Assembly: GCF_009735645.1 (NCBI RefSeq) | Contig: NZ_CP032550.1 | Span: 744,001-808,000 of the forward strand | Direction: 5' to 3' | DNA from: Microbacterium oryzae | Lineage (GTDB): Bacteria; Actinomycetota; Actinomycetes; Actinomycetales; Microbacteriaceae | DNA length: 64,000 nt | In this document: one piece after another, positions 1 through 64,000 of the stretch | Layout of the letters: each line of letters begins with the position of its first letter | Position numbering within the stretch: the stretch's first letter is position 1 | Made by a program: the position numbers and the translations under genes | The notes under the pieces: generated by a model | Databases searched by the model: none | What the model was told of the DNA's origin: nothing | What the model saw: only the letters and a program-made list of their open reading frames with translations

Positions 1-2
1 CG

Positions 3-611
3 GTGCTCGCCGGCACGCGGGATCGCTCCATCACGGTCAGCGGCGGTGACGCGTTCGTCACGGGCATCTCCGTGCGCCATCCGGGTCGCGCACATCGTGT
101 GCTCACCTACCGCTCGGGCTATGTGCCGCAGGGCGGCGGCTCGGGTCTGCCCTCGCGCCTCACCGTGTCGGAGGTCATCACCGAGCCGATCACCTCGCGC
201 GATCGGCGGGTCAATCAGCGCGCGCTCGCCGTCCGCGTCGCCGCGCTGCTCGACGAGATGCACCTGCCGCTCGGGGCGGCGTCGAAGTTCCCCTACGAGC
301 TGAGCGCCGGCATGCGGCAGCGCGTCGCATTCGCGCGGGCGCTCGTCCTCGACCCGCGCGTGCTCATCGCGGACGAGCCGATGGCGAACATCGGTCTCGA
401 GGTGCGTCACGTCATCTTCGATGCCATCCGCCGGCGGCAGCAGGAGTGGGGGATGGCCGCCCTTCTCGTCACGAACGATCCGGATCTCGCGCGCGAGCTG
501 TCGGCGGACCGGCTGATCCTGCGCTCGGGGCACGTCGTCGCGGCCGGGGACTCGCAGCACCTGGAGTGGACGCCCGGCACGAAGAGCACCGAGACGCTCC
601 TCGTCGCGTGA
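3..611 (+). CDS. ABC transporter ATP-binding protein, 5'-truncated by window edge
   Basis: C-terminal two thirds of an ABC ATPase that would power an importer of the dipeptide/nickel (Opp/Dpp) or similar class. The Walker A motif lies upstream of the window. Visible parts are the Q-loop (GYVPQG, near residue 40), the signature YELSAGMRQRVAFARA (near 98) and Walker B VLIADEP (near 120). Two elements are degenerate: the D-loop reads ANIGLE instead of SALD-like, and the switch histidine is Asn (LLVTNDPD). The GTG at position 3 is probably internal. With no neighbour upstream, substrate cannot be inferred. Family call is firm; substrate class is a guess. Confidence 0.8.
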   Translation: MLAGTRDRSITVSGGDAFVTGISVRHPGRAHRVLTYRSGYVPQGGGSGLPSRLTVSEVITEPITSRDRRVNQRALAVRVAALLDEMHLPLGAASKFPYELSAGMRQRVAFARALVLDPRVLIADEPMANIGLEVRHVIFDAIRRRQQEWGMAALLVTNDPDLARELSADRLILRSGHVVAAGDSQHLEWTPGTKSTETLLVA

Positions 612-703
612 CGACACGCCCGCGTGCGCGGCTCGGTTTGGCGTCTGCCCGCGCGGGTTTGCTAAGCTAGGGGAGTTGCCCCGGAGACGGGGCAGAGGAG
701 TGA

Positions 704-776
704 TCCTCGGTAGCTCAATTGGCAGAGCAGCCGGCTGTTAACCGGCAGGTTCTTGGTTCGAGTCCAAGCCGGGGAG
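704..776 (+). tRNA. tRNA-Asn (GTT)
   Basis: A complete cloverleaf of 73 nt. The 7-bp acceptor stem pairs 704-710 with 769-775 (one G-T pair) and the discriminator is G at 776. The anticodon loop is CTGTTAA, giving anticodon GTT. The T-arm has TTCGAGT. CCA is not encoded. Confidence 0.95.
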
Positions 777-784
777 CGTGTGAA

Positions 785-810
785 GGGCCCGTCCATCGGA
801 CGGGCCCTTT
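785..810 (+). terminator. Intrinsic terminator of tRNA-Asn
   Basis: Perfect 10-bp G+C-rich stem (785-794 with 798-807), 3-nt loop, followed by TTT. It begins 9 nt after the tRNA discriminator base. Confidence 0.8.
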
Positions 811-850
811 CCCTTTGCCCGATGCGGGGCGCAGGCTTCGGGTCGTCAGG

Positions 851-1240
851 GTCGGTGGTGCGCTTCTCGCGTTATCGCCCGCCTATCGGCGAGTTCGGCA
901 CCACCGAAGCGCGGGTCCTCGGATTCGGTGGTGCGCTTCTCGTGTTATTGCCCGTCATTGGGCGAGTTCGGCACCACCGAAGTTGGGGCCCTCGCGTTCG
1001 GTGGTGCGTTTCTCGCGTTATCGCCCGTCATGGGGCGAGTTCGGCACCACCGAAGTTCGAGCGCTCGGGTTCGGTGGTGCGCTTCTCGCGTTATCGCCCG
1101 TCATTGGGCGAGTTCGGCACCACCGAAGTTCGAGCGCTCGGGTTCGGTGGTGCGCTTCTCGTGTTATCGCCCGTCATTGGGCGAGTTGGGCACCACCGAA
1201 GTTGGGGCCCTCCGGTTCAGTGGTGCGTTTCTCGCGTCAA
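851..1240. repeat. 73-bp tandem repeat of nested palindromes (five copies plus a half)
   Basis: Units begin at 851, 924, 997, 1070 and 1143, exactly 73 bp apart, with a degenerate half unit at 1216. Each unit holds a 58-bp palindrome: outer arms TTCGGTGGTGC and GCACCACCGAA, and an inner hairpin TCGCCC/GGGCGA with a 6-nt loop. Palindromes are joined by a 15-bp linker that alternates between two versions (GTTGGGGCCCT-type and GTTCGAGCGCT-type). The period is not a multiple of three and reading frames across it give only low-complexity peptides, so I treat it as non-coding. It fills the gap between the tRNA-Asn terminator and the 3' end of the next gene, which reads toward it. Confidence 0.95.
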
Positions 1241-1265
1241 GAGCCCGGGAAGCGATGTCCCGATG

Positions 1266-1727
1266 TCACCGCCCGCCGGGCGGGCCGATCAGCAGGAGCG
1301 CGGTGAACACCACCGCGACCGCCAGCACGGCGCCGATGCCGGAGCGCACCGGGTGGCGCAGCACCGCCCGCAGCGCGCGGTCGTGCCAGGTCGCGTCCCG
1401 CGGGTCCGTGCCGGCCGATGTGCGCCAGTCGCCCTCGAGCGCTCCCGACCGCTGCAGCCTGACCTCCGCGGGAACGCTCGCGTAGGGGATCACAGCGCTG
1501 AGCAGCGCGACCGCGAACCGGCCGACCCCCCAGCGCTGATTCATCGCGACGAGGATGACGACCGCTCCGTAGGAGAGGAAGACGAAGCCGTGCACGGCCC
1601 CGCCGATCGACACGCCCCTCGGCTCGCCGGTCATCGCTCGCAGCACGATCCCTCCGATCAGGAGAGTCCACGAGATCGCCTCGGCGATCGCAAGCGTGCG
1701 GAACAGGGCTGCAGGGCGTCGGAACAC
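1266..1727 (-). CDS. DUF3817 integral membrane protein
   Basis: 153 aa. About four hydrophobic segments are visible: residues ~8-30, ~42-62, ~70-88 and ~130-148. The start (FRTLAIAEAISWTLL) and the motif GGAVHGFVFLSYG match the DUF3817 family of small actinobacterial membrane proteins, which have no established function. A charged cytoplasmic-type loop (residues ~90-125) carries several Asp/Arg. It stands alone, reading into the palindrome array. Family call by recognition of the sequence pattern; role unknown. Confidence 0.75.
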   Translation of the reverse strand: MFRRPAALFRTLAIAEAISWTLLIGGIVLRAMTGEPRGVSIGGAVHGFVFLSYGAVVILVAMNQRWGVGRFAVALLSAVIPYASVPAEVRLQRSGALEGDWRTSAGTDPRDATWHDRALRAVLRHPVRSGIGAVLAVAVVFTALLLIGPPGGR

Positions 1728-1796
1728 GGCTCTCCTCGGTCGGTTCCCCTCAGGCTAGAGAGCCTCGACTGAGGATCCGGTCGACGCCCGCGGTCG

Positions 1797-2315
1797 TCAG
1801 GAGCTGGGCGGCGGCGGGAAGTGAGGGATCGACTGGGGCTTGCCGGGCCCGACGGGCGGGACCGGTGGCAGGGGAGCGTCGTGCCGAGCGCCTTCGGGCG
1901 CGGCAGCTCGCGGCGCGTCCTTCGGGAATCGGCGGCCGGTGATGCTCGTCGGGTTCAGACGCACGAAGTGCGGCTTGTGCGTCGGGTCGGCGGTCGAGAC
2001 AGCCCGCACGCCGGAGGCCGCGACCTCGGAGTCGACCTGGATCTCCGTGGCGGTGCCGCGTATCACCACGCTCCAGTGGTGCGTGTCGTCGACCCCGTCG
2101 ACCTCGAACGCGACAGTCGGGTGCGCCGTGAGGTTCCGGAGCTTCCCGCCCGAGCCCGTGCGCAGGTACACATTGCCCGCGTGCACGGTGTAGTTGATGG
2201 GGAACAGGTCCGGGGTCCCGTCCGCGCGGATGACCGCCAGCCGGGCGAGATCCGAGGACTCCACCCGCTGCCAGGACTCCGCCGTGGTGAGCTTCGATCC
2301 GCTGTCGTCGGCCAT
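1797..2315 (-). CDS. Pyridoxamine 5'-phosphate oxidase-family flavin-binding protein
   Basis: 172 aa. The split-barrel core runs from about residue 10 to 135 (LARLAVIRADGTPDLFPINY, then FEVDGVDDTHHWSVVIRG), typical of the PPOX-like group that binds FMN or F420 and reduces small substrates. A Pro-rich tail follows from ~135. The open frame continues far upstream, but ATG at 2315 is preceded by GGAGGAAG at good spacing and begins the conserved domain, so I chose it. Substrate is unknown. Not coupled to its neighbours. Confidence 0.8.
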   Translation of the reverse strand: MADDSGSKLTTAESWQRVESSDLARLAVIRADGTPDLFPINYTVHAGNVYLRTGSGGKLRNLTAHPTVAFEVDGVDDTHHWSVVIRGTATEIQVDSEVAASGVRAVSTADPTHKPHFVRLNPTSITGRRFPKDAPRAAAPEGARHDAPLPPVPPVGPGKPQSIPHFPPPPSS

Positions 2316-2392
2316 CGCGCTTCCTCCGCTCCTGCACCTTCGCGTCCTCCGGCCAGTCAACCGCCGCGGACGGGCGGAGGGCAAGCCCGAGC

Positions 2393-3121
2393 TCAGTCTG
2401 CCGCGATCAACCGCTGCGCGGTGTGAACGGATGGCCCGAGCCGCGTCAGGTGCGACAGCAGCTGCTCCGAGGCGCGAGCGAGGGCATCGTCGTCGACCGG
2501 CGCGAGGACGTCGAGGATGAAGAGCGCGGACGTTGTCTCGTTCGTGAGCTGCGTGCGGCGCCCCTGTCGCCAGTTCCACCGCCGGCAGGTGACGCCGGCG
2601 TCGTCGGTCCACACCACCTCGCCGAGCTCGGGGTGCTCCTCGACGGGCTCGCCGCCTGCGACGGTGTCGAACCGCTCGTCGCCCGACGCGCGCAGCAGCC
2701 GCGGGGCGCCGGCGTAGCGGTCCGCGTCCTCGCCGCCGAGCGGAATCTGATGCAGCACCGAGATCGCGTTGTAGATGTCGGTGAGACGATTCACGCGCGG
2801 CAGCCCGGACTCCGCACGGCGGGTGAGCGCCTCGAGGCTGTTCCGCGTGCGCTGCGGCTTCGCACCGAACGCGCGGTACGCCTCGCGCCACGCGGCGACG
2901 TGCGGCAGCTCCTCGACGGGCCTGCTCTCGAGCGCCTTCCGTGCGGACGCCTCGGCCTCGGACAGGAGTCGCTCGCTCTCCGCATCGCTCGGGCCCGGCT
3001 CGATCCCCTCGGCGACGATCAGCAGCGCGCGGTAATCGGGGCGCAACGCAAAGACGTCAGCGTCGACACGCGCCTCCTCGAGCAGGTGATCGCTCCCGAT
3101 GGCACTTCGCGTCTCGTCCAT
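2393..3121 (-). CDS. B3/B4 domain protein (PheRS beta-like tRNA-binding fold)
   Basis: 242 aa from the ATG at 3121; a start at 3160 is also open but would lie in the promoter region shared with the divergent arsenic operon. The protein resembles the B3/B4 domain of phenylalanyl-tRNA synthetase beta: EAYRAFGAKPQRTRNSLEAL near residue 80, then LPRVNRLTDIYNAISVLHQIP, the stretch that forms the domain core and is associated with editing of misacylated tRNA. Free-standing B3/B4 proteins of this size are common in actinobacteria. Editing activity is plausible but not shown. Confidence 0.8.
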   Translation of the reverse strand: MDETRSAIGSDHLLEEARVDADVFALRPDYRALLIVAEGIEPGPSDAESERLLSEAEASARKALESRPVEELPHVAAWREAYRAFGAKPQRTRNSLEALTRRAESGLPRVNRLTDIYNAISVLHQIPLGGEDADRYAGAPRLLRASGDERFDTVAGGEPVEEHPELGEVVWTDDAGVTCRRWNWRQGRRTQLTNETTSALFILDVLAPVDDDALARASEQLLSHLTRLGPSVHTAQRLIAAD

Positions 3122-3182
3122 GGGAGCACAGTAACGAAGCGGCGGAGTTGCAGAGAGCATAGAACCCCGTCAATATAGAAGC

Positions 3183-4286
3183 GTGTCGATACAGCTCGAA
3201 CGCGCCGCGCGACCCCGCCTCTCCGCACTCGATCGCGGCCTCCCGGTGTGGATCGGCCTCGCGATGGTCGCCGGACTCCTGATCGGCCACTTCCTGCCGG
3301 CTGTCGGCGGGGCGCTCGAGCACCTCGAGGTCGGCGGGATCTCGCTGCCCATCGCGCTGGGTCTGCTGGTCATGATGTACCCCGTGCTGGCGAAGGTCCG
3401 GTACGACCGCGTCGCCGCGATCACCGGAGACCGGAAGCTGCTCGTCTCCTCCCTCCTGCTCAACTGGATCGTCGGGCCCGCCCTCATGTTCGCGCTGGCC
3501 TGGATCTTCCTCGCCGACGTCCCCGAGTATCGCAGCGGACTGATCATCGTCGGGCTCGCCCGCTGCATCGCCATGGTCGTCATCTGGAACGACCTCGCGT
3601 GCGGCGACCGCGAGGCCGCGGCCGTCCTCGTCGCGATCAACTCCGTCTTCCAAGTCGTCGCCTTCTCGCTCCTCGGCTGGTTCTACCTCGAGGTGCTCCC
3701 CGGATGGCTCGGGCTGGGCGGAGAGGGCCTCGACGTCTCCGTGGGGGAGATCGCCCTCAACGTCCTCGTCTTCCTCGGCGTGCCCCTCGCCGCGGGCTTC
3801 GCGTCGCGGTGGCTGGGGGAGCGCCGCCGCGGACGGCAGTGGTACGAGGAGCGCTTCCTTCCGAGGATCGGTCCGTGGGCGCTCTACGGCCTCCTCTTCA
3901 CGATCGTGCTGCTGTTCGCGCTGCAGGGGGAGCAGGTGATCGACCGCCCGTGGGACGTCGTGCGGATCGCGCTGCCGCTGCTGGCCTACTTCGCGATCAT
4001 GTGGCTGGGCGGGCTGCTCACCGGCCGCGCCCTCGGCCTCGGCTACGCGCGCTCGTCGACGCTCGCCTTCACCGCGGCCGGCAACAACTTCGAGCTCGCG
4101 ATCGCCGTCGCCATCGGCACGTTCGGCGCCACCTCGGGCCAGGCGCTCGCGGGCGTCGTGGGCCCGCTCATCGAGGTCCCCGTCCTCGTCGGTCTCGTGT
4201 ACGTCTCCCTCTGGGCGGCTCGCGCGTGGTTCGGCGTCGAGCCCCGCCAGCCCGTCGAACTCGAAACGGAGAGGACGCCCGCATGA
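3183..4286 (+). CDS. acr3: ACR3-family arsenite efflux permease
   Basis: 367 aa, about ten membrane segments, the usual length for ACR3. It exports arsenite (and perhaps antimonite) driven by the proton gradient. Family marks are LGLLVMMYPVLAKVRYD (near residue 60), GLARCIAMVVIWNDLACGD (near 122-140) with the conserved substrate-binding Cys in the first half, and AAGNNFELAIAVAIGTFGAT near residue 300. GTG at 3183 is the first start in frame with the conserved N-terminus; the leader is very short. It opens a three-gene operon and overlaps the next gene by ATGA. Confidence 0.95.
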   Translation: MSIQLERAARPRLSALDRGLPVWIGLAMVAGLLIGHFLPAVGGALEHLEVGGISLPIALGLLVMMYPVLAKVRYDRVAAITGDRKLLVSSLLLNWIVGPALMFALAWIFLADVPEYRSGLIIVGLARCIAMVVIWNDLACGDREAAAVLVAINSVFQVVAFSLLGWFYLEVLPGWLGLGGEGLDVSVGEIALNVLVFLGVPLAAGFASRWLGERRRGRQWYEERFLPRIGPWALYGLLFTIVLLFALQGEQVIDRPWDVVRIALPLLAYFAIMWLGGLLTGRALGLGYARSSTLAFTAAGNNFELAIAVAIGTFGATSGQALAGVVGPLIEVPVLVGLVYVSLWAARAWFGVEPRQPVELETERTPA

Positions 4287-5284
4287 GCACCGCCACCATC
4301 CCCGTCGAGACCTGCTCGCCGGTCCCCACGCACGCGATCGGCGAGCACGCCGCGGCGGCGCTCGCGCCGACGCTCAAAGCCCTGGCCGATCCGCTCCGGC
4401 TGCGGATGCTCTCGGCCATCGCCTCCGACCCGCGCGGCGAGTCCTGCGTGTGCGATCTCGCCGCACTCGCCGACGTCTCCCAGCCGACGGTCTCGCATCA
4501 CCTCAAGGTGCTGCGCGACGTGGGCATGCTCACCGCCGAGCGTCGCGGCACGTGGGTCTGGTATCGGGTCGCGACGCGGCTGCGCCCCGCCGTCACGGCG
4601 CTGCTGGAGTCGTTCGCCCCGGTCGCGGTCGACCCCGCGCCCGTCGAGTACGGCGGGCTCGAGAACGTCGACGACGCCCTCGCGCGCCTCGCGGGGGAGC
4701 TGACAGCGGCCCATCCGTCGCTCAGCGACGACCTCGTCACGTCGATCGTCCGGGAGTCGTACACATCCCTCGCCCGCTCGGCACGCCTGACGAGCCATCT
4801 GCTGCCGCTCACCGAGCGCTTCGCCCGTCAGCGCCTGAGCGACATCGCGCGGGACCGCGCCACCGGCGTGCCGCAGGTGCTGTTCGTCTGCGTGGCGAAC
4901 GCCGGTCGCTCGCAGCTCGCCGCCGCGATCCTCAACCGCGAGGCGGATGGGCGGGTCATCGCTCGCTCCGCCGGATCGAACCCGGCGGCCGACATCCACC
5001 CCACGGTGCGCCCGCTCCTCGCGGAGATCGCGGGTGCTGACCCCGACCCCTTCCCCAAGCCCCTCACCGACGACGCGGTGCGCGCCGCCGACGTCGTCGT
5101 GACGATGGGATGCGGCGACGTCTGCCCGATCATCCCCGGCGTCCGATACGAGGACTGGGTCGTCGGCGACCCGGCGCTCGCGTCGGAAGCCGGCGCCACG
5201 GCCATCCGAGACGACATCGCCCGCCGCGTCGCCCACCTGCTCGATACCCTCCTTCCCGCCTCTGATTCAGGAGCCACCGCATGA
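4283..5284 (+). CDS. ArsR-ArsC fusion: arsenic-responsive repressor joined to LMW-type arsenate reductase
   Basis: 333 aa in three parts. Residues ~24-110 are an ArsR winged helix with the metalloid-sensing motif ESCVCDL (Cys55, Cys57) and recognition helix SQPTVSHHLKVL. Residues ~125-190 are a helical linker like the N-terminal domain of actinobacterial arsenate reductases. Residues ~198-333 are a low-molecular-weight phosphatase-type ArsC with P-loop CVANAGRS (Cys203, Arg209) and MGCGDVC (Cys277, Cys281). Start ATG overlaps the acr3 stop (ATGA) and its own stop overlaps arsC (ATGA), so all three are translationally coupled. No separate arsR is present, so this protein probably represses the operon. 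The fusion is continuous in frame. Confidence 0.9.
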   Translation: MSTATIPVETCSPVPTHAIGEHAAAALAPTLKALADPLRLRMLSAIASDPRGESCVCDLAALADVSQPTVSHHLKVLRDVGMLTAERRGTWVWYRVATRLRPAVTALLESFAPVAVDPAPVEYGGLENVDDALARLAGELTAAHPSLSDDLVTSIVRESYTSLARSARLTSHLLPLTERFARQRLSDIARDRATGVPQVLFVCVANAGRSQLAAAILNREADGRVIARSAGSNPAADIHPTVRPLLAEIAGADPDPFPKPLTDDAVRAADVVVTMGCGDVCPIIPGVRYEDWVVGDPALASEAGATAIRDDIARRVAHLLDTLLPASDSGATA

Positions 5285-5676
5285 CCAAGCCCTCCGTCCT
5301 CTTCGTGTGCGTCCACAACGCCGGCCGCTCGCAGATGGCCGCTGGATTCCTCCGTCACCTCGCGGGCGACCGCGTCGAGGTGCGCTCGGCCGGCTCCATG
5401 CCCGCCGAGCAGATCAACCCCGTCGCCGTCGAGGCGATGGCCGAGCTCGGCGTCGACATCACGGCGGAGACGCCGAAGATCCTCACCACCGAGGCGGTCC
5501 AGGCGTCCGACGTCGTCATCACCATGGGCTGCGGCGATGCGTGCCCGTTCTTCCCCGGCAAGCGCTACGAGGATTGGAAGCTCGAGGACCCGGCAGGCCA
5601 GGGCCTCGAGGCCGTGCGTCCGATCCGCGACGACATCCGCGCGCGGATCGCGCAGCTGGTCGACGAGCTCGTCTGA
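5281..5676 (+). CDS. arsC: Arsenate reductase, LMW phosphatase type
   Basis: 131 aa. Reduces arsenate to arsenite for export by the upstream pump. P-loop CVHNAGRS (Cys10, Arg16) and the second redox segment MGCGDAC (Cys84, Cys88) are intact. The family includes thioredoxin- and mycothiol-coupled members; in an actinobacterium either partner is possible. About 50% similar in pattern to the ArsC half of the preceding fusion, so the operon has two reductase domains. Coupled to the fusion gene by ATGA. Confidence 0.93.
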   Translation: MTKPSVLFVCVHNAGRSQMAAGFLRHLAGDRVEVRSAGSMPAEQINPVAVEAMAELGVDITAETPKILTTEAVQASDVVITMGCGDACPFFPGKRYEDWKLEDPAGQGLEAVRPIRDDIRARIAQLVDELV

Positions 5677-5684
5677 TCCGTCCT

Positions 5685-5710
5685 CGGGGCGGGATCATGG
5701 TCCCGCCCCG
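5685..5710 (+). terminator. Hairpin ending the arsenic operon
   Basis: 10-bp perfect stem CGGGGCGGGA/TCCCGCCCCG with a 6-nt loop, 9 nt after the arsC stop. There is no T tract, as is usual in this G+C-rich DNA. Confidence 0.65.
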
Positions 5711-5762
5711 GCCCCGACGCAAGCCCTCGACCGGGCCGCCTCCCCGTCGATACCGTCGGGGC

Positions 5763-7124
5763 ATGGCGAAGACGAGCACGAGCATCCTCATCCTCGGCGC
5801 GGGCGGCGACCTCACCAAGCGCCTGCTGCTTCCGGGCCTCGCAAGCCTGCTCAACCGGCGCGAGTACGACGTGCAGGTCATCGGCTCGGGGCTCGACGAC
5901 CGATCCGGCGAGGAATGGCAGGAGATCGTCGCGTCGAGCTTCGCGACGGTCGACGGCGACCCCGCCAAGCTGGGGGAGACGTCGTACATCCAGGCCGATG
6001 TCACGAAGCCCGACGAGCTGCGGCGCCTGCTCGACGCGTGCGCGCACACGCCCGTCATCTACTTCGCGCTGCCGCCGGCGGTCACCGCCCGCGTGTGCGA
6101 GGCGCTGCGCGAGGTCGACCTGCCCGAGGGCACGCGCCTCGCGCTGGAGAAGCCCTTCGGCGTCGACCTCGAGACCGCGCGCCGTCTCAATCGTCAGCTC
6201 ACCCTGCTCGTACCCGAAGAGCAGATCCACCGCATCGACCATTTCCTCGGGATGTCGATGGTGCTGAACCTGCTCGGCCTGCGCTTCGCGAACCGCGTGA
6301 TGGACGCCGCGTGGCGCGCGGGCGATGTCGAGCGCGTGGAGATCGTCTACGACGAGACGCTGGGCCTCGAGGGGCGCGGCGGCTACTACGACAACGCCGG
6401 AGCTCTCGTCGACATGCTGCAGAGCCACCTGCTCGAGGTGCTGGCGCTCGTCGCGATGGAGCCGATGCCGAAGCTCGACCACGTCGAGCTGCGCTCCGCG
6501 ATCGCGCAGGTGCTGCGCAACACGCGGGTGTGGGATGGCGACCCGGTCGCGTCGTCGAAGCGGGCCCGATACACCGCCGGCACCGTGGGGGAACGGGAGC
6601 TCCCGTCGTACGTCGACGAGAAGGGCGTGGACCCGTCACGCGAGACGGAGACGCTCGCTCAACTGACCTGCGAGGTGCAGACCCCGCGCTGGCGCGGCGT
6701 GCCGTTCACGCTGCGGTCGGGCAAGGCGCTGGCGAAGAAGATCACGACGGTGACGCTCCACCTCCGGCCGGCCCCGCACATCCCCGGCTTCTCGGGCGAC
6801 CCACGCAGCGACAGCATCGCCATGAACCTCAAGTCCGGCGAGGTGACGCTCGCGCTCACCATGAACGGCAGCGGCGACCCGTTCGCCATCGAGCAGAGCT
6901 CGCTGACGACCGACAAGGATCCCGGCGACCTCCTGCCGTACGGACAGGTGCTCGAGGGGATCCTCGACGGCGATCCGCTGCTGTCGGTGCGCGGAGACGT
7001 CGCCGAGGAGTGCTGGCGCATCGTCGAGCCCGTCCTCGCCGCCTGGCGCGCCGGCGACGTGCCGCTCGAGGACTACGCGGCCGGCAGCACGGGGCCCGAG
7101 GGCTGGGGCGCCGCCGACCGCTGA
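5763..7124 (+). CDS. Glucose-6-phosphate dehydrogenase-like protein
   Basis: 453 aa from ATG 5763; the frame is open further upstream but the Rossmann fold begins here. GAGGDLTKR (residues 12-20) is the NADP-binding turn, EKPFG (129-133) and the probable catalytic His222 in the segment after YYDNAGALVDMLQ are kept. The canonical RIDHYLGK reads RIDHFLGM, so the lysine that holds the substrate phosphate in known enzymes is Met164. No opcA, tkt or tal lies beside it, unlike the main pentose-phosphate cluster. It may be a divergent G6PDH with another substrate. Its stop is 4 bp from the convergent GH15 gene. Confidence 0.8.
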   Translation: MAKTSTSILILGAGGDLTKRLLLPGLASLLNRREYDVQVIGSGLDDRSGEEWQEIVASSFATVDGDPAKLGETSYIQADVTKPDELRRLLDACAHTPVIYFALPPAVTARVCEALREVDLPEGTRLALEKPFGVDLETARRLNRQLTLLVPEEQIHRIDHFLGMSMVLNLLGLRFANRVMDAAWRAGDVERVEIVYDETLGLEGRGGYYDNAGALVDMLQSHLLEVLALVAMEPMPKLDHVELRSAIAQVLRNTRVWDGDPVASSKRARYTAGTVGERELPSYVDEKGVDPSRETETLAQLTCEVQTPRWRGVPFTLRSGKALAKKITTVTLHLRPAPHIPGFSGDPRSDSIAMNLKSGEVTLALTMNGSGDPFAIEQSSLTTDKDPGDLLPYGQVLEGILDGDPLLSVRGDVAEECWRIVEPVLAAWRAGDVPLEDYAAGSTGPEGWGAADR

Positions 7125-7128
7125 CCGG

Positions 7129-9090
7129 TCACTCCTCGGGGTCCCGCTCCGGCAGGTCGGCTCCCGCGTCGTCGCGCGCCTCCTCGGGGGTCGCCTCCGT
7201 GCCATCCGCCGTCTGCGCCGGGGGAGCGCCGTCGGCCGCCTTCGCCTCGTCTTCGCCGCGCACGCCGGGCGCCTCCTCCTCGCGCCCGTGCCGTGCCGCC
7301 GCGATCGCGTCGGCGGCGCGGACGAGCGCGAGGTGCGAGAGCGCCTGTGGCGTGTTGCCCACCTGCCGGCTGCGCGCGGGGTCGTACTCCTCGGCGAGGA
7401 GACCGACGTCGTTCGCGGCGGCGAGCCCACGCTCCATGAGCTCCTCCGCATCGCGCAGGCGCCCCGACGCGGCGTACTGCTCGACGAGCCAGAACGAGCA
7501 GGCGAGGAACGGGTGCTCCTCGCCGCTGAGCCCGTCGACGCCGGATGATGTGCGGTACCGCAGCAGGAGGCCGTCCTGCATGAGGTCCTCCTCCATCGCC
7601 GCGACCGTACCCGTCATCCGCTCGTCGTCGGGCGCGATGAAGCCGATCTGCGGCAGCTGCAGCAGCGCGGCGTCGACTTCGTCGGTGTCGTAGTGCTGTC
7701 GGAACGCGCCGCGCTTCTCGTCGAACCCCTGGGAGAGGATCTCCTCGCGCAGGCGGTCGGCGAGATCCTGCCAGAGCTCGGCGTCGCCGTCGAGTCCGAA
7801 CTCGCGCACGCCCCGCGCCCCGCGGTCGAACGCCGCCCACACCATCGCGCGGGAGTGCGTGAAGTGCTTCTGCTCGCCGCGGATCTCCCAGATGCCGTGG
7901 TCGGGGCGCTGCCAGTTCTCGGCGAGGAAGTCGAGCAGAGCGTGCTGCAGCGGCCAGGAGGCCGCCGTCTCCGCGAGGCCCGCGAGCCGCGCGCCGTGCA
8001 GGGCGACCATGACCTCGCCGAACACGTCCCACTGCGTCTGCTCGTACGCGCCGTTGCCCACGCGCACCGGGCGCGCGCCGCCGTAGCCGGCGAGCTCCGG
8101 CAGCTCGAACTCGGCCAGACGGCGCTCCCCGCCGATGCCGTACATGATCTGCACGTCGGCGGGGTCGCCCGCGATCGCACGCAGCAGCCATCCGCGCCAC
8201 TCCTCGGCTTCCTCCCGGTATCCGTGGGTGAGGAGCACGGCGATCGTGAGCGCGGCGTCGCGCAGCCATACGTAGCGGTAGTCCCAGTTGCGCTCGCCCC
8301 CGTCGGTCTCCGGGAGGCTCGTCGTCGCCGCCGCGGAGATGCCGCCGGTGTCCTCGTCGGTGAGCGCGCGCAGCACGAGAAGCGACCGTCGCACGGCCTG
8401 GTCGTAGGGCGATGGCGGGTCGCTGCGGTCGGCCCAGTCGCGCCACCACGTCACGGTCTGCTCGATCGCGGCGTCGACGTCGAGGGGCTTCGGGGGTCGA
8501 CGGTGCGACGGATACCAGGTGAGCACGAGGTCGACGGTCTCGCCCTCGGCGACGTCGTACTCCGCGACGTGCTCGAGGCCCTCGGCGTGCACGCGCGGCC
8601 CGCGGCGGATGACCGTTCCGGGGCCGGCGGTGGCGAGGATGGCCGGATGGTCGCCGTATTCGATCTGCCGCACCCACGGCACGGCCGCTCCGTAGTCGAA
8701 GCGCACGGCATAGCGCTCCGCGAAGCGGACCGAGCCGCTGATGCCGCGGATGCGGCGCACGAGGTTCGGGCGGTTGTCGCCGAGCGGCATGAAGTCCAGC
8801 ACCTCGGCCTCGCCCGCGTCGGTGCGCCACAGCGTGCGCAGCACGAAGGTGTCGCGCAGGTACTCGCGCTCCGAGACGGCGCCGTCATCATCGGGTGCCA
8901 GCGACCATCGCCCCGCCTTCTCGCTGTCGAGGAGCGCGGCGAACAGCGACTCGGAGTCGAAGCGCGGCAGGCACAGCCAGTCGATGCTGCCCCCACGCGA
9001 GATCAGGGCGGCCGAGTGCATGTCGCCGACGAGGGCGTAGTCCTCGATCGGCGTCGGCTGATGCGCGATGGATCCGTCTGAAGAGGCCAT
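7129..9090 (-). CDS. Glycoside hydrolase family 15 (trehalase/glucoamylase-like)
   Basis: 653 aa. N-terminal beta-sandwich (IEDYALVGDMHSAALIS, SIDWLCLPRFDS) followed by an (alpha/alpha)6 barrel: NWDYRYVWLRDAALTIAVL (near residue 270) with the family's WxRDA motif, and WEIRGEQKHFTHSRAMVWAA near 400. The C-terminal ~45 residues are acidic, Ala/Glu-rich and low in complexity. Actinobacterial members hydrolyse trehalose or alpha-glucans. No signal peptide, so cytoplasmic. Monocistronic. Confidence 0.88.
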   Translation of the reverse strand: MASSDGSIAHQPTPIEDYALVGDMHSAALISRGGSIDWLCLPRFDSESLFAALLDSEKAGRWSLAPDDDGAVSEREYLRDTFVLRTLWRTDAGEAEVLDFMPLGDNRPNLVRRIRGISGSVRFAERYAVRFDYGAAVPWVRQIEYGDHPAILATAGPGTVIRRGPRVHAEGLEHVAEYDVAEGETVDLVLTWYPSHRRPPKPLDVDAAIEQTVTWWRDWADRSDPPSPYDQAVRRSLLVLRALTDEDTGGISAAATTSLPETDGGERNWDYRYVWLRDAALTIAVLLTHGYREEAEEWRGWLLRAIAGDPADVQIMYGIGGERRLAEFELPELAGYGGARPVRVGNGAYEQTQWDVFGEVMVALHGARLAGLAETAASWPLQHALLDFLAENWQRPDHGIWEIRGEQKHFTHSRAMVWAAFDRGARGVREFGLDGDAELWQDLADRLREEILSQGFDEKRGAFRQHYDTDEVDAALLQLPQIGFIAPDDERMTGTVAAMEEDLMQDGLLLRYRTSSGVDGLSGEEHPFLACSFWLVEQYAASGRLRDAEELMERGLAAANDVGLLAEEYDPARSRQVGNTPQALSHLALVRAADAIAAARHGREEEAPGVRGEDEAKAADGAPPAQTADGTEATPEEARDDAGADLPERDPEE

Positions 9091-9163
9091 GCGTCCACGC
9101 TAGAGCCGGCCAGGGCCATCCGGCGCGGCCTTGCCAGGCGCGCGCACGACCTCTATGGCCGTG

Positions 9164-9682
9164 TCAGCGGCGCGAGTCCTTCAGCGTGCCGGTGATCTTC
9201 TCGCCGGGGATGTACACGACGCAGGAGATGAGGCGGTCCTCGAGCTCGTTCCAGGTCTCCTCGACCGGGGTGAGGAACTGCACGTACACCGACGACTCGG
9301 GCTCGCCGTCGTAGGGGATGCCGATGAAGTCCTCGAACTTCGCGACGCACCCCTCCTCGGCGGCGTCTCCCACCGCACCCGCGCCCGGCCACTCGCCATC
9401 GGCCATCCGCACCTCGTCGTAGACCTCGCCGTCGTGCGGCTCGTCGCAGGGGACGACCTCGATCTCGGTGATCTCGCCGTCGCCGGGGTTGGCGATGCAG
9501 TCGCCGATCTCGACGGAGAACGCGTCGACCGTGCCGCCCTCGGCCGCCTCCCGGGTCTCGTCGTCGGACGCAGCATCGCCGTTGAGGGCGTTCGCCAGGC
9601 TCGAGCATCCGGCCAGCGAGCAGGCGAGGGCGACGGCGGCGCCGGCGACGAGGAGGCCGCGGCCCGGGTTCGTGCGAGTCAT
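9164..9682 (-). CDS. Septum formation-family lipoprotein
   Basis: 172 aa. Type II signal peptide with lipobox LAGC (Cys26), so anchored outside the membrane. The mature part is acidic and matches the septum formation domain: SVEIGDCIANPGDGEITEIE and PCDEPHDGEVYDEV with paired Cys, repeated later as CVAKFEDFIGI and SCVVYIPG. ATG 9682 is preceded by AGGAG. The longer open frame upstream is a shadow of the def gene. Role in cell division is only suggested by the domain name. Confidence 0.82.
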   Translation of the reverse strand: MTRTNPGRGLLVAGAAVALACSLAGCSSLANALNGDAASDDETREAAEGGTVDAFSVEIGDCIANPGDGEITEIEVVPCDEPHDGEVYDEVRMADGEWPGAGAVGDAAEEGCVAKFEDFIGIPYDGEPESSVYVQFLTPVEETWNELEDRLISCVVYIPGEKITGTLKDSRR

Positions 9683-9720
9683 GGGTGCATCTCCTGTGTG
9701 CGGGGTGGGGCGGGCACGGG

Positions 9721-10287
9721 TCACGCGTCGAGGTCGTCGACGCCGGGCATCCAGCTGACGCCCGGACGGCCCCAGCCGCGCTTCTTCGAGATCTTCTGCG
9801 CGGTCTTCCAGTCGCGGTCGGAGAGCCGGTCGACGTAGACGACGCCGTCGAGGTGGTCGAACTCGTGCTGCATGATCCGCGCGCGCCATCCGTCGACCTC
9901 GATGCGTACGGGGGCGCCCTCGAGATCCATGCCGGTCACGACGACTCGGTCGGAGCGACGCAGCGGGAACCGCTCGCCGGGGAACGAAAGGCATCCCTCC
10001 GACTCGAGGTCCTCATCCGGGTCTCCCGGCTCGGTGGGGACCATCCAGAGCTCGGGGTTGAGGATCTCGCCGCGCCACGGATTCCCGTCGTCGTCCTCGT
10101 ACGTGTACGTGTAGATGCGCAGCGGCACGCCGACCTGCGGGGCGGCGAGACCGACCCCGGGAGCGGCGTCCATCGTCTCGTACATGTCGCGCACGAGCGT
10201 GCGGATGTCGTCGGTGATGTCCTCGACGGGCGATGCGGGGGAGTGCAGGACGGGATCGCCCCAGATGCGGATCGGGAGAACAGCCAT
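9721..10287 (-). CDS. def: Peptide deformylase
   Basis: 188 aa. Removes the formyl group from the N-terminal Met of new proteins; metal (Fe/Zn) enzyme. All three motifs are present: GVGLAAPQVG (near residue 45), EGCLSFPG (near 103) with the metal-binding Cys, and QHEFDHLDG (near 147) with both His ligands and the catalytic Glu. ATG 10287 gives the standard N-terminus MAVLPIRIWGDPVL. The longer upstream frame is not coding. It precedes the lipoprotein gene on the same strand by 38 bp. Confidence 0.95.
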   Translation of the reverse strand: MAVLPIRIWGDPVLHSPASPVEDITDDIRTLVRDMYETMDAAPGVGLAAPQVGVPLRIYTYTYEDDDGNPWRGEILNPELWMVPTEPGDPDEDLESEGCLSFPGERFPLRRSDRVVVTGMDLEGAPVRIEVDGWRARIMQHEFDHLDGVVYVDRLSDRDWKTAQKISKKRGWGRPGVSWMPGVDDLDA

Positions 10288-10329
10288 CCCTTCAGGGTAG
10301 TCGGCGCGTCCTGGCGGTAGTCTCTGGAC

Positions 10330-11448
10330 GTGACCTGGGGAGCATCGGAGACCATGGCCGCGGCGGGCGTCGGAGAGCAGCTCGTGGGCGCTCTGGAGAA
10401 CCCGGGGCTGCTGCTCGGGATCCCGCTCGCGATCGCCGGCGCCGTGTTCATGTCGATCGGCGCGCAGTATCAGAGCCGCGGCGTGAAGAAGGTCGAGGCG
10501 CTGGCGGGATCCGAGGGGCGCGCGGGGCTCGGCCTCTCGCACCTCCTGCGGCTGCTGACGAGGCCGTCGTGGATCGCCGGGACGCTCCTGCTCGGGATGG
10601 CGATCGTCTGCCAGCTGAGCGCGCTCGCGGTGGCGCCCCTCATCGTCGTGCAGCCGCTCGGCGCGATCTCGCTCGTCATCACCACGCTGCTGAACGCGCA
10701 GATCACCGGGCACACACCCACCCGCAATTCGCTCACCGCGATCGGGCTCTGTCTCGGCGGCATCCTCATCTTCGTGCTCGTCGCGGCGCTCTTCGCGACC
10801 GAGCGCAGCATCAGCGACTTCGAGCTCCTCGTCGTCCTGGCCATCCTGCTCGTCGTGATCATCCTGCTCGGGGGAGCATGGCTCATCCTGCGACGGCACA
10901 TCGGCGCGCTCTTCTACATCACCGCCGCCGGCGTCCTCTACGGGTTCGTCGCGACGCTGGCGAAGATCGTCATCAAGCGGATCCAGGCGGGCGACCTCGA
11001 CTGGACCGTCGCACTGTGCGTGGTGGCCCTCATCGCGGCGGCGGCCGCGGGCGGGTACTTCGTGCAGACGGCGTACGCATCGGGCCCTCCCGACCTCGTC
11101 ATCGCCGGACTCACCGTGATCGACCCGATCGTCGCCGTGCTGATCGGCGCGATCGTGCTCGGCGAGGCCGCGAACGCCCCGCTGTGGGCGATCGTCGTGT
11201 TCGTCGTCATGGGCGCCGTCGCCTCACTCGGCGTGATCCTGCTCGCGCGTCATCACCCGCAGGTGCTGAGCGAGAGCCAGGAGCTGCGCATTCCGCGCGG
11301 TTCGAGCGGCGGCGCGCCTGCGGCTGCGGCCGCTGCGCCGACCTCGGGCCTCGACGATCTCCGCTCGGCGCAGGACCCGGATGACCTCCTCACGCGCCGC
11401 ATCCCGCGCGACGGCGACGAGACAGGGCCCTCGCCCGAGCCGCGATAG
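10330..11448 (+). CDS. DMT/NIPA-like multi-membrane transporter
   Basis: 372 aa, nine or ten hydrophobic segments to about residue 320, then a polar Ala/Pro/Asp tail. The pattern (AGAVFMSIGAQYQSRGVKK, VCQLSALAVAPLIVVQPLG, FVQTAYASGPPDLVIAGLTV) matches the DMT-family proteins of actinobacteria that resemble Mg2+/NIPA transporters. Substrate unknown. GTG at 10330 is used; ATG at 10354 is a possible alternative. Divergent from def with 42 bp between them. Confidence 0.8.
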   Translation: MTWGASETMAAAGVGEQLVGALENPGLLLGIPLAIAGAVFMSIGAQYQSRGVKKVEALAGSEGRAGLGLSHLLRLLTRPSWIAGTLLLGMAIVCQLSALAVAPLIVVQPLGAISLVITTLLNAQITGHTPTRNSLTAIGLCLGGILIFVLVAALFATERSISDFELLVVLAILLVVIILLGGAWLILRRHIGALFYITAAGVLYGFVATLAKIVIKRIQAGDLDWTVALCVVALIAAAAAGGYFVQTAYASGPPDLVIAGLTVIDPIVAVLIGAIVLGEAANAPLWAIVVFVVMGAVASLGVILLARHHPQVLSESQELRIPRGSSGGAPAAAAAAPTSGLDDLRSAQDPDDLLTRRIPRDGDETGPSPEPR

Positions 11449-11461
11449 GCTCGAACCCTAC

Positions 11462-11535
11462 GGGGCGGTGGCCAAGCTGGTTAAGGCAGTGGGCTCATAA
11501 CCCAACGATCGTCGGTTCAAGTCCGACCCGCCCTA
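11462..11535 (+). tRNA. tRNA with CAT anticodon (Met, or Ile2 if lysidine-modified)
   Basis: 74 nt; acceptor GGGGCGG (11462-11468) pairs with CCGCCCT (11528-11534), with a G-T end pair and discriminator A. The anticodon loop is CTCATAA. The anticodon stem has one G-A mismatch at its base. CAT tRNAs can be elongator Met or Ile2, and I cannot separate them safely; it lacks the initiator's C1 mismatch plus GGG/CCC anticodon-stem set in full, so fMet is less likely. Confidence 0.9.
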
Positions 11536-11602
11536 CTGACTGCCGGCGCCTGCCCGCGGTGATCCCCGCCCCTCCGCCCGCACCCGGACGTATCGTGGGT
11601 GC

Positions 11603-13066
11603 ATGAGCGGCACACTGCACGCACCGGTGGCCCTGGGCGACCGCTTCGCCCGCGAGATGCCCGAGATGGCGCTGCCCTGGCGGGCCGAGGACTTCCCCGA
11701 TCGACGGCTGGTCGTGCTCAACGAGCCGCTCGCCGCCGAACTCGGCCTCGACCCGGCGTTCCTCCGCAGCGAGGACGGGATGCGGTTCCTGACCGGCGCG
11801 CTCGACGTCGACGGCGCCACCTCGGTCGCCCAGGCGTATGCCGGGCACCAGTTCGGCGGCTACTCGCCGCGGCTGGGGGATGGCCGCGCCCTCCTTCTCG
11901 GGGACGTCGCGGATGCGGATGGCCGGCTCCGCGACATCCATCTCAAGGGGTCGGGCCCGACGCCCTTCTCGCGCAACGGCGACGGGATGGCCGCACTTGG
12001 TCCGATGCTGCGCGAGTACGTCGTCAGCGAGGCGATGCACGCGCTCGGCGTCCCGACCACGCGTTCGCTCGCCGTGGTCGCGACGGGGCAGAAGGTGTAC
12101 CGCGAGACCGTGCTGCCGGGCGCCGTGCTCGCGCGCGTGGCGAGCAGCCACCTGCGCGTCGGGAGCTTCCAGTACGCGTCGGCGCGGGGAGACCTCGAGC
12201 TCCTCCGCCGGCTCATCGACCATGCGCTCGACCGGCACCATCCGGAACTGCGGCAGGCGGAGAACCCGGCGCTCGCACTCCTCCAGGCTGTGCTCTCGGC
12301 GCAGGCATCGCTCATCGCCCGGTGGATGCACGTCGGCTTCGTGCACGGGGTGATGAACACCGACAACATGACGATCTCGGGGGAGACGATCGACTACGGG
12401 CCCTGCGCGTTCGTCGATGCATACGACCCCGCGGCGGTGTACAGCTCCATCGACCTCGCCGGCCGCTACGCCTATCGCAACCAGCCGGCGATGGCCGGGT
12501 GGAACCTCGCGAGGTTCGCCGAGTCGCTGCTGCCTGCCATCCATGACGATCGCGAGCAGGGGATCGCGCTCGCCCAGGAGGCGCTCAACACCTTCGTGCC
12601 GCAGTACAGCGCGGCCTGGACGTCCGGCTTCCTCGCGAAGCTCGGCCTCCGCGACGACCTCGACGATGGCGTCGCCGTCCCGCTGCTGGAGGACCTGCTG
12701 GCGCTGATGCAGGGGAGCCGCGTCGACTTCACCTCGTTCTTCCGTCGGCTCGCCGACGCCGCGCGGGGGCACCGTGAACCCGCGCGCGAGATCTTCATCG
12801 ACCTGGCCGGCTTCGACGCGTGGGCGGAGCGCTGGCTGGCGCTCGCGCCCGATGCCGACGCGATGGACGGCGTGAACCCGATCTACATCCCTCGCAATCA
12901 TCTGGTCGAGGAGGCGCTGGCGGCCGCTGGCGACGGCGACCTCGAGCCGCTGACGAAGCTGCTCGACGCCGTGACTCGGCCGCACATCGAGCGCGCGGGG
13001 CTGGAGCGCTACGCCGAACCCGCTCCGGAGAGCTTCGGGAGGTACCGCACCTTCTGCGGGACGTGA
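11603..13066 (+). CDS. selO: Protein adenylyltransferase SelO (YdiU/UPF0061)
   Basis: 487 aa. Pseudokinase-fold enzyme that transfers AMP from ATP to Ser/Thr/Tyr of target proteins and is linked to redox stress in other bacteria. Seen here: [16 protein letters not shown] (residues 81-96), [17 protein letters not shown] (112-128) with the ATP-binding Lys115, [11 protein letters not shown] with the metal-binding Asn/Asp, and [15 protein letters not shown]. The C-terminus ends FCGT, so it has Cys and no selenocysteine at that site. ATG 11603 begins the conserved N-terminus. No operon partner. Confidence 0.93.
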
Positions 13067-13102
13067 CCCGCAGGAGCGCGCGACGACGGCCATCCCCGCG
13101 GT

Positions 13103-13149
13103 TAGTTGCTCAATCTCAACTACCCGTGTATAGTTGAGGTCTATCAACT
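13103..13149 (+). promoter_or_regulatory. Promoter with two operator-like palindromes for the MFS/MarR operon
   Basis: -35 TTGCTC (13106-13111), 17-bp spacer, -10 TATAGT (13129-13134). Two inverted repeats of the same core lie on it: TAGTTG-N8-CAACTA (13103-13122) covering the -35, and AGTTGA-N6-TCAACT (13132-13149) covering the -10 and start point. Palindromes so placed are usual for MarR repressors, and a marR gene is second in the operon. Confidence 0.75.
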
Positions 13150-13170
13150 TTTACCTGGGAGCGTCTCGAC

Positions 13171-14877
13171 TTGCGTAACTCGTCACAACCGCCAGCGGAA
13201 GCCAAGCGCTCCGCTCGCGAAGTCTTCACCGCACTCTCCGGTCTCATCGTCGGCATGTTCGTCGCCGTGCTCTCGGGCACCGTCGTCTCGACATCGATGC
13301 CGGTCATCATCGCCGACCTCGGCGGCACGCAGTCGCAGTACACGTGGGTCATCACCGCGAGCCTCCTGGCGACGGCCGTGTCGACCCCGATCTGGGGCAA
13401 GCTCGCCGACCTCGTCGACCGCAAGATCCTCATCCAGATCTCGCTCGTGCTGTTCACCGCCGGAACCGTCATCGCCGGCTTCTCGACCGACACGAACATG
13501 CTGATCGCCGTCCGCGTGCTGCAGGGCGTCGGCGTTGGCGGCCTGATGTCGCTCGTGATGATCGCGGTCGCCCTCATCATCTCGCCCCGCGAGCGCGGCA
13601 AGTACATGGGTGTCGTCGGCGGCATCATGGCGCTGGGCACCATCGGCGGCCCGCTGCTCGGCGGCCTCCTCACCGACGTGTGGGGATGGCGCTCCAACTT
13701 CTTCGTGGGCGTCCCGTTCGCGCTCGTCGCGCTCGTGCTGCTGCAGTTCACGCTGCACCTGCCGAAGCCGCAGGGCGCGAAGGTGTCGATCGACTACTTC
13801 GGCATCGTGCTCCTCGCGGTGGGCGTGTCGACGCTCCTCATCTGGGTCTCGATGGGCGGCAGCGAGTTCGACTGGGACTCCGCCACGAGCATCACCCTCG
13901 CGGCGGTTGCGGGTGTCGCCATCGCCGGCTTCGTCGCGGTCGAGTTCTTCGTCAGGGAGCCGATCGTCCCGATGACGCTGTTCCGCAACCGCACCTTCAC
14001 GCTGTCGGTGATCGCATCGATCGCCATCGGCGTCTCGATGTTCGCCACGTCGGTGTTCCTCGCTCAGTACTTCCAGCTCGCTCGCGGCGCCACCCCGACC
14101 GAGTCCGGCCTTATGACCATCCCGATGATCGTGGGCCAGATGGGCGCGTCGATCATCATCGGCCAGCTCGTGAGCCGCTACGGCAAGTGGAAGGGCTGGA
14201 TGCTCACCGGTTCGGTGCTCACCACCATCGGTGTGAGCCTGATGTCGACGCTGCGCTATGACACGCCGTTCATCCTCGTCGCCGTGTACATGTTCGTGCT
14301 CGGTGCCGGGCTCGGCATGGTCATGCAGAACCTCACGCTCATCGTGCAGAACGACACCGACCCGCGTCAGCTCGGCGCCGCGTCGTCGAACGTGAACTTT
14401 TTCCGCACGATCGCGGGAACCATCGGCGTCACGATCATGGGCTCGATGCTGTCGACGAGCGTCGGCAACTACATCTCCGACGGACTCGGCGACTTCACGC
14501 CGACGACGGAGGCCGAGGGCACCGCGCTGCAGAGCCTCGCCTCGGGCGACGTGCCGAAGGTGGCCGAGCTGCCCGACACGATCCGCGCGATCGTCGAGGG
14601 CGCCTACGGTCACGGAATCGCGGATGCGTTCATCATCGCCATCCCGCTCGCCGTGATCTCGATCATCGCGATCGCGTTCATCAAGAACAAGCCGCTGTCG
14701 ACGAAGAGCGCCGGCGACCAGCTGCGCGAGCAGGCGGAGGAGTCCGCGATCGAGGTCTCCGAGGCCGAGATCGGCGCGAGCACCGGCACGCTTCGCGTCG
14801 TGAACGGCGACGTCGCGGCGCCTTCCACGGGCTCGACGACGGTGCTCGAGCGCGAGGATCGGAAGCGCGGGCGCTGA
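13171..14877 (+). CDS. DHA2-family MFS drug:proton antiporter
   Basis: 568 aa, about 14 membrane segments (EmrB/QacA type). Marks: TVVSTSMPVIIADLGGTQSQ in helix 1, WGKLADLVDRK (loop 2-3), RVLQGVGVGGLMSLVMI (helix 4, motif B), and GGPLLGGLLTDVWGWR (motif C, antiporter). The last ~60 residues are a polar tail. Start is TTG 13171; it is the only start close to the expected N-terminus. Probably exports toxic organic compounds. One base separates it from the marR gene. Confidence 0.9.
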   Translation: MRNSSQPPAEAKRSAREVFTALSGLIVGMFVAVLSGTVVSTSMPVIIADLGGTQSQYTWVITASLLATAVSTPIWGKLADLVDRKILIQISLVLFTAGTVIAGFSTDTNMLIAVRVLQGVGVGGLMSLVMIAVALIISPRERGKYMGVVGGIMALGTIGGPLLGGLLTDVWGWRSNFFVGVPFALVALVLLQFTLHLPKPQGAKVSIDYFGIVLLAVGVSTLLIWVSMGGSEFDWDSATSITLAAVAGVAIAGFVAVEFFVREPIVPMTLFRNRTFTLSVIASIAIGVSMFATSVFLAQYFQLARGATPTESGLMTIPMIVGQMGASIIIGQLVSRYGKWKGWMLTGSVLTTIGVSLMSTLRYDTPFILVAVYMFVLGAGLGMVMQNLTLIVQNDTDPRQLGAASSNVNFFRTIAGTIGVTIMGSMLSTSVGNYISDGLGDFTPTTEAEGTALQSLASGDVPKVAELPDTIRAIVEGAYGHGIADAFIIAIPLAVISIIAIAFIKNKPLSTKSAGDQLREQAEESAIEVSEAEIGASTGTLRVVNGDVAAPSTGSTTVLEREDRKRGR

Positions 14878-14878
14878 G

Positions 14879-15328
14879 ATGATCGGCACCGAAGCGGGCA
14901 CGAGCATGGCAGGCACCGTGGCGGATCTGCAGGGCGACCTCAATCTGATCTTCGTGCGTGCGCGTTCGCTCTGGAAGGAGTCGGCCGCCCGACTCCATCC
15001 GGAACTGCAGGTGGCGGGGTACAAGCTGCTCAGCTTCATCGACCGAGCTGGGACGGCGAACGCCCACCAGCTCGCGGAGCGATTCGAGATGGACAAGTCG
15101 GTCATCAGCCGCCAGGTGAGGATGCTCGAGGACTTCGGCCTGCTCGAGTCACGCGCGGATGAGCGCGACGGGCGCCTCCGGGTGCTCACGGCGACACCGC
15201 GAGCATCCGCTCAGCTGAGCCGGCTCCGCGCTGAATACGCCGCTCGCCTGCGCGACGGGATGGGCGAGGTGACCGAGGAGGAGATCCTGGCCGCCTCGAA
15301 GGTCTTCCGACTGCTCGCCGAGGTCTGA
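14879..15328 (+). CDS. MarR-family transcriptional regulator
   Basis: 149 aa. Winged-helix core: AHQLAERFEMDKSVISRQVRMLEDFGLL (residues ~60-87) and wing ESRADERDGRLRVLTAT. Likely represses the upstream exporter and itself through the palindromes at 13103-13149, releasing DNA when a ligand binds. It lies 1 bp after the transporter stop. Met-11 (MAGTVADLQ) is an alternative start. Confidence 0.9.
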   Translation: MIGTEAGTSMAGTVADLQGDLNLIFVRARSLWKESAARLHPELQVAGYKLLSFIDRAGTANAHQLAERFEMDKSVISRQVRMLEDFGLLESRADERDGRLRVLTATPRASAQLSRLRAEYAARLRDGMGEVTEEEILAASKVFRLLAEV

Positions 15329-15345
15329 TCCGCTCGAACCCCACA

Positions 15346-15379
15346 GGAGCCCCGCTTCCGGAAACGGCGGCGGGGCTCC
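15346..15379 (+). terminator. Hairpin after marR
   Basis: 10-bp perfect stem GGAGCCCCGC/GCGGGGCTCC with a 14-nt loop, 17 nt after the marR stop and between convergent genes, so it may serve both strands. No T tract. Confidence 0.6.
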
Positions 15380-15409
15380 GTCGTACCCGGGCACAGTGCG
15401 TGCTGCGGA

Positions 15410-15655
15410 TCAGCTCGCCGTCGTCTTCCGCCGGGTCGCCCGCGGCCGCCCCACGGCCATCCAGGCGATCGGGCCGAAGAGCGGAACGAGAACCGCGAGG
15501 ATGGCCCACAGCGCGAACTCGGACGCCGGCAGCAGGCGCACCGCGCGCGCCAGCGAGATCAGCGACGTCACGAGCAGCGCAAGCAGCACCACCACCGTGC
15601 TCGACCAGAGGGTGTCGGCCACCGTGGGGAGCAGCGGATTCACGGCATCGGTCAT
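15410..15655 (-). CDS. PLD nuclease N-terminal (PLDc_N) domain membrane protein
   Basis: 81 aa with two membrane helices (residues ~12-36 and ~45-65). FALWAILAVLVPLFGPIAWM is typical of PLDc_N proteins, which carry no nuclease domain. GAGTGA six bases before ATG 15655 supports this start over the ATG at 15664. Function unknown. Confidence 0.7.
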   Translation of the reverse strand: MTDAVNPLLPTVADTLWSSTVVVLLALLVTSLISLARAVRLLPASEFALWAILAVLVPLFGPIAWMAVGRPRATRRKTTAS

Positions 15656-15692
15656 GCGGATCACTCTAATGGTGCAGACGGCGCTGCCGTGT

Positions 15693-15769
15693 CGGATTTC
15701 GGGGCGGTGGGGCTGGTGTCGACGGCTGAGGTCGACACGCGCACGCCAGCCCCGGCCACCCGAAATCCG
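15693..15769. repeat. Nested palindromic repeat, copy A
   Basis: Three nested inverted repeats: CGGATTTCGGG/CCCGAAATCCG (15693-15703 and 15759-15769), GGGGCTGG/CCAGCCCC (15709-15716 and 15746-15753), GTGTCGAC/GTCGACAC (15716-15723 and 15731-15738). A diverged copy in the same orientation lies at 22711-22795. The sites bracket the rhamnoside locus. Non-coding. Confidence 0.85.
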
Positions 15770-15824
15770 GAACGCGCGCGTTCACGCGAACGGACGCGAA
15801 CGGACGCCCGCCCGCCCGGTTCCG

Positions 15825-16859
15825 TCAGCCGGCGGCCGAGCTCGCGCGTTCGTGGAGCGTCGGCCGCAGCGTGAGCGTGCGGTGAGCGTGGTCGCCGGCG
15901 TCCTGCATCTCCTCGAGGAGGATGCTCGCGGCGATCATCCCCATCTCATGACCGGGCTGCGCCACGCTCGTGATCGGCACCGGACTGTCGTGCGCGTAGT
16001 GGTTGTTGTCGTAGCCGACCACGGCGATGTCCTCGGGCACGCGGATGCCCGCGAGGAGCATCGCATGGATGGCGCCGGATGCGAGTGCATCGGACGCGGA
16101 CACCAGTCCGTCGGGTCGCTCGGATGGTGCGCGCGCGGCCAGGAGGTCGCCGAGTTCCCGCCCGCCCCGAGTCGTGATCCGGCGCGTCTCGATGGTCTCG
16201 AGCGACGCACCCGGGACCTCGGCCACCGCGCGGGTGGCACCCGTGCGGCGCTGGGCCACCGCTGAGAGCGAGAACGGCCCGCCCGCGAATGCGAGGCGGC
16301 GGCGTCCGCGTTCCAGCAGGTGCTGGGCGGCGAGGTATCCGCCGAGCTCCTCGTCGACGACGACGCCGCACGACTCGTCGTCGCCGGGCCAGTTCACGTG
16401 CACGATCGGAAGCCCGCGCGCACGGGCGGCGCGGGCCACGTCGAGCGGCGCATCGAGCGGCGCCAGCAGCACGCCCGACACCTTCGTCTCCTCGAAGAGC
16501 TCGATGTACTCGTTCTGCTTCGCGAGGTCCACGTCGCTGTTCGCGAGGAGCAGGCGCATGCCCTGCTGATCGAGCTGCTCCTCGACGCCTCGCGCCAGGT
16601 CCACGAAGAACGTGTTCGCGAGGTCGACGATCACGAAGCCGACCGTGTCCGCGCGTCCGGTGACGAGCGAGCGAGCGGCGCGGTTCCGCACGAAGCCGAG
16701 CTCCTCGATGGCGCGGAGCACGCGCTCGCGCGTGAGGTCCGCGACGAGATGCGGTCGGTTGAGGACATTGGAGACGGTCGCGACCGACACGCCGGCACGC
16801 TGAGCCACGTCCGCCATCACGGGACGCATTCGATCCGGCTGTGTCGCGACGCTGCTCAT
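15825..16859 (-). CDS. LacI-family transcriptional repressor of the rhamnoside operon
   Basis: 344 aa. N-terminal LacI helix-turn-helix MADVAQRAGVSVATVSNVLN (from about residue 14) with the hinge helix NRAARSLVTGRADTVGF, then a periplasmic-binding-protein-like sugar domain (FVIVDLANTFFVDLARGVEE ... VVGYDNNHYAHDSPVPITSV). ATG 16859 is the start that places the HTH correctly; the frame stays open to 16934, which would run through the operators. Transcribed away from the ABC operon; it should release the operators at 16899-16934 on binding a rhamnoside or rhamnose-derived inducer. Confidence 0.92.
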   Translation of the reverse strand: MSSVATQPDRMRPVMADVAQRAGVSVATVSNVLNRPHLVADLTRERVLRAIEELGFVRNRAARSLVTGRADTVGFVIVDLANTFFVDLARGVEEQLDQQGMRLLLANSDVDLAKQNEYIELFEETKVSGVLLAPLDAPLDVARAARARGLPIVHVNWPGDDESCGVVVDEELGGYLAAQHLLERGRRRLAFAGGPFSLSAVAQRRTGATRAVAEVPGASLETIETRRITTRGGRELGDLLAARAPSERPDGLVSASDALASGAIHAMLLAGIRVPEDIAVVGYDNNHYAHDSPVPITSVAQPGHEMGMIAASILLEEMQDAGDHAHRTLTLRPTLHERASSAAG

Positions 16860-16892
16860 CCGGCCCCCACTTCCTCGACATCGAAAGACTAC

Positions 16893-16934
16893 TTGCAATT
16901 CAAACGCTTCAATCATACGATTCAAACGCTTCAA
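16893..16934 (+). promoter_or_regulatory. Promoter with two LacI-type operators
   Basis: -35 TTGCAA (16893-16898), 17-bp spacer, -10 TACGAT (16916-16921). Two identical boxes TTCAAACGCTTCAA at 16899-16912 and 16921-16934 fit the LacI pattern TTnAAnCGnTTnAA. They are 22 bp apart, two helical turns, so bound dimers would sit on the same face. One fills the spacer and the other covers the -10/start point. Confidence 0.88.
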
Positions 16935-16973
16935 TCGAACGGCGTCGCTCAGCGGCTTTCAAAGAGGAGAACC

Positions 16974-18278
16974 ATGAAGCTCAACACAGCCCGCACCTGG
17001 ACCCGCGCGGCACTCGTCTCCGTCGCGGGCGCCTCCGCGCTGGCCGTCACCGCCTGCGGCGGCGGGGGAGGAGGAGGCGGCGCCGCGAGCAGCGGCGACA
17101 TGTCGCTGCTCGTCAACGTGGAGAACACCGAGATCCCCGCCGTGCTCGACACGCTCGCCGGCGGTGCGTGCTCCGCCGAGAACGGGGCCCTGCCGCTGAA
17201 GGTGGAGACCGTTCCGCAGAGCAACCTCGACCAGCAGCTGCAGCTGAAGGCGGGCCAGGGCGACCTTCCCGTGCTGTTCTCGGCGGGCAACGCGCCCGCG
17301 CTGACGCAGACGCTCGCCGAGTCGGGCAACGTCGCCGATTTCGACAAGCTGCTCACCGACCTCGACGTCATCGACAACATCGAGCCGGCGGCCATCTCCA
17401 CGATCGAGAACCTCTACGGCGGCTTCCGCGTGCTCCCCTTCGAATACAACGTCGAGGGCATCTGGTACAACAAGCAGATCTTCGCCGACAACGGCATCGA
17501 GGAGCCGCAGACGTGGGAGGACCTTGTCGCGGCCGCCGAGACGCTGAATGCCGCCGGCGTGCAGCCGTTCTCCGCCAGCGGCGAGCAGGGATGGCCCCTC
17601 ACGCGCCTCATCTCGAGCTACCTCTTCCGCGATCTCGGCCCCGACGCGCTGCAGAAGGTCGCGGACGGCGAGGCGTCGCTCACCGATCCGGAGTACGTGG
17701 CGGCCGCGCAGGCCGTCGCCGACCTGGGCGCCGCCGGCTACTTCGGCCAGGGCGTCGGCTCCATCGACATGGCGACCTCCGAGAACCAGTTCCTCAACGG
17801 CTCCGCCGCCATGTTCTACACCGGCAGCTGGTACCTGACGCAGCTCAACGACCCCGAGCAGAACCAGATCGGCGCTGAGAACGTCGGCTTCATGCCGTTC
17901 CCCGCCGTCGAAGGCGGCGCCGGCGACCGCTCGCAGCTCGCTGCCAACGTCGGCCTTCCGGTGACGATGAACGCGAACGCCGTCAACGACGACACCGAGG
18001 CCTGGCTGACGTGCATCGTCGAGAACTACGGCTCCACCGCGCTCTCGCAGGAGAACCGCGTCTCCGGCTTCGCCCTGAACGAAGAGGTCAGCGACGTTCC
18101 GGAGCTCACGCAGCTGGTGCAGGAGAAGGTCGCCGAGACCGAGACCACCGTGCTCTGGTTCGAGGCGCTCTTCTCCGCCGAGGCGACCACCACCAGCCAG
18201 CGCAACGCCGCTCCGCTGGTGACGGGGAGCATCTCCGCCGAGGAGTTCATGTCGATGGTCCAGGCCGACCTGGGCTGA
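16974..18278 (+). CDS. Carbohydrate ABC transporter solute-binding lipoprotein (CUT1)
   Basis: 434 aa. Type II signal peptide with lipobox VTAC (Cys ~29) followed by an unusual run of eight Gly as a linker. The body is a family 1 sugar-binding protein: LPFEYNVEGIWYNKQIFADN, NGIEEPQTWEDLVAAAETL, and FLNGSAAMFYTGSWYLTQL. It would capture a rhamnose-containing glycoside outside the cell and pass it to the two permeases downstream. ATG 16974 is preceded by AGAGGAGA. First gene of the operon; a strong hairpin after it likely keeps its expression above that of the permeases. Confidence 0.93.
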   Translation: MKLNTARTWTRAALVSVAGASALAVTACGGGGGGGGAASSGDMSLLVNVENTEIPAVLDTLAGGACSAENGALPLKVETVPQSNLDQQLQLKAGQGDLPVLFSAGNAPALTQTLAESGNVADFDKLLTDLDVIDNIEPAAISTIENLYGGFRVLPFEYNVEGIWYNKQIFADNGIEEPQTWEDLVAAAETLNAAGVQPFSASGEQGWPLTRLISSYLFRDLGPDALQKVADGEASLTDPEYVAAAQAVADLGAAGYFGQGVGSIDMATSENQFLNGSAAMFYTGSWYLTQLNDPEQNQIGAENVGFMPFPAVEGGAGDRSQLAANVGLPVTMNANAVNDDTEAWLTCIVENYGSTALSQENRVSGFALNEEVSDVPELTQLVQEKVAETETTVLWFEALFSAEATTTSQRNAAPLVTGSISAEEFMSMVQADLG

Positions 18279-18288
18279 TCCGACTCGA

Positions 18289-18318
18289 GGGGCGGCGGCT
18301 CGGCCGCCGCCCCTTCTT
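18289..18318 (+). terminator. Intra-operon hairpin (attenuating terminator)
   Basis: 11-bp perfect stem GGGGCGGCGGC/GCCGCCGCCCC with a TCG loop, then TTCTT. Placed 10 nt after the solute-binding gene and 15 nt before the first permease, the usual site for partial termination or mRNA protection. Confidence 0.75.
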
Positions 18319-18332
18319 CACGGGAGAACCAC

Positions 18333-19223
18333 ATGCAGAACGTCCTCGGCGACAAGCGCGCCATCGCCATCCTTCTCGGCCCCGCCCTTCTCATCTACTC
18401 GCTCGTCATGCTGGTGCCGGTGCTCTGGTCGCTCGGATACACGGTCTTCGAGGGCAACGCGATCGTCGGCTTCCATTTCGTCGGCCTCGACAACTTCGCG
18501 CGACTGCTCGGCGACTCCGAGGTGCACAGCGCGCTCCTCTTCACGCTGAAGTACGCCGTCGTCATCACGGTCGGGCAGGTGCTGCTGGGGTACGCCCTCG
18601 CCCTGCTCTACGTCTTCGCGCTGAAGCGCGCCTCCGGCATCGTCCGCACCCTGGTCTTCTTCCCCGTCGTGATGCCGACGGTCGCCGTCGCGCTGCTCTT
18701 CCAGCAGCTGTTCTCCATCGCCCCGACCGAGGGTCTCGTCAACTCGGTCGTCAGCGGCTTCGGCGGCGTCCCCGTCGACTGGTTCGGCGACGGCGGCAGC
18801 GCATTCGTCGTCATCGCCATCATGGACATCTGGCGCTCGATGGGCTTCTACGGCGTGCTGCTGTACGCGGGTCTCATCGACATCCCCGAGGACGTCCTCG
18901 AATCGGCGCGTCTCGACGGCGCGAGCGGATGGGGGCTCCTCCGCCACATCGTCGTGCCGCTCTCGGCACCGGTCCTCATCTCGTCGATCATCTTCTCGAT
19001 CAACGGCACGCTCAAGGTCTTCGACAGCGTGCTGGCGCTGACCAACGGCGGTCCCGGCACCTCGACGAGCCCGCTGACCATCTCGATGTTCGACAACTCG
19101 TTCACCTACGGCAACTACGGCTACGGCTCCACGATCGCGATGCTGCTGACCGTCATCTGCCTCATCGTCACCGTGTTCATCTTCCGCGGCACCGCCCGCG
19201 GCGCGAAGAAGGGCGCAGCATGA
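18333..19223 (+). CDS. Sugar ABC transporter permease, MalF type
   Basis: 296 aa, six membrane helices. The EAA loop that contacts the ATPase is present: YAGLIDIPEDVLESARLDGA followed by SGWGLLRHIVVPL (near residues 172-205). VTFGF-type extra loops of E. coli MalF are absent, as is normal for CUT1 systems. SD GGGAGA precedes ATG. Overlaps the next permease by ATGA. No ATPase gene is in the operon. Confidence 0.93.
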   Translation: MQNVLGDKRAIAILLGPALLIYSLVMLVPVLWSLGYTVFEGNAIVGFHFVGLDNFARLLGDSEVHSALLFTLKYAVVITVGQVLLGYALALLYVFALKRASGIVRTLVFFPVVMPTVAVALLFQQLFSIAPTEGLVNSVVSGFGGVPVDWFGDGGSAFVVIAIMDIWRSMGFYGVLLYAGLIDIPEDVLESARLDGASGWGLLRHIVVPLSAPVLISSIIFSINGTLKVFDSVLALTNGGPGTSTSPLTISMFDNSFTYGNYGYGSTIAMLLTVICLIVTVFIFRGTARGAKKGAA

Positions 19224-20080
19224 CCTCCCTGGCCTTCTCCTCTCGACGCGCGACCCGCGCCATCCGCCGACTGCCGATCTGGATCGCCGTCGCGCTCCTC
19301 CTCATCGTCGTCGGCTACCCCCTCGTCTGGCTGCTGCTCGGCTCGTTCAAGTCGCAGCGCGAGTTCCTCGAGTCGCCGACGTGGGCGCTGCCTGAGCAGT
19401 GGAACTTCGACAACTACGCGGTCGCCTGGAACACCGCCGGCCTCGGCACGTCGCTGTTCAACAGCGCGATCACGGTGCTGCCGTCGCTCTTCCTGATGCT
19501 GCTGCTCGGCACCGCCGCCGCGTTCGCGCTCGAGGTGCTCGTGTGGAAGAACCGCGGCGGGGTGCTCATCATCTTCCTCGCCGGCATCATGGTGCCCACG
19601 CAGATGATCCTGCTGCCGCTGTTCAGCGTGTACTTCCAGGTGGGAATCACGGGAACGCTCTGGCCGCTGCTCATCACCTACACCGCCACCGGACTGCCGC
19701 TGACGGTCTTCCTCATGGCGACATATTTCCGGGCCATCCCGCGCGAGGTCTTCGAAGCCGCCACCCTCGACGGCGCGAGCATCTACCGCCAGTTCTTCTC
19801 CGTCGCGCTGCCGATGATGAAGAACGGCCTGTTCACCGTCGGCCTCGTGCAGTTCTTCTTCTTCTGGAACGACCTGCTCATCGCGCTGACGTTCGCGAAC
19901 TCCGGCGATCTCCGCACGCTGCAGGTCGGGCTGCTGAACTTCAACGGCCAGTTCGGCACCACGCAGTACGGCCCGCTGTTCGCCGCCGTGAGCATCAACG
20001 TCTTCGCTCTGCTCATCATCTATCTCATCCTCAATCAGCGCATCCAGAAGGGCCTGACGGCCGGAGCGGTCAAGGGATGA
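19220..20080 (+). CDS. Sugar ABC transporter permease, MalG type
   Basis: 286 aa, six membrane helices. The ATPase-contact loop ATYFRAIPREVFEAATLDGA followed by SIYRQFFSVALPMMKNG lies near residues 170-207. Pairs with the MalF-type permease to form the channel. Start overlaps the preceding stop (ATGA) and its stop overlaps the rhamnosidase start (ATGA), so the three are translationally coupled. Confidence 0.93.
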   Translation: MTSLAFSSRRATRAIRRLPIWIAVALLLIVVGYPLVWLLLGSFKSQREFLESPTWALPEQWNFDNYAVAWNTAGLGTSLFNSAITVLPSLFLMLLLGTAAAFALEVLVWKNRGGVLIIFLAGIMVPTQMILLPLFSVYFQVGITGTLWPLLITYTATGLPLTVFLMATYFRAIPREVFEAATLDGASIYRQFFSVALPMMKNGLFTVGLVQFFFFWNDLLIALTFANSGDLRTLQVGLLNFNGQFGTTQYGPLFAAVSINVFALLIIYLILNQRIQKGLTAGAVKG

Positions 20081-22698
20081 CGCACCACGAAAGGACCAGC
20101 GTGCAGGTCACCGCACCCCGCTTCGAACACCTCGACGAGCCGCTCGGCATCGGCGTCTCGACCCCCCGCGTCTCCTGGAAGACCCAGGCCGAGTCCGGCT
20201 GGCGGCAGGCCGGATGGCAGCTGTCGCTCACCCGAGAGGACGGCCAGACGGTCGTGGCGACCGGGAACGGGCCCGATCAGGTGCTGGTCGCCTGGCCGTT
20301 CGAGCCGCTCCGCTCGCGCGAGCGGGCCGAGGTGCGGGTGCGCGTGCGCGGTGCGGATGGCGCGTGGTCGTCGTGGGGGCCGGCGACGGCGGTCGAGGCG
20401 GGTCTGCTCGACGCCTCCGAGTGGGTCGCGACGCCCGTGGGCGCCGCGTGGCCGGAGGAGCCCGACACGGAGCGGCGCCCCTCGCTCGTTCGCCGCTCCT
20501 TCGTCGTCACGAGTCCTGTTCGATCCGCGCGGCTCTATGTCACCGCGCACGGGCTGTACGAGGCCGAGATCAATGGGCGTCGCGTCGGGGACCACGAGCT
20601 CTCGCCGGGATGGACGAAGTACGACGAACGGCTGACCTACTGGACGTTCGACGTCACGGAGCATATCGTCCGGGGCGAGAACGTCATCGGCGCCTGGCTC
20701 GGCGACGGGTGGTACCGCGGGCGTCTCGGCTTCAACGGCGGCTACCGCGACCTCTACGGCACGGACCTCTCGCTCATCGCGCAGCTGGAGCTCTCGCACG
20801 AGGACGGCAGCCGCACGGTCGTGGCGACCGACCGCGAGTGGGAGGCCGCGCGCGGGCCGATCCTCGTGTCTGGGCTCTACGACGGCGAGAAGTACGACAT
20901 GCGAGACGAGGTCGACGGCTGGTCGTCGCCGGGCGCCAGCACGGGGGAATGGGCACCCGTCCGCGTCGGAGAGCGCGATGCCGCCACCCTCGTCGCACCC
21001 GTCGCCCCGCCGGTCCGGGTGACCGAGGACATCCGCCCCGTCTCGATCGCGCGGCACGGCGAGGGCTTCCTCGTCGATTTCGGCCAGAATCTCGTCGGGC
21101 GCCTGCGTCTGCGGGTGGATGGCCCGGCCGGTCAGGTGGTCGAGCTGAGGCACGCGGAGGTGCTCGAGCACGGCGAGCTCGGGACGCGGCCGCTTCGCCT
21201 CGCGGACGCGCAGGATGTCGTGGTGCTGGATGGACGTGGGCCGCGGGAGTGGGAGCCGCGCTTCACCTTCCACGGCTTCCGATACGCGACCATCGTCGGG
21301 CTGGAGTCGCTCACGGCCGAGGACGTCGTGGCGCGCGTCCTCCACAACGACATGCGCCGCACCGGCTGGTTCGAGACGTCGTCGACGGACCTGAACCGAC
21401 TGCACGAGAACGTGCGGTGGGGGATGCGCGGCAACTTCGTCAGCGTTCCGACCGACTGCCCGCAGCGCGACGAGCGCCTCGGCTGGACCGGCGACATCCA
21501 GGTCTTCGCGCCCACCGCGTCGTTCCTCTACGACTCCGCCGGCTTCCTGGAGAGCTGGCTCGCCGACGTCGCCCTCGAGCAGCTGCCGGACGGCACCATC
21601 CCGTGGTTCGTGCCGGTCATCCCGGGCGGTCCGAGCTGGACGCCGATCCGGACCGGAGCAGTGTGGGGGGACGTGTCGGTGCTCACCCCGTGGACGCTGT
21701 ACGAGCGCTTCGGCGACCGCGGCATTCTGGAGCGTCAGTACGTCAGCGGTCGGGCGTGGGTCGAGCGGATGGTCCGGGAATCCGGTCAGCGGCGCCTCTG
21801 GCAGCAGGGCCATCAGTTGGGCGACTGGCTCGATCCTGCCGCACCGCCGGAGGATCCGGCCGCGGGGCTCACCGACAAGTACCTCGTCGCCTCCGCCTAC
21901 TTCGCATTCACGACGCGGCGCCTGGCCGACACGGCGCTGCTCTTGGGTCATGCCGGCGACGCCATCCGCTACGCGCGCATCGCCGATGAGGCACGCGACG
22001 CATTCCGGTCCGAGTACGTGCTGCCGGATGGGCGCCTCACGAGCGATGCGCAGACGGCCTACGCCCTGGCCATCCGCTTCGGCCTCCTCTCGGCCGCGGA
22101 AACCGAGCGGGCGGGGGAGCGGCTCGCCGAGCTGGTCGCCGAGTCGGGCAACCACATCGCGACCGGGTTCGCCGGCACCCCGGTGGTGACCGACGCCCTC
22201 ACCCAAGTCGGCGAGATCGACCGCGCGTACGCGCTGCTTCTCGAGGACACATGCCCCTCCTGGATGTACGCGGTGCGGATGGGCGGCACGACGATCTGGG
22301 AGCGCTGGGATTCGATGCTCCCCGACGGCAGCATCAACCCGGGCGAGATGACGAGCTTCAACCACTACGCGCTCGGCAGCGTGGCGGACTGGATGCACCG
22401 GGTGATCGGCGGCCTCACGCCGACGGGCCCCGGATACCGTTCCGTGCGCTGGGCCCCGCGGGTCGGCGGAGGGCTCACGAGCGCGCGCGTCGCGTTCGAC
22501 TCCGCCTACGGGCTCATCGAGGCGTCATGGCGTGTGACGGACGAGGGCGTGGCGTATGAGATCCGGGTGCCGACGGGCGTCGAGGCCACGGTCGACCTGC
22601 CCGGACTCGAGTCCGTGCCGGTGGAGTCAGGCGGACGGTTCGCCGCGGTCGTGCCGGTGCCTGTGGCTCTAGCGAGCGAGGTGCCGGCGGCGGTCTGA
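20077..22698 (+). CDS. GH78 alpha-L-rhamnosidase
   Basis: 873 aa. Cleaves terminal alpha-L-rhamnose from glycosides. N-terminal beta domains (Bac_rhamnosid_N region: SARLYVTAHGLYEAEINGRR near residue 150; GWTKYDERLTYWTFDVTE) precede the (alpha/alpha)6 barrel with the signature VPTDCPQRDERLGWTGDIQV (near 460), which holds the catalytic acid region, and WERWDSMLPDGSINPGEMTS (near 755). A C-terminal beta domain follows. No signal peptide: substrate is imported intact and cut inside. Last gene of the LacI-controlled operon. GTG 20101 is an alternative start. Confidence 0.95.
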   Translation: MTHHERTSVQVTAPRFEHLDEPLGIGVSTPRVSWKTQAESGWRQAGWQLSLTREDGQTVVATGNGPDQVLVAWPFEPLRSRERAEVRVRVRGADGAWSSWGPATAVEAGLLDASEWVATPVGAAWPEEPDTERRPSLVRRSFVVTSPVRSARLYVTAHGLYEAEINGRRVGDHELSPGWTKYDERLTYWTFDVTEHIVRGENVIGAWLGDGWYRGRLGFNGGYRDLYGTDLSLIAQLELSHEDGSRTVVATDREWEAARGPILVSGLYDGEKYDMRDEVDGWSSPGASTGEWAPVRVGERDAATLVAPVAPPVRVTEDIRPVSIARHGEGFLVDFGQNLVGRLRLRVDGPAGQVVELRHAEVLEHGELGTRPLRLADAQDVVVLDGRGPREWEPRFTFHGFRYATIVGLESLTAEDVVARVLHNDMRRTGWFETSSTDLNRLHENVRWGMRGNFVSVPTDCPQRDERLGWTGDIQVFAPTASFLYDSAGFLESWLADVALEQLPDGTIPWFVPVIPGGPSWTPIRTGAVWGDVSVLTPWTLYERFGDRGILERQYVSGRAWVERMVRESGQRRLWQQGHQLGDWLDPAAPPEDPAAGLTDKYLVASAYFAFTTRRLADTALLLGHAGDAIRYARIADEARDAFRSEYVLPDGRLTSDAQTAYALAIRFGLLSAAETERAGERLAELVAESGNHIATGFAGTPVVTDALTQVGEIDRAYALLLEDTCPSWMYAVRMGGTTIWERWDSMLPDGSINPGEMTSFNHYALGSVADWMHRVIGGLTPTGPGYRSVRWAPRVGGGLTSARVAFDSAYGLIEASWRVTDEGVAYEIRVPTGVEATVDLPGLESVPVESGGRFAAVVPVPVALASEVPAAV

Positions 22699-22710
22699 GG
22701 CTCTGACCGG

Positions 22711-22795
22711 GTGCCGGGTTTCGGATCCGCGGGGCTGGTGTGGACGGCGCAGGCCGACACGCGCACACCAGCCCCTGACATCCGAAATTCGGCAC
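22711..22795. repeat. Nested palindromic repeat, copy B
   Basis: Outer imperfect arms 22711-22726 and 22780-22795, inner arms GGGGCTGGTGT/ACACCAGCCCC (22731-22741 and 22765-22775). It shares GGGGCTGGTGT, GACGGC, GACACGCGCAC and CCAGCCCC with copy A at 15693-15769, in the same order. It lies 13 bp after the rhamnosidase stop and could also end that transcript. Confidence 0.85.
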
Positions 22796-22863
22796 CGTCC
22801 GGACGGCACGCCGCCGCGCACCCGCCTGACCCCGCCCCCGGCGTGTCGCCCGAGGTCGCACGC

Positions 22864-22893
22864 TTGTCATTTCGCGAGAGCGCGGGTGATAAT
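22864..22893 (+). promoter_or_regulatory. Probable promoter of the DUF3145 gene
   Basis: TTGTCA (22864-22869), 18-bp spacer, GATAAT (22888-22893), close to the sigma-70 consensus and 80 bp before the start codon. The rest of the 276-bp gap holds only repeat copy B. Confidence 0.65.
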
Positions 22894-22973
22894 GCAGGGA
22901 GAACCGAACAGAAATCGCCGGATCCGCCCGGTCAGGTCGTAGGGGAAGACGCACCTGACGAACGGAGAAGATC

Positions 22974-23477
22974 ATGGCGACACCCATCGCGCGCGGAGTG
23001 GTCTACATCCACTCGGCGCCACGAGCACTGTGTCCGCACCTGGAGTGGGCGGTCGGCCGATCCCTCGGCCGGGCCGTGAACTTCGAGTGGCAGGACCAGC
23101 CGGTGCTGCCCGGGGCTCGTCGCACCGAGTACTACTGGGAGGGCTACGCCGGCAGCGGCGCGGCACTCGCCACGGCCATCCGCGGATGGGAGCACCTGCG
23201 GTTCGAAGTGACGGAGGACCCGACGCCCCGCAGCGACGGCGGCCGTTGGATGCACACGCCCGACCTCGGCATCCACTACGCGCAGATCGACAGCGCGGGA
23301 AACGTAGTCGTGCCCGAGGACCGCATCCGGTACGCCATGGAAATCGCCGGCGCCGACCCGTTCGAGTTGCGCCGTGAGCTCGACGTCGCGCTCGGCAGCG
23401 CGTGGGATCAGGAGCTCGAGGCGTTCCGCACCGCGAGCGACGACGCCCCGGTGGTCTGGCTCCACCAGGTGGGCTGA
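22974..23477 (+). CDS. DUF3145 family protein
   Basis: 167 aa. Matches the actinobacteria-restricted DUF3145 family throughout: GVVYIHSAPRALCPHLEWAV at the N-terminus, WQDQPVLPGARRTEYYWEGY, GIHYAQIDSAGNVVVPEDRI, and a tail ending VVWLHQVG. Soluble, no known function. GGAGAAG precedes ATG. It is conserved beside the fab cluster in many relatives, which may mean only shared ancestry of the region. Own promoter and own terminator. Confidence 0.9.
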   Translation: MATPIARGVVYIHSAPRALCPHLEWAVGRSLGRAVNFEWQDQPVLPGARRTEYYWEGYAGSGAALATAIRGWEHLRFEVTEDPTPRSDGGRWMHTPDLGIHYAQIDSAGNVVVPEDRIRYAMEIAGADPFELRRELDVALGSAWDQELEAFRTASDDAPVVWLHQVG

Positions 23478-23509
23478 ACAGGCTCGCGCGCGAAGCGCCC
23501 CAGAACGGC

Positions 23510-23541
23510 AGACGCCCCAGGAGAGAACTCCTGGGGCGTCT
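23510..23541. terminator. Bidirectional terminator between DUF3145 and fabF
   Basis: 14-bp perfect stem (23510-23523 with 23528-23541) with an AGAA loop between two convergent genes. It ends both transcripts. Confidence 0.85.
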
Positions 23542-23562
23542 TGCCGTGCGGGGTGGCCGGGC

Positions 23563-24804
23563 TCAGCCCTCGTAGGACGCGATCGCGACGACCGCGTTGT
23601 GGCCGCCGAAGCCGAACGAGTTGCTGATCGCGAGCTGCGGGCCATCGCCGAGCGGCTGCGGCTCGCCGGAGAGGCGGAACGGCACCTCGGGGTCCTGCTC
23701 GGTCATGTTGATCGTGGGCGGGGCGACCCGGTCGCGCAGCGCGAGGACGGTGTACACGGCCTCGAGCGCTCCGGTGCCGCCGAGCAGGTGGCCCGTCGAC
23801 GCCTTGGTGGCCGACACGGGGATCTCGTCGATGCGGTCGCCGAACACGCGCTTGAGGGCGACGTACTCGTTCGGGTCGCCGACCGGCGTGGAGGTGGCGT
23901 GCGCGTTGATGTGCGTCACGTCGTCGGGGCTCGCTCCGGCGACCTCGAGCGCCTGCTCGACGGCGCGGGCGGCGCCCCATCCCTCGGGGTCGTTGCCCGT
24001 GATGTGGTACGAGTCGGCGGTCACGCCGCCGCCTACGAGGTAGCCGTAGATCTTCGCGCCGCGGGCCTTCGCGTGCTCCTCGGTCTCGAGGATGAGGACG
24101 GCGGCGCCCTCGCCCATGACGAAGCCGTCGCGGTCTACGCTGCCCGGACGCGATGCGTGCGCGGGGTCGTCGTTCCGACGCGACAGCGCCTGCGCGGATG
24201 CGAACGAGGCGACCGTGATGGGGTGGATGGCCGACTCGGCTCCACCGGCGATGACCACGTCGGCGAGGCCCTGCTGCAGGTGCTCGTACGCGTTGTAGAT
24301 CGACTCCGTGCTCGAGGCGCACGCGCTCACCACGGTGCGGGCGTATGCGCGGGCGTTGAACTGGAGTGAGAGGTTGCCGGCGGCGGCGTTGGGCATGAGC
24401 ATCGGGACCGTCAGCGGCATGACGCGGCGCGGGCCCTTCTCGCGCAGCGTGTCCCACGCGTCGAGCAGGGTCCAGACGCCGCCGATGCCGGTGGCGAAGT
24501 CGACGCCGAGGCGCTCGGGAGCGACGTCGGGCTCACCCGCGTCGGCCCAGGCCTCGCGAGCGGCGATCAGCGCGAACTGCGTGGACGGGTCGAGGCGCTT
24601 GGCCTCGTGCCGGGGGAGGACCTCCTCCGGACGCACGATGGCCTCGGCAGCGAACGTCACCGGGAGCTGGTACTTCTCCACCCAGTCGTGCTCGAGCGGA
24701 CGGGCGCCGGAGACGCCGGCGAGCAGATTGCGCCAGTTGTCCTCGACGGTGCCGCCGATGGCGGAGGTCGCGCCGAGGCCGGTGATGACGATGCGCTTGG
24801 TCAT
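23563..24804 (-). CDS. fabF: Beta-ketoacyl-ACP synthase II
   Basis: 413 aa. Elongates fatty acids by condensing malonyl-ACP with acyl-ACP. Catalytic Cys162 in VVSACASSTESIY, with the two active-site His in NAHATSTPVGD and in SFGFGGHNA. Last gene of fasR-fabD-fabH-acpP-fabF on this strand, 84 bp after acpP. Cytoplasmic, type II system. Confidence 0.95.
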   Translation of the reverse strand: MTKRIVITGLGATSAIGGTVEDNWRNLLAGVSGARPLEHDWVEKYQLPVTFAAEAIVRPEEVLPRHEAKRLDPSTQFALIAAREAWADAGEPDVAPERLGVDFATGIGGVWTLLDAWDTLREKGPRRVMPLTVPMLMPNAAAGNLSLQFNARAYARTVVSACASSTESIYNAYEHLQQGLADVVIAGGAESAIHPITVASFASAQALSRRNDDPAHASRPGSVDRDGFVMGEGAAVLILETEEHAKARGAKIYGYLVGGGVTADSYHITGNDPEGWGAARAVEQALEVAGASPDDVTHINAHATSTPVGDPNEYVALKRVFGDRIDEIPVSATKASTGHLLGGTGALEAVYTVLALRDRVAPPTINMTEQDPEVPFRLSGEPQPLGDGPQLAISNSFGFGGHNAVVAIASYEG

Positions 24805-24888
24805 GACGTGGTTCCCCTGTGTTCGGTGAAAGGCAATGCGGGCGTCACGCCGAGACGGCGTGACCGCCCGGCGTGACGCCCGAGAGCA

Positions 24889-25134
24889 TCACTGGTTGGC
24901 GGTGATGAAGTCGACGGCGTCCTTCACCGTCTTGAGGTTCTTGACTTCCTCGTCCGGGATCGTGACGCCGAACTTCTCCTCGGCGTTGACGACGATCGTC
25001 ATCATCGAGATCGAGTCGATGTCGAGGTCGTCGGTGAAGGACTTCTCGAGGGCGACCTCGGAAGCGTCGATGCCGGTCTCGTCCGTGATGAGCTCGGCCA
25101 GGCCCGCGAGGACCTCGTCGTTCGTGTATGCCAT
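24889..25134 (-). CDS. acpP: Acyl carrier protein
   Basis: 81 aa, acidic four-helix carrier. Ser41 in DIDSISMMT accepts the phosphopantetheine arm; the usual DSL reads DSI. AGAGAGAT-type purine-rich sequence precedes ATG. It sits between fabH and fabF, as in Streptomyces. Confidence 0.95.
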   Translation of the reverse strand: MAYTNDEVLAGLAELITDETGIDASEVALEKSFTDDLDIDSISMMTIVVNAEEKFGVTIPDEEVKNLKTVKDAVDFITANQ

Positions 25135-25224
25135 GGTTATCTCTCTTTCGCGGTTTGGTTGATCACAACAGGTCGGGAACCGCCCAACAGTCTAGAGGCG
25201 CGGCGGGCCGGATCCGTGGAGGCG

Positions 25225-26226
25225 TCAGGGAAGGACGACGACCTGCGCCGCGAACACGAGACCGGCGCCGAAGCCGATCTGCAGGGCGAGACCGCCGGAG
25301 AGCTCCGGGTTCTCCTCCAGCAGACGATGCGCGGCGAGCGGGATGGACGCCGCGGACGTGTTGCCGGTGTCAGCGATGTCACGCGCGATGGCGACGGTGT
25401 CGGGGAGGCCCAGCTGCTTCGCGAACTCGTCGACGATGCGCATGTTGGCCTGGTGGGGGATGAACGCCGCGAGGTCGGCCGGCTCGATGCCCGCCGCCTC
25501 GAGGGTCTGCTTCGCGACCTTGGCCATCTCCCACACGGCCCAGCGGAAGACGGTCTGACCCTCCTGGCGAAGCGTCGGCCACTCGGCCTCGCCGTCGCGG
25601 AACTGCGTGAGCGTCGCGTTCATGCGAACGGCCTCGGACTTCGAGCCGTCCGAGCCCCACAGCGTCTGCGACACGCCGGGCGTCTCGCTCGGGCCGAGGA
25701 GGGCCGCTCCCGCGCCGTCTCCGAGCAGGAACGAGATCGAGCGGTCGGTGGGGTCGACGATGTCGCTGAGCTTCTCCGTGCCGATGACGAGGGCGTAGCG
25801 CGCGCCGCCCGAGCGGATGAGCGCGTCGGCCTGCGCGATGGCGTAGCAGAACCCGGCACACGCCGCGTTGATGTCGTAGGCCGCCGCCGGGTTCGCGCCG
25901 ACGCGGTCGGCGACGATGGCGGAGACGGAGGGCGTCTGCCGGGGGTTGCTGATGGTCGCGACGATGACGAGGTCGATGTCGGATGGCGCGACGCCGGCCC
26001 GACGGACGGCCTCGGCCGCGGCGTCGGCGGCGAGGTCGACGGCCGTGGTCTCCTTGTCCGCGCGGACGCGCGTGACGATGCCCGTGCGCTGACGGATCCA
26101 CTCGTCGCTCGAGTCGATCGGGCCGACGAGGTCGTCGTTGGGGACGGCGTTCTCGCCGCGCGCTGCGCCGTAGGCGTAGATGCGCGAGTGCGCGCTTCCG
26201 GTCGCTTCCTTCAGCATGGGGGTCAT
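25225..26226 (-). CDS. fabH: Beta-ketoacyl-ACP synthase III
   Basis: 333 aa. Starts fatty-acid synthesis by condensing a CoA primer (in these bacteria mostly branched) with malonyl-ACP. Triad: Cys123 in NAACAGF, His in FIPHQANMR, Asn in GNTSAAS. I place the start at ATG 26226, with GAGGAG nine bases before it; a GTG at 26247 overlaps the fabD stop by GTGA and is possible, but the N-terminus MTPMLKEATGSAHSRI fits relatives better. Confidence 0.94.
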   Translation of the reverse strand: MTPMLKEATGSAHSRIYAYGAARGENAVPNDDLVGPIDSSDEWIRQRTGIVTRVRADKETTAVDLAADAAAEAVRRAGVAPSDIDLVIVATISNPRQTPSVSAIVADRVGANPAAAYDINAACAGFCYAIAQADALIRSGGARYALVIGTEKLSDIVDPTDRSISFLLGDGAGAALLGPSETPGVSQTLWGSDGSKSEAVRMNATLTQFRDGEAEWPTLRQEGQTVFRWAVWEMAKVAKQTLEAAGIEPADLAAFIPHQANMRIVDEFAKQLGLPDTVAIARDIADTGNTSAASIPLAAHRLLEENPELSGGLALQIGFGAGLVFAAQVVVLP

Positions 26227-26243
26227 CGTGCTCTTCTCCTCAC

Positions 26244-27152
26244 TCACGCGAGCAGCGCTGCTGCCGCGTCGAGATCATCCGGGGTCTTCACCGCAACGGT
26301 CGGCACGCCCTTCAGCCCGCGCTTGGCGAGGCCGGTGAGAGCGCCCGCCGGAGCGAGCTCGACGAGTCCGGCGATCCCGGCGTCGACGAACGAGGTCATG
26401 CAGAGGTCCCACCGCACCGGGTGGCTCACCTGGTGGACGATCAGCTCCAGCGCACGCGCGCCGGTCGCGACGGTCGCGCCGTCGCTGTTGGTCCAGAGCG
26501 GCAGGGTCGGGTCGCCGAGCTCGGCGATCGCGTCCACCGCACTCTGCAGCGCGCCGGTGGCGGGAGCCATGTAGGAGGTGTGGAAGGCGCCCGCGACCTG
26601 CAGCGGGATGACGCGCGCGCCCCGCGGGCCGTTCTCGGCGAGAGCCGCGAGGCCCTCCTTCGCACCGGCGGCCACGATCTGCCCGCCGCCGTTGAAGTTC
26701 GCCGGCTCCAGGCCGGCGTCGGCGATCGCCTGCAGCACCTGGGCCTCGACGCCGCCGACGACGGCACTCATGCCGGTGTCCGCCTGCGCGGCAGCTTCGG
26801 CCATGGCGCGGCCGCGCTCGCCCACGAGCCGCATGCCGTCCTCGAAGCCCAGCACGCCGGCGGCGACGAGCGCGCCGATCTCGCCGACCGAGTGGCCGGC
26901 GACACCGCCGGGCTCGCCGGCGCGGGCGCGCAGGGCCTCGTAGGACACGACGCTGGCCGCGACGATCAGCGGCTGCGCCACGCGGGTGTCGCGGATGCGA
27001 TCGGCATCCCACTCGGTGCCGGCGGCGACGAGGTCGACCTGGGCCGCGTCGGACGCGGCCTCGAGGCGCTCGCGCACCCCGTCGAGCTCGAGCCAGGGGC
27101 TGAGGAATCCGGGCGTCTGGGACCCCTGTCCGGGGAAGGCGGCGACGATCAC
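26244..27152 (-). CDS. fabD: Malonyl-CoA:ACP transacylase
   Basis: 302 aa. Loads malonyl onto ACP. GQGSQTPG (8-15), nucleophile Ser88 in GHSVGEIGAL, and His in AGAFHTSYM. Start is GTG 27152. First biosynthetic gene of the cluster, 89 bp after fasR. Confidence 0.94.
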   Translation of the reverse strand: MIVAAFPGQGSQTPGFLSPWLELDGVRERLEAASDAAQVDLVAAGTEWDADRIRDTRVAQPLIVAASVVSYEALRARAGEPGGVAGHSVGEIGALVAAGVLGFEDGMRLVGERGRAMAEAAAQADTGMSAVVGGVEAQVLQAIADAGLEPANFNGGGQIVAAGAKEGLAALAENGPRGARVIPLQVAGAFHTSYMAPATGALQSAVDAIAELGDPTLPLWTNSDGATVATGARALELIVHQVSHPVRWDLCMTSFVDAGIAGLVELAPAGALTGLAKRGLKGVPTVAVKTPDDLDAAAALLA

Positions 27153-27216
27153 CCGTCAATCATGCCAACCCCGACATCGGTTCGGTGGCGGGATCGTCAC
27201 AAGATTCCGCGGATCC

Positions 27217-27235
27217 GTTATGTGTGTCGGATAAC
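27217..27235. promoter_or_regulatory. Small inverted repeat between fasR and fabD
   Basis: GTTAT-N9-ATAAC, 7 bp after the fasR stop and 65 bp before the fabD start, in an A+T-richer patch of an otherwise G+C-rich gap. It could be a regulator site for the fab genes or part of a weak terminator. Position is the only support. Confidence 0.35.
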
Positions 27236-27241
27236 TCCGGC

Positions 27242-28447
27242 TCAGCGACGGCCGTCGCGGGGGCGTCGCACCGGTCGACGCACGGCGTCCTTCGGTCCGA
27301 TCGAGCCGAGGATCAACGCGGTCTGGAGGATGAGCGCCTCCCGCGGACCCGTGGCGTCCCATCCGATCACGTCGCTCACGCGCTTGAGCCGGTACCGCAC
27401 GGTGTTCGGGTGCACGAACAGCTCGCGGGCGGTCGCCTCGAGCGATCGGCCGTTGTCGAGGTAGCTCCAGAGCGTCGTCACGAGATCCGTGGAGTGCGCC
27501 TCGAGCGGTCGGAAGATCCGCTCGATGAGCGTCTGCTTCGCGAGCGGGTCGCCCGCGAGGGCGCGCTCGGGAAGGAGGTCGTCGGCTTCCACCGGCCGCG
27601 GCGCATGGCGCCAGGCACGCGCCACGGCGAACCCCGCGAGGGCCGCCCGCGCGCTGCGGCTGGCGTCGACGAGCGCGGGCATCGCGGGCCCCAGGACGAG
27701 GTGCCCCGGGCCGAAGCACGGCTCGAGCGCGTCGGCGATGTCGCCGAACGACAGCTCGCCGTCGGCGTCTGCGGGCTCCCGGCCTGGTGCGTGCGCGCGC
27801 CCGAGCACGAGCACGAGCCGCGACCCCTGCACGCCGATGAGCACGTCGACGCCGAGGCGCCGCGCGGTGCGGCGCACCTGGTCGACGTCGAAGATCGGGG
27901 GAGTGGTGCCCACGAGCACCGACACCTCGCCGTGCCCGTGCCAGCCCAGCGCGGCGATCCGGCTCGGCAGCTCCTCGTCGGTCTCGCCCGTGAGGATGGA
28001 GTCGACGACGAGCGCCTCGAGGCGGGCGTCCCACAGGCCGCGGGACTCCGCCGCGCGGGCGTAGACGTCGGCGGCGGTGAAGGCCACCTCACGGGAGTAG
28101 AGGAGGATCGACTCGCGGAGCTGGTCGCCGCGACCCCTCACGCGCTCCTCCATGACGTCCACCGTCGCGCGCACGAGCTGCAGGGTCTGCTGCAGGCTCA
28201 CGCTGCGCAGCAGCTCGCGCGGGGCGGCGTCGAAGATGTCGGCCGCGATGGAGGGCGTGCCGGTGGGGTCCTCATACCACTCGATGAAGGAGCTGATGCC
28301 GGCCTGGGCCACGAGCCCGACCGCCGAGCGTCGCGCCGGCGGCATCTCCGTGTACCAGGGCAGCGTCTCCTCGAGGCGCTGCAGCACGGCCGTCGCGACG
28401 TCGCCGGAGATGCGGCGCAGCCACGCCAGCGTCGCCGCTTTGTCCAT
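27242..28447 (-). CDS. fasR: PucR-type regulator of fatty-acid synthesis (FasR-like)
   Basis: 401 aa. C-terminal PucR helix-turn-helix: SLEATARELFVHPNTVRYRLKR followed by VSDVIGW (near residues 340-368). The middle is a GGDEF-like CdaR region. In Streptomyces coelicolor a protein of this type (FasR) sits before fabD-fabH-acpP-fabF and activates it; the same order here supports the same role. ATG 28447 has GGAGGAG upstream; the longer open frame runs into aceE and is not coding. Its ligand is unknown. Confidence 0.85.
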   Translation of the reverse strand: MDKAATLAWLRRISGDVATAVLQRLEETLPWYTEMPPARRSAVGLVAQAGISSFIEWYEDPTGTPSIAADIFDAAPRELLRSVSLQQTLQLVRATVDVMEERVRGRGDQLRESILLYSREVAFTAADVYARAAESRGLWDARLEALVVDSILTGETDEELPSRIAALGWHGHGEVSVLVGTTPPIFDVDQVRRTARRLGVDVLIGVQGSRLVLVLGRAHAPGREPADADGELSFGDIADALEPCFGPGHLVLGPAMPALVDASRSARAALAGFAVARAWRHAPRPVEADDLLPERALAGDPLAKQTLIERIFRPLEAHSTDLVTTLWSYLDNGRSLEATARELFVHPNTVRYRLKRVSDVIGWDATGPREALILQTALILGSIGPKDAVRRPVRRPRDGRR

Positions 28448-28492
28448 CGTCGCTCTCTCCTCCGGTGACACGACTCTCTCCGCGAACACAGG

Positions 28493-28522
28493 GGCGGGGC
28501 CCCGCTTTCCGGGGGCCCCGCC
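28493..28522 (-). terminator. Hairpin ending aceE
   Basis: 11-bp stem GGCGGGGCCCC/GGGGCCCCGCC, 23 nt after the aceE stop and before fasR on the same strand. No T tract. Confidence 0.6.
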
Positions 28523-28545
28523 GTCTGTCGTTCCGCTCACGCGGT

Positions 28546-31272
28546 TCAGGCGTCTCCGCCCGCGTTGCCGGACGCGCCGGCGGTCACATCGTGGATGCGG
28601 TACTTCTCGATCGCCTGGCCGATGACCGAGCGGTCCACCGCGCCCTGGTCCGCGAGGGACTGCAGCGCGCGGACGACCATCGAGGGGCCGTCGATCTTGA
28701 AGTAGCGACGGGCGGCCGCACGCGTGTCGGCGAAGCCGTAGCCGTCGGCGCCGAGCGTGTAGTACGGCCCGGGGACCCACTGGCGGATCTGGTCCTGCAC
28801 GGCGTGCATGAAGTCGCTCGTCGCGATGAACGGACCCTCGGCGCCCTGCAGCTTCTGCGTGAGGTACGCCTGACGCGGCTCCTCCTCGGGGTGGAGGAAG
28901 TTGTGCTCGTCGGCGGCGAGGCCGTCGCGACGCAGCTCCGTCCACGACGTGACGGACCACACATCCGCCACGATGCCCCAGTCGCTCTTCAGCAGCTCCT
29001 GAGCCTCGAGCGCCCACGGCACGCCGACGCCCGAGGCGAGCAGCTGGACGCGGGGTCCGTCGCCGGTGCCCACCGAGATGCGGTGGATGCCCTTGACGAT
29101 GCCGTCGACGTCCACATCCGCTGGCTCGGCCGGCTGGCGCATCGGCTCGTTGTACACCGTGAGGTAGTACATGACGTCGGGGTCGGGGTGCGTTCCGCCG
29201 TACATGCGCTCGATGCCCGACTGCACGATGTGCGAGACCTCGTACCCGAACGCCGGGTCGTAGGTGAGCGTGGCGGGGTTCGTCGACGCCAGCAGCGGCG
29301 AGTGGCCGTCGGCGTGCTGCGTCCCCTCGCCCGTGAGCGTGGTGCGGCCGGCGGTGGCGCCGATGATGAAGCCGCGCGCGAGCTGGTCGCCCGCCGCCCA
29401 GAATGCGTCGCCGGTGCGCTGGTAGCCGAACATCGAGTAGAAGATGTAGACCGGGATCAGCGGCTCGCCGTGCGTGGAGTACGACGTGGCGGTGGTGGTG
29501 AACGCCGCCGCGGCACCCGCCTCGTTGATGCCGACGTGCATGATCTGGCCCTGCGGGCTCTCCTTGTAGGCCAGGAGCAGCTCGCGGTCGACCGAGGTGT
29601 AGTTCTGGCCGTGCGGGTTGTAGATCTTCGCCGAGGGGAAGTACGAGTCCATGCCGAACGTGCGCGCCTCGTCGGGGATGATCGGCACGATGCGGTTGCC
29701 GAAGCCCTTGACCCGCATGAGGTCCTTGAGCATCCGGACGAACGCCATCGTCGTGGCGACCTCCTGGTTGCCCGAGCCCTTCTTCGGGAATGCGTAGTCC
29801 TTGTCCTCGGGGAGGTTCAGCGCGACGTGCTTGCTGCGACGCTCCGGCAGGAACCCGCCGAGCTCACGGCGGCGCTCCAGCATGTACTGGATCGTCTCGT
29901 CCTGTGCACCCGGGTGGTAGTACGGCGGGCGGTACGGGTCGGCCTCGAGCTGCGCGTCGGACACCGGGATCTGCATGGTGTCGCGGAACAGCTTCAGGTC
30001 GTCCAGCGTCATCTTCTTCATCTGGTGGGTCGCGTTGCGGCCCTCGAAGTGGGGGCCCAGGCCGTAACCCTTGACCGTCTTCGCCAGGATGACCGTGGGC
30101 TGGCCCTTGTGCTCCATGGCCGCCTTATACGCGGCGTAGACCTTGCGGTAGTCGTGGCCGCCGCGACGCAGGTGCCAGACGTCCTCGTCGCTCAGGTCCT
30201 TGACGAGCTCGAGAGCGCGCGGGTCGCGGCCGAAGAAGTTCTCCCGGACGTAGGCGCCGGACTCGGCCTTATAGGTCTGGAAGTCGCCGTCGGGGGTGAC
30301 GTTCATGAGGTTCAGCAGCGCGCCGTCGGTGTCGCGGGCGAGGAGGTCATCCCACTCTCGGCCCCAGACGACCTTGATGACGTTCCAGCCGGCGCCGCGG
30401 AAGAAGCTCTCGAGCTCCTGCACGATCTTGCCGTTGCCGCGGACGGGGCCGTCGAGGCGCTGGAGGTTGCAGTTGATCACGAACGTGAGGTTGTCGAGAC
30501 CCTCGTTCGCCGCGACCTGCAGCTGGCCGCGCGACTCGACCTCGTCCATCTCGCCGTCGCCGAGGAAGGCCCAGACGTGCGAGTCCGCGACGTCCTTGAT
30601 CCCGCGGTTCGCGAGGTACTTGTTCGTCATGGCCTGGTAGATCGCGTTGATCGGGCCGAGGCCCATCGACACGGTCGGGAACTGCCAGAAGTCCGACATC
30701 ATGCGGGGATGCGGGTAGGAGGGGATGCCGTTGGGCGCTCCCGACTTCTCCTGGCGGAACGCGTCGAGCTGCGCCTCGGTCAGACGGCCCTCGAGGAAGC
30801 CGCGGGCGTAGGCGCCGGGGGAGGCGTGGCCCTGGTAGAAGATCTGGTCGCCGCCGGACGGGTGGTCCTGGCCGCGGAAGAAGTGGTTGAAGCCGACTTC
30901 GTAGAGCGAGGCGGCCGAGGCGTAGGTGGAGATGTGACCGCCGACGCCGATGCCGGGGCGCTGCGCGCGGTGCACCGTGATCGCGGCGTTCCACCGGATC
31001 CAGTGGCGGTAGCGGCGCTCGAGCTCCTCATCGCCGGGGAACTCCGGCTCGTCCTCGGGAGCGATGGTGTTGACGTAGTCCGTCGTCGGGACCATGGGCA
31101 CGCCGAGGCGCAGCTGCTGGGAGCGCTGGAGCAGGCTCAGCATGACCTCGCGGCCGCGCTGGGAGCCCTTGACATCCACCAGCTCGTCGAGCGACTGCTG
31201 CCACTCGCTGGTCTCCTCCGGGTCGCTGTCGTGCGCCCCCTGCGAGTACGGATCCTGGTCGTGAACAGCCAC
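28546..31272 (-). CDS. aceE: Pyruvate dehydrogenase E1, homodimeric type
   Basis: 908 aa, normal for actinobacterial AceE. Decarboxylates pyruvate with thiamine diphosphate and passes acetyl to lipoyl-E2. The cofactor motif is [14 protein letters not shown] ... NCNLQRLDG (near residues 225-270); [20 protein letters not shown] near 146 and [14 protein letters not shown] in the C-terminal third are also typical. GTG 31272 with AAAGG upstream. It provides acetyl-CoA just upstream of the fab genes, though it has its own terminator. Confidence 0.95.
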
Positions 31273-31399
31273 AGGTGACCTTTCGTCTGGCGGGCAGATC
31301 GTGCCGCGGAACGGAGCGAGGCGTGCAGCTCCCGGTCGGGCCGATGCACGCGCATCGGAGCCAGCCTAGTCCTTCCCTCGAGAGTGGGGCGCGCATGAC

Positions 31400-31433
31400 G
31401 GATGGCCCGGCGTCTGCCGACCCCGGGCCATCC
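31400..31433 (-). terminator. Terminator of the 91-aa gene
   Basis: 11-bp perfect stem GGATGGCCCGG/CCGGGCCATCC with a 12-nt loop, starting 3 nt after the stop of the gene at 31437-31712. Confidence 0.7.
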
Positions 31434-31436
31434 GCT

Positions 31437-31712
31437 TCAGAGGGCGGAGCGGATCGCCTGCTCGACGGTGACTCCGCGCCCGACCTTCGTCGGCGGGTCT
31501 CCCGGCTGCTCCGAGACGTGGATGGCGTAGGTGCCGTCGCTCTGCGCGACGACCCAGCCCCAGGGCCGGTGGTCGCGCTTGACGCGCAGGTCCGGGTACC
31601 AGATCGGGCTCTGCACGGGCGTGGGCTCGAAGGAGTAGAGCGTCTTGCCCACTGTCACGAGCTGCGTCGTGCGCACGGCGGCATCGATGAAGTCGCGGTC
31701 GAAGGCTCGCAT
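31437..31712 (-). CDS. Small conserved-type hypothetical protein, 91 aa
   Basis: 91 aa, soluble, no signal peptide or membrane helix. Reads as a compact alpha/beta protein (RAFDRDFIDAAVRTTQLVTV, then SPIWYPDLRVKRDHRPWGW, then VGRGVTVEQAIRSAL). I do not recognise a named domain. Codon use is like its neighbours and it has a clear terminator, so I believe it is a gene. Confidence 0.65.
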   Translation of the reverse strand: MRAFDRDFIDAAVRTTQLVTVGKTLYSFEPTPVQSPIWYPDLRVKRDHRPWGWVVAQSDGTYAIHVSEQPGDPPTKVGRGVTVEQAIRSAL

Positions 31713-31744
31713 GACCGGATCCTCACATCACCGAGGCGGCACGA

Positions 31745-31918
31745 TCAGATCTCGTCGTCGTCGTCGCCCGCGGCGAGGCGGTCGGCGTCGGCGCTGTCCA
31801 CGAGATCGTCGTTCGCGTCGGGATCCAGCACGGTCTCGCCATCCGTCTCGGTGGTGGGGAGATCGTCGTCGGAGCGGTCGCCGGGAAGGGGGAACTGTGC
31901 GGGGAACGGGTTCGACAT
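31745..31918 (-). CDS. Small acidic hypothetical protein, 57 aa
   Basis: 57 codons from ATG 31918 to TGA 31745, with AAAGGAG seven bases before the start. The peptide begins MSNPFPAQFPLPGDRSDDD and is very rich in Asp/Glu, ending DDDDEI; probably disordered. No function can be inferred. The strong ribosome-binding site is the main argument that it is real. Confidence 0.6.
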   Translation of the reverse strand: MSNPFPAQFPLPGDRSDDDLPTTETDGETVLDPDANDDLVDSADADRLAAGDDDDEI

Positions 31919-32000
31919 GATGGCTCCTTTGCTGAGGGGCCCTCAGCCTAGAGCCGGCCCTCGCTGCGTTCCATCGCCTTGACCTTCGCAGCGCGTGAGG

Positions 32001-32339
32001 CTAGCCGCGAGCGCTGCGGTTGTGCTCCAGGGCGAGCTCGACCCACGCGGCGAGCTGCTCGTCGTCGCGGAGAACGTCGGGGGCGATCTCGATCCACCCG
32101 GGCCCCATGGTGCGCCCCTGCCCCATCTCCGCCTGCAGGGCGCCCGGCCGGGTCAGGAGCTCATCGTGCCGGTCGGCGTCGACGCGCACGAGGAGCGCCC
32201 CGTCCTCGAGGACGCTCGCGATCATCCTCTCGGCGACCATCACCGATCGTCCGCCGAACATCGACACCTCGCGGACGACCGGCTCGTCGCCGAGGAGGAC
32301 GCGGACGCGCGAGACGAGTGCGGTCTGCTCCGGGGTCAT
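32001..32339 (-). CDS. TfoX N-terminal domain protein
   Basis: 112 aa from ATG 32339. The sequence LLGDEPVVREVSMFGGRSVMV followed by RVDADRHDELLTRPG and a C-terminal helix matches the stand-alone TfoX/Sxy N-terminal family. In enterobacteria the full protein acts in competence; the short actinobacterial proteins have no shown role. The open frame extends to 32447 across the tRNA-Val end, so the shorter start is right. Confidence 0.78.
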   Translation of the reverse strand: MTPEQTALVSRVRVLLGDEPVVREVSMFGGRSVMVAERMIASVLEDGALLVRVDADRHDELLTRPGALQAEMGQGRTMGPGWIEIAPDVLRDDEQLAAWVELALEHNRSARG

Positions 32340-32413
32340 TGCTCGCTCGATCCGTCGGTCATGACGGCCATCATCCGCCTGCTCGGCGTCAGCCGCCACG
32401 GGATGCATCACGG

Positions 32414-32486
32414 TGGGCCCTGCCGGGATCGAACCGACGACATCCACGGTGTAAACGTGGCGCTCTACCAGCTGAGCTAAAGGCCC
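32414..32486 (-). tRNA. tRNA-Val (TAC)
   Basis: 73 nt on the minus strand. Acceptor GGGCCTT pairs with AGGGCCC (one G-T pair), discriminator A. Anticodon loop TTTACAC gives TAC. T-arm GTCGG/CCGGC with TTCGATC. CCA not encoded. Confidence 0.95.
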
Positions 32487-32550
32487 TCAGCTGTCGATTC
32501 TAGGGGCTCGCATCGAGGCGCCGTGCACCCCGCGACCGTAGGCTGGAGGG

Positions 32551-33285
32551 GTGAACGCCAGCCCCGCCGACCAGCGCCTCCTCCTCGACCTCGCCGACCT
32601 CGACCGCCGCCTGCGTCAGGCGGAGGCGACGCGGCGCAACCCGCCTCAGGCCGCGCGCGTGCAGGAGCTCGTCGCGCAGCGCACCGCGCAGAGCCACGAG
32701 CTCGCCGTCCGCGTGGGCGCGCGCGACGAGCTGCAGGCCGAGGTGACGCGCCTGGAGTCGGACGTGTCGCTCGCCGAGCAGCGCCGCTCGCGTGACCGTC
32801 AGCGCCTCGACGGATCGGCCAGCGCGAAGGACGCCCAGGCGCTCGAGCGCGAGATCGAGGCGCTCACGCAGCGCCTCCGCTCCCTCGAAGACGCGGAACT
32901 CGAGCTCATGGAGCGCCTCGAGACGGCGGAGGCGGCCGTCGCCGAGCAGCAGGCGCTGCTGGCGGAGACGACCGCCGAGGGGCAGCGCCTGAGCGCCGAG
33001 GGCAAGGCGCACGTCGAAGGATCGGCTCGCGACATCGAAGCGCTCACCCGCGACCGCGCGGCCGTCGCCGAGCGGATCCCCGCCCCGCTCACCGCCGCGT
33101 ACGACCGGCTCGCCCAGCGCGGCATCGTCGCTGCGGCGCCCTTCACCCGCGGCGCGTGCGGCGGCTGCCACGTGATGATGGCCCCGAGCGACCTGCAGGC
33201 GCTGCGCGCGGTTCCCGCCGACCAGATCGCGAACTGCCCCGAGTGCGGGTGCATCCTCGTTCGCACCGAGGAGTCCGGGCTCTGA
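32551..33285 (+). CDS. Coiled-coil C4 zinc-ribbon protein (CdsZ-like)
   Basis: 244 aa. Residues ~8-180 form a long coiled coil rich in Glu/Arg/Leu; residues ~205-240 are a zinc ribbon with two CxxC pairs (CGGC and CPEC plus a further Cys). This is the CdsZ-type family found in actinobacteria and some other phyla, of unclear role, perhaps RNA- or protein-binding. GTG 32551 with GGAGGGG upstream. Overlaps or abuts the polymerase gene that follows, so the two form an operon. Confidence 0.82.
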   Translation: MNASPADQRLLLDLADLDRRLRQAEATRRNPPQAARVQELVAQRTAQSHELAVRVGARDELQAEVTRLESDVSLAEQRRSRDRQRLDGSASAKDAQALEREIEALTQRLRSLEDAELELMERLETAEAAVAEQQALLAETTAEGQRLSAEGKAHVEGSARDIEALTRDRAAVAERIPAPLTAAYDRLAQRGIVAAAPFTRGACGGCHVMMAPSDLQALRAVPADQIANCPECGCILVRTEESGL

Positions 33286-34976
33286 CCCCATCCGTCGCCC
33301 TCGGGCGCGAGGGCGATGCCGTCGTCGCGGTCTCCCTCGACGAGGGCGCCGTGCGCGAGCGCGTGGCCGACGCGGCGGATGGCCGTGGCCTCGCCGCGTG
33401 GGTCAGCCAACGCGAGGCGCGGGATCGGCCGCGCTGGGTCTGGTCCGACACCGCGTCGTGGTACCCGCGGCTCTTGGAGCACGGCGTGCGCGTCGAGCGC
33501 TGCGACGACCTGCGGCTGCGCCATCGCATCCTCCACCATGCCGTGACGTCCGACGCGCCCGCCCATCCCTGGGATGCTGCGCCGCTCGACGCCGAGCCCG
33601 CGGCGGCGCCGGCCCTCTTCGAGGTCGCCCCGCGTGCGGACGAGAGCGCGCTGGACGACCTCGCGGCCACAGTGGCCGAGTGGCGCGCCCAGCAGGAGCT
33701 CGGGGCGCGCGCGATCGACCCCGGGCGCATGCGCCTTCTCCTCGCGGCGGAGTCCGCCGGCGCGCTGGTCGCGGCGGAGATGCGGGCCGCGGGCATCCCC
33801 TGGGACGCGCGGCGTCACGACGAGCTGCTGACGGCCGCTCTCGGCGCGCGCCGGGCGGGCGGGCTGCCCGTGCGGATGGACGAGGCCGCGGCGCAGGTGC
33901 GCGAGGCGCTCGGCGACCCGCGCGCCAGCCTCGACTCGCCGCCCAAGCTGCTGCGCGCGTTGCGCAGCGTCGGCGTCTTCGTCGATTCGACGAGCAAGTG
34001 GGAGCTCCGCCAGCACGACCATCCCGTCGTCGCCCCGCTGCTCGAGTACAAGCGCATGGCTCGCCTCCTCGCCGCGAACGGATGGGGATGGCTCGACGAG
34101 TGGGTGCACGAGGGCCGATTCCGTCCGGTGTACATCCCCGGCGGCGTCGTCACCGGGCGCTGGGCCTCGTCGGGTGGGGGAGCGCTGCAGATCCCGCGCT
34201 CCCTGCGTGAGGCCGTCCGAGCGGATCCGGGCTGGCGCATCGTGTCCGCCGACGTCGCGCAGCTCGAACCCCGCGTGCTCGCGGCGATGGCGCGCGACGA
34301 GCGGATGGCCAGGGCCGCGGCGGGCGCGGACCTCTATGAGGGCGTCGTCGCGAGCGGTGCCGTGTCCACCCGGGCCGAGGCGAAGAGCGCCGTGCTCGGA
34401 GCGATGTACGGCGCGACGCAGGGCGATGCCGGGCGCCTCGTCCCCCGGCTGCGGAAGGTCTTCCCCGATGCCATGGAGCTCGTCGACGCGGCCGCGCGGA
34501 CGGGCGAGGACGGGGGAGTGGTGCGGACCTGGCTCGGTCGCACCTCACCCGCGCCGGAGGAGGCGTGGCGACAGCTGCAGTCGGAGGCCAGCGGCGCGGA
34601 AGCCTCCGCAGCGCTCGTCGCGGGAGCACGCCGGACCGCGCGCGATCGGGGGCGGTTCACACGGAACTTCATCGTGCAGGGCAGCGCGGCCGAGTGGTCG
34701 CTGGCCTGGCTCGCCGATCTGCGCCTGCGACTCACCGCTCTCGGCGCCGTGAGCGAGGGGGAGGCCGCGGCGGCCTCCGGGCCCGCGTTCGCCCGTCGAC
34801 CGCACCTGGCCTTCTTCCTGCATGACGAGGTGCTCGTGCACACGCCCGAGGCGTACGCGGAAGACGTGGCCACGGCCATCCGCGCGGCCGCCGACTCGGC
34901 GGGACGTCTGCTGTTCGGGGAATTCCCTATCGACTTCCCACTGGATGTGCACATCGAGCGGTCAGCGGCGAAGTGA
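33249..34976 (+). CDS. Stand-alone family A DNA polymerase (3'-5' exonuclease-like/polymerase)
   Basis: About 575 aa. Polymerase motifs are complete: A, SADVAQLEPRVLAAMA; B, RAEAKSAVLGAMYGATQGDAG; C, FFLHDEVLVH. There is no 5'-nuclease domain; the N-terminal ~180 residues are a diverged exonuclease-like domain. It is distinct from the full polA at the right edge. The start is uncertain: GTG 33249 overlaps the preceding gene by 37 bp; GTG 33243 is near; a CTG at 33282 would make a CTGA overlap and give the N-terminus closest to relatives. Conserved in Microbacteriaceae next to the zinc-ribbon gene; likely a repair enzyme. Confidence 0.85.
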   Translation: MHPRSHRGVRALTPSVALGREGDAVVAVSLDEGAVRERVADAADGRGLAAWVSQREARDRPRWVWSDTASWYPRLLEHGVRVERCDDLRLRHRILHHAVTSDAPAHPWDAAPLDAEPAAAPALFEVAPRADESALDDLAATVAEWRAQQELGARAIDPGRMRLLLAAESAGALVAAEMRAAGIPWDARRHDELLTAALGARRAGGLPVRMDEAAAQVREALGDPRASLDSPPKLLRALRSVGVFVDSTSKWELRQHDHPVVAPLLEYKRMARLLAANGWGWLDEWVHEGRFRPVYIPGGVVTGRWASSGGGALQIPRSLREAVRADPGWRIVSADVAQLEPRVLAAMARDERMARAAAGADLYEGVVASGAVSTRAEAKSAVLGAMYGATQGDAGRLVPRLRKVFPDAMELVDAAARTGEDGGVVRTWLGRTSPAPEEAWRQLQSEASGAEASAALVAGARRTARDRGRFTRNFIVQGSAAEWSLAWLADLRLRLTALGAVSEGEAAAASGPAFARRPHLAFFLHDEVLVHTPEAYAEDVATAIRAAADSAGRLLFGEFPIDFPLDVHIERSAAK

Positions 34977-35006
34977 CGACGACGCGCTCCCGTAGACTGG
35001 GAGCGC

Positions 35007-35379
35007 GAATGGGTCGGCTGGACGGTCGCGTCGCGGGCGGTTCGCCGCACCGCGCCGAGGAACGTCCGGGCTCCACAGGGCAGGGCGGTGGGTAACACCC
35101 ACCCGGAGTGATCCGCGAGACAGTGCCACAGAGAACAGACCGCCGGGATCCGTCCCGGTAAGGGTGAAACGGCGGTGTAAGAGACCACCGGGGGTCATGG
35201 CGACATGACCCGCCAGGTAAACCTCGCCCGGAGCAAGACCAGACAGAGGATGTTGACGCGGCCCGCCGAGTCCTCGGGTAGGTCGCTGGAGCGGCACGGC
35301 AACGTGTCGCCGAGAGAGATGGCCGTCGATGGGGCGCGAGCCCCGGGACAGAACCCGGCGTACAGGCCGGCCCATTCGC
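35007..35379 (+). ncRNA. rnpB: RNase P RNA, type A
   Basis: Catalytic RNA that trims tRNA 5' leaders. P1 pairs GCGAATGGG at the 5' end with CCCATTCGC at the 3' end. The core consensus elements are present: GAGGAACGTCCGGGCTC near 35057, the ACAGA/GGTAAGGGTGAAA stretch near 35130-35170, GTAAACC near 35217, and GGACAGAACCCGGCGTACAG near 35346. Length ~373 nt is normal for high-GC actinobacteria. Most of the 456-bp gap between flanking genes is this RNA. Confidence 0.95.
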
Positions 35380-35390
35380 CCTGAGCACGA

Positions 35391-35424
35391 GAAGAGGCTC
35401 CCGGCTTCCGCCGGGAGCCTCTTC
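35391..35424. terminator. Bidirectional terminator of rnpB and ppgK
   Basis: 15-bp perfect stem (35391-35405 with 35410-35424) and TTCC loop between convergent rnpB and ppgK. The arms start and end with GAAGAG/CTCTTC, giving a T-rich end on each strand. Confidence 0.85.
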
Positions 35425-35432
35425 GCTTCCCG

Positions 35433-36188
35433 TCAGACCTGCGCGAGCGACGCGGCGCCGATGATGCCGGCGTTGTTGCGATGCACGGCGGTCACCATCT
35501 CCGCGCGCGTGGTGATGTACGGCATGAACTTCTCGGGGTTCTTCGAGACGCCGCCGCCGACGACGAACAGGTCGGGGGAGAAGAGGAACTCGACGTGCGC
35601 GTAGAACTTCTGGAGGCGGTGGCCCCATTCCTCCCACGACAGGTCGTTGCGCTCACGGGCCGTGGCGGCGGCGAAGCGCTCGATCGACTCGCCCTCCCAG
35701 ATGAGGTGCCCGAGCTCGGTGTTGGGGATGAGCACGCCGTCGTAGATGAATGCCGAGCCGATGCCGGTCCCCAGGGTCGTGAGGATCGTGAGTCCGTCGC
35801 GACCCTTCGCCGCGCCGAAGCGCGCTTCGGCCAGACCGGCCGCGTCGGCGTCGTTGACGAAGTGGATCTGCCGGCCCAGGCCATCCTCGAAGAACTTCTC
35901 GGCCTCGAAGCCGATCCAGTCGTGCGAGATGTTCGCCGCCGACAGGGTGCGGCCGCCCTTCACGATCGCCGGGAAGCAGACGCCCAGGGGCAGGCCCTCG
36001 GCGTCGGCGCCGAGCAGCTCGAGAAGGTCATGTGCGGTGCGCAGAACATCCGCCGGGTGGGCACCCTCGGGGGTGTCGATCCGCACACGATCACTCAGCA
36101 TGGTGCCCTCGGAGAGGTCTACGATGCCGGCCTTCATGCCGGTCCCTCCGATGTCGATTCCGACAGCACGGTCCACAGTCTTCGCCAT
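35433..36188 (-). CDS. ppgK: Polyphosphate glucokinase
   Basis: 251 aa from ATG 36188 (MAKTVDRAVGID). ROK-fold kinase that phosphorylates glucose using polyphosphate or ATP. Phosphate motif AVGIDIGGTGMKAGIVD at the N-terminus, NDADAAGLAEARFG (near residue 115) with the catalytic Asp, and TLGTGIGSAFIYDG. The polyphosphate-specific ELGHL segment (NTELGHLIWEGESIERFAAA) is present, and the ROK zinc-Cys motif is absent, as in PpgK. Monocistronic. Confidence 0.93.
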   Translation of the reverse strand: MAKTVDRAVGIDIGGTGMKAGIVDLSEGTMLSDRVRIDTPEGAHPADVLRTAHDLLELLGADAEGLPLGVCFPAIVKGGRTLSAANISHDWIGFEAEKFFEDGLGRQIHFVNDADAAGLAEARFGAAKGRDGLTILTTLGTGIGSAFIYDGVLIPNTELGHLIWEGESIERFAAATARERNDLSWEEWGHRLQKFYAHVEFLFSPDLFVVGGGVSKNPEKFMPYITTRAEMVTAVHRNNAGIIGAASLAQV

Positions 36189-36232
36189 GAGCAAAGCCTA
36201 TCCGCCGCGTGGGACCGCTCCCGACACGCAGA

Positions 36233-36260
36233 AGACGCCGACCCCGAAGGGCCGGCGTCT
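36233..36260 (-). terminator. Terminator of rbpA
   Basis: AGACGCCG/CGGCGTCT stem extended by CCC/GGG inside, followed on the minus strand by a TCTTCT stretch, 14 nt after the rbpA stop. Confidence 0.7.
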
Positions 36261-36274
36261 GCAAGGCGTGTGTG

Positions 36275-36655
36275 TCAGGCGCTCTTCACACGGGTGGGGT
36301 CCTGCCCCGCGCCGCGGCGATCCCGGATGAAGGCGAGGCGCTCCGCGAGGAGCTCCTCGAGCTCTTCGATCGAGCGACGCTCGAGCAGCATGTCCCAGTG
36401 GGTGCGAGCGGCCTTCTCGCCCGAGCGGTCTACCTCGACGGTGCCCTTGTCGAGCTTGAGCAGCGCCTCCCCGCCGCACGTGCGGCACTCCCACGTCTCG
36501 GGAGCCTCGGCGTCAGCGGCGAACGTGAGTGTCGTCTCCCGCCCGCAGGCGCCGCAGACGTAGGTCTGCTCCTTGCGCTCCATGAACACGACGCCCTCTT
36601 CGCTCTGAAGAGACTGGGCGCCGAGTCGGATACCACGAAGGCTGCGATCTGCCAT
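36275..36655 (-). CDS. rbpA: RNA polymerase-binding protein RbpA
   Basis: 126 aa from ATG 36655 with GAGAGGAC upstream. Actinobacteria-specific general activator that binds RNA polymerase with the main sigma factor and stabilises the open complex. Order: N-terminal tail (SLRGIRLGAQSLQSEEGV), zinc-knuckle-like core with YVCGACGR and ECRTCGG, basic linker, and the sigma-interaction helix (THWDMLLERRSIEELEELLA). All parts intact. Confidence 0.95.
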   Translation of the reverse strand: MADRSLRGIRLGAQSLQSEEGVVFMERKEQTYVCGACGRETTLTFAADAEAPETWECRTCGGEALLKLDKGTVEVDRSGEKAARTHWDMLLERRSIEELEELLAERLAFIRDRRGAGQDPTRVKSA

Positions 36656-36749
36656 GGTGAAGTCCTCTCGTCGGTCACCATTTGTAACGCTTCCGGCTGT
36701 GCGGATCATCCGAACGGATGGCGCCGGATGCGGTATTCCCAGGCGACGC

Positions 36750-37517
36750 TCAGCGCGCCAGGGCGGTGCGCGCGACGTCGGCGCGATCCGTCACGATTCC
36801 GTCCACTCCACGCGCCACGAGCCCCTGCATCCGAGGGATGTCGTCGACGCCCCACACGTGCACCTCGACGCCCGCCTCGTGCGCCCAGCGCACGAGCCTG
36901 CGCGTGAGGATGGGCACCCCGTTCCGGCGCTCGGGGATCTGCAGCGCGTCGATCGTCGACAGCAGGCGACGGGCGCGCCCGCGTGCGCCGACGCGGGCGG
37001 CGACGACGAGCTGGCGGATCATCGTGGCATCGGCGCTCGTGGCGGGTCGCGCGAGGGCGGCCGCCGCGAGCGCAGCCGCGCGCCGCTCAGCCGAGAAGCT
37101 GGTGAGCAGGACGCGGTCCGCGTGATCGGCGAGGATCCGTCCTGCGGGGTCCGCCGCGCCCGCGGCCTTCACATCGACGTTGAACCGCGTCTTCGGAAAG
37201 TCGCGCATGACGTCGCGCAGCACGGCGAGGCCCCCGCGCCCGGCGAGCAGCTCCTCGAGCTCGCGTGCCGTGACGTCGGCCACCGCACGCGGATCGCCGG
37301 TCACGCGCTCCAGCGTCGCATCGTGGAAGAGCACGACGACCCCGTCCGCCGTCAGATGGCAGTCCGTCTCCACGTACTCCACGCCCGCCGCGTGCGCGGC
37401 GGCGATCGCGGCGACGGTGTTGTCGACGATGCCGTCGGCGGCCATGTCCGCGGTCACGAGACCGCGATGAGCGAGCACCCGCGGATGGCGCGCCCCGGCG
37501 AGGTAGGGATGCGTCAC
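36750..37517 (-). CDS. Glycerophosphodiester phosphodiesterase
   Basis: 255 aa. TIM-barrel GDPD that releases sn-glycerol 3-phosphate from deacylated phospholipids. Motifs: LAHRGL (near residue 16) with the first catalytic His, VETDCHLTADGVVVLFHDATL (near 48-68) with the metal ligands and second His, and FNVDVKA near 115. No signal peptide. GTG 37517 overlaps the stop of the SPFH gene (GTGA), so it is the third gene of an NfeD-SPFH-GDPD operon. Confidence 0.92.
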   Translation of the reverse strand: MTHPYLAGARHPRVLAHRGLVTADMAADGIVDNTVAAIAAAHAAGVEYVETDCHLTADGVVVLFHDATLERVTGDPRAVADVTARELEELLAGRGGLAVLRDVMRDFPKTRFNVDVKAAGAADPAGRILADHADRVLLTSFSAERRAAALAAAALARPATSADATMIRQLVVAARVGARGRARRLLSTIDALQIPERRNGVPILTRRLVRWAHEAGVEVHVWGVDDIPRMQGLVARGVDGIVTDRADVARTALAR

Positions 37518-38446
37518 GGACGCGGCGGGGTGACGTCCCCGAGGCCGGGGATCCTGCCGGCGAATCCGCCGGAGATCCCCTTCAGCGCCTCCGTCAGCTC
37601 GCTCGGGATGATCCAGAGCTTGCTGGCCTCGCCCTCGGCGATCTTGGGCAGCGTCTGCAGGTACTGGTACGCGAGCAGCTTCTCGTCGGGGTTGCCGGCG
37701 TGGATGGCCCCGAACACCGTCTCGATCGCCTGCGACTCGCCCTGCGCACGCAGCACCTGCGCCTGCTTCTCGCCCTCGGCCTGCAGGATCGCGGCCTGCC
37801 GGGCGCCCTCGGCGACGAGCACCTGCGACTGCTTCTGCCCCTCGGCCTGCAGGATGGCCGCGCGGCGGTCGCGCTCCGCGCGCATCTGCTTCTCCATCGC
37901 GTCCTGCAGGGTCACGGGCGGGTCGATCGCCTTCAGCTCGACGCGGCTGACCTTGATGCCCCACTGCCCGGTGGCCTCGTCGAGCACGGCGCTGAGCTTG
38001 CCGTTGATGACGTCGCGGCTGACGAGCGCCTCCTCGAGGTTCAGGCTGCCCACGACGTTGCGGAGGGTGGTGATCGTCAGCTGCTCGACCGCGCCGAGGT
38101 AGTTCGCGATCTCGTAGGTCGCCGCGCGTGGGTCGGTCACGCGGAAGTAGACCACCGTGTCGACGGCGACCGAGAGGTTGTCCTCCGTGATGACCTGCTG
38201 CGGCGGGAACGACACGACCTGCTCGCGCAGATCGACGCGCGTGCGCGCCCGGTCGATGAACGGCACGATGAGGTGCGGCCCGCCGAAGAGCGTCCGGTGG
38301 TACTTGCCGAGGCGCTCGACGATGACCGAGTCGCTCTGCGGGACGATCCGGATGGCCCGGATCAGGATGGTGACGACGACCAGGACGACGGCCGCCACCA
38401 GGATCCAGGTGAGAACCGTCGAGATCGTGCTGCTGCTGTCGTTCAT
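37514..38446 (-). CDS. SPFH/Band 7 membrane protein (QmcA-like)
   Basis: 310 aa. One N-terminal membrane helix (~11-32), then the SPFH domain (IVPQSDSVIVERLGKYHRT, DPRAATYEIANYLGAVEQLT) and a long helical region with repeated ILQAEGxKQxQVL segments near residues 195-240. Forms oligomers that organise the membrane and often partners with NfeD proteins, whose gene lies 1 bp upstream here. Role: membrane quality control or microdomain scaffold, by family. Confidence 0.92.
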   Translation of the reverse strand: MNDSSSTISTVLTWILVAAVVLVVVTILIRAIRIVPQSDSVIVERLGKYHRTLFGGPHLIVPFIDRARTRVDLREQVVSFPPQQVITEDNLSVAVDTVVYFRVTDPRAATYEIANYLGAVEQLTITTLRNVVGSLNLEEALVSRDVINGKLSAVLDEATGQWGIKVSRVELKAIDPPVTLQDAMEKQMRAERDRRAAILQAEGQKQSQVLVAEGARQAAILQAEGEKQAQVLRAQGESQAIETVFGAIHAGNPDEKLLAYQYLQTLPKIAEGEASKLWIIPSELTEALKGISGGFAGRIPGLGDVTPPRP

Positions 38447-38447
38447 G

Positions 38448-38909
38448 TCAGCTCTCCTCCAGTGTGCGGATGACGACGAATGCGGTCGCGCCCTGGATCG
38501 ACTCGACGGCGATGGGGGTCTGCGGCGCGAGGGACCGCTCGCCGTGCACGCGCGCGGACCACGAGTCCCCGTTGGCGAGCTTCACGCGACCGGACATCGA
38601 CGTCACGGTCTCGGTGACGACGCCGGGCAGCCCGACGAGGGCGTCGACGTTGAAGGTCTTCGGATCGGCGCTCCTGTTCAGCCGGCGCAGCAGCGGCGGC
38701 CTCAAGAACACCAGGAGCGCGACCGCGGCGGCCGCGGCGACGATCACCTGCAGCCACAGCGGCGCCCCGAGCAGACCCGAGCCGATCCCGAAGATCGCGC
38801 CGATGCCGAGCATGAGGAACGTCAGCTCGCCGGAGACCATCTCGACGACGAGGAAGATGGCGATGAGCGCGAGCCAGACGACCCACGCGTACTGCTCGAT
38901 CGCTTCCAT
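38448..38909 (-). CDS. NfeD-like membrane protein
   Basis: 153 aa. Two or three membrane helices to about residue 70, then an OB-fold (NVDALVGLPGVVTETVTSMS ... RVKLANGDSWSARVHGE), the NfeD C-terminal type. GAGGAG precedes ATG 38909. First gene of the NfeD-SPFH-GDPD operon; NfeD and SPFH proteins work as pairs. Confidence 0.9.
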   Translation of the reverse strand: MEAIEQYAWVVWLALIAIFLVVEMVSGELTFLMLGIGAIFGIGSGLLGAPLWLQVIVAAAAAVALLVFLRPPLLRRLNRSADPKTFNVDALVGLPGVVTETVTSMSGRVKLANGDSWSARVHGERSLAPQTPIAVESIQGATAFVVIRTLEES

Positions 38910-39039
38910 GCGGCCTCCTCGGGGCGGTCCTGCTCGGAACCTATCACGCAGGTCCGACGCCGCCAGGGCGCGGATCCGCGGGGGAGAGGGCGCTCTTGGT
39001 AGGGTCGGAGCGTTCCATCCCCAACGCTTCGGAGTCCTC

Positions 39040-39807
39040 GTGTCGCAGCCCCTCGCCCCGCAGTCCCTCGCCGGCAAGACGGTGCTCGTGACCGGATCGT
39101 CACGCGGCATCGGCGCCGACACCGTGCGCTACGCCGCGCAGGCCGGCGCCAACGTGGTCATCAACTTCCGCAACAAGGCGCCGCGCGCGGAGAAGCTCGC
39201 CCGCGAGGTGCGCGAGCTCGGCGTGGAGGCCCTCGTCGTCGGCGCCGACCTCACCGACCCGGGCTCGGTCGCCGGCATGATCGAGGCCGTCAAGGAGGAG
39301 TTCGGCTCGCTCGACGTCCTCCTGCTGAATGCTTCCGGGGGCATGGAGGCCGACCTGGGTGAGGACTACGCGCTGCGCCTCAACCGCGACGCGCAGGTGA
39401 GCGTGCTGGAGACGGCGCTGCCGATCATGCCCCGCGGCGGACGCGTCGTGTTCGTCACGAGCCACCAGGCGCACTTCATCCGCACGACCCCGACCATGGA
39501 CGCGTACGAGCCGGTCGCCCTGTCGAAGCGCGCGGGCGAGGACGCTCTGCGCGAGCGCATCCCCGCGCTCACATCGCGTGGCGTCGAGTTCGTCGTCGTC
39601 TCCGGTGACATGATCGAGGGCACGATCACCGCCACGCTCCTCGAGCGCGTGAACCCCGGTGCCATCGCGCAGCGCCGCGAGGAGGCCGGACGCCTCTACA
39701 ACGTGTCGGAGTTCGCCGCGGAGATCGCCCAGGCGATCGTCGATCCGATCCCCGCCGACAACGAGCGCATCGTCGGCGACACCACGGGCTTCCGCGGCAC
39801 GGACTGA
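39040..39807 (+). CDS. SDR-family oxidoreductase lacking the usual catalytic Tyr
   Basis: 255 aa. Rossmann fold with TGSSRGIG (residues 18-25) and LLLNASGG. The substrate half is atypical: where classical SDRs have YxxxK, this reads PVALSKRAGE, so Lys is kept but Tyr is Val; a Tyr lies three residues further upstream (DAYEPVALSK). Serine is in VTSHQAHF. It belongs to an SDR subgroup seen in actinobacteria; it may use another Tyr or not be a redox enzyme. GTG 39040 with GGAG upstream. Confidence 0.82.
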   Translation: MSQPLAPQSLAGKTVLVTGSSRGIGADTVRYAAQAGANVVINFRNKAPRAEKLAREVRELGVEALVVGADLTDPGSVAGMIEAVKEEFGSLDVLLLNASGGMEADLGEDYALRLNRDAQVSVLETALPIMPRGGRVVFVTSHQAHFIRTTPTMDAYEPVALSKRAGEDALRERIPALTSRGVEFVVVSGDMIEGTITATLLERVNPGAIAQRREEAGRLYNVSEFAAEIAQAIVDPIPADNERIVGDTTGFRGTD

Positions 39808-39815
39808 TTCCTCGC

Positions 39816-39850
39816 GGTCGCGCCGCCGGTCGGAAGGCGGAGGCGCGACC
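39816..39850. terminator. Hairpin between SDR and AEC transporter genes
   Basis: 9-bp stem GGTCGCGCC/GGCGCGACC with a 17-nt loop between convergent genes. Confidence 0.6.
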
Positions 39851-39868
39851 GGCGCGAATGGCGCGCGT

Positions 39869-40789
39869 TCAGCCGAGCAGGAACGCGCTCGCGAACAGCA
39901 CCGGCAGACATCCGAGCGTTGTGAGGAACACGGTGTCTCGCGCGACGATCTCGCCCGTGTCGTAGCGCTGGGCGTAGTTGAAGACGTTCTGCGCGGCCGG
40001 CAGGGCGGCCAGCACGACGACCGCGAGCAGCGGCTCATCCTCGAGCCCGAAGGCGAAGCGGCCGATCGCCCATGCCACGAGCGGCATGATCACCAGCTTC
40101 ATCGCCGTCGCGGTGATCACGTCGCGCCGTGTGCCGCGCTCGGTGAGCACGCGCTGACCGTAGAGCGACAAGCCGAAGCTGATGAGCAGCACCGGCACCG
40201 CGCCGCCGGCGAGGAGCGAGATCGGCTCCATCACGATCGGCGGCAGGTCGACATCGAACAGCGCCACGAGAACGCCCAGCGCGGCGCCCACGATCATCGG
40301 GTTGCGGAGGGTGCGACGGAGGATCCGCCACGGTCGCACCTCGCTCGACGTCGAGGCCTCCAGCACGGCGAGTGCCACCGGAGTGAAGACCAGCAGCTGC
40401 ATCAGCAGGATCGGCGCCGCGAGCGCGGCATTGCCGAGGACGTATATCGCGATCGGGATGCCGATGTTGTTGCCGTTGACATAGCCCGCGCCGAGTGCGC
40501 CGACCGTCGCCGCGCCCCAGCTGCGTCGCCACGCCAGGCGGGCGATGAGCGCGTAGGCCGCGAAGATCACCGCCGCCGCGAGCGCGGAGACCGGCAGCAG
40601 AGAGGAGAACAGCACCTCGAGATCGGCGTCGGCGAGGACGCTGAAGAGCAGGAACGGATTGAGCACGAAGAAGCTCAGACGGCTCAGCACGTAGCGCGCG
40701 TTCGGGCCGAGCAGGTCGATGCGTCCGATGACGTATCCCGCGAGGATCGCGGCCGCCACCACGGAGAAGCCGGTGAGCACATCGATCAT
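39869..40789 (-). CDS. AEC (auxin efflux carrier) family permease
   Basis: 306 aa, about ten membrane helices. Typical pattern: MIDVLTGFSVVAAAILAGYV at the N-terminus, YVNGNNIGIPIAIYVLGN (near residue 105), and ALPAAQNVFNYAQRYD near 265. AEC proteins carry organic acids or similar; substrate unknown. ATG 40789 begins the conserved N-terminus. Divergent from the LOG-family gene. Confidence 0.9.
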   Translation of the reverse strand: MIDVLTGFSVVAAAILAGYVIGRIDLLGPNARYVLSRLSFFVLNPFLLFSVLADADLEVLFSSLLPVSALAAAVIFAAYALIARLAWRRSWGAATVGALGAGYVNGNNIGIPIAIYVLGNAALAAPILLMQLLVFTPVALAVLEASTSSEVRPWRILRRTLRNPMIVGAALGVLVALFDVDLPPIVMEPISLLAGGAVPVLLISFGLSLYGQRVLTERGTRRDVITATAMKLVIMPLVAWAIGRFAFGLEDEPLLAVVVLAALPAAQNVFNYAQRYDTGEIVARDTVFLTTLGCLPVLFASAFLLG

Positions 40790-40910
40790 GCGGCGCCCCG
40801 CGAGGCCGACGTGCGGGCCGAGGCACTGCGGCTCTCGCCGGCACGGGTAGTCACCCCTCCACGCTACCGTCGGCGCCGGCATGCCCCGATCGGATGGATA
40901 GGCTCGCGTC

Positions 40911-41495
40911 ATGAGCCGCATCTCCCGTGTCACGGTGTTCCTCGGTTCGTCGATGGGGGCGCGCCCCGAATTCGCCGAGGCCGCCCGGGCCTTCGGCCGG
41001 GCCGTCGCCGAGCGCGGAGCGGGTCTCGTCTACGGAGGCGGACGCGTCGGTCTGATGGGGGTCGTCGCCGACGCCGGGATGGCGGCCGGGGGAGAGGTCG
41101 TCGGGGTGATCCCGCAGCACCTCCTTGCGACCGAGGTGGCCGACAACGAGCTGACGTCGCTCGAGATCGTGCCCGACATGCACGCGCGGAAGCTGCGGAT
41201 GGCCGAGCTCGGCGACGCCTTCGTGGCGCTGCCCGGGGGAGCGGGGACCCTGGAGGAGCTCTTCGAGGCATGGACCTGGCTGCAGCTCGGAATCCATCGG
41301 AAGCCCGTCGCTCTCCTGGACGTCGACGGGTTCTGGTCGCCGCTCATCGCGGCGATCGACCACATGACGTCGGAGGGATTCGTGCGCGAGCCGTTCCGAG
41401 AGACGCTCATCGTGTCGGACGACATCGACGCGCTTCTGACGGCACTGGAGCAGTGGGAGCCGCCGGCCCCGAAGGGCTCGGCACCGCGACCGTGA
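40911..41495 (+). CDS. LOG-family (TIGR00730) nucleoside-monophosphate phosphoribohydrolase
   Basis: 194 aa. Lysine-decarboxylase-like Rossmann fold with GGGRVGLMG (residues 43-51) and PGGAGTLEE (near 104-112), the motifs of LOG enzymes that cut the base from (cytokinin) riboside 5'-monophosphates. In non-plant bacteria the substrate is probably AMP-like or unknown. Its stop overlaps the AraC gene (GTGA). Confidence 0.9.
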
Positions 41496-41938
41496 CGGCG
41501 TCCGATCGAGACGCGCGTCTGCGCGAACTCGTCCTGCTCCGGCGCGTGCGGGACCGGATGGACCGTGAATACGCGCGACCGCTCGACGTGACGGCGCTCG
41601 CCCGCGGCGTGAACATGTCGGCCGGGCACCTCAGCCGGCAGTTCCGCCTCGCGTATGGCGAATCGCCGTACGCCTACCTCTCGACGCGGCGCATCGAACG
41701 GGCGATGTCGCTTCTCCGAGGCGGCGACACCTCCGTCACGGAGGCGTGCTTCGCGGTCCGCTTCGGATCCCTCGGCACCTTCAGCACGCGCTTCACAGAG
41801 CTCGTCGGAATGCCGCCGAGCGAGTACCGCCGTCGGGCGCAGGGGGACCTCGCCGGCCTGCCGACCCTCGTGTCCAAGCACGTGACGCGACCGGTCAGGA
41901 ATCGAGAAGCGCGGCCATCCGACCCGCGGATACCGTGA
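41492..41938 (+). CDS. AraC-family regulator, short
   Basis: 148 aa, essentially only a DNA-binding domain: [20 protein letters not shown] (first HTH) and [20 protein letters not shown] (second HTH), then GMPPSEYRR. No ligand domain. GTG start overlaps the LOG stop. The order short AraC, VOC protein, UvrA-like ATPase on one strand with tight spacing is common in actinobacteria, and the three are probably one functional unit. Confidence 0.88.
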
Positions 41939-41943
41939 ACGCC

Positions 41944-42354
41944 ATGAGCATCACCATTCACTCCAGCTTCCTGCCGCAGACGGATCCGGAGGCGGCGCTG
42001 GTCTTCTACCGCGACGCGCTCGGGTTCGAGGTGAGGAACGACGTCGGCTACCAGGGCCTGCGCTGGCTCACCGTCGGCCCGGCAGACCAGCCCGACACGA
42101 ACATCGTGCTCTATCCCCCCGCGGCCGAGACCGGGATCACCGCCGAGGAGCGCGAGACCATCCTGGAGATGATGGCGAAGGGGACCTTCGCGAGCCTCCT
42201 GCTCGCCACCCCCGACGTCGATGCGGAATTCGCCCGCCTCGAGGCGCTCGGAGTCGATATCGTTCAGGAGCCGATGGACCAGCCCTACGGCGTGCGCGAC
42301 GCGGCGCTGCGCGACCCGTCGGGCAATCTCATCCGTCTGCAGCAGCGCCGCTGA
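41944..42354 (+). CDS. VOC (glyoxalase/bleomycin-resistance-like) protein
   Basis: 136 aa. Two beta-alpha-beta-beta-beta modules: DPEAALVFYRDALGFEVRND at the start and DAALRDPSGNLIRLQQ at the end. Could bind or alter a small toxic compound. Five bp after the AraC gene and 24 bp before the UvrA-like gene; cassette membership is the best clue. Confidence 0.88.
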   Translation: MSITIHSSFLPQTDPEAALVFYRDALGFEVRNDVGYQGLRWLTVGPADQPDTNIVLYPPAAETGITAEERETILEMMAKGTFASLLLATPDVDAEFARLEALGVDIVQEPMDQPYGVRDAALRDPSGNLIRLQQRR

Positions 42355-42378
42355 AGCCCCTCGATCCCGGGAGAGACC

Positions 42379-44739
42379 ATGGCCGTGAACGACGCCCACG
42401 TCGCCGACACCCACGACGTCATCCGCGTGCAGGGCGCGCGGGAGAACAACCTGAAGGACGTCAGCGTCGACATCCCGAAGCGGCGCCTCACCGTGTTCAC
42501 GGGGGTGTCCGGGTCGGGCAAGAGCTCGCTCGTCTTCGACACCATCGCGGCAGAGTCGCGGCGCCTCATCGACGAGACGTACAGCGCGTTCGTCCAGGGG
42601 TTCATGCCCTCCGTGCCGCGCCCCGACGTCGACGTCCTCGAGGGCCTGACCACGGCCATCCTCGTCGACCAGGAGCGCCTCGGCGCGAACCCGCGATCCA
42701 CCGTGGGCACCGTCACCGACGCGAACGCGATGCTGCGGATCCTGTTCAGCCGGCTCGGCGAGCCCTACATCGGCGGAGCGACGGCCTTCTCGTTCAACAT
42801 CCCCACGCAGAAGGCCAGCGGCGTGATGACCGGGCCGAACGGCGAGAAGAAGATCGTGAAGGACGCGATCTACCTCGGCGGCATGTGCCCGCGCTGCGAG
42901 GGGCGGGGCACGGTGTCCGACGTCGATCTCGCTCAAGTCATCGACGAGACGAAGTCGCTCGACGAGGGCGCGATCCTCGTGCCCGGGTACACGGCCGACG
43001 GCTGGATGGTGAAGGGCTTCTCCCAGTCGGGCTTCTACCCGGCCGACAAGCCGATCGCCGAGTTCACGGAGAAGCAGCGGCATCTCTTCCTCTACGGCGA
43101 GGTCACGAAGGTCAAGATCAGCGGGATCAACATGACCTACGAGGGGCTCATCCCGAAGATCACGAAGGCGATGTTCTCGAAGGATGTCGATGCGCTGCAG
43201 CCGCACATCCGCGCGTTCGTGACGCGAGCGGCCACCTTCACGCGCTGCCCCGAGTGCGACGGAACGCGCCTCACCGAGGGCGCGCGCTCGTCGAAGATCG
43301 ACGGCGTGAGCATCGCGGATGCGTGCCGTATGCAGGTCACCGACCTCGCCGCCTGGGTGCGCGGTCTGGACAGGCCCGGAGCCGGACCGCTGCTCGGCGC
43401 ACTGGGCGCCAACCTCGACGCGTTCGTGACGCTCGGGCTCGGCTACCTGAGCCTCGACCGCCCGTCGGGAACGCTGTCCGGGGGAGAGGCGCAGCGGATC
43501 AAGATGCTGCGGCACCTCGGCTCCTCGCTCACCGATGTGACGTACGTCTTCGACGAGCCGACCATCGGGCTCCACCCGCACGACATCGAGCGCATGAACA
43601 CGCTCCTCCTGCAGCTGCGCGACAAGGGCAACACCGTGCTCGTCGTCGAGCACAAGCCGGAGACGATCGCGATCGCCGACCGCGTCGTCGACCTCGGGCC
43701 GGGAGCGGGAACCGGCGGCGGGACGATCTGCTTCGAAGGGACGGTCGAGGGGCTCGCGGCCAGCGACACCGTGACCGGCCGCCACCTCGGGTACCGCGCG
43801 TCTCTGAAGCCCACCGTGCGGGAGGCGTCCGGGTACATCGAAGTGCGCGGCGCGAACGAGAACAACCTCCAGGACGTGGACGTCGACATCCCCCTCGGCG
43901 TCCTCACGGTCGTGACCGGCGTCGCGGGCTCGGGGAAGAGCTCGCTCATCCACGGCTCCGTCGCGCGACGCGACGGCGTCGTCTCGATCGATCAGGGGGC
44001 CATCCGCGGTTCTCGCCGCAGCAATCCGGCGACCTACACCGGCCTGCTGGAGCCCATCCGCAAGGCGTTCGCGAAGGCGAACGGGGTGAAGCCCGCGCTC
44101 TTCAGCGCGAACTCGGAGGGTGCCTGCCCATCCTGCAAGGGTGCGGGCGTCATCGTCACCGAGCTCGGGTTCATGGAGACGGTGGAGACGCCGTGCGAGG
44201 ACTGCGGCGGGCGCCGATTCCAGGCGGCCGTCCTCGACTACAAGCTCGGCGGACGCGATATCGCGGAGGTGCTCGACCTGCCCGTCGCGGAGGCGCGCCG
44301 GTTCTTCTCGGAGGGCGAGTCCAAGATCCCCGCGGCAGCGGCCATCCTGACCCGGCTGGAGGATGTCGGGCTCGGATACCTCACGCTCGGCCAACCGCTC
44401 ACCACGCTCTCGGGCGGCGAGCGTCAGCGCATCAAGCTGGCGAACGAGATGGGGGAGAAGGGGGAGGTGTACGTCCTCGACGAGCCGACGACGGGCCTCC
44501 ATCTGGCGGATGTCGAGAACCTGCTGGGCCTACTGGATCGGCTCGTCGACGCGGGGAAGACCGTTGTCGTCATCGAGCATCATCAGGCGGTCATGGCGCA
44601 CGCGGACTGGATCATCGACCTCGGGCCGGGTGCGGGGCACGACGGCGGGCGCGTCGTCTTCGAGGGCACGCCGGCCGACCTGGTCGCGGCGACGTCCACA
44701 CTGACCGGGCAGCACCTGGCGCGCTACGTCGGGGAGTGA
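42379..44739 (+). CDS. UvrA-like ABC ATPase, short form
   Basis: 786 aa, versus about 950 for UvrA. Two ABC modules: Walker A GVSGSGKSS (~42) and GVAGSGKSS (~515); signatures LSGGEAQRIKML (~366) and LSGGERQRIKLA (~678); switch His in VVEHK and VIEHH. Zinc-knuckle Cys pairs are kept (CPRCEGRG; CPSCKGAG with CEDCGG). The segment that binds UvrB in classical UvrA is missing, so it is UvrA2-class: drug tolerance or DNA-adduct protection rather than core excision repair. Last gene of the AraC-VOC-UvrA cassette. Confidence 0.9.
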   Translation: MAVNDAHVADTHDVIRVQGARENNLKDVSVDIPKRRLTVFTGVSGSGKSSLVFDTIAAESRRLIDETYSAFVQGFMPSVPRPDVDVLEGLTTAILVDQERLGANPRSTVGTVTDANAMLRILFSRLGEPYIGGATAFSFNIPTQKASGVMTGPNGEKKIVKDAIYLGGMCPRCEGRGTVSDVDLAQVIDETKSLDEGAILVPGYTADGWMVKGFSQSGFYPADKPIAEFTEKQRHLFLYGEVTKVKISGINMTYEGLIPKITKAMFSKDVDALQPHIRAFVTRAATFTRCPECDGTRLTEGARSSKIDGVSIADACRMQVTDLAAWVRGLDRPGAGPLLGALGANLDAFVTLGLGYLSLDRPSGTLSGGEAQRIKMLRHLGSSLTDVTYVFDEPTIGLHPHDIERMNTLLLQLRDKGNTVLVVEHKPETIAIADRVVDLGPGAGTGGGTICFEGTVEGLAASDTVTGRHLGYRASLKPTVREASGYIEVRGANENNLQDVDVDIPLGVLTVVTGVAGSGKSSLIHGSVARRDGVVSIDQGAIRGSRRSNPATYTGLLEPIRKAFAKANGVKPALFSANSEGACPSCKGAGVIVTELGFMETVETPCEDCGGRRFQAAVLDYKLGGRDIAEVLDLPVAEARRFFSEGESKIPAAAAILTRLEDVGLGYLTLGQPLTTLSGGERQRIKLANEMGEKGEVYVLDEPTTGLHLADVENLLGLLDRLVDAGKTVVVIEHHQAVMAHADWIIDLGPGAGHDGGRVVFEGTPADLVAATSTLTGQHLARYVGE

Positions 44740-44764
44740 CCGTCGGGGCGCTCCCAGACCGCCT

Positions 44765-44950
44765 CGCCGCTCGCCGGCTGAGTCGCCGCTCGCCGACTGC
44801 GTCGCCGCTCCGAGCCTGCGTGCGCCACGTGCAGTCTCGGAGCGGCGGCGCAGGGCGCGCGCGCGAGCGTGCAGTCTCGGAGCGGAGAGGCGGTCTCGTG
44901 AGGCTTCGACGTGCGCTCAGACGCAGTATCAGAGCGGAGAGGCGGTCTCG
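44765..44950. repeat. Short tandem and inverted repeats after the UvrA-like gene
   Basis: Three 19-bp units starting CGCCGCTC (44765, 44784, 44803; the third diverged), two copies of GTGCAGTCTCGGAGCGG (44829 and 44869), and two of AGCGGAGAGGCGGTCTCG (44881 and 44933). CCGCTCCGAG at 44805 is the complement of CTCGGAGCGG at 44836, so hairpins can form. It fills most of the 267-bp gap between genes; non-coding. Confidence 0.75.
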
Positions 44951-44969
44951 GAGCTCCCATGCGCCAATG

Positions 44970-45013
44970 CTTTCCAGATTGGAAAGTCAGTGATACGGTT
45001 TCCACTATGGAAA
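44970..45013 (+). promoter_or_regulatory. Two operator copies before and across the start codon at 45007
   Basis: CTTTCC-N5-GGAAAG (44970-44986) and TTTCC-N5-GGAAA (44999-45013), centres 28 bp apart. The second covers the ATG. A GATAC at 44992 may be a -10. The HTH protein encoded second in the pair is the obvious binder. Confidence 0.75.
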
Positions 45014-45453
45014 GCGATGAGGGAGTGGACGCGGCGTCGCAGCTGGGGCGCCTCGCGTCCGTCCGGGATGACTACGCGGTGGGGAAGCGGGGCGAGGGCT
45101 GGTATCACGTCGCGCTCGGCGTCGCGGCAGGCGTGCTGATCACGGCCCAGGGTATGGACCAGCCCTGGGGGATCCTCGTCACCCTCGCGTTCCTCCTGTC
45201 GATTCCCGCGTTCATCACCTGGTGGCGACGCGAGCACGGGTGGTGGGTCTCCGGCTACAGCCCGCGCCGAGCGCGCTGGGTGGCGGCTGCGACGGGGTTG
45301 GTGCTCGTCGCATGCCTCGCGTGGTCGTATCTCGCGCCGTCGATCTGGGGCAGCCTCTGGGCGGGTTTCGTGGCTGCACTCGTCGTCGCCGCGCTCGGCT
45401 TCGCCTGGATGGCCGTGTGGCGTCGCGAGGTCCGTTCCGAAGGTGCGGCATGA
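45007..45453 (+). CDS. Four-helix membrane protein paired with an HTH regulator
   Basis: 148 aa from ATG 45007. Soluble ~35 residues, then four membrane helices in two pairs (~35-50, ~55-75, ~95-115, ~122-143) with a short loop between. I do not recognise the family; it resembles other small actinobacterial membrane proteins that sit before a small HTH gene. The second operator lies on the start codon, so repression would block initiation of both transcription and translation. Stop overlaps the regulator start (ATGA). Confidence 0.75.
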   Translation: MESDEGVDAASQLGRLASVRDDYAVGKRGEGWYHVALGVAAGVLITAQGMDQPWGILVTLAFLLSIPAFITWWRREHGWWVSGYSPRRARWVAAATGLVLVACLAWSYLAPSIWGSLWAGFVAALVVAALGFAWMAVWRREVRSEGAA

Positions 45454-45752
45454 GTGGACTCGAGCCACTGATCCATGCGCCAGCTCGTCTGGAGCTCTGC
45501 GGACTGCTGGCGCCGGTCGACGACGCCGAGTTCTCGTACCTGCGCGATCGCATCGGCGTCTCGGACTCGGTGCTGTCCAAGCACGCGAAGGCGCTCGAGG
45601 ACGCCGGCTATGTGAAGGTCATCAAGAAGACGAGTGCGTCGCGTCAGCGCACCTGGCTCTCGCTGACACCCGCGGGCCGCGAGGCGTTCCGGGCGCACGT
45701 GCGCGAACTGCAACGCCTGGCGGGGCTGGTCGGGCGGTCGATGCCGTCCTGA
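45450..45752 (+). CDS. Small winged-helix regulator (ArsR/MarR-like, HTH_27)
   Basis: 100 aa: IHAPARLELCGLLAPVDDAE, then YLRDRIGVSDSVLSKHAKAL (recognition helix) and a wing with RQRTWLSLTPAGREAFRAHV. No ligand domain visible. Members of this group usually repress a neighbouring membrane-protein gene. Translationally coupled to 45007-45453; likely binds the TTTCC-N5-GGAAA sites. Confidence 0.85.
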   Translation: MSGLEPLIHAPARLELCGLLAPVDDAEFSYLRDRIGVSDSVLSKHAKALEDAGYVKVIKKTSASRQRTWLSLTPAGREAFRAHVRELQRLAGLVGRSMPS

Positions 45753-45784
45753 GCACCACTTCCAAGCCGCGCGTCGAAAAGCCG

Positions 45785-45798
45785 ATAATGCACATTAT
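45785..45798. promoter_or_regulatory. Orphan palindrome ATAATG-CA-CATTAT
   Basis: Six-base arms with a two-base centre, A+T-rich in a G+C-rich gap of 197 bp. 33 bp after the regulator stop and 152 bp before the next gene. No partner is evident. Confidence 0.35.
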
Positions 45799-45949
45799 GT
45801 CAGTTCGCATTTCAAGGATGGCCCGAGTCGCCTCTCGCCATCCCCTCCCGCTCGCTGCGTGACGAGGGAATGTGTGCGCCGGATGGTCTCAGGTCCAGCA
45901 TCCCGCACAGGCCCTTGTCCGCTCACCCCCGCGGTGAGACGCTTCGAGC

Positions 45950-46501
45950 ATGCTCCTTTACTCGATGGGCGTCTCCGTCGACGGGTACATTTCCGACCGC
46001 CACGGAGTCTTCGCATGGTCGGCCCCCAGTGAAGACCTCTTCCGCTTCCACCTGGAGCGAGTCCGCGGACTGGGAGCGACGCTTCTCGGGCGCCGTCTCT
46101 ACGAGGCCATGCGGGTGTGGGAGACCGATCCGGCAATGCGCGACTCCCCCGACGCCGAGGACTTCGCGGCTGTGTGGACCGCGCTCCCGAAGGTCGTCTT
46201 CAGCCACACGCTCGATCGTGTGGAAGGCAACGCGCGCCTCGCCGAGCGGCCGCTCGCCGAGGAGGTCGCCGACCTCATGCGCTCCACGTCGAAGAACGTG
46301 GAGATCGGCGGCGCGGATCTCGCCGCTCAAGCGATCGAGCGCGATCTCATCGACGAATACCGGATCTTCCGGCACCCCGTGATCGTCGGCGGTGGGCCTC
46401 CCCTGCTCCCCTCCCTCGTGCAGCCGCTGCGGCTCGAGCTGATCGAGACGCGCGGCTTCGACTCCGGCGTGATCTACGAGCACTATCGGCGCGCCCACTG
46501 A
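45950..46501 (+). CDS. Dihydrofolate reductase-like (RibD C-terminal) protein
   Basis: 183 aa. DHFR/RibD fold: LLYSMGVSVDGYISDRHGVF at the start, TLLGRRLYEAMRVWE near residue 45, EIGGADLAAQAIERDLIDEY near 115 and HPVIVGGGPPLLPS near 141. NADPH-dependent reductase by family; substrate unknown. A second member lies at 49341. Start ATG 45950 has no strong SD. Alone on its strand here. Confidence 0.85.
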   Translation: MLLYSMGVSVDGYISDRHGVFAWSAPSEDLFRFHLERVRGLGATLLGRRLYEAMRVWETDPAMRDSPDAEDFAAVWTALPKVVFSHTLDRVEGNARLAERPLAEEVADLMRSTSKNVEIGGADLAAQAIERDLIDEYRIFRHPVIVGGGPPLLPSLVQPLRLELIETRGFDSGVIYEHYRRAH

Positions 46502-46531
46502 CGCGGTGAGGTCAGCGAGAGCGCCAGCGCG

Positions 46532-47614
46532 TCAGATCCTCCCCCGCACCGGCGTGCGCTCGACCCGATCGCCACCCTCCGGCATCTCCATCTCCGCGCG
46601 CACCCCGAGCAGGCGCACCTCGCGGTCCTGATCGAGGCTCTCGCCGAGCGCGACGGCCGCGGCGACCACGGCATCGCGATCGAGCGTCGGCGCGGGGAGC
46701 TTCCGCCCCAGCGTCCGCGTCACGAATGGCGCGTAGCGGACCTTGAGATTCACACGCACCACCGCGCGCCCCTCCGCCTCGCAGTCGCCGAATGCCTCCT
46801 CCGCAAGCGAGCGGATGGCAGCCTCCACCTGGTCGGGCGTCGTCAGGTTCTGCTGATACGTCGTCTCGCGGCTGTGACTGCGCGCGATCCACGGCGCATC
46901 GTCGACGACCTCGGGGCCGAGGCCGGAGCCCAGCTGGTGGTACCAGACCCCCATCTTCGGTCCGAACTCCGCGACCAGTTCGGCCTCGTCGCCGTCGGCC
47001 AGTTCCCGCACGGTGTGGATCCCGTGCTCGGCCAAGCGCTTCTGCACCTTCGGGCCCACTCCCCACAGCTCGCGGGTCCCCCGCTCCCCCATCACCTCGA
47101 ACCAGTTCTCGGCGGTGAGTCGGAACATGCCGCGCGGCTTCCCGAACTCGGTGGCGATCTTCGCGCGCACCTTGTTGTCGCCGATCCCCACCGAGCAGTG
47201 CAGACCGGTCGCCTCGAGCACAGCCGCCTGCGCCGAGCGCGCGACCGACTCCGGGTCGTCGGTCGTCACCCCGAGAAAGCACTCGTCCCATCCGAGCACC
47301 TCCAGCACCACCCCCGGCAGCGCTCGGAGCGCGCCCATGACCTCTGCCGAGACGGCGTCGTACGTCGCATGATCTACCGGCAGGAAGACCGCGTCATCAG
47401 GTGCTTTCCTCGCGGCGATCTTCATCGGCATGCCCGAGCCGATCCCGAAGGCCCGCGCCTCGTATGACGCCGTCGACACGACGGCCCGCTCGGTGGGGTC
47501 GCCGTTCCCGCCGACGATCACCGGCTTTCCCGCGAGCTCGGGATGCCGGAGCACCTCCACCGCCGCGATGAACTGGTCCATGTCGACGTGCAGCACCCAG
47601 GGAAGGGGATTCAT
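46532..47614 (-). CDS. Y-family DNA polymerase, DinB2-like (Pol IV)
   Basis: 360 aa. Translesion polymerase. Catalytic Asp11 and Asp13 in HVDMDQFIAAVE, Asp110-Glu111 in GWDECFLG, nucleotide-fingers pair TASYEARAFGIGSGM, and little-finger domain from ~225. The aromatic steric-gate position, one after Phe15, is Ile16. Mycobacterial DinB2 has Leu there and readily inserts ribonucleotides. No C-terminal beta-clamp motif is evident. Monocistronic; ATG 47614. Confidence 0.9.
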   Translation of the reverse strand: MNPLPWVLHVDMDQFIAAVEVLRHPELAGKPVIVGGNGDPTERAVVSTASYEARAFGIGSGMPMKIAARKAPDDAVFLPVDHATYDAVSAEVMGALRALPGVVLEVLGWDECFLGVTTDDPESVARSAQAAVLEATGLHCSVGIGDNKVRAKIATEFGKPRGMFRLTAENWFEVMGERGTRELWGVGPKVQKRLAEHGIHTVRELADGDEAELVAEFGPKMGVWYHQLGSGLGPEVVDDAPWIARSHSRETTYQQNLTTPDQVEAAIRSLAEEAFGDCEAEGRAVVRVNLKVRYAPFVTRTLGRKLPAPTLDRDAVVAAAVALGESLDQDREVRLLGVRAEMEMPEGGDRVERTPVRGRI

Positions 47615-47644
47615 GCCTCCGAGTGTGCCGCGTGAGGCGAGCGG

Positions 47645-47791
47645 ATGTCACGGGTTGACGAGGCGAGGACGTCGCGTCTGCAGTGTGCCCGCGTCACCCC
47701 TGCCCCCGCCTACGACCATGCCGAGATCACCTCGATCGCCGCCTCCCACGTCGCCTACGACCTGGTGGCGCTGCTGGCGCTGCGGAAGTGA
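47645..47791 (+). pseudogene. Possible gene remnant, 48 codons
   Basis: ATG 47645 to TGA 47791. The second half (HAEITSIAASHVAYDLVALL) looks like the C-terminal helix of a larger enzyme rather than a stand-alone peptide; I cannot name it. There is no ribosome-binding site. It fills the gap between the divergent dinB and the GNAT gene end. Confidence 0.35.
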
Positions 47792-47798
47792 GCGAGGA

Positions 47799-48275
47799 TC
47801 ATGCCTGCGCGATCGGCTTCCGCATGAAGACCTGCTGCGTGCCGCCCTCCTCCTCGACGCGCTCGGTCTCGCGGTATCCCTGCCGCTCGTAGAGGCGGAG
47901 GTTCGCCTCGCTCAGCGATCCCGTGAAGAGCTCCGCCTCCCGCGCTCCCGCCCGGGCGCCGCGCTCCTCCACCGCGTCGAGCAGCAGGGAGCCGATGCCG
48001 TGCCCCTGCATGTCGGGGGCGATGGCGATCCGGCCGACCAGGAGCAGGTCGCCGTCGATCCGCGCCCGCAGCGCCCCGACCATCCGCTCACCGGTCAGCG
48101 CCACGCAGCCGACGTTGCCGTCCTGCAGCTCCCACTTCACCTCGTCGAGGGTCTGTGTCAGCGGCGGCATGTCGGCGCTGCCGTAGATCTGCGCCTCGGA
48201 GACGAACGCCGCGCGCTGCAGCGTCATCACCTCGCCGGCGTCGTCCACCCGGATGTCCCGCACCTCGATCTGCAT
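47799..48275 (-). CDS. GNAT-family N-acetyltransferase
   Basis: 158 aa. Acetyl-CoA fold with the pyrophosphate loop RIAIAPDMQGHGIGSLLL (near residue 78) and NLRLYERQGYRETER near 132. Substrate unknown. ATG 48275 chosen; GTG 48284 is also open, and neither has a clear SD. Confidence 0.87.
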   Translation of the reverse strand: MQIEVRDIRVDDAGEVMTLQRAAFVSEAQIYGSADMPPLTQTLDEVKWELQDGNVGCVALTGERMVGALRARIDGDLLLVGRIAIAPDMQGHGIGSLLLDAVEERGARAGAREAELFTGSLSEANLRLYERQGYRETERVEEEGGTQQVFMRKPIAQA

Positions 48276-48347
48276 GTCTGTCACGCGTTCACGGTATGCG
48301 GCGAGCGCGGCAGGACGCACGGGGTTGCCTCCGCCGGTGCGTTCCGG

Positions 48348-49253
48348 TTAGGCGAGGAGACGTCGCTCTCGTCGCGCGCGCCAGAGCGTGACGAGAGCTC
48401 CCAGCACCAGGGCGACGAGCACGGGCGGCCAGGACTGTGCGACGACGAGCGGGAACACGTCGAGCGAGGCGCGCGCCATCTCCCCGAGGTCGCCCGCCAG
48501 CACGCGCATGCCGAGCCCGTACTGCACGGCGGTGAGAAGCGCGGGGATGAGCCACAGCCCGGCGAGCACCACCGCCCACACCGCCATCCGGCGCCGCGGA
48601 CGGATGCCGCACCATCCGATGGCGACGCCGGCGATGACGGCGGGGAGCCACCGCGCGACCACGCCGAGTGCGAGGTCCGGCGCGGCCAGCGCGTCTGTCG
48701 ATGTCGCGACGAGGTCCACGCCCCAGGACCCCGCGGGCACCGCCGCCAATCCGAGGCCCAGGGCCGCGGGCCCTCGAGCCGTGTGCGAGGACAGCCAGAA
48801 GACCGCCTGAGCGAGCGCCACCGCGACCACCGCGCCCGTGAGCATGCCGTACACGTAGAGGGCGGCCCGTGGGTTTGCAGTCGGCGCGCCGAGGGCGTGC
48901 CCCTGGACCACCACGACGGCGGTCTGGATGGTCGCGGCCGCCTGCCCGAGGAGCAGGCCGGTCGCCACCGGGAGGGGAGTCGTCTCCCGAGGAACGAGGC
49001 GGGTGGCGAATCCGGCGAGCGCCCCGCCCACGATGAGCAGCACCAGGAGCCGCGTCGCGTAGTACTGGCTCAGCGGCAGCAGCGCGATCGGCATGTCCTC
49101 CGGCAGCACCTGCGTCGCCCACAGGTTCTGCAGCGGAAGCCGCGCGCCGGTGACGAGCCACGGCAGCAGGCCCACGGCCGCCGCCAGCACGCCGAGCGCG
49201 AGTCCGGGGATGACGGCGCCGATCCGCCATTGCGTCGTCACGCGCTCCGCCAT
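48348..49253 (-). CDS. Polytopic membrane protein of unknown function
   Basis: 301 aa with about seven membrane helices (near residues 12-35, 60-80, 92-115, 125-150, 158-178, 195-222, 235-255, 272-292). No transporter motif that I recognise. ATG 49253 is the start just before the first helix; the long upstream frame is a shadow of other genes. Codon use like neighbours. 72 bp upstream of the GNAT gene on the same strand. Confidence 0.75.
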   Translation of the reverse strand: MAERVTTQWRIGAVIPGLALGVLAAAVGLLPWLVTGARLPLQNLWATQVLPEDMPIALLPLSQYYATRLLVLLIVGGALAGFATRLVPRETTPLPVATGLLLGQAAATIQTAVVVVQGHALGAPTANPRAALYVYGMLTGAVVAVALAQAVFWLSSHTARGPAALGLGLAAVPAGSWGVDLVATSTDALAAPDLALGVVARWLPAVIAGVAIGWCGIRPRRRMAVWAVVLAGLWLIPALLTAVQYGLGMRVLAGDLGEMARASLDVFPLVVAQSWPPVLVALVLGALVTLWRARRERRLLA

Positions 49254-49340
49254 GCCCCGACCGTAGCGGAGGGAGCGGCACGAGCGGATGTCCGTGGTGC
49301 CGATCACAATGGGGTCACCACGACGACGTGAAGGAGCACC

Positions 49341-49892
49341 ATGACTCGCTTGATCTACTACACCGCGTGCACCCTCGACGGCTTCCTCGCAGATCCGCAG
49401 GACTCGCTCGACTGGCTCCTTCGGCAGCCGATCGACGAGGGCGGCCCGAACGACTACGGCCGGTTCATCGCAGGCATCGGCGCCGTGGTGATGGGCTCGA
49501 CCACCTACGAGTGGATCCTCCGCCACGACCGCGACGGCTGGGCCTACGCCATGCCCACCTGGGTCATGACCTCGCGCGACCTCCCGCTCCCCGAGGGCGA
49601 GCCGGACGTCCGCTTCGCGTCGGGGCCGGTGCGACCGGTGTACGAGCGGATGGCCGCGGCCGCGGCAGGCAAGGATCTGTGGGTCGTCGGCGGCGGCGAC
49701 CTCGCGGGGCAGTTCGCCGACGAGGGCCTGCTGGACGAGATCGTCACCTCGATCGCGCCCGTCACCCTGGGCGCCGGTCGCCCGCTCCTCCCCCGCCGCT
49801 TCGACCTCGAGCTCATCGACGTCGCGCGCAACGCGACGTTCATCACGGCCCGACATCGATTCGTCGGTCCCCTGCGAGAGGACGCCGCGTGA
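49341..49892 (+). CDS. Dihydrofolate reductase-like (RibD C-terminal) protein
   Basis: 183 aa, same fold and length as the protein at 45950: LIYYTACTLDGFLADPQDSL at the start, AVVMGSTTYEWILRH near 50, LWVVGGGDLAGQFADEGLLD near 112, and GAGRPLLPRR. GAAGGAG before ATG. Substrate unknown; probably a paralogue from an old duplication. Confidence 0.87.
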   Translation: MTRLIYYTACTLDGFLADPQDSLDWLLRQPIDEGGPNDYGRFIAGIGAVVMGSTTYEWILRHDRDGWAYAMPTWVMTSRDLPLPEGEPDVRFASGPVRPVYERMAAAAAGKDLWVVGGGDLAGQFADEGLLDEIVTSIAPVTLGAGRPLLPRRFDLELIDVARNATFITARHRFVGPLREDAA

Positions 49893-49919
49893 GCCCACTT
49901 CGTCTGCGACACTCGCCCT

Positions 49920-50885
49920 ATGAGCGCACGTCGGAGTCCTCTCGCCGCCGCTGACGTGACGGCAGCCGTCGTCATGGCTGCGCTGAGCGGATGCGCGACG
50001 CCAGCCGGCGGGCCGAGCGGATCCACTGCCCCCACCACCCCGCCGTCGGCGTCCGCCGTGCCGTCGGCGGACGCTGCACCGTCGGTGGACGGCCTGCTCA
50101 CTACCGGTCACCCCGTCACGGTTCTCGACGACGGCGACGGAGCGGAGCTGTGCCTGGGCGGTGTCGCGGAATCGCTGCCGCCCCAGTGCGGCGGACCGGC
50201 GCTCGTCGGGTGGGATTGGGGCGAGCACGACGGCGCCTTCGAGGAGCGGAGTGGCGTCAGGTGGGGGGACTTCGTTGTGACCGGCGCGTACGATGCCGAA
50301 GCCGATGAGTTCGCCGTGAGCGAGGTGACGCCGGCCGCGGACTACGACCCGCCTCGCGAGCTGGAACCGTCCGCGCCGGACTTCGCGACTCCCTGCCCGG
50401 AGCCGGAAGGCGGGTGGCGGGTCGTCGACGAGTCGCTCGTGTCGCCGGAGGCGATGCAGGCCGCGTTCGAGCGGGCGTCGACGTTGGAGGGGTACGGGGT
50501 CGCCTGGATGGACCAGAGCCGGAACCCCGCCTCCGAGCGGGACCTGTCGGACCCGGAGGTCGAGTGGCTGCTCAACGACCCAGAGCTCACGATCGTCAAC
50601 GTCGCCGTGACGCACGATCTCCCCGCTGCCGAAGCCGCCCTCCGCGAGGTGTGGGGCGGGATGCTCTGCGTCTCGCAGGCCGATCGCACGGAGGCCGAGC
50701 TGGTCGCCATCCAGCAGGAGCTCCATGAGGACCCGACCGGCGACATCCTCAGCACGGGCATCCCCGGCACCGACCTGGTCCTCGAGGTCTCGGTCGTCTT
50801 CGACGACGGCACGCTCCAGGAGGAGCTCGACGCGCGCTACGGCGAGGGCGTCGTGCGCGTGCACTCCGCGCTGGCACCCGCCTGA
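49920..50885 (+). CDS. Putative lipoprotein, actinobacterial
   Basis: 321 aa. Signal peptide with lipobox LSGC (Cys25), then a Ser/Thr/Pro/Ala linker to about residue 55 and a compact acidic domain with four or five Cys (ELCLGG, PPQCGG, TPCPEPE, GGMLCVSQ) that could form disulfides outside the cell. I do not recognise the domain. 27 bp after the DHFR-like gene on the same strand, perhaps co-transcribed. Confidence 0.75.
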   Translation: MSARRSPLAAADVTAAVVMAALSGCATPAGGPSGSTAPTTPPSASAVPSADAAPSVDGLLTTGHPVTVLDDGDGAELCLGGVAESLPPQCGGPALVGWDWGEHDGAFEERSGVRWGDFVVTGAYDAEADEFAVSEVTPAADYDPPRELEPSAPDFATPCPEPEGGWRVVDESLVSPEAMQAAFERASTLEGYGVAWMDQSRNPASERDLSDPEVEWLLNDPELTIVNVAVTHDLPAAEAALREVWGGMLCVSQADRTEAELVAIQQELHEDPTGDILSTGIPGTDLVLEVSVVFDDGTLQEELDARYGEGVVRVHSALAPA

Positions 50886-50898
50886 CGATCAGCGCGGG

Positions 50899-51642
50899 TC
50901 AGCGTCGCGGTGTCCACCCTGCCGGTCCGTCGAAGAGCGCGCGTTCGCGATCGACGGCGGCCGACCATCCCTGCGCGGCGTCATCGCCGTCGAACGCGCC
51001 CCGCGCGAGGCGGAGGCCGACGTCCTCGTGGTGCGATCGCGTCGGTCCGCCCCGGCGGACCGACGCGCGCACGCTCCACGCGTCGTCGGCGAAGCCACCG
51101 CCGCGGAACACGCGATAGTCGTCGTAGCGGGCCGGGTCGAGAAGATCCCAGCACCACTCCCAGACGTTGCCGAGGGTGTCGAACAGCCCGTTCAGGTTCG
51201 GCATCCGGCCACCGACATCCTGCGGAGCGCGCAGACCGTCCGCCGCCGTCCAGGCCACATCGGGCAGCGGTCCGTAGTGCGGGCCTGTCGATCCGGCGCG
51301 GCAGGCGAACTCCCACTCCGCCTCGGTCGGAAGGCGGTACCCGTCCGCCTGGACATCCCAGTGCACGTCCTCGCCGTCGAACGTGTAGACCGGATCGAGC
51401 CCCTCCCACTCCGACGCGGCGTTGCAGAAGCGGATGGCGCGCTGCCAGCTCACCTCGACCGCCGGCCGACGCGGGTGCGACGACGGCACCGCCAGCATCT
51501 CGGCGAGCTGCTCCTCGGTCACCGCGAACACGCCGATCTCGAATGCCTCGAGGTCGACCGAGCGCCGCTCCTTGCGCCGCGCGTCGTGCAGCGTCACGCG
51601 TCCTGCGGGGATCCGCGCCATCTCGAAGTCGACGGAGCTCAT
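50899..51642 (-). CDS. SUMF1/formylglycine-generating-enzyme-like protein without the active-site Cys
   Basis: 247 aa. Fold marks: GYRLPTEAEWEFACRAG (near residue 100), NLNGLFDTLGNVWEWCWDL (near 150) and VFRGGGFADDAWSVRASVRR (near 180). True FGE enzymes have two catalytic Cys in the last segment; there is none here, so it should not make formylglycine. Such domains can serve as binding or hercynine-synthase-like enzymes, but EgtB residues are not visible either. No sulfatase nearby. Confidence 0.82.
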   Translation of the reverse strand: MSSVDFEMARIPAGRVTLHDARRKERRSVDLEAFEIGVFAVTEEQLAEMLAVPSSHPRRPAVEVSWQRAIRFCNAASEWEGLDPVYTFDGEDVHWDVQADGYRLPTEAEWEFACRAGSTGPHYGPLPDVAWTAADGLRAPQDVGGRMPNLNGLFDTLGNVWEWCWDLLDPARYDDYRVFRGGGFADDAWSVRASVRRGGPTRSHHEDVGLRLARGAFDGDDAAQGWSAAVDRERALFDGPAGWTPRR

Positions 51643-51666
51643 CGCTCCATTGTCGCCGACCGCTCC

Positions 51667-52341
51667 TCAGCTCGAGGTGATGGTCGTCACGGTGATCGCC
51701 GGGATGATCGCCGCCGTCATGATCGCGGTGTTCATCGCCTGCACCGCTCGCTCCACCGCGCTTCCGGCGGGCGAGGCCCCGACGATCTCCGAGATCCTCG
51801 CCTTCAACGCGCGCGGTCGGCGTCCCGCCGCCTCCTCCCGCAGGATCGTCCCGGCGACATCGAGCCCCTGCAGGATGGCCAGCAGGGTCGCGTCCGCGAC
51901 ACCCGCCGGGGCCGTGCCCGCGAGCACGGCTGCCAGCCGTGCGCGGAGCGCCGCCTCCGGTGCCGGATCCGCCTCCGGTGTCCGCGCTTTGCCCAGCCCC
52001 CAGAACGTCCGCTCGCCGATCGCGAGCACCCCGGCATCGACGAGGGACGCCACCACCGGCTGCTCGGGGTCGAGCTTCGCCCAGGTGATCACCGAGTCGA
52101 GGCGAGCTCCGTCCTTCGCCAGCAGACGCTCGAGAGCGAAGTCGAGCACCGGATGGCCGATGGGGGCATCCGAGGTGATCTGCACGCGCGGACGCTTCTC
52201 CTCACTCAGCGTCACCCGATTCGCGAGCACGAGGTCGGTCACGATCGCGGCCGCCTCCCCGTACGCGCGCATGGATCCCGATCGCTCCTGAGCGCCATCG
52301 GCCGTGGTGAGCAGGAGGTGCAGTTCCTCAACGATCAGCAT
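51667..52341 (-). CDS. GPP34 (Golgi phosphoprotein 3-like) family protein
   Basis: 224 aa, mostly alpha-helical. MLIVEELHLLLTTADGAQER at the N-terminus, GHPVLDFALERLLAKDGARL, and VADATLLAILQGLDVAG match the bacterial GPP34 family, which binds phosphoinositides in eukaryotes and has no firm role in bacteria. The last ~25 residues are hydrophobic (TAAIIPAITVTTITSS). Monocistronic. Confidence 0.85.
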   Translation of the reverse strand: MLIVEELHLLLTTADGAQERSGSMRAYGEAAAIVTDLVLANRVTLSEEKRPRVQITSDAPIGHPVLDFALERLLAKDGARLDSVITWAKLDPEQPVVASLVDAGVLAIGERTFWGLGKARTPEADPAPEAALRARLAAVLAGTAPAGVADATLLAILQGLDVAGTILREEAAGRRPRALKARISEIVGASPAGSAVERAVQAMNTAIMTAAIIPAITVTTITSS

Positions 52342-52444
52342 GCTCCGACCGTACGGCGACGCCTTCGGTCGCGGATCCCCCGTGAGACGGATTCGCGGCG
52401 CCCGGGGGGTCGCCCCCGCACAGCGCGTGATCGAGTTTCTCGCC

Positions 52445-52450
52445 TAGCAT
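52445..52450 (+). promoter_or_regulatory. -10 element of the riboswitch transcript
   Basis: TAGCAT, with transcription expected to start near 52457, about 17 nt before the aptamer. The -35 is not clear. Confidence 0.5.
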
Positions 52451-52473
52451 CGTCTGCGGGGTCGACGATCGAC

Positions 52474-52517
52474 CCGCGGACGAGGGAGCCGTACCCGCAC
52501 CACGACAAGACGGACTC
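52474..52517 (+). promoter_or_regulatory. Guanidine-III riboswitch
   Basis: The stretch matches the guanidine-III class: GGACGAGG, GCCGTACCCG and ACAAGACGG in the fixed order and spacing. P1 forms between GCGG (52476-52479) and CCGC (52495-52498). The pseudoknot helix forms between GAGCCGT (52486-52492) and ACGG-A-CTC (52510-52517), with one bulged A. AAGGG, the ribosome-binding site for the SMR gene, begins 4 nt later, so folding on guanidinium should open translation. An upstream hairpin (52456-52477) shares bases with P1 and could be the off state. Confidence 0.88.
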
Positions 52518-52530
52518 AGAAGGGTCTGCC

Positions 52531-52845
52531 ATGGCATGGGTCGTCCTCATCCTCTCCGGCGTGCTGGAGGCCGTCTGGGCCTCCGCGCTGTCGGCCTCCG
52601 ACGGATTCCGCCGCTGGCGTCCCACGGTGCTGTTCTTCGCGACGATGCTGATCAGCCTGTTCGGCCTCGCGTGGGCGATGAACGATCTGCCCACCGGCAC
52701 CGCCTACGCGGTGTGGGTCGGCGTCGGTGCGACGCTCACCGTCGTGTGGGCGCTCGTGACGCGTCAGGAGAAGGCGAGCCTCGCGCGCATCGGGCTGCTC
52801 GTCCTGCTCGTGGCGTCGATCGCCGGGCTGAAGGTGGTCAGCTGA
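52531..52845 (+). CDS. SMR transporter, Gdx/SugE type (guanidinium exporter subunit 1)
   Basis: 104 aa, four membrane helices. Glu13, the proton/substrate residue, is in LILSGVLEAVWASAL; LPTGTAYAVWVGVGA is the dimer-interface helix. The pattern is of the SugE/Gdx branch rather than EmrE. The guanidine-III aptamer in its leader indicates that it exports guanidinium. Stop overlaps the next start (TGATG), so the two proteins are made together and probably form a heterodimer. Confidence 0.93.
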   Translation: MAWVVLILSGVLEAVWASALSASDGFRRWRPTVLFFATMLISLFGLAWAMNDLPTGTAYAVWVGVGATLTVVWALVTRQEKASLARIGLLVLLVASIAGLKVVS

Positions 52846-53189
52846 TGTCGTGGGCGATCCTGATCCTCAGCGGCCTCTTCGAAGCGGTCTGGGCGACGGC
52901 CCTCGGGCACTCGGACGGCTTCACCGACCCCGGCGCGACCACACTCTTCGCGGTCGCGCTGGTCCTCAGCATGCTCGGGCTCGGGTGGGCCGTCAAGCGC
53001 ATCCCCATCGGCACGGCGTACGCCGTCTGGACCGGGATCGGTGCGGCCCTGACCGTCGTCTACGCGATGGCGACCGGCGCCGAGCCGGTCTCGGTGGGAA
53101 AGGTCGTGTTCCTGTCCGGCATCGTCCTCGCGGTGATCGGACTGAAGCTCGTGCCGAGCGGACGCGAGGAGCAGCCGCCGGCGAGCTAG
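52845..53189 (+). CDS. SMR transporter, Gdx/SugE type (guanidinium exporter subunit 2)
   Basis: 114 aa, four membrane helices, then a short polar tail. Glu13 in LILSGLFEAVWATAL and IPIGTAYAVWTGIGA are kept. Paired, non-identical SMR genes often encode a fixed-topology heterodimer; charges in the loops (KR after helix 2 here, versus RxxR-rich loop 1 in subunit 1) would allow opposite insertion, which I infer only. Confidence 0.92.
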   Translation: MSWAILILSGLFEAVWATALGHSDGFTDPGATTLFAVALVLSMLGLGWAVKRIPIGTAYAVWTGIGAALTVVYAMATGAEPVSVGKVVFLSGIVLAVIGLKLVPSGREEQPPAS

Positions 53190-53198
53190 CGTGGAGGG

Positions 53199-53927
53199 AT
53201 GCCACGCCCTCTCACTCTGATCACCGGCGGCACGCGCGGCATCGGCGCGGCGACCGCCCGACGTCTGGCCGCCGACGGTCACGATCTCGTTCTCGGGTAC
53301 GCGCAGGATGGCCAGGCCGCGTCCCGCACGCAGGCCGAGATCGAGACGCTCGGCGCGAGCTGCCGCATCGTGCGCGCGGACCTCACAGCCGACGCGGGTA
53401 TCGACGAGCTGTTCGCAGCCGTCGAGCCCGGTCGCCTCACCGGGGTGGTCAACAACGCCGGCGCCACGCTGCACATCGGTGCGCTCGTCGACACGCCGAC
53501 CGACGTCATCCGCCGCGTTGTCGACCTCAACCTCACCTCCGCCATCCTCGTCGCCCGGCGGGCGGTGCGGGGCCTCGGCGACGGCGGCGTGCTCGTCAAC
53601 ATCTCGTCGGGCGCCGCGACGACGGGCTCCCCCGGGGAGTACGTGCACTACGCCGCAGCCAAGGCCGGCGTCGACGCGCTGACGAAGGGTCTCGCCGTGG
53701 AGGCCGCCGCGCGGGGCGTCCGGGTCATCGGCGTCGCGCCGGGGACGATCGAGACCGACATCCATGCCGACGCGGGAGATCCCGGCCGCCCCGCGCGCGT
53801 TGCGGCGGCACACCCCCTCGGACGCGCGGGGCGTCCCGAGGAGGTGGCCGCCGTCGTGGCCTTCGCGCTGTCGGCCGACGCATCCTACGCGGCGGGCACG
53901 ACCATCCGCGTCACCGGCGGCCGCTGA
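53199..53927 (+). CDS. SDR-family oxidoreductase
   Basis: 242 aa classical SDR: TGGTRGIG (residues 9-16), NNAGA near 85, catalytic Ser in NISSGAA and YAAAK near residue 153-157. FabG-like length; C-terminus ends TIRVTGGR. Substrate unknown. 10 bp after the SMR pair and may be read through from it, but nothing ties it to guanidine. Confidence 0.9.
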   Translation: MPRPLTLITGGTRGIGAATARRLAADGHDLVLGYAQDGQAASRTQAEIETLGASCRIVRADLTADAGIDELFAAVEPGRLTGVVNNAGATLHIGALVDTPTDVIRRVVDLNLTSAILVARRAVRGLGDGGVLVNISSGAATTGSPGEYVHYAAAKAGVDALTKGLAVEAAARGVRVIGVAPGTIETDIHADAGDPGRPARVAAAHPLGRAGRPEEVAAVVAFALSADASYAAGTTIRVTGGR

Positions 53928-53940
53928 GACTCGAGCCGCC

Positions 53941-54975
53941 TCAGCGCCAGCCGAGCCCCGGCGCGACGTGGGTGAGGATGGCCTCGAGCACGTGCGCGTT
54001 GTAGTCCACACCCAGCTGGTTCGGCACCGTGAGAAGGACCGTGTCGGCCTCGGCGATCGCCTCGTCGTGCGCGAGCTCGTCGATCAGCTCGTCGGGCTCG
54101 CCCGCGTAGGAGCGGCCGAACACCGACCGGGTGCTGTCGATGTAGCCGAACTGGTCGTCGCGGTCGCCGCTGCCGAGGAAGTAGCGCCGATCGCGGTCGT
54201 CGACGATCGCGAAGATCGACCGGGAGACCGAGACGCGCGGCTCGAACCCGTGGTCGTGCTTCGCCCACTCCTCGCGGAATGCACGGATCTGCTTGGCCTG
54301 CTGCACGTGGAAGGGCTCGCCGCTCTCGTCGTCCTTGAGCGTCGAGCTCATGAGGTTCATGCCCTGCTGCGCGGCCCACACGGCGGTGGCGTCCGATCCG
54401 GCGCCCCACCAGATGCGCTCGCGCAGTCCCTCGGAGTGCGGCTCGAGGCGCAGCAGCCCGGGCGGGTTCGGGAACATCGGCCGCGGGCTCGGCTCGGCGA
54501 AGCCCGCGCCCTCCAGCAGCGTGAGCAGCAGCTCCGTCTTCTGCCGCGCGGCCTGCGCACCCGACGGGTCGTCCTCGGCCGCCTGGTAGCCGAAGTACCG
54601 CCATCCGTCGACGACCTGCTCGGGTGACCCGCGCGAGATGCCGAGCTGCAGTCGGCCTCCCGAGATGAGGTCGGCTGCGCCCGCGTCCTCCGCCATGTAC
54701 ATGGGGTTCTCGTACCGCATGTCGATGACGCCCGTGCCCAGCTCGATGCGGCTGGTCTTCGCTCCTGCCGCGGCGAGCAGCGGGAAGGGCGAGGCGAGCT
54801 GCCGCGCGAAGTGGTGCACGCGGAAGTAGGCGCCGTCGGCGCCGAGGTCCTCCGCGGCCTGCGCGAGATCGATGGACTGCAGCAGCACGTCCGCCGCGCT
54901 CTGCGTCGCCGAGTCGGGATGCGGCGTCCAGTGTCCGAAGGAGAGGAATCCGATGCGCTTCACATCACCATGCAA
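53941..54975 (-). CDS. LLM-class flavin-dependent oxidoreductase
   Basis: 344 aa. Luciferase-like TIM barrel: RIGFLSFGHWTPHPDSATQS at the start, GADGAYFRVHHFARQLASPF (near residue 45), GTGVIDMRYENPMYMAEDAG (near 80) and GRLQLGISRGSPEQVV (near 107). FMN- or F420-dependent; substrate unknown. ATG 54975 used; GTG 54960-type codons just inside are possible. A perfect palindrome lies 16 bp upstream. Confidence 0.9.
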   Translation of the reverse strand: MHGDVKRIGFLSFGHWTPHPDSATQSAADVLLQSIDLAQAAEDLGADGAYFRVHHFARQLASPFPLLAAAGAKTSRIELGTGVIDMRYENPMYMAEDAGAADLISGGRLQLGISRGSPEQVVDGWRYFGYQAAEDDPSGAQAARQKTELLLTLLEGAGFAEPSPRPMFPNPPGLLRLEPHSEGLRERIWWGAGSDATAVWAAQQGMNLMSSTLKDDESGEPFHVQQAKQIRAFREEWAKHDHGFEPRVSVSRSIFAIVDDRDRRYFLGSGDRDDQFGYIDSTRSVFGRSYAGEPDELIDELAHDEAIAEADTVLLTVPNQLGVDYNAHVLEAILTHVAPGLGWR

Positions 54976-54990
54976 CCACGCCGCCCCCGG

Positions 54991-55012
54991 TTCTCATTCC
55001 CGTGAATGAGAA
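54991..55012. promoter_or_regulatory. Perfect 9-bp palindrome upstream of the LLM gene
   Basis: TTCTCATTC-CCGT-GAATGAGAA, between the SGNH hydrolase stop and the LLM start on the same strand. Low G+C for this genome. It could end the SGNH transcript, but there is no T tract and the arms are A+T-rich, so an operator for the LLM gene is more likely. Confidence 0.5.
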
Positions 55013-55774
55013 TCAGGCGGAGGGGTGCGGCGGGATCGTCGTCCACGTAGCGTACTTGGGCTGGCGGCCATCCCCCGAGGAACGGCGGGTGAGTCGGCGC
55101 TTCACCCACGGCAGGACGTGCTCACGGTAGTAGCGCGTGCGCTGGAGGTGCGCGATGCCCTCGTGCGGCAGATCCCACCACTCCTCCGGCGCGCGCTCCC
55201 CCAGCGCGGTCAGCACGCGGGCCGCCACGCGGTGATGACCGCGCGGGCCCATGTGCAGCCGGTCGGCGGACCAGAAGCTCGGGTCGGTGAGCTCCCGGTC
55301 CGGCCAGTTGAGCGCCTGGACGACGTCGGGCCGGTCCTCGATGCGGCGCAGGACCGCCGCCGACAGCTCGTCGCCGCGCCGCTGGATCAGCCGCGACAGC
55401 GGGAGACCGCCCGACGGGTTCGCGCCCGACAGCAGGATCAGCCGCACCCCCTCCTCGTCGCAGCGTGCGAGCACGCGCGAGAAGGCGTCGGCGATGCTCT
55501 CCATGCCGACGCCCGGCCGCAGCATGTCGTTGCCGCCGCCGTTGAACGACAGGTGCGTGGGCCGCAGCGCGAGCGCCGGCTCCAGCTGCTCCGCGACGAT
55601 CGGGCCCGCGAGACGGCCGCGGATGGCGAGGTTCGCGTATTCGATCGGCTCGCCGAGGCTGTTCGCCCAGCCCTGCGCGGTGAGATCCGCCCATCCGCGC
55701 GGGCGGCCATCGGGGAGCTCGTCGCCCACCCCTTCGGTGAAGGAGTCCCCGATGGCCACATAGCGGATCGTCAT
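55013..55774 (-). CDS. SGNH/GDSL-family hydrolase
   Basis: 253 aa. Block I GDSFTEG with nucleophile Ser11, block III GGGND (near residue 80), and the Asp-His pair in SADRLHMG (near 176-181). Esterase or lipase-like; no signal peptide, so intracellular. Basic C-terminal tail. 9 bp downstream of the MFS gene on the same strand, so probably co-transcribed with it. Confidence 0.9.
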   Translation of the reverse strand: MTIRYVAIGDSFTEGVGDELPDGRPRGWADLTAQGWANSLGEPIEYANLAIRGRLAGPIVAEQLEPALALRPTHLSFNGGGNDMLRPGVGMESIADAFSRVLARCDEEGVRLILLSGANPSGGLPLSRLIQRRGDELSAAVLRRIEDRPDVVQALNWPDRELTDPSFWSADRLHMGPRGHHRVAARVLTALGERAPEEWWDLPHEGIAHLQRTRYYREHVLPWVKRRLTRRSSGDGRQPKYATWTTIPPHPSA

Positions 55775-55783
55775 CCCCTCAGG

Positions 55784-57139
55784 CTAGCGAGCCATCGCGT
55801 CGACGAGCGTCTCCTCCAGCACCTCGCCGCGCTTGTCGACGAGCGGGATGGTGCCGATCGCGGCGACCGCGAAGAACACCGAGAACACGGTGAAGACGAG
55901 CCCTGCTCCGCCGACGCCGAGTGCCCAGGGGGTGAACAGCGGCGCGATGATCGAGGCGATCCGTCCGGCGCCCGCCGCCCAGCCCGCGCCGGTTCCGCGC
56001 ACGCTCGTCGGGTACAGCTCGGGCGTGACCGCGTAGAGCGCGCCCCATGCGCCGAGGTTGAAGAACGACAGCAGCGACCCGAACAGCAGCACCTGCCACA
56101 GCTCCCCCGCGGTGCCGAACAGGACGGCCGACACGGCGGAGCCGACGAGGAACGTCGCGAGGGTGACGCGTCGCCCCCACACCTCGATGAGCCACGCGGC
56201 CACCGCGTATCCCGGCAGCTGCGCGAGGGTGATCAGCAGCGTGAAGCCGAACGAGCGGACGAGATCGTAACCCTGCGCGACGAGGATCGACGGAATCCAG
56301 ATGAAGGCGCCGTAGTACGCGAAGTTCACGCAGAACCAGACGAGCCAGATGGCGGCGGTGCGCGTGCGGAGCGCGGGCGACCAGAGTGCGGCGACGCCGG
56401 ACGGTCCCGCCGCCGCGGCGCTCTCGGTGCGCGCAGGCGCCGGGGTCGCGGCGGTCTCACGCGCGCTCAGCGCGGACGCTTCCTCGAAGCGGCGCACGAT
56501 CGCGTCCGCCTCCGCGAACCGCCCCTTCGACTCGAGCCACCGCGGCGACTCGGGCAGCCCCCAGCGCACGATGAGCGCATAGACGGCCGGCACCGCTCCG
56601 AGGAGGAACGCCCACCGCCATCCGTCGTCCGAGGCGCCCACCACGAAGGTGCCGATGAGGGCGGCCAGCGTCCACCCCACAGCCCAGAACGCCTCGAGCA
56701 CCACGACGAGCCGACCGCGGATGCGGCTGGGCGCGAACTCGCTCACGTACGTCGACGCGACCGGCAGTTCGGAGCCGAGGCCCAGGCCGACGAAGAACCG
56801 CAGCACGAGGAGCGCCCCGACCCCGCCGACCAGCGCGCTCGCGCCGGTCGCGATGCCGTAGACGAGCAGCGTGAGCGCGAAGACCTGTCGGCGCCCGAGC
56901 TTGTCGGCGAGCAGTCCGCCGAGGCTCGCGCCGATGGCCATCCCGACGAAGCCGACGGAGGTGATGAGGCCGGCTTCGGCTCCCGTGATCCCCCACTGCG
57001 CGGTCAGCGCCGCGATGATGAACGAGATGAGACCGACGTCCATCGCGTCGAGGGCCCACCCGATGCCGGATCCGGTGAGGAGCCGGGTGTGCTGCCTGTT
57101 GAAGGTGAGCGCGTCGAGCCGCGCCGAGGGATTCGCCAT
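55784..57139 (-). CDS. MFS transporter, metabolite:H+ symporter type
   Basis: 451 aa, twelve membrane helices. GGLLADKLGRRQVF (loop 2-3), RFFVGLGLGSELPVASTYVS (helix 4) and PSRIRGRLVVVLEAFWAVG are typical of the sugar/aromatic-acid porter branch. A charged mid-loop (residues ~205-245) separates the halves. Substrate unknown. ATG 57139 (MANPS). Divergent from another MFS gene. Confidence 0.88.
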   Translation of the reverse strand: MANPSARLDALTFNRQHTRLLTGSGIGWALDAMDVGLISFIIAALTAQWGITGAEAGLITSVGFVGMAIGASLGGLLADKLGRRQVFALTLLVYGIATGASALVGGVGALLVLRFFVGLGLGSELPVASTYVSEFAPSRIRGRLVVVLEAFWAVGWTLAALIGTFVVGASDDGWRWAFLLGAVPAVYALIVRWGLPESPRWLESKGRFAEADAIVRRFEEASALSARETAATPAPARTESAAAAGPSGVAALWSPALRTRTAAIWLVWFCVNFAYYGAFIWIPSILVAQGYDLVRSFGFTLLITLAQLPGYAVAAWLIEVWGRRVTLATFLVGSAVSAVLFGTAGELWQVLLFGSLLSFFNLGAWGALYAVTPELYPTSVRGTGAGWAAGAGRIASIIAPLFTPWALGVGGAGLVFTVFSVFFAVAAIGTIPLVDKRGEVLEETLVDAMAR

Positions 57140-57228
57140 GCACACCAGGTTAGTGTCACCCGGACCGTAAGTGCGAATCGAGCGGAGTAGCCTGGGATGA
57201 CGACATCGAATCGACCCCCGGAGGTCCC

Positions 57229-58545
57229 GTGAGAGCCCGCATCGCCCACCCCTCCGCCGCGTGGATGTGGACGATCTGGGTCGTCGCAGTGCTCGCCTAT
57301 GTGCTCTCGGTCACGAACCGGACGTCGCTCTCGGCCGTCGGCGTGGACGCCGCTCACCACTTCGGAGCCGATGCCTCGACGCTGTCGATGTTCGCCGTGC
57401 TCCAGCTCGGCGTGTACGGGCTCATGCAGCTGCCCATCGGGCTGTGGCTCGATCGCTTCGGCGCGCGACCGATCATGGCGATCGGGATGGTCGTGATGGC
57501 GGCCGGTCAGCTCATCATGGCGCTCTCCCCCAACGTCGGCGTCGCGATCTTCGCGCGCATGCTGCTGGGCGCCGGCGATGCGGCGATCTTCCCGAGCGCG
57601 CTCCGTCTCGTCGCGACGTGGTTCCCCACGCAGCGGAACCCGATCATGGTGCAGCTGACCGGCATCATCGGGCAGATGGGGCAGCTCGTCGCGATCCTGC
57701 CGCTCGCGACCCTCCTGCACGCCACGTCGTGGTCCATCGCCTTCGGCAGCCTTGCCGGCGTCGCGCTGCTCTTCACCATCCTCGTCGTCGCGCTGGTGCG
57801 GAATCACCCGCCCGAGCGCGAAGCCGATGTCTCGGTGGACACCGAGACCGGGGCCATCCGCGTCGTGACGAGCGCGATCGACACGCGGGGTGGCATCCGC
57901 GGCGCGTGGGCGAACCCCGGCACGCGCCTCGCGTTCTGGTCGCACTTCACCACGCCGTTCGCCGGCACGGCCTTCGTGATGCTGTGGGGGTTCCCGTTCC
58001 TCACCTCTGGCGAGGGCCTCTCGTCCGGTCAGGCGTCCCTCGTGCAGAGCACGTTCGTGCTCATGGGCATCGTGTTCGGCCCGGTCATCGGCATCCTGTC
58101 GTCACGCAACCCCCTGCGCCGCTCGCGGATGCTCGTGCTGCCGATCGTGGCCATCCAGCTGCTCGCCTGGATCGCCGTGCTCGCGTGGCCGGGGCGGGCG
58201 CCGTTCGCGATGCTGCTCGCGCTCGCCGTCGCACTCGGACTCGGCGGCCCCGCGTCGATGATCGCGTTCGACCACGCCCGCACGCACAACCCGTCGCACC
58301 AGCTCAGCACCGCGACCGGCATCACCAACGTCGGCGGCTTCCTCGCGGGCCTGCTGGCCATCCTCTTCATCGGCGTCGCGCTCGATGCGCAGGGGGCGAG
58401 CGACCCGTCGGACTACTCGCTGGAGGCGTTCCGCATCGCCTTCCTCACCCAGATCCCGATCTGGCTCGTCGGCGCGGCCTTCATCATCCGCGAGCGCAAG
58501 CGCACGCGCATCCGGATGGGGCTGGATCAGCCGCGCGGAGCGTAG
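57229..58545 (+). CDS. MFS transporter
   Basis: 438 aa, twelve membrane helices. SVTNRTSLSAVGVDAAHHFG in helix 1 region, GLWLDRFGARPIMAIGM (loop 2-3 motif A), RMLLGAGDAAIFPSALRLVA (helix 4). Substrate unknown, and it is not a close paralogue of the divergent MFS at 55784. GTG 57229 with CGGAGG upstream. Confidence 0.88.
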   Translation: MRARIAHPSAAWMWTIWVVAVLAYVLSVTNRTSLSAVGVDAAHHFGADASTLSMFAVLQLGVYGLMQLPIGLWLDRFGARPIMAIGMVVMAAGQLIMALSPNVGVAIFARMLLGAGDAAIFPSALRLVATWFPTQRNPIMVQLTGIIGQMGQLVAILPLATLLHATSWSIAFGSLAGVALLFTILVVALVRNHPPEREADVSVDTETGAIRVVTSAIDTRGGIRGAWANPGTRLAFWSHFTTPFAGTAFVMLWGFPFLTSGEGLSSGQASLVQSTFVLMGIVFGPVIGILSSRNPLRRSRMLVLPIVAIQLLAWIAVLAWPGRAPFAMLLALAVALGLGGPASMIAFDHARTHNPSHQLSTATGITNVGGFLAGLLAILFIGVALDAQGASDPSDYSLEAFRIAFLTQIPIWLVGAAFIIRERKRTRIRMGLDQPRGA

Positions 58546-58572
58546 CTCGCCGACACCCAGGGGCCGCCGACG

Positions 58573-58782
58573 TCAGATGCCCGCACCGCCGCCGTCGGTG
58601 TACCGCTGAGCGGCGCGCATGCGGGCGACGTCCGCGTCGTACTGGGCGCGCTGATTCTCGTGAGGCCGGAGCTCATCGCCGGGAAGCGGCGCAGCGCGGC
58701 GATCGCGCAGGATGCCCCAGAGGAGCAGTCCGAGCGCGGCGCCGGCGAGAATCGTCAGCAGCAGCCAGTCCATCCACGTCAT
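58573..58782 (-). CDS. Small single-helix membrane protein, 69 aa
   Basis: 69 aa from ATG 58782 with AAGGGAG upstream. One membrane helix (~4-23: WLLLTILAGAALGLLLWGIL) and a polar cytoplasmic tail with Arg/Asp. Not recognised. Ends 27 bp from the convergent MFS stop. Confidence 0.7.
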   Translation of the reverse strand: MTWMDWLLLTILAGAALGLLLWGILRDRRAAPLPGDELRPHENQRAQYDADVARMRAAQRYTDGGGAGI

Positions 58783-58868
58783 CGTGCGCTCCCTTCGCCG
58801 TCGCGGCACCCCGCGGCGTCGGCCCTCAGACTAGGGCGTCGAGCGCGGTGGGCGCCAGCGTCGGTGGC

Positions 58869-58975
58869 TTGCCGCGTGGTGCGGGCTCTGGCTAGCATCG
58901 TGCCCATGCAATGCCGGTGAACCTCTCTTCTCGAAGAACTCCGCGCGCCCATCCGGCGCCGTCGAAAGGTTCACC
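58869..58975 (+). promoter_or_regulatory. Promoter and hairpin leader of the SDR gene
   Basis: TTGCCG (58869-58874), 18-bp spacer, TAGCAT (58893-58898). The leader holds a perfect 9-bp inverted repeat, GGTGAACCT (58916-58924) and AGGTTCACC (58967-58975); the second arm is directly before the ATG and contains the AAAGG ribosome-binding site. Folding would hide it. Confidence 0.65.
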
Positions 58976-59845
58976 ATGCACTCATCTCTTCCCCTGACCG
59001 GCAGATCCGCCCTCGTCACCGGCGTCTCGCGGCGTCGCGGCATCGGCTACGCCGTGGCCGTCACGCTCGCCTCGCTGGGGGCCAGCGTCTTCCTCCACCA
59101 CCACCGCCCGCACGACGAGCATCAGCCGTGGGGCGCCGACGACCTCGACGCCGTGCGTGCGGGCGTCCGCGCGCATCTGACGCCGGGCGCGGCGCTCGGC
59201 GATCTCGGCGCGGATCTCGCGGATGCCGCCACCATCCCGGCGCTGGTGCGCGAGGCTCATGCGCTCACGGGAGCGCTCGACATCCTCGTCTGCAACCAGG
59301 CCCTGAGCGGAAGCGACGGGAGCATCCTCGACATGACCGCCGAACGACTCGACGCGCACTGGCAGGTGAACGCGCGCGCGTCGCTGCTGCTGACCGCGGA
59401 GTTCGCGCGCCTGCATGCGCCGGAGCAGGAGGAGGCGCGGCGGCCGGGCGAGCGGGTCGCCGGCCGGAAGCCCTACCCTGCGCCCCAGGGCCACGTGTTC
59501 TGGATGACCTCGGGTCAGCACCACGGCCCGATGGTCGGCGAAGTCGCCTACGCGACGAGCAAGGCGGCGCTGGCGGGCGTCACCGCCACGGTCGCCGCGG
59601 ATCTCCTCGAGCTCGGCATCGTGCTGAACACGATCGACCCCGGCCCCGTGAACACCGGATACCTCGATGCCGAGAGCGCCGACCGACCTCTCGAAGGGAT
59701 CGAGCAGCATCTCGCGACCACGCCGTTCGGACGCTTCGGCCGGCCGTCGGACCCGGCCGAGCTGATCGGATGGCTCGCCACGGCTGCGGGGAGCTGGATC
59801 GTCGGGCAGGTGCTGACGAGCGACGGCGGCTTCAGCCTGGGTTGA
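58976..59845 (+). CDS. SDR-family oxidoreductase
   Basis: 289 aa. Rossmann motif TGVSRRRGIG (an insertion of two residues relative to TGxxxGIG), N in CNQAL, YATSK active-site pair near residue 190, and EA-type insertion around 145-165 (HAPEQEEARRPGERVAGRK). C-terminus VLTSDGGFSLG. Of 3-ketoacyl-reductase-like length; substrate unknown. Translation may depend on the leader hairpin. Confidence 0.88.
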   Translation: MHSSLPLTGRSALVTGVSRRRGIGYAVAVTLASLGASVFLHHHRPHDEHQPWGADDLDAVRAGVRAHLTPGAALGDLGADLADAATIPALVREAHALTGALDILVCNQALSGSDGSILDMTAERLDAHWQVNARASLLLTAEFARLHAPEQEEARRPGERVAGRKPYPAPQGHVFWMTSGQHHGPMVGEVAYATSKAALAGVTATVAADLLELGIVLNTIDPGPVNTGYLDAESADRPLEGIEQHLATTPFGRFGRPSDPAELIGWLATAAGSWIVGQVLTSDGGFSLG

Positions 59846-59882
59846 GCCGGCGGCCGGCTCGACCCCGGCGCGTCCAGGCGGC

Positions 59883-61562
59883 TTACGCGAGCAGCGCGGT
59901 CCGCAGCGTGTCGAGGCCGACACCGCCCATGTCGAGCGCGCGTCGGTGGAACTCCTTCATGGAGAACTCAGTCCCGCGCGCTGCGGCGTAGGCGTCGCGC
60001 ACCTGCTCCCAGATGCGCTGCCCGACCTTGTACGACGGCGCCTGCCCCGGCCATCCGAGGTAGCGGTTCACCTCGAAGCGCACGAACTCGTCCGACATGT
60101 TGACGTTCGCGCGCATGAAGTCCAGCGCGTAGTCGGCGTCCCACGTGCCCGCGCCGTCCAGTCGCGGCTTCCCCAGGTGCACGCCGATGTCGAGCACGAC
60201 GCGGGCGGCGCGCATCCGCTGGCCGTCGAGCATGCCCAGGCGGTCGGCAGGGTCGTCGAGGTACCCGAGCTGCTCCATGAGGCGCTCGGCGTACAGCGCC
60301 CACCCCTCGGCGTGCCCGGACGTTCCGGCGAGGAGCCGGCGCCAGCTGTTGAGCTCCGCACGGTTGTGCACGGCCTGCCCGATCTGCAGGTGATGGCCGG
60401 GGACGCCCTCGTGGTAGACGGTCGTGAGCTCGCGCCACGTGTCGAACTCGGTGACGCCCTCCGGCACCGACCACCACATGCGGCCGGGGCGGGAGAAGTC
60501 GTCGGTCGGGCCGGTGTAGTAGATCCCGCCCTCCTGTGTCGGCGCGATCATGCATTCCAGGCGTCGCACGGGCTCCGGGATGTCGAAGTGCGTGCGCCCG
60601 AGCTCGGCGACCGCCCGGTCGCTCGTCTCCTGCATCCACGCCTGCAGGGCGTCGGTGCCGACGAGCTTGCGGCTCGGGTCCGCCTCGAGGAACGCGACGG
60701 CCTCCTCGACGCTCGCGCCCGGCAGGATCTGCTGGGCGATCGCCTCCTGCTCGGAGACCATGCGTCCGAGCTCCTCGATCCCCCACTCGTACGTCTCGTC
60801 GAGATCGATGACGGCGCCGAGGAACCGGCGGGAGTTCAGGGCGTAGAGCTCCCGTCCCACGGCGTCCTCCGCGGGGGCGGCGGGAGCCAGCTCGTCGCGC
60901 AGGAACGTCGCGAGCCGGTCGTACGCCTCGCGGGCGGCTCCGGCGCCCCGGGTCAGGTCCTTCGCCAGCGCGCGGGTGCCATCCGCGGGGTGCGCGCCGG
61001 CGACGAGGCCCGCGAAGAAGCCGTCGTCGGCGGTGTACCGCGGGATCTGCGCGGCCACCTCGTGCACCTGGCGCACCGCGGGCATGACGCCCCGCGCCAT
61101 CCCCTCGCGCAGCGTCGCGACGTACCCGTCGATCGCCTCCGGCACCGCCGCGAGACGGCGGGCGATCGTCGACCAGTCGTCCGCGGAATCGGTCGGCATG
61201 AGGTCGTAGACCTGTCGGATGTCCTGGGGCGCGCTCGCGATGACGTTGAGGTCCCGCAGGTGCCACTGTGCGTCATGCAGCTCGAGTCCCAGGCGGAGCT
61301 CGGCGGCGAGGTCGGCCTGCGTGACCTCGTCCACCGCGTCGACGCGACGCGCGGCCTCGAGGGAGGCGAGCGCGGCCCGCGCTGTGTCGGCGTGCCGCTG
61401 CGCACCTTCCGGGCTGAAGTCGTCGTACCGGTCGCCGACCTCGTCGCGGCCGATGTAGGTGCCGAGGATAGGCGAGAGCTCGACGAGCGTGTCGACCCAT
61501 CCCTCGGCGATCCGGTCGATCTCCGTCTGCGGTCGCATCGCGGCCATCCTCTCGTCCGACAT
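59883..61562 (-). CDS. DUF885 family hydrolase
   Basis: 559 aa, mostly alpha-helical. HEGVPGHHLQ (near residue 395) is a zinc-binding HExxxxxHH-type site and EGWALYAERLM follows, both marks of DUF885, a group related to metallocarboxypeptidases. Probable peptidase; no signal peptide. ATG 61562 overlaps the last base of the polA stop (TGATG), so it is coupled to polA. Confidence 0.88.
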   Translation of the reverse strand: MSDERMAAMRPQTEIDRIAEGWVDTLVELSPILGTYIGRDEVGDRYDDFSPEGAQRHADTARAALASLEAARRVDAVDEVTQADLAAELRLGLELHDAQWHLRDLNVIASAPQDIRQVYDLMPTDSADDWSTIARRLAAVPEAIDGYVATLREGMARGVMPAVRQVHEVAAQIPRYTADDGFFAGLVAGAHPADGTRALAKDLTRGAGAAREAYDRLATFLRDELAPAAPAEDAVGRELYALNSRRFLGAVIDLDETYEWGIEELGRMVSEQEAIAQQILPGASVEEAVAFLEADPSRKLVGTDALQAWMQETSDRAVAELGRTHFDIPEPVRRLECMIAPTQEGGIYYTGPTDDFSRPGRMWWSVPEGVTEFDTWRELTTVYHEGVPGHHLQIGQAVHNRAELNSWRRLLAGTSGHAEGWALYAERLMEQLGYLDDPADRLGMLDGQRMRAARVVLDIGVHLGKPRLDGAGTWDADYALDFMRANVNMSDEFVRFEVNRYLGWPGQAPSYKVGQRIWEQVRDAYAAARGTEFSMKEFHRRALDMGGVGLDTLRTALLA

Positions 61563-64000
61563 CAGTGCGCCGCCTCGGTCCAGTCGGCGCCGTGGCCGAT
61601 CTGCACGTCGAGCGGCACGGTGAGCTGGGCGGCCCCGGCCATCCGGTCGCGGACGATGCGCTCGACGTCGTCCGCCTCCCCCGGGGCGACCTCGACGACG
61701 ATCTCGTCGTGGATCTGCAGCAGCAGACGCGAGCGCATGCCGAGGAGATCCTGATGGACGCCGAACAGGGCGATCTTCATGATGTCGGCCGCCGACCCCT
61801 GGATGGGCGCGTTGAGCGCGGCGCGCTCCGCGTTCTCCCGCAGCACGCGGTTGGGGCTCGTGAGATCGGGGAACGGGCGGCGGCGGCCGAAGATCGTCTC
61901 GGTGTAGCCGTCGACCCGCGCCTTCTCGACCGACGCGCGCAGGTAGTCGCGCACGGCGCCGAAGCGCGCGAAGTACTCGAGCATGAGCGTCTTCGCCTCG
62001 GACTGCTCGATGCGCAGCTGCTTCGAGAGGCCGAACGCCGACAGGCCGTAGACGAGGCCGTACGACATCGCCTTGACCTTGCTGCGCATCTCGCTCGACA
62101 CCTCCTCGGGCGTGACGCCGAAGACGCGCGCGCCGACGAAGCGGTGCAGGTCCTCCCCCGCGTTGAACGCCTCGATGAGCCCGGGGTCACCCGACAGATG
62201 CGCCATGATGCGCATCTCGATCTGCGAGTAGTCCGCCGTGAGCAGCGTCTGGTATCCCTCGCCGACTTCGAACGCCGAGCGGATGCGGCGCGACTCCTCC
62301 GTGCGGACCGGGATGTTCTGCAGGTTCGGGTCGGTGCTCGACAGGCGCCCCGTCTGCGATCCCGTCTGCACGTACGTCGTGCGCACCCGCCCGTCATCGC
62401 CGATCGCGAGGTCGAGCCCGTCGATGATCTGCTTGAGCTTCGTCGCCTCGCGGTGCGCGAGAAGCAGACCGAGGAACGGATGGTCGGCCTTTTCCTGCAG
62501 CTCGGCGAGCGCGCCGGCGTCGGTCGTGTACCCGGTCTTCGTCTTGCGCGTCTTCGGCAGGTCCAGCTCGACGAAGAGCACCTCCTGCAGCTGCTTCGGC
62601 GAGCCCAGGTTCACCTCGTGGCCGATGGTGGCGTACGCGTCGAGCGCGAGCTGCTGCGCGCGGGAGCCGAGCTCCGCCGAGAAGCCCGAGAGCTTGTCGT
62701 GCGAGACGGCGACGCCGGACAGCTCCATGTCCGCCAGCGCGAGGAGCGTCGGCATCTCGATGTCGACGAGCACCGACTGCACGGGCTCGGGCATGGCGTC
62801 GCGGAGGGCCGTCGCCACGCGCACCGTGAACCAGGAGCGCTGGCCCGGCGTGGCGCCCTCGTTCTCGGGGACGAGCTGCGAGGGATCCGCCTCCGGGAGC
62901 TTCTCCTGCAGGTACGTGTCGACGAGGTTCGCGAGAGTCTTGTCCGGGAAGCTCGGCCGCAGCAGCCATCCGCCGAGGACGACGTCGAAGGCGAGACCGG
63001 CGACGTCCGCCCCCGCCCGCCGCAGCGCCTTCACCTGCGGCTTGGCGTCCGCGAGCACCTTCGGAGCGTCAGACGAGAGCCATCCGCTCAGCGCGTCGCG
63101 CACCTCGTCGCGCCAGTCCGCCTCCACGACCGCCTGCGCGGTCGCGAGGCCGATCCGGGTCGGGAGACCGCCGTCGATGACGACCGTGACGCCGATCTCC
63201 CCTTCGGCCGCCGCCACCCAGGCGGCGAGGTCGGCGGCGGTCAGCTCGGTCGGCGCGGGCGCCTCGGCGGCCGGCTCCACGGCGGCGCCGTCGTCATCGG
63301 CCGTCTCGGTCACCTGCAGCACGCGGCTGAGAAGCGCGCGGAACTCGAGGCGCGCGAAGACGTCGCGGAGCGCCTGCGCGTCGATGGCCTCGCGCTTCAG
63401 CTCGTCGAGCTCGACCGGGAGCTCGACGTCGCGGAGGAGCCGGTTGAGGCGGCGGTTGCGGCGCACGTCCTCGATGTGCTCGCGCAGGTTGTTGCCGACC
63501 ACGCCCTTGATGGTGTCGGCGCCGTCGAGCAGCGCGTCGAGGGAGCCGAACTGAGTGAGCCACTTGACCGCGGTCTTCTCCCCCACCTTGGGGACGCCCG
63601 GCAGGTTGTCGCTCGTCTCGCCCACGAGCGCGGCGATGTCGGGGTACATCTCGGGCGGCAGGCCGTACTTCTCCACGACCGCCGGCGGGTCGTAGCGCTT
63701 GAGCTTCGACACCCCCTGCACCGACGGGTAGAGGACCGTGACGTCCTCATTCACGAGCTGCAGGGTGTCGCGGTCGCCCGAGCAGACGAGCACGTTCCAG
63801 CCCGCTTCCGCACCGCGCGTCGCGAGGGTGGCGAGGATGTCGTCCGCTTCGAAGTCGGGCTTCTCCAGCACGGTGACGTTCATGGCCCGCAGGCACTCCT
63901 GCAGGAGCGGGATCTGGCCCGAGAACTCCTTCGGGGTCTCCGAGCGCGTGCCCTTGTACTCCGCGTACTCCCGCGTGCGGAACGATTCGCGCGACACGTC
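61562..64000 (-). CDS. polA: DNA polymerase I, 5'-truncated by window edge
   Basis: 812 codons are in the window; the first ~70-90 residues lie beyond the right edge. Replication and repair polymerase. The visible 5'-nuclease domain has FEADDILATLA and TSDNLPGVPKVGEKTA. The 3'-5' exonuclease domain lacks the DxE metal ligands (VTVVIDGGLPTRIG at that place), so proofreading is lost, as in mycobacteria. The polymerase domain is intact: motif A TADYSQIEMRIMAHLSGD, motif B KVKAMSYGLVYGLSAFG, motif C LLQIHDEIVVEV. Confidence 0.95.
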   Translation of the reverse strand, partial: DVSRESFRTREYAEYKGTRSETPKEFSGQIPLLQECLRAMNVTVLEKPDFEADDILATLATRGAEAGWNVLVCSGDRDTLQLVNEDVTVLYPSVQGVSKLKRYDPPAVVEKYGLPPEMYPDIAALVGETSDNLPGVPKVGEKTAVKWLTQFGSLDALLDGADTIKGVVGNNLREHIEDVRRNRRLNRLLRDVELPVELDELKREAIDAQALRDVFARLEFRALLSRVLQVTETADDDGAAVEPAAEAPAPTELTAADLAAWVAAAEGEIGVTVVIDGGLPTRIGLATAQAVVEADWRDEVRDALSGWLSSDAPKVLADAKPQVKALRRAGADVAGLAFDVVLGGWLLRPSFPDKTLANLVDTYLQEKLPEADPSQLVPENEGATPGQRSWFTVRVATALRDAMPEPVQSVLVDIEMPTLLALADMELSGVAVSHDKLSGFSAELGSRAQQLALDAYATIGHEVNLGSPKQLQEVLFVELDLPKTRKTKTGYTTDAGALAELQEKADHPFLGLLLAHREATKLKQIIDGLDLAIGDDGRVRTTYVQTGSQTGRLSSTDPNLQNIPVRTEESRRIRSAFEVGEGYQTLLTADYSQIEMRIMAHLSGDPGLIEAFNAGEDLHRFVGARVFGVTPEEVSSEMRSKVKAMSYGLVYGLSAFGLSKQLRIEQSEAKTLMLEYFARFGAVRDYLRASVEKARVDGYTETIFGRRRPFPDLTSPNRVLRENAERAALNAPIQGSAADIMKIALFGVHQDLLGMRSRLLLQIHDEIVVEVAPGEADDVERIVRDRMAGAAQLTVPLDVQIGHGADWTEAAH

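Follow-up and report, generated by a model that had tools for sequence, protein, structure and literature searches.

The guanidine-III riboswitch class is known from leaders that lie near a ribosome-binding site and before an SMR gene, and the closest described RNA for the present comparison is the Thermobifida fusca aptamer (ykkC-III; PMC5696562). As far as the accessible text of that report goes, the crystallised RNA is 41 nt long, carries P1 from nucleotide 1 without a 5′ hairpin, and has its ribosome-binding site 16 nt away; guanidine is said there to expose this site probably by destabilising competing structures, none of which is named in the same text. A review (PMC12186494) agrees in general on the exposure of the ribosome-binding site and adds a control of mRNA stability. 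The guanidine-II riboswitch (RF01068) has the same ligand, similar genes and also a position near the ribosome-binding site, its fold being unrelated to that of guanidine-III; no RF01068 match was found within the window, by which we mean the whole 64-kb stretch of DNA analysed here, and a guanidine-II element (43 bits; positions 1433–1479 of locus L301) precedes a relative of the second exporter subunit in Collinsella vaginalis. On the protein side, the reference system is Gdx-Clo, a homodimer made from one gene, whereas the window contains two genes; about 20% of Gdx proteins occur in heterodimer pairs according to PMC9574504, so that the paired arrangement is not unusual.

The window leader compares with these systems through the following elements.

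52456–52520, plus strand: guanidine-III riboswitch (RF01763, 47.4 bits).
52476–52479, plus strand: 5′ strand of P1, GCGG, part of the pseudoknot; pairs with CCGC at 52495–52498 and covaries across the family.
52495–52498, plus strand: 3′ strand of P1, CCGC, partner of GCGG at 52476–52479.
52486–52492, plus strand: 5′ strand of P2, GAGCCGU, partner of 52510–52517.
52510–52517, plus strand: 3′ strand of P2, ACGGACUC (ACGGaCUC), with A52514 bulged; 52511–52517 also take part in a predicted off hairpin.
52518–52524, plus strand: Shine-Dalgarno sequence AGAAGGG of the first exporter gene (SMR1), 6 nt 5′ of its ATG.

The Rfam covariance model RF01763 matches the plus strand over its full length (model positions 1–67 of 67) at a score well above the gathering score of 36, with E = 1e-6 in the window and 1.2e-8 in the genome, and this match is the sole one across the 3.04 Mb of the genome. 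Such a search had been named as a check by the original prediction, made from the letters of the DNA, which claimed that the conserved blocks and both helices of the class are present; the claim holds, as the core blocks ACGA, GUAC and GACAAGAC are all exact, P2 is complementary in its letters, and so are GCGG and CCGC throughout, as expected for an H-type pseudoknot. The start of an SMR gene lies 11 nt 3′ of the match. The leader at 52456–52530 is thus assigned to the guanidine-III riboswitches by its covariance-model match, and binding of guanidine is predicted. The pseudoknot and core letters are as in the T. fusca aptamer of PMC5696562, with two differences: P1 is GCGG/CCGC in the window versus CCGG/CCGG there, and the ribosome-binding site is located directly behind P2 instead of 16 nt away. 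A further statement of the original prediction, that this site starts 4 nt past the pseudoknot, applies to its GGG part, while AGAAGGG itself adjoins P2 without a gap. The locus is a sound but unexceptional instance of an established riboswitch class, set before an exporter pair of a familiar type.

For comparison, 299 genomes of the family Microbacteriaceae were scanned with RF01763, which matched at E ≤ 0.001 in 146 of them and exceeded the cut-off in 138. All 147 matches, that of the window among them, were examined, and their P1 helices were CCGG/CCGG (102), GCGG/CCGC (38), CCCG/CGGG (4), CTGG/CCAG (1), GCGG/CCGT (1) or mispaired (1), the mispaired one being L146, a weak second match of one genome that falls by chance inside a coding region and was dropped from all counts. 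With five complementary P1 types in 147 loci, and the P2 pair adjoining GUAC being A-U in 122, C-G in 20 and broken in 1 of 143 loci, both helices covary across the family. The 143-locus counts leave out L052, which has no stem by the rule used below, and two loci in which the first gene is broken or its start could not be located (L121 and L024). From the order, 110 loci were fetched and 108 parsed (L205 and L252 did not); a held-out set was formed from the 99 order loci having an SMR gene outside the genus, of which 10 had no P2 pattern or start and 89 were used. The loci are related and not independent.

The hairpin upstream of P1 and the probable promoter are located as follows.

52459–52475, plus strand: 5′ hairpin of 7 pairs with loop CGA, stem 1 of the RF01763 model (Rfam model and family stem rule).
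52445–52450, plus strand: −10 box TAGCAT, placing the inferred transcription start near 52457.

An upstream hairpin at 52456–52477 had been noted in the original prediction as a feature foreign to the minimal aptamer; the hairpin is indeed present, and its novelty is rejected, because the 5′ stem of the window leader is the 5′ stem of the RF01763 model. The stem rule recovers it at 145 of the 146 family loci that remain without L146. At least five pairs are formed in 134/145 of these hairpins, compared with 395/870 control positions, and the hairpin abuts P1 without a gap in 128/145 loci. The stretch is more stable than its shuffles, with a family mean z of −1.94 against −0.52, −0.09, −0.06 and +0.24 in comparison windows, and in the 89 held-out loci the value is −1.95 against 0.12 for the control. 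A −10-like TANNNT lies 9–17 nt 5′ of the hairpin, mostly at 13–14 nt, in 102/143 family loci, against 0–4 of 143 in background windows, so that the family transcript probably begins with the hairpin. In the order sample, TANNNT is found in all 14 GCGG loci and all 10 paired CCGG loci, and in only 22/79 single-gene CCGG loci. That the mRNA probably starts with this hairpin is a further addition to what is known of the class.

That start bears on a rival explanation of the off state, raised in the original prediction, in which the 5′ strand of P1 is taken up by an extension of the 5′ hairpin and the pseudoknot is thereby blocked when guanidine is absent. By its letters, the window hairpin can indeed be extended by four pairs into P1, with one G bulged, and the idea was tested by counting such extensions in the family and by folding the leader from five start positions. 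An RNA that begins at 52450 or 52453 has its four P1 bases all paired in the hairpin, with a probability of 0.96–1.0, and one that begins at 52456 has them partly invaded (0.56, 0.60, 0.04 and 0); starting at 52457 or 52458, where the −10 box places the transcript start, the invasion falls to 0–0.13, so that by folding it requires bases 52453–52456 in the RNA. Growth into P1 by at least two pairs is also rarer than expected from shuffled 5′ flanks, both across all loci (24/145 versus 34.0 ± 4.3) and in the CCGG class (10/101 versus 20.0 ± 3.2), and the stem belongs to the family model and stops at P1 in the 128 loci mentioned above. The GCGG class, to which the window belongs, has no such avoidance (12/39 versus 12.3 ± 2.6), a point in favor of the invasion. 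On balance, the proposal that the upstream hairpin acts as the off state is disfavoured, since the invasion would draw on bases that lie 5′ of the probable start, and we regard it as quite improbable.

A likelier off state is suggested by the fold of the leader with the pseudoknot left out.

52511–52528, plus strand: predicted off hairpin, 52511–52517 paired with 52522–52528, in the minimum-energy fold without the pseudoknot.

In this fold, the P2 3′ strand CGGACUC (52511–52517) is paired with GGGUCUG (52522–52528), positions 52522–52524 being paired at 0.98–1.0 and 52518–52521 lying in the loop; only the GGG of the Shine-Dalgarno sequence is thus engaged, and AGAA stays in the loop. P2 and this hairpin are mutually exclusive in the predicted folds, with 52511–52517 common to both, and the hairpin alone is calculated at −8.7 kcal/mol versus −6.8 for P2 alone, in nearest-neighbor energies that omit the pseudoknot. 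Many relatives have, by eye, an alternative form in which P2 GACUG pairs with CAGUC just 5′ of the AUG and the Shine-Dalgarno sequence lies between. Across the family, the off-hairpin stretch is more stable than its shuffles (mean z −1.31, n = 143), compared with +0.50 and +0.59 for control windows shifted by 12 nt either way and −0.40, 0.01 and −0.07 for two intragenic controls and an upstream one. Downstream pairing of the P2 3′ strand occurs in 128/143 minimum-energy folds versus 106.0 ± 5.2 when the linker letters are shuffled; this shuffled control is high (106/143), and composition therefore gives part of the effect. The same trends are seen in the held-out loci, with z of −1.12 versus 0.00 and 0.05, and downstream pairing in 83/89 versus 70.2 ± 4.1 after shuffling. 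Three loci of the CCCG class (L087, L092 and L141) have no hairpin in this stretch, and for the leader taken as a whole no stability in excess of shuffles is seen (z −0.69). From these models, the Shine-Dalgarno hairpin is a likelier off state than invasion of P1 by the 5′ hairpin. It provides a concrete and comparatively supported candidate for the competing structures that the available text of PMC5696562 leaves unnamed, and it is predicted here for the window; among the titles and abstracts found in the literature, none names a Shine-Dalgarno off hairpin, which the original papers on the class may discuss.

It is likely that the leader works as a translational ON switch over a heterodimeric exporter of guanidinium, with the Shine-Dalgarno hairpin as the off state. 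In the proposed mechanism, transcription would start near 52457 from the −10 box at 52445, so that the mRNA would open with the 5′ hairpin, which would be stacked under P1 and might keep nucleases away from the transcript end. Without guanidine, 52511–52517 are predicted to pair with 52522–52528, hiding the Shine-Dalgarno sequence and breaking P2. Guanidinium would bind in the core between P1 and P2, by analogy to the class structure in PMC5696562, stabilising the pseudoknot and its triplex; P2 would then keep its 3′ strand, the Shine-Dalgarno hairpin could not form, and SMR1 would be translated. Translation of the second gene, SMR2, would follow by coupling through TGATG, perhaps aided by GAAGGTGG before its start, and the two subunits would insert in opposite directions to give an antiparallel Gdx heterodimer that moves guanidinium out in exchange for protons. 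The pump is accordingly predicted to be made only when guanidine builds up, the complete guanidine-response cassette being contained within one short stretch. The main output might instead be mRNA stability, the guanidine-folded aptamer obstructing RNase E and the occlusion of the ribosome-binding site mattering little; guanidine-III also protects mRNA from RNase E according to the review cited above (PMC12186494), and a probable 5′-terminal hairpin would suit a protected 5′ end. Stability as the main output is nevertheless unlikely in our judgment, as the Shine-Dalgarno sequence lies directly behind P2 and the competing hairpin is enriched in both the family and the held-out loci, although the two outputs are compatible and do not exclude each other.

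The exporter downstream of this switch is encoded by two genes.

52531–52845, plus strand: SMR1, Gdx-type subunit of 104 aa, charge bias −4 (PF00893, 76.3 bits).
52845–53189, plus strand: SMR2, Gdx-type subunit of 114 aa, charge bias +4 (PF00893, 66.9 bits).

As the original prediction had read from the DNA, the genes overlap in TGATG, the SMR1 stop and the SMR2 start sharing one base, A52845, and both subunits are of the Gdx type with Glu13. Both exceed the PF00893 cut-off, and among solved structures Gdx-Clo is the closest to either protein, the nearest chains being 6wk5 for SMR1 (E 6.7e-21) and 8vxu (4.9e-20) and 6wk5 (8.9e-20) for SMR2, with EmrE far behind at 1.4e-6 and 8e-4, respectively. 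E13, W16, S42, Y59 and W62, the binding-site residues of Gdx as named in PMC9574504, are present in both subunits as in Gdx-Clo, together with the GXG of TM3, and these five residues are kept in 39/39 SMR1 and 37/37 measured SMR2 proteins of the paired family loci, the remaining two of the 39 SMR2 proteins having been left unmeasured where no E-W motif was found. The best NCBIfam model for both is SugE (NF008512), at 91.9 and 79.8 bits and below its cut-off of 126; since this cut-off is for one equivalog group, the shortfall lowers the name SugE and not the Gdx reading. Weak matches to Qac and Ebr models were also obtained, as expected for any SMR protein, and a multidrug exporter of the Qac or Ebr type that is only incidentally under a guanidine switch is very improbable, considering that SugE is the best model, Gdx-Clo is far ahead of EmrE, and the Gdx residues are intact. 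Guanidinium export in preference to multidrug efflux, as originally proposed, is supported by this argument from the protein family.

The two window subunits have opposite charge biases in adjacent genes, calculated by the rule in PMC9574504 with approximate loop limits, and in this they resemble other SMR pairs described there. The bias averages −3.9 and +5.4 in the paired loci and is 0 in 85/95 single-gene relatives. The opposite bias and the kept residues are the grounds on which an antiparallel heterodimer is proposed, and the start of SMR2 lying −4 to +3 nt from the SMR1 stop in 38/39 pairs is that for translational coupling. Judged from these features, the two subunits likely work together as one guanidinium exporter.

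The type of P1 goes together with the type of operon. Within the family, paired exporter genes accompany P1 GCGG at each of its 39 loci, and a single gene accompanies CCGG or CCCG at each of 95 SMR loci; the remaining 12 of 146 loci have no intact SMR gene in first place. In the order sample, 14/14 GCGG loci are paired; CCGG/CCGG loci comprise 78 single, 10 paired and 2 without either, and four other P1 types, one locus each, are not paired. GCGG thus predicts an exporter pair (53/53 loci in family and order), and the stricter rule of a pair if and only if GCGG is rejected by the 10 paired CCGG loci of the order. Records from Nocardiopsis, Streptomyces and Actinotignum also carry GCGG at the distance of a pair, in a biased draw picked through similarity to SMR2. 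In the window's own genus, 2/8 RF01763 matches have GCGG with a pair and 6/8 have CCGG with one gene. The closest proteins to SMR1 and SMR2 (73% and 75% identical) belong to a different family of the same order, a pattern suggesting that the cassette has been passed between lineages, or lost and retained, as a whole; a fast tree of 293 rows and 104 columns with few firm branches, used solely to see that the pairs cluster, is too weak to tell exchange from loss and retention. Within the order, the letters of the riboswitch therefore predict the architecture of the transporter, one P1 allele going with paired-exporter operons. As the riboswitch class is already known, this link and the assignment of the off state are modest additions.

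A second layer of control may exist upstream of the −10 box.

52417–52435, plus strand: degenerate twin boxes CGCACAGC and TGATCGAG, 11 nt apart, in the place of a −35 (8/12 consensus letters).

When the family leaders are aligned on the −10 box, no −35 appears, and two boxes TGNNCAGG are found 11 nt apart, as exemplified by L107, L051, L017, L026 and L068, the promoter of L107 having perfect twin boxes. Twin CTGNNCAG-like boxes with at least 9 of 12 letters occur in 80/143 family loci versus 2/1001 control positions; at least 8 letters are reached by 33/1001 control positions, so that the boxes of the window are weak. In 24 genomes, 22 of which were picked for a box score of at least 11, there are 21 twin-box matches with one mismatch or none, and 19 of them are located at the riboswitch; at two mismatches, the pattern and its reverse match about equally often. 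A second twin-box pattern matched in 4/15 genomes, three times at the riboswitch, and its reversed control also matched several genomes. No wider twin-box regulon was seen in these 24 and 15 genomes, in a search that would miss a regulator with another spacing. We tentatively speculate, with considerable doubt, that a putative dedicated regulator reads twin CTGNNCAG boxes replacing the gdx −35, that the riboswitch with its conserved P2/Shine-Dalgarno off hairpin gates translation, and that riboswitch allele and single or paired exporter travel as one cassette, guanidine export in Microbacteriaceae thereby being controlled twice.

Several further observations concern the surroundings of the locus and of its relatives. 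A short-chain dehydrogenase (SDR) gene at 53199–53927 on the plus strand (PF13561) begins 9 nt behind SMR2; it was rejected as a part of the cassette, a relative being present in only 1 of 254 other neighborhoods (146 family and 108 order; 33% identity). The divergent neighbor at 51667–52341 (minus strand) encodes a GPP34 domain (PF05719, 103.6 bits), beyond which lies an FGE-sulfatase-domain protein at 50899–51642 (minus strand), and the window also contains an RNase P RNA of class A at 35010–35378 on the plus strand (RF00010, 274 bits) and three tRNAs. In 10 of 146 family loci (L052, L067, L079, L105, L116, L128, L130, L131, L142 and L143), the riboswitch precedes a small non-SMR membrane protein at about locus position 1080 after orientation. 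These proteins are alike by eye; of three searched, two exceeded the cut-off of NF047864 (CBU_0592 family) and one had no match. No literature joining CBU_0592 and a riboswitch was found, and the CBU_0592-like protein is possibly a new guanidine-related gene. L121 and L024 are guanidine-III leaders whose first SMR gene appears broken or interrupted. Finally, GACGAC replaces GACAAGAC, as though the core had lost two adenines, in L116, L128, L130, L131, L142, L143, L141 and L147; six of these aptamers stand before the CBU_0592-like gene and two before an SMR gene, and changed binding is possible to judge from their letters.
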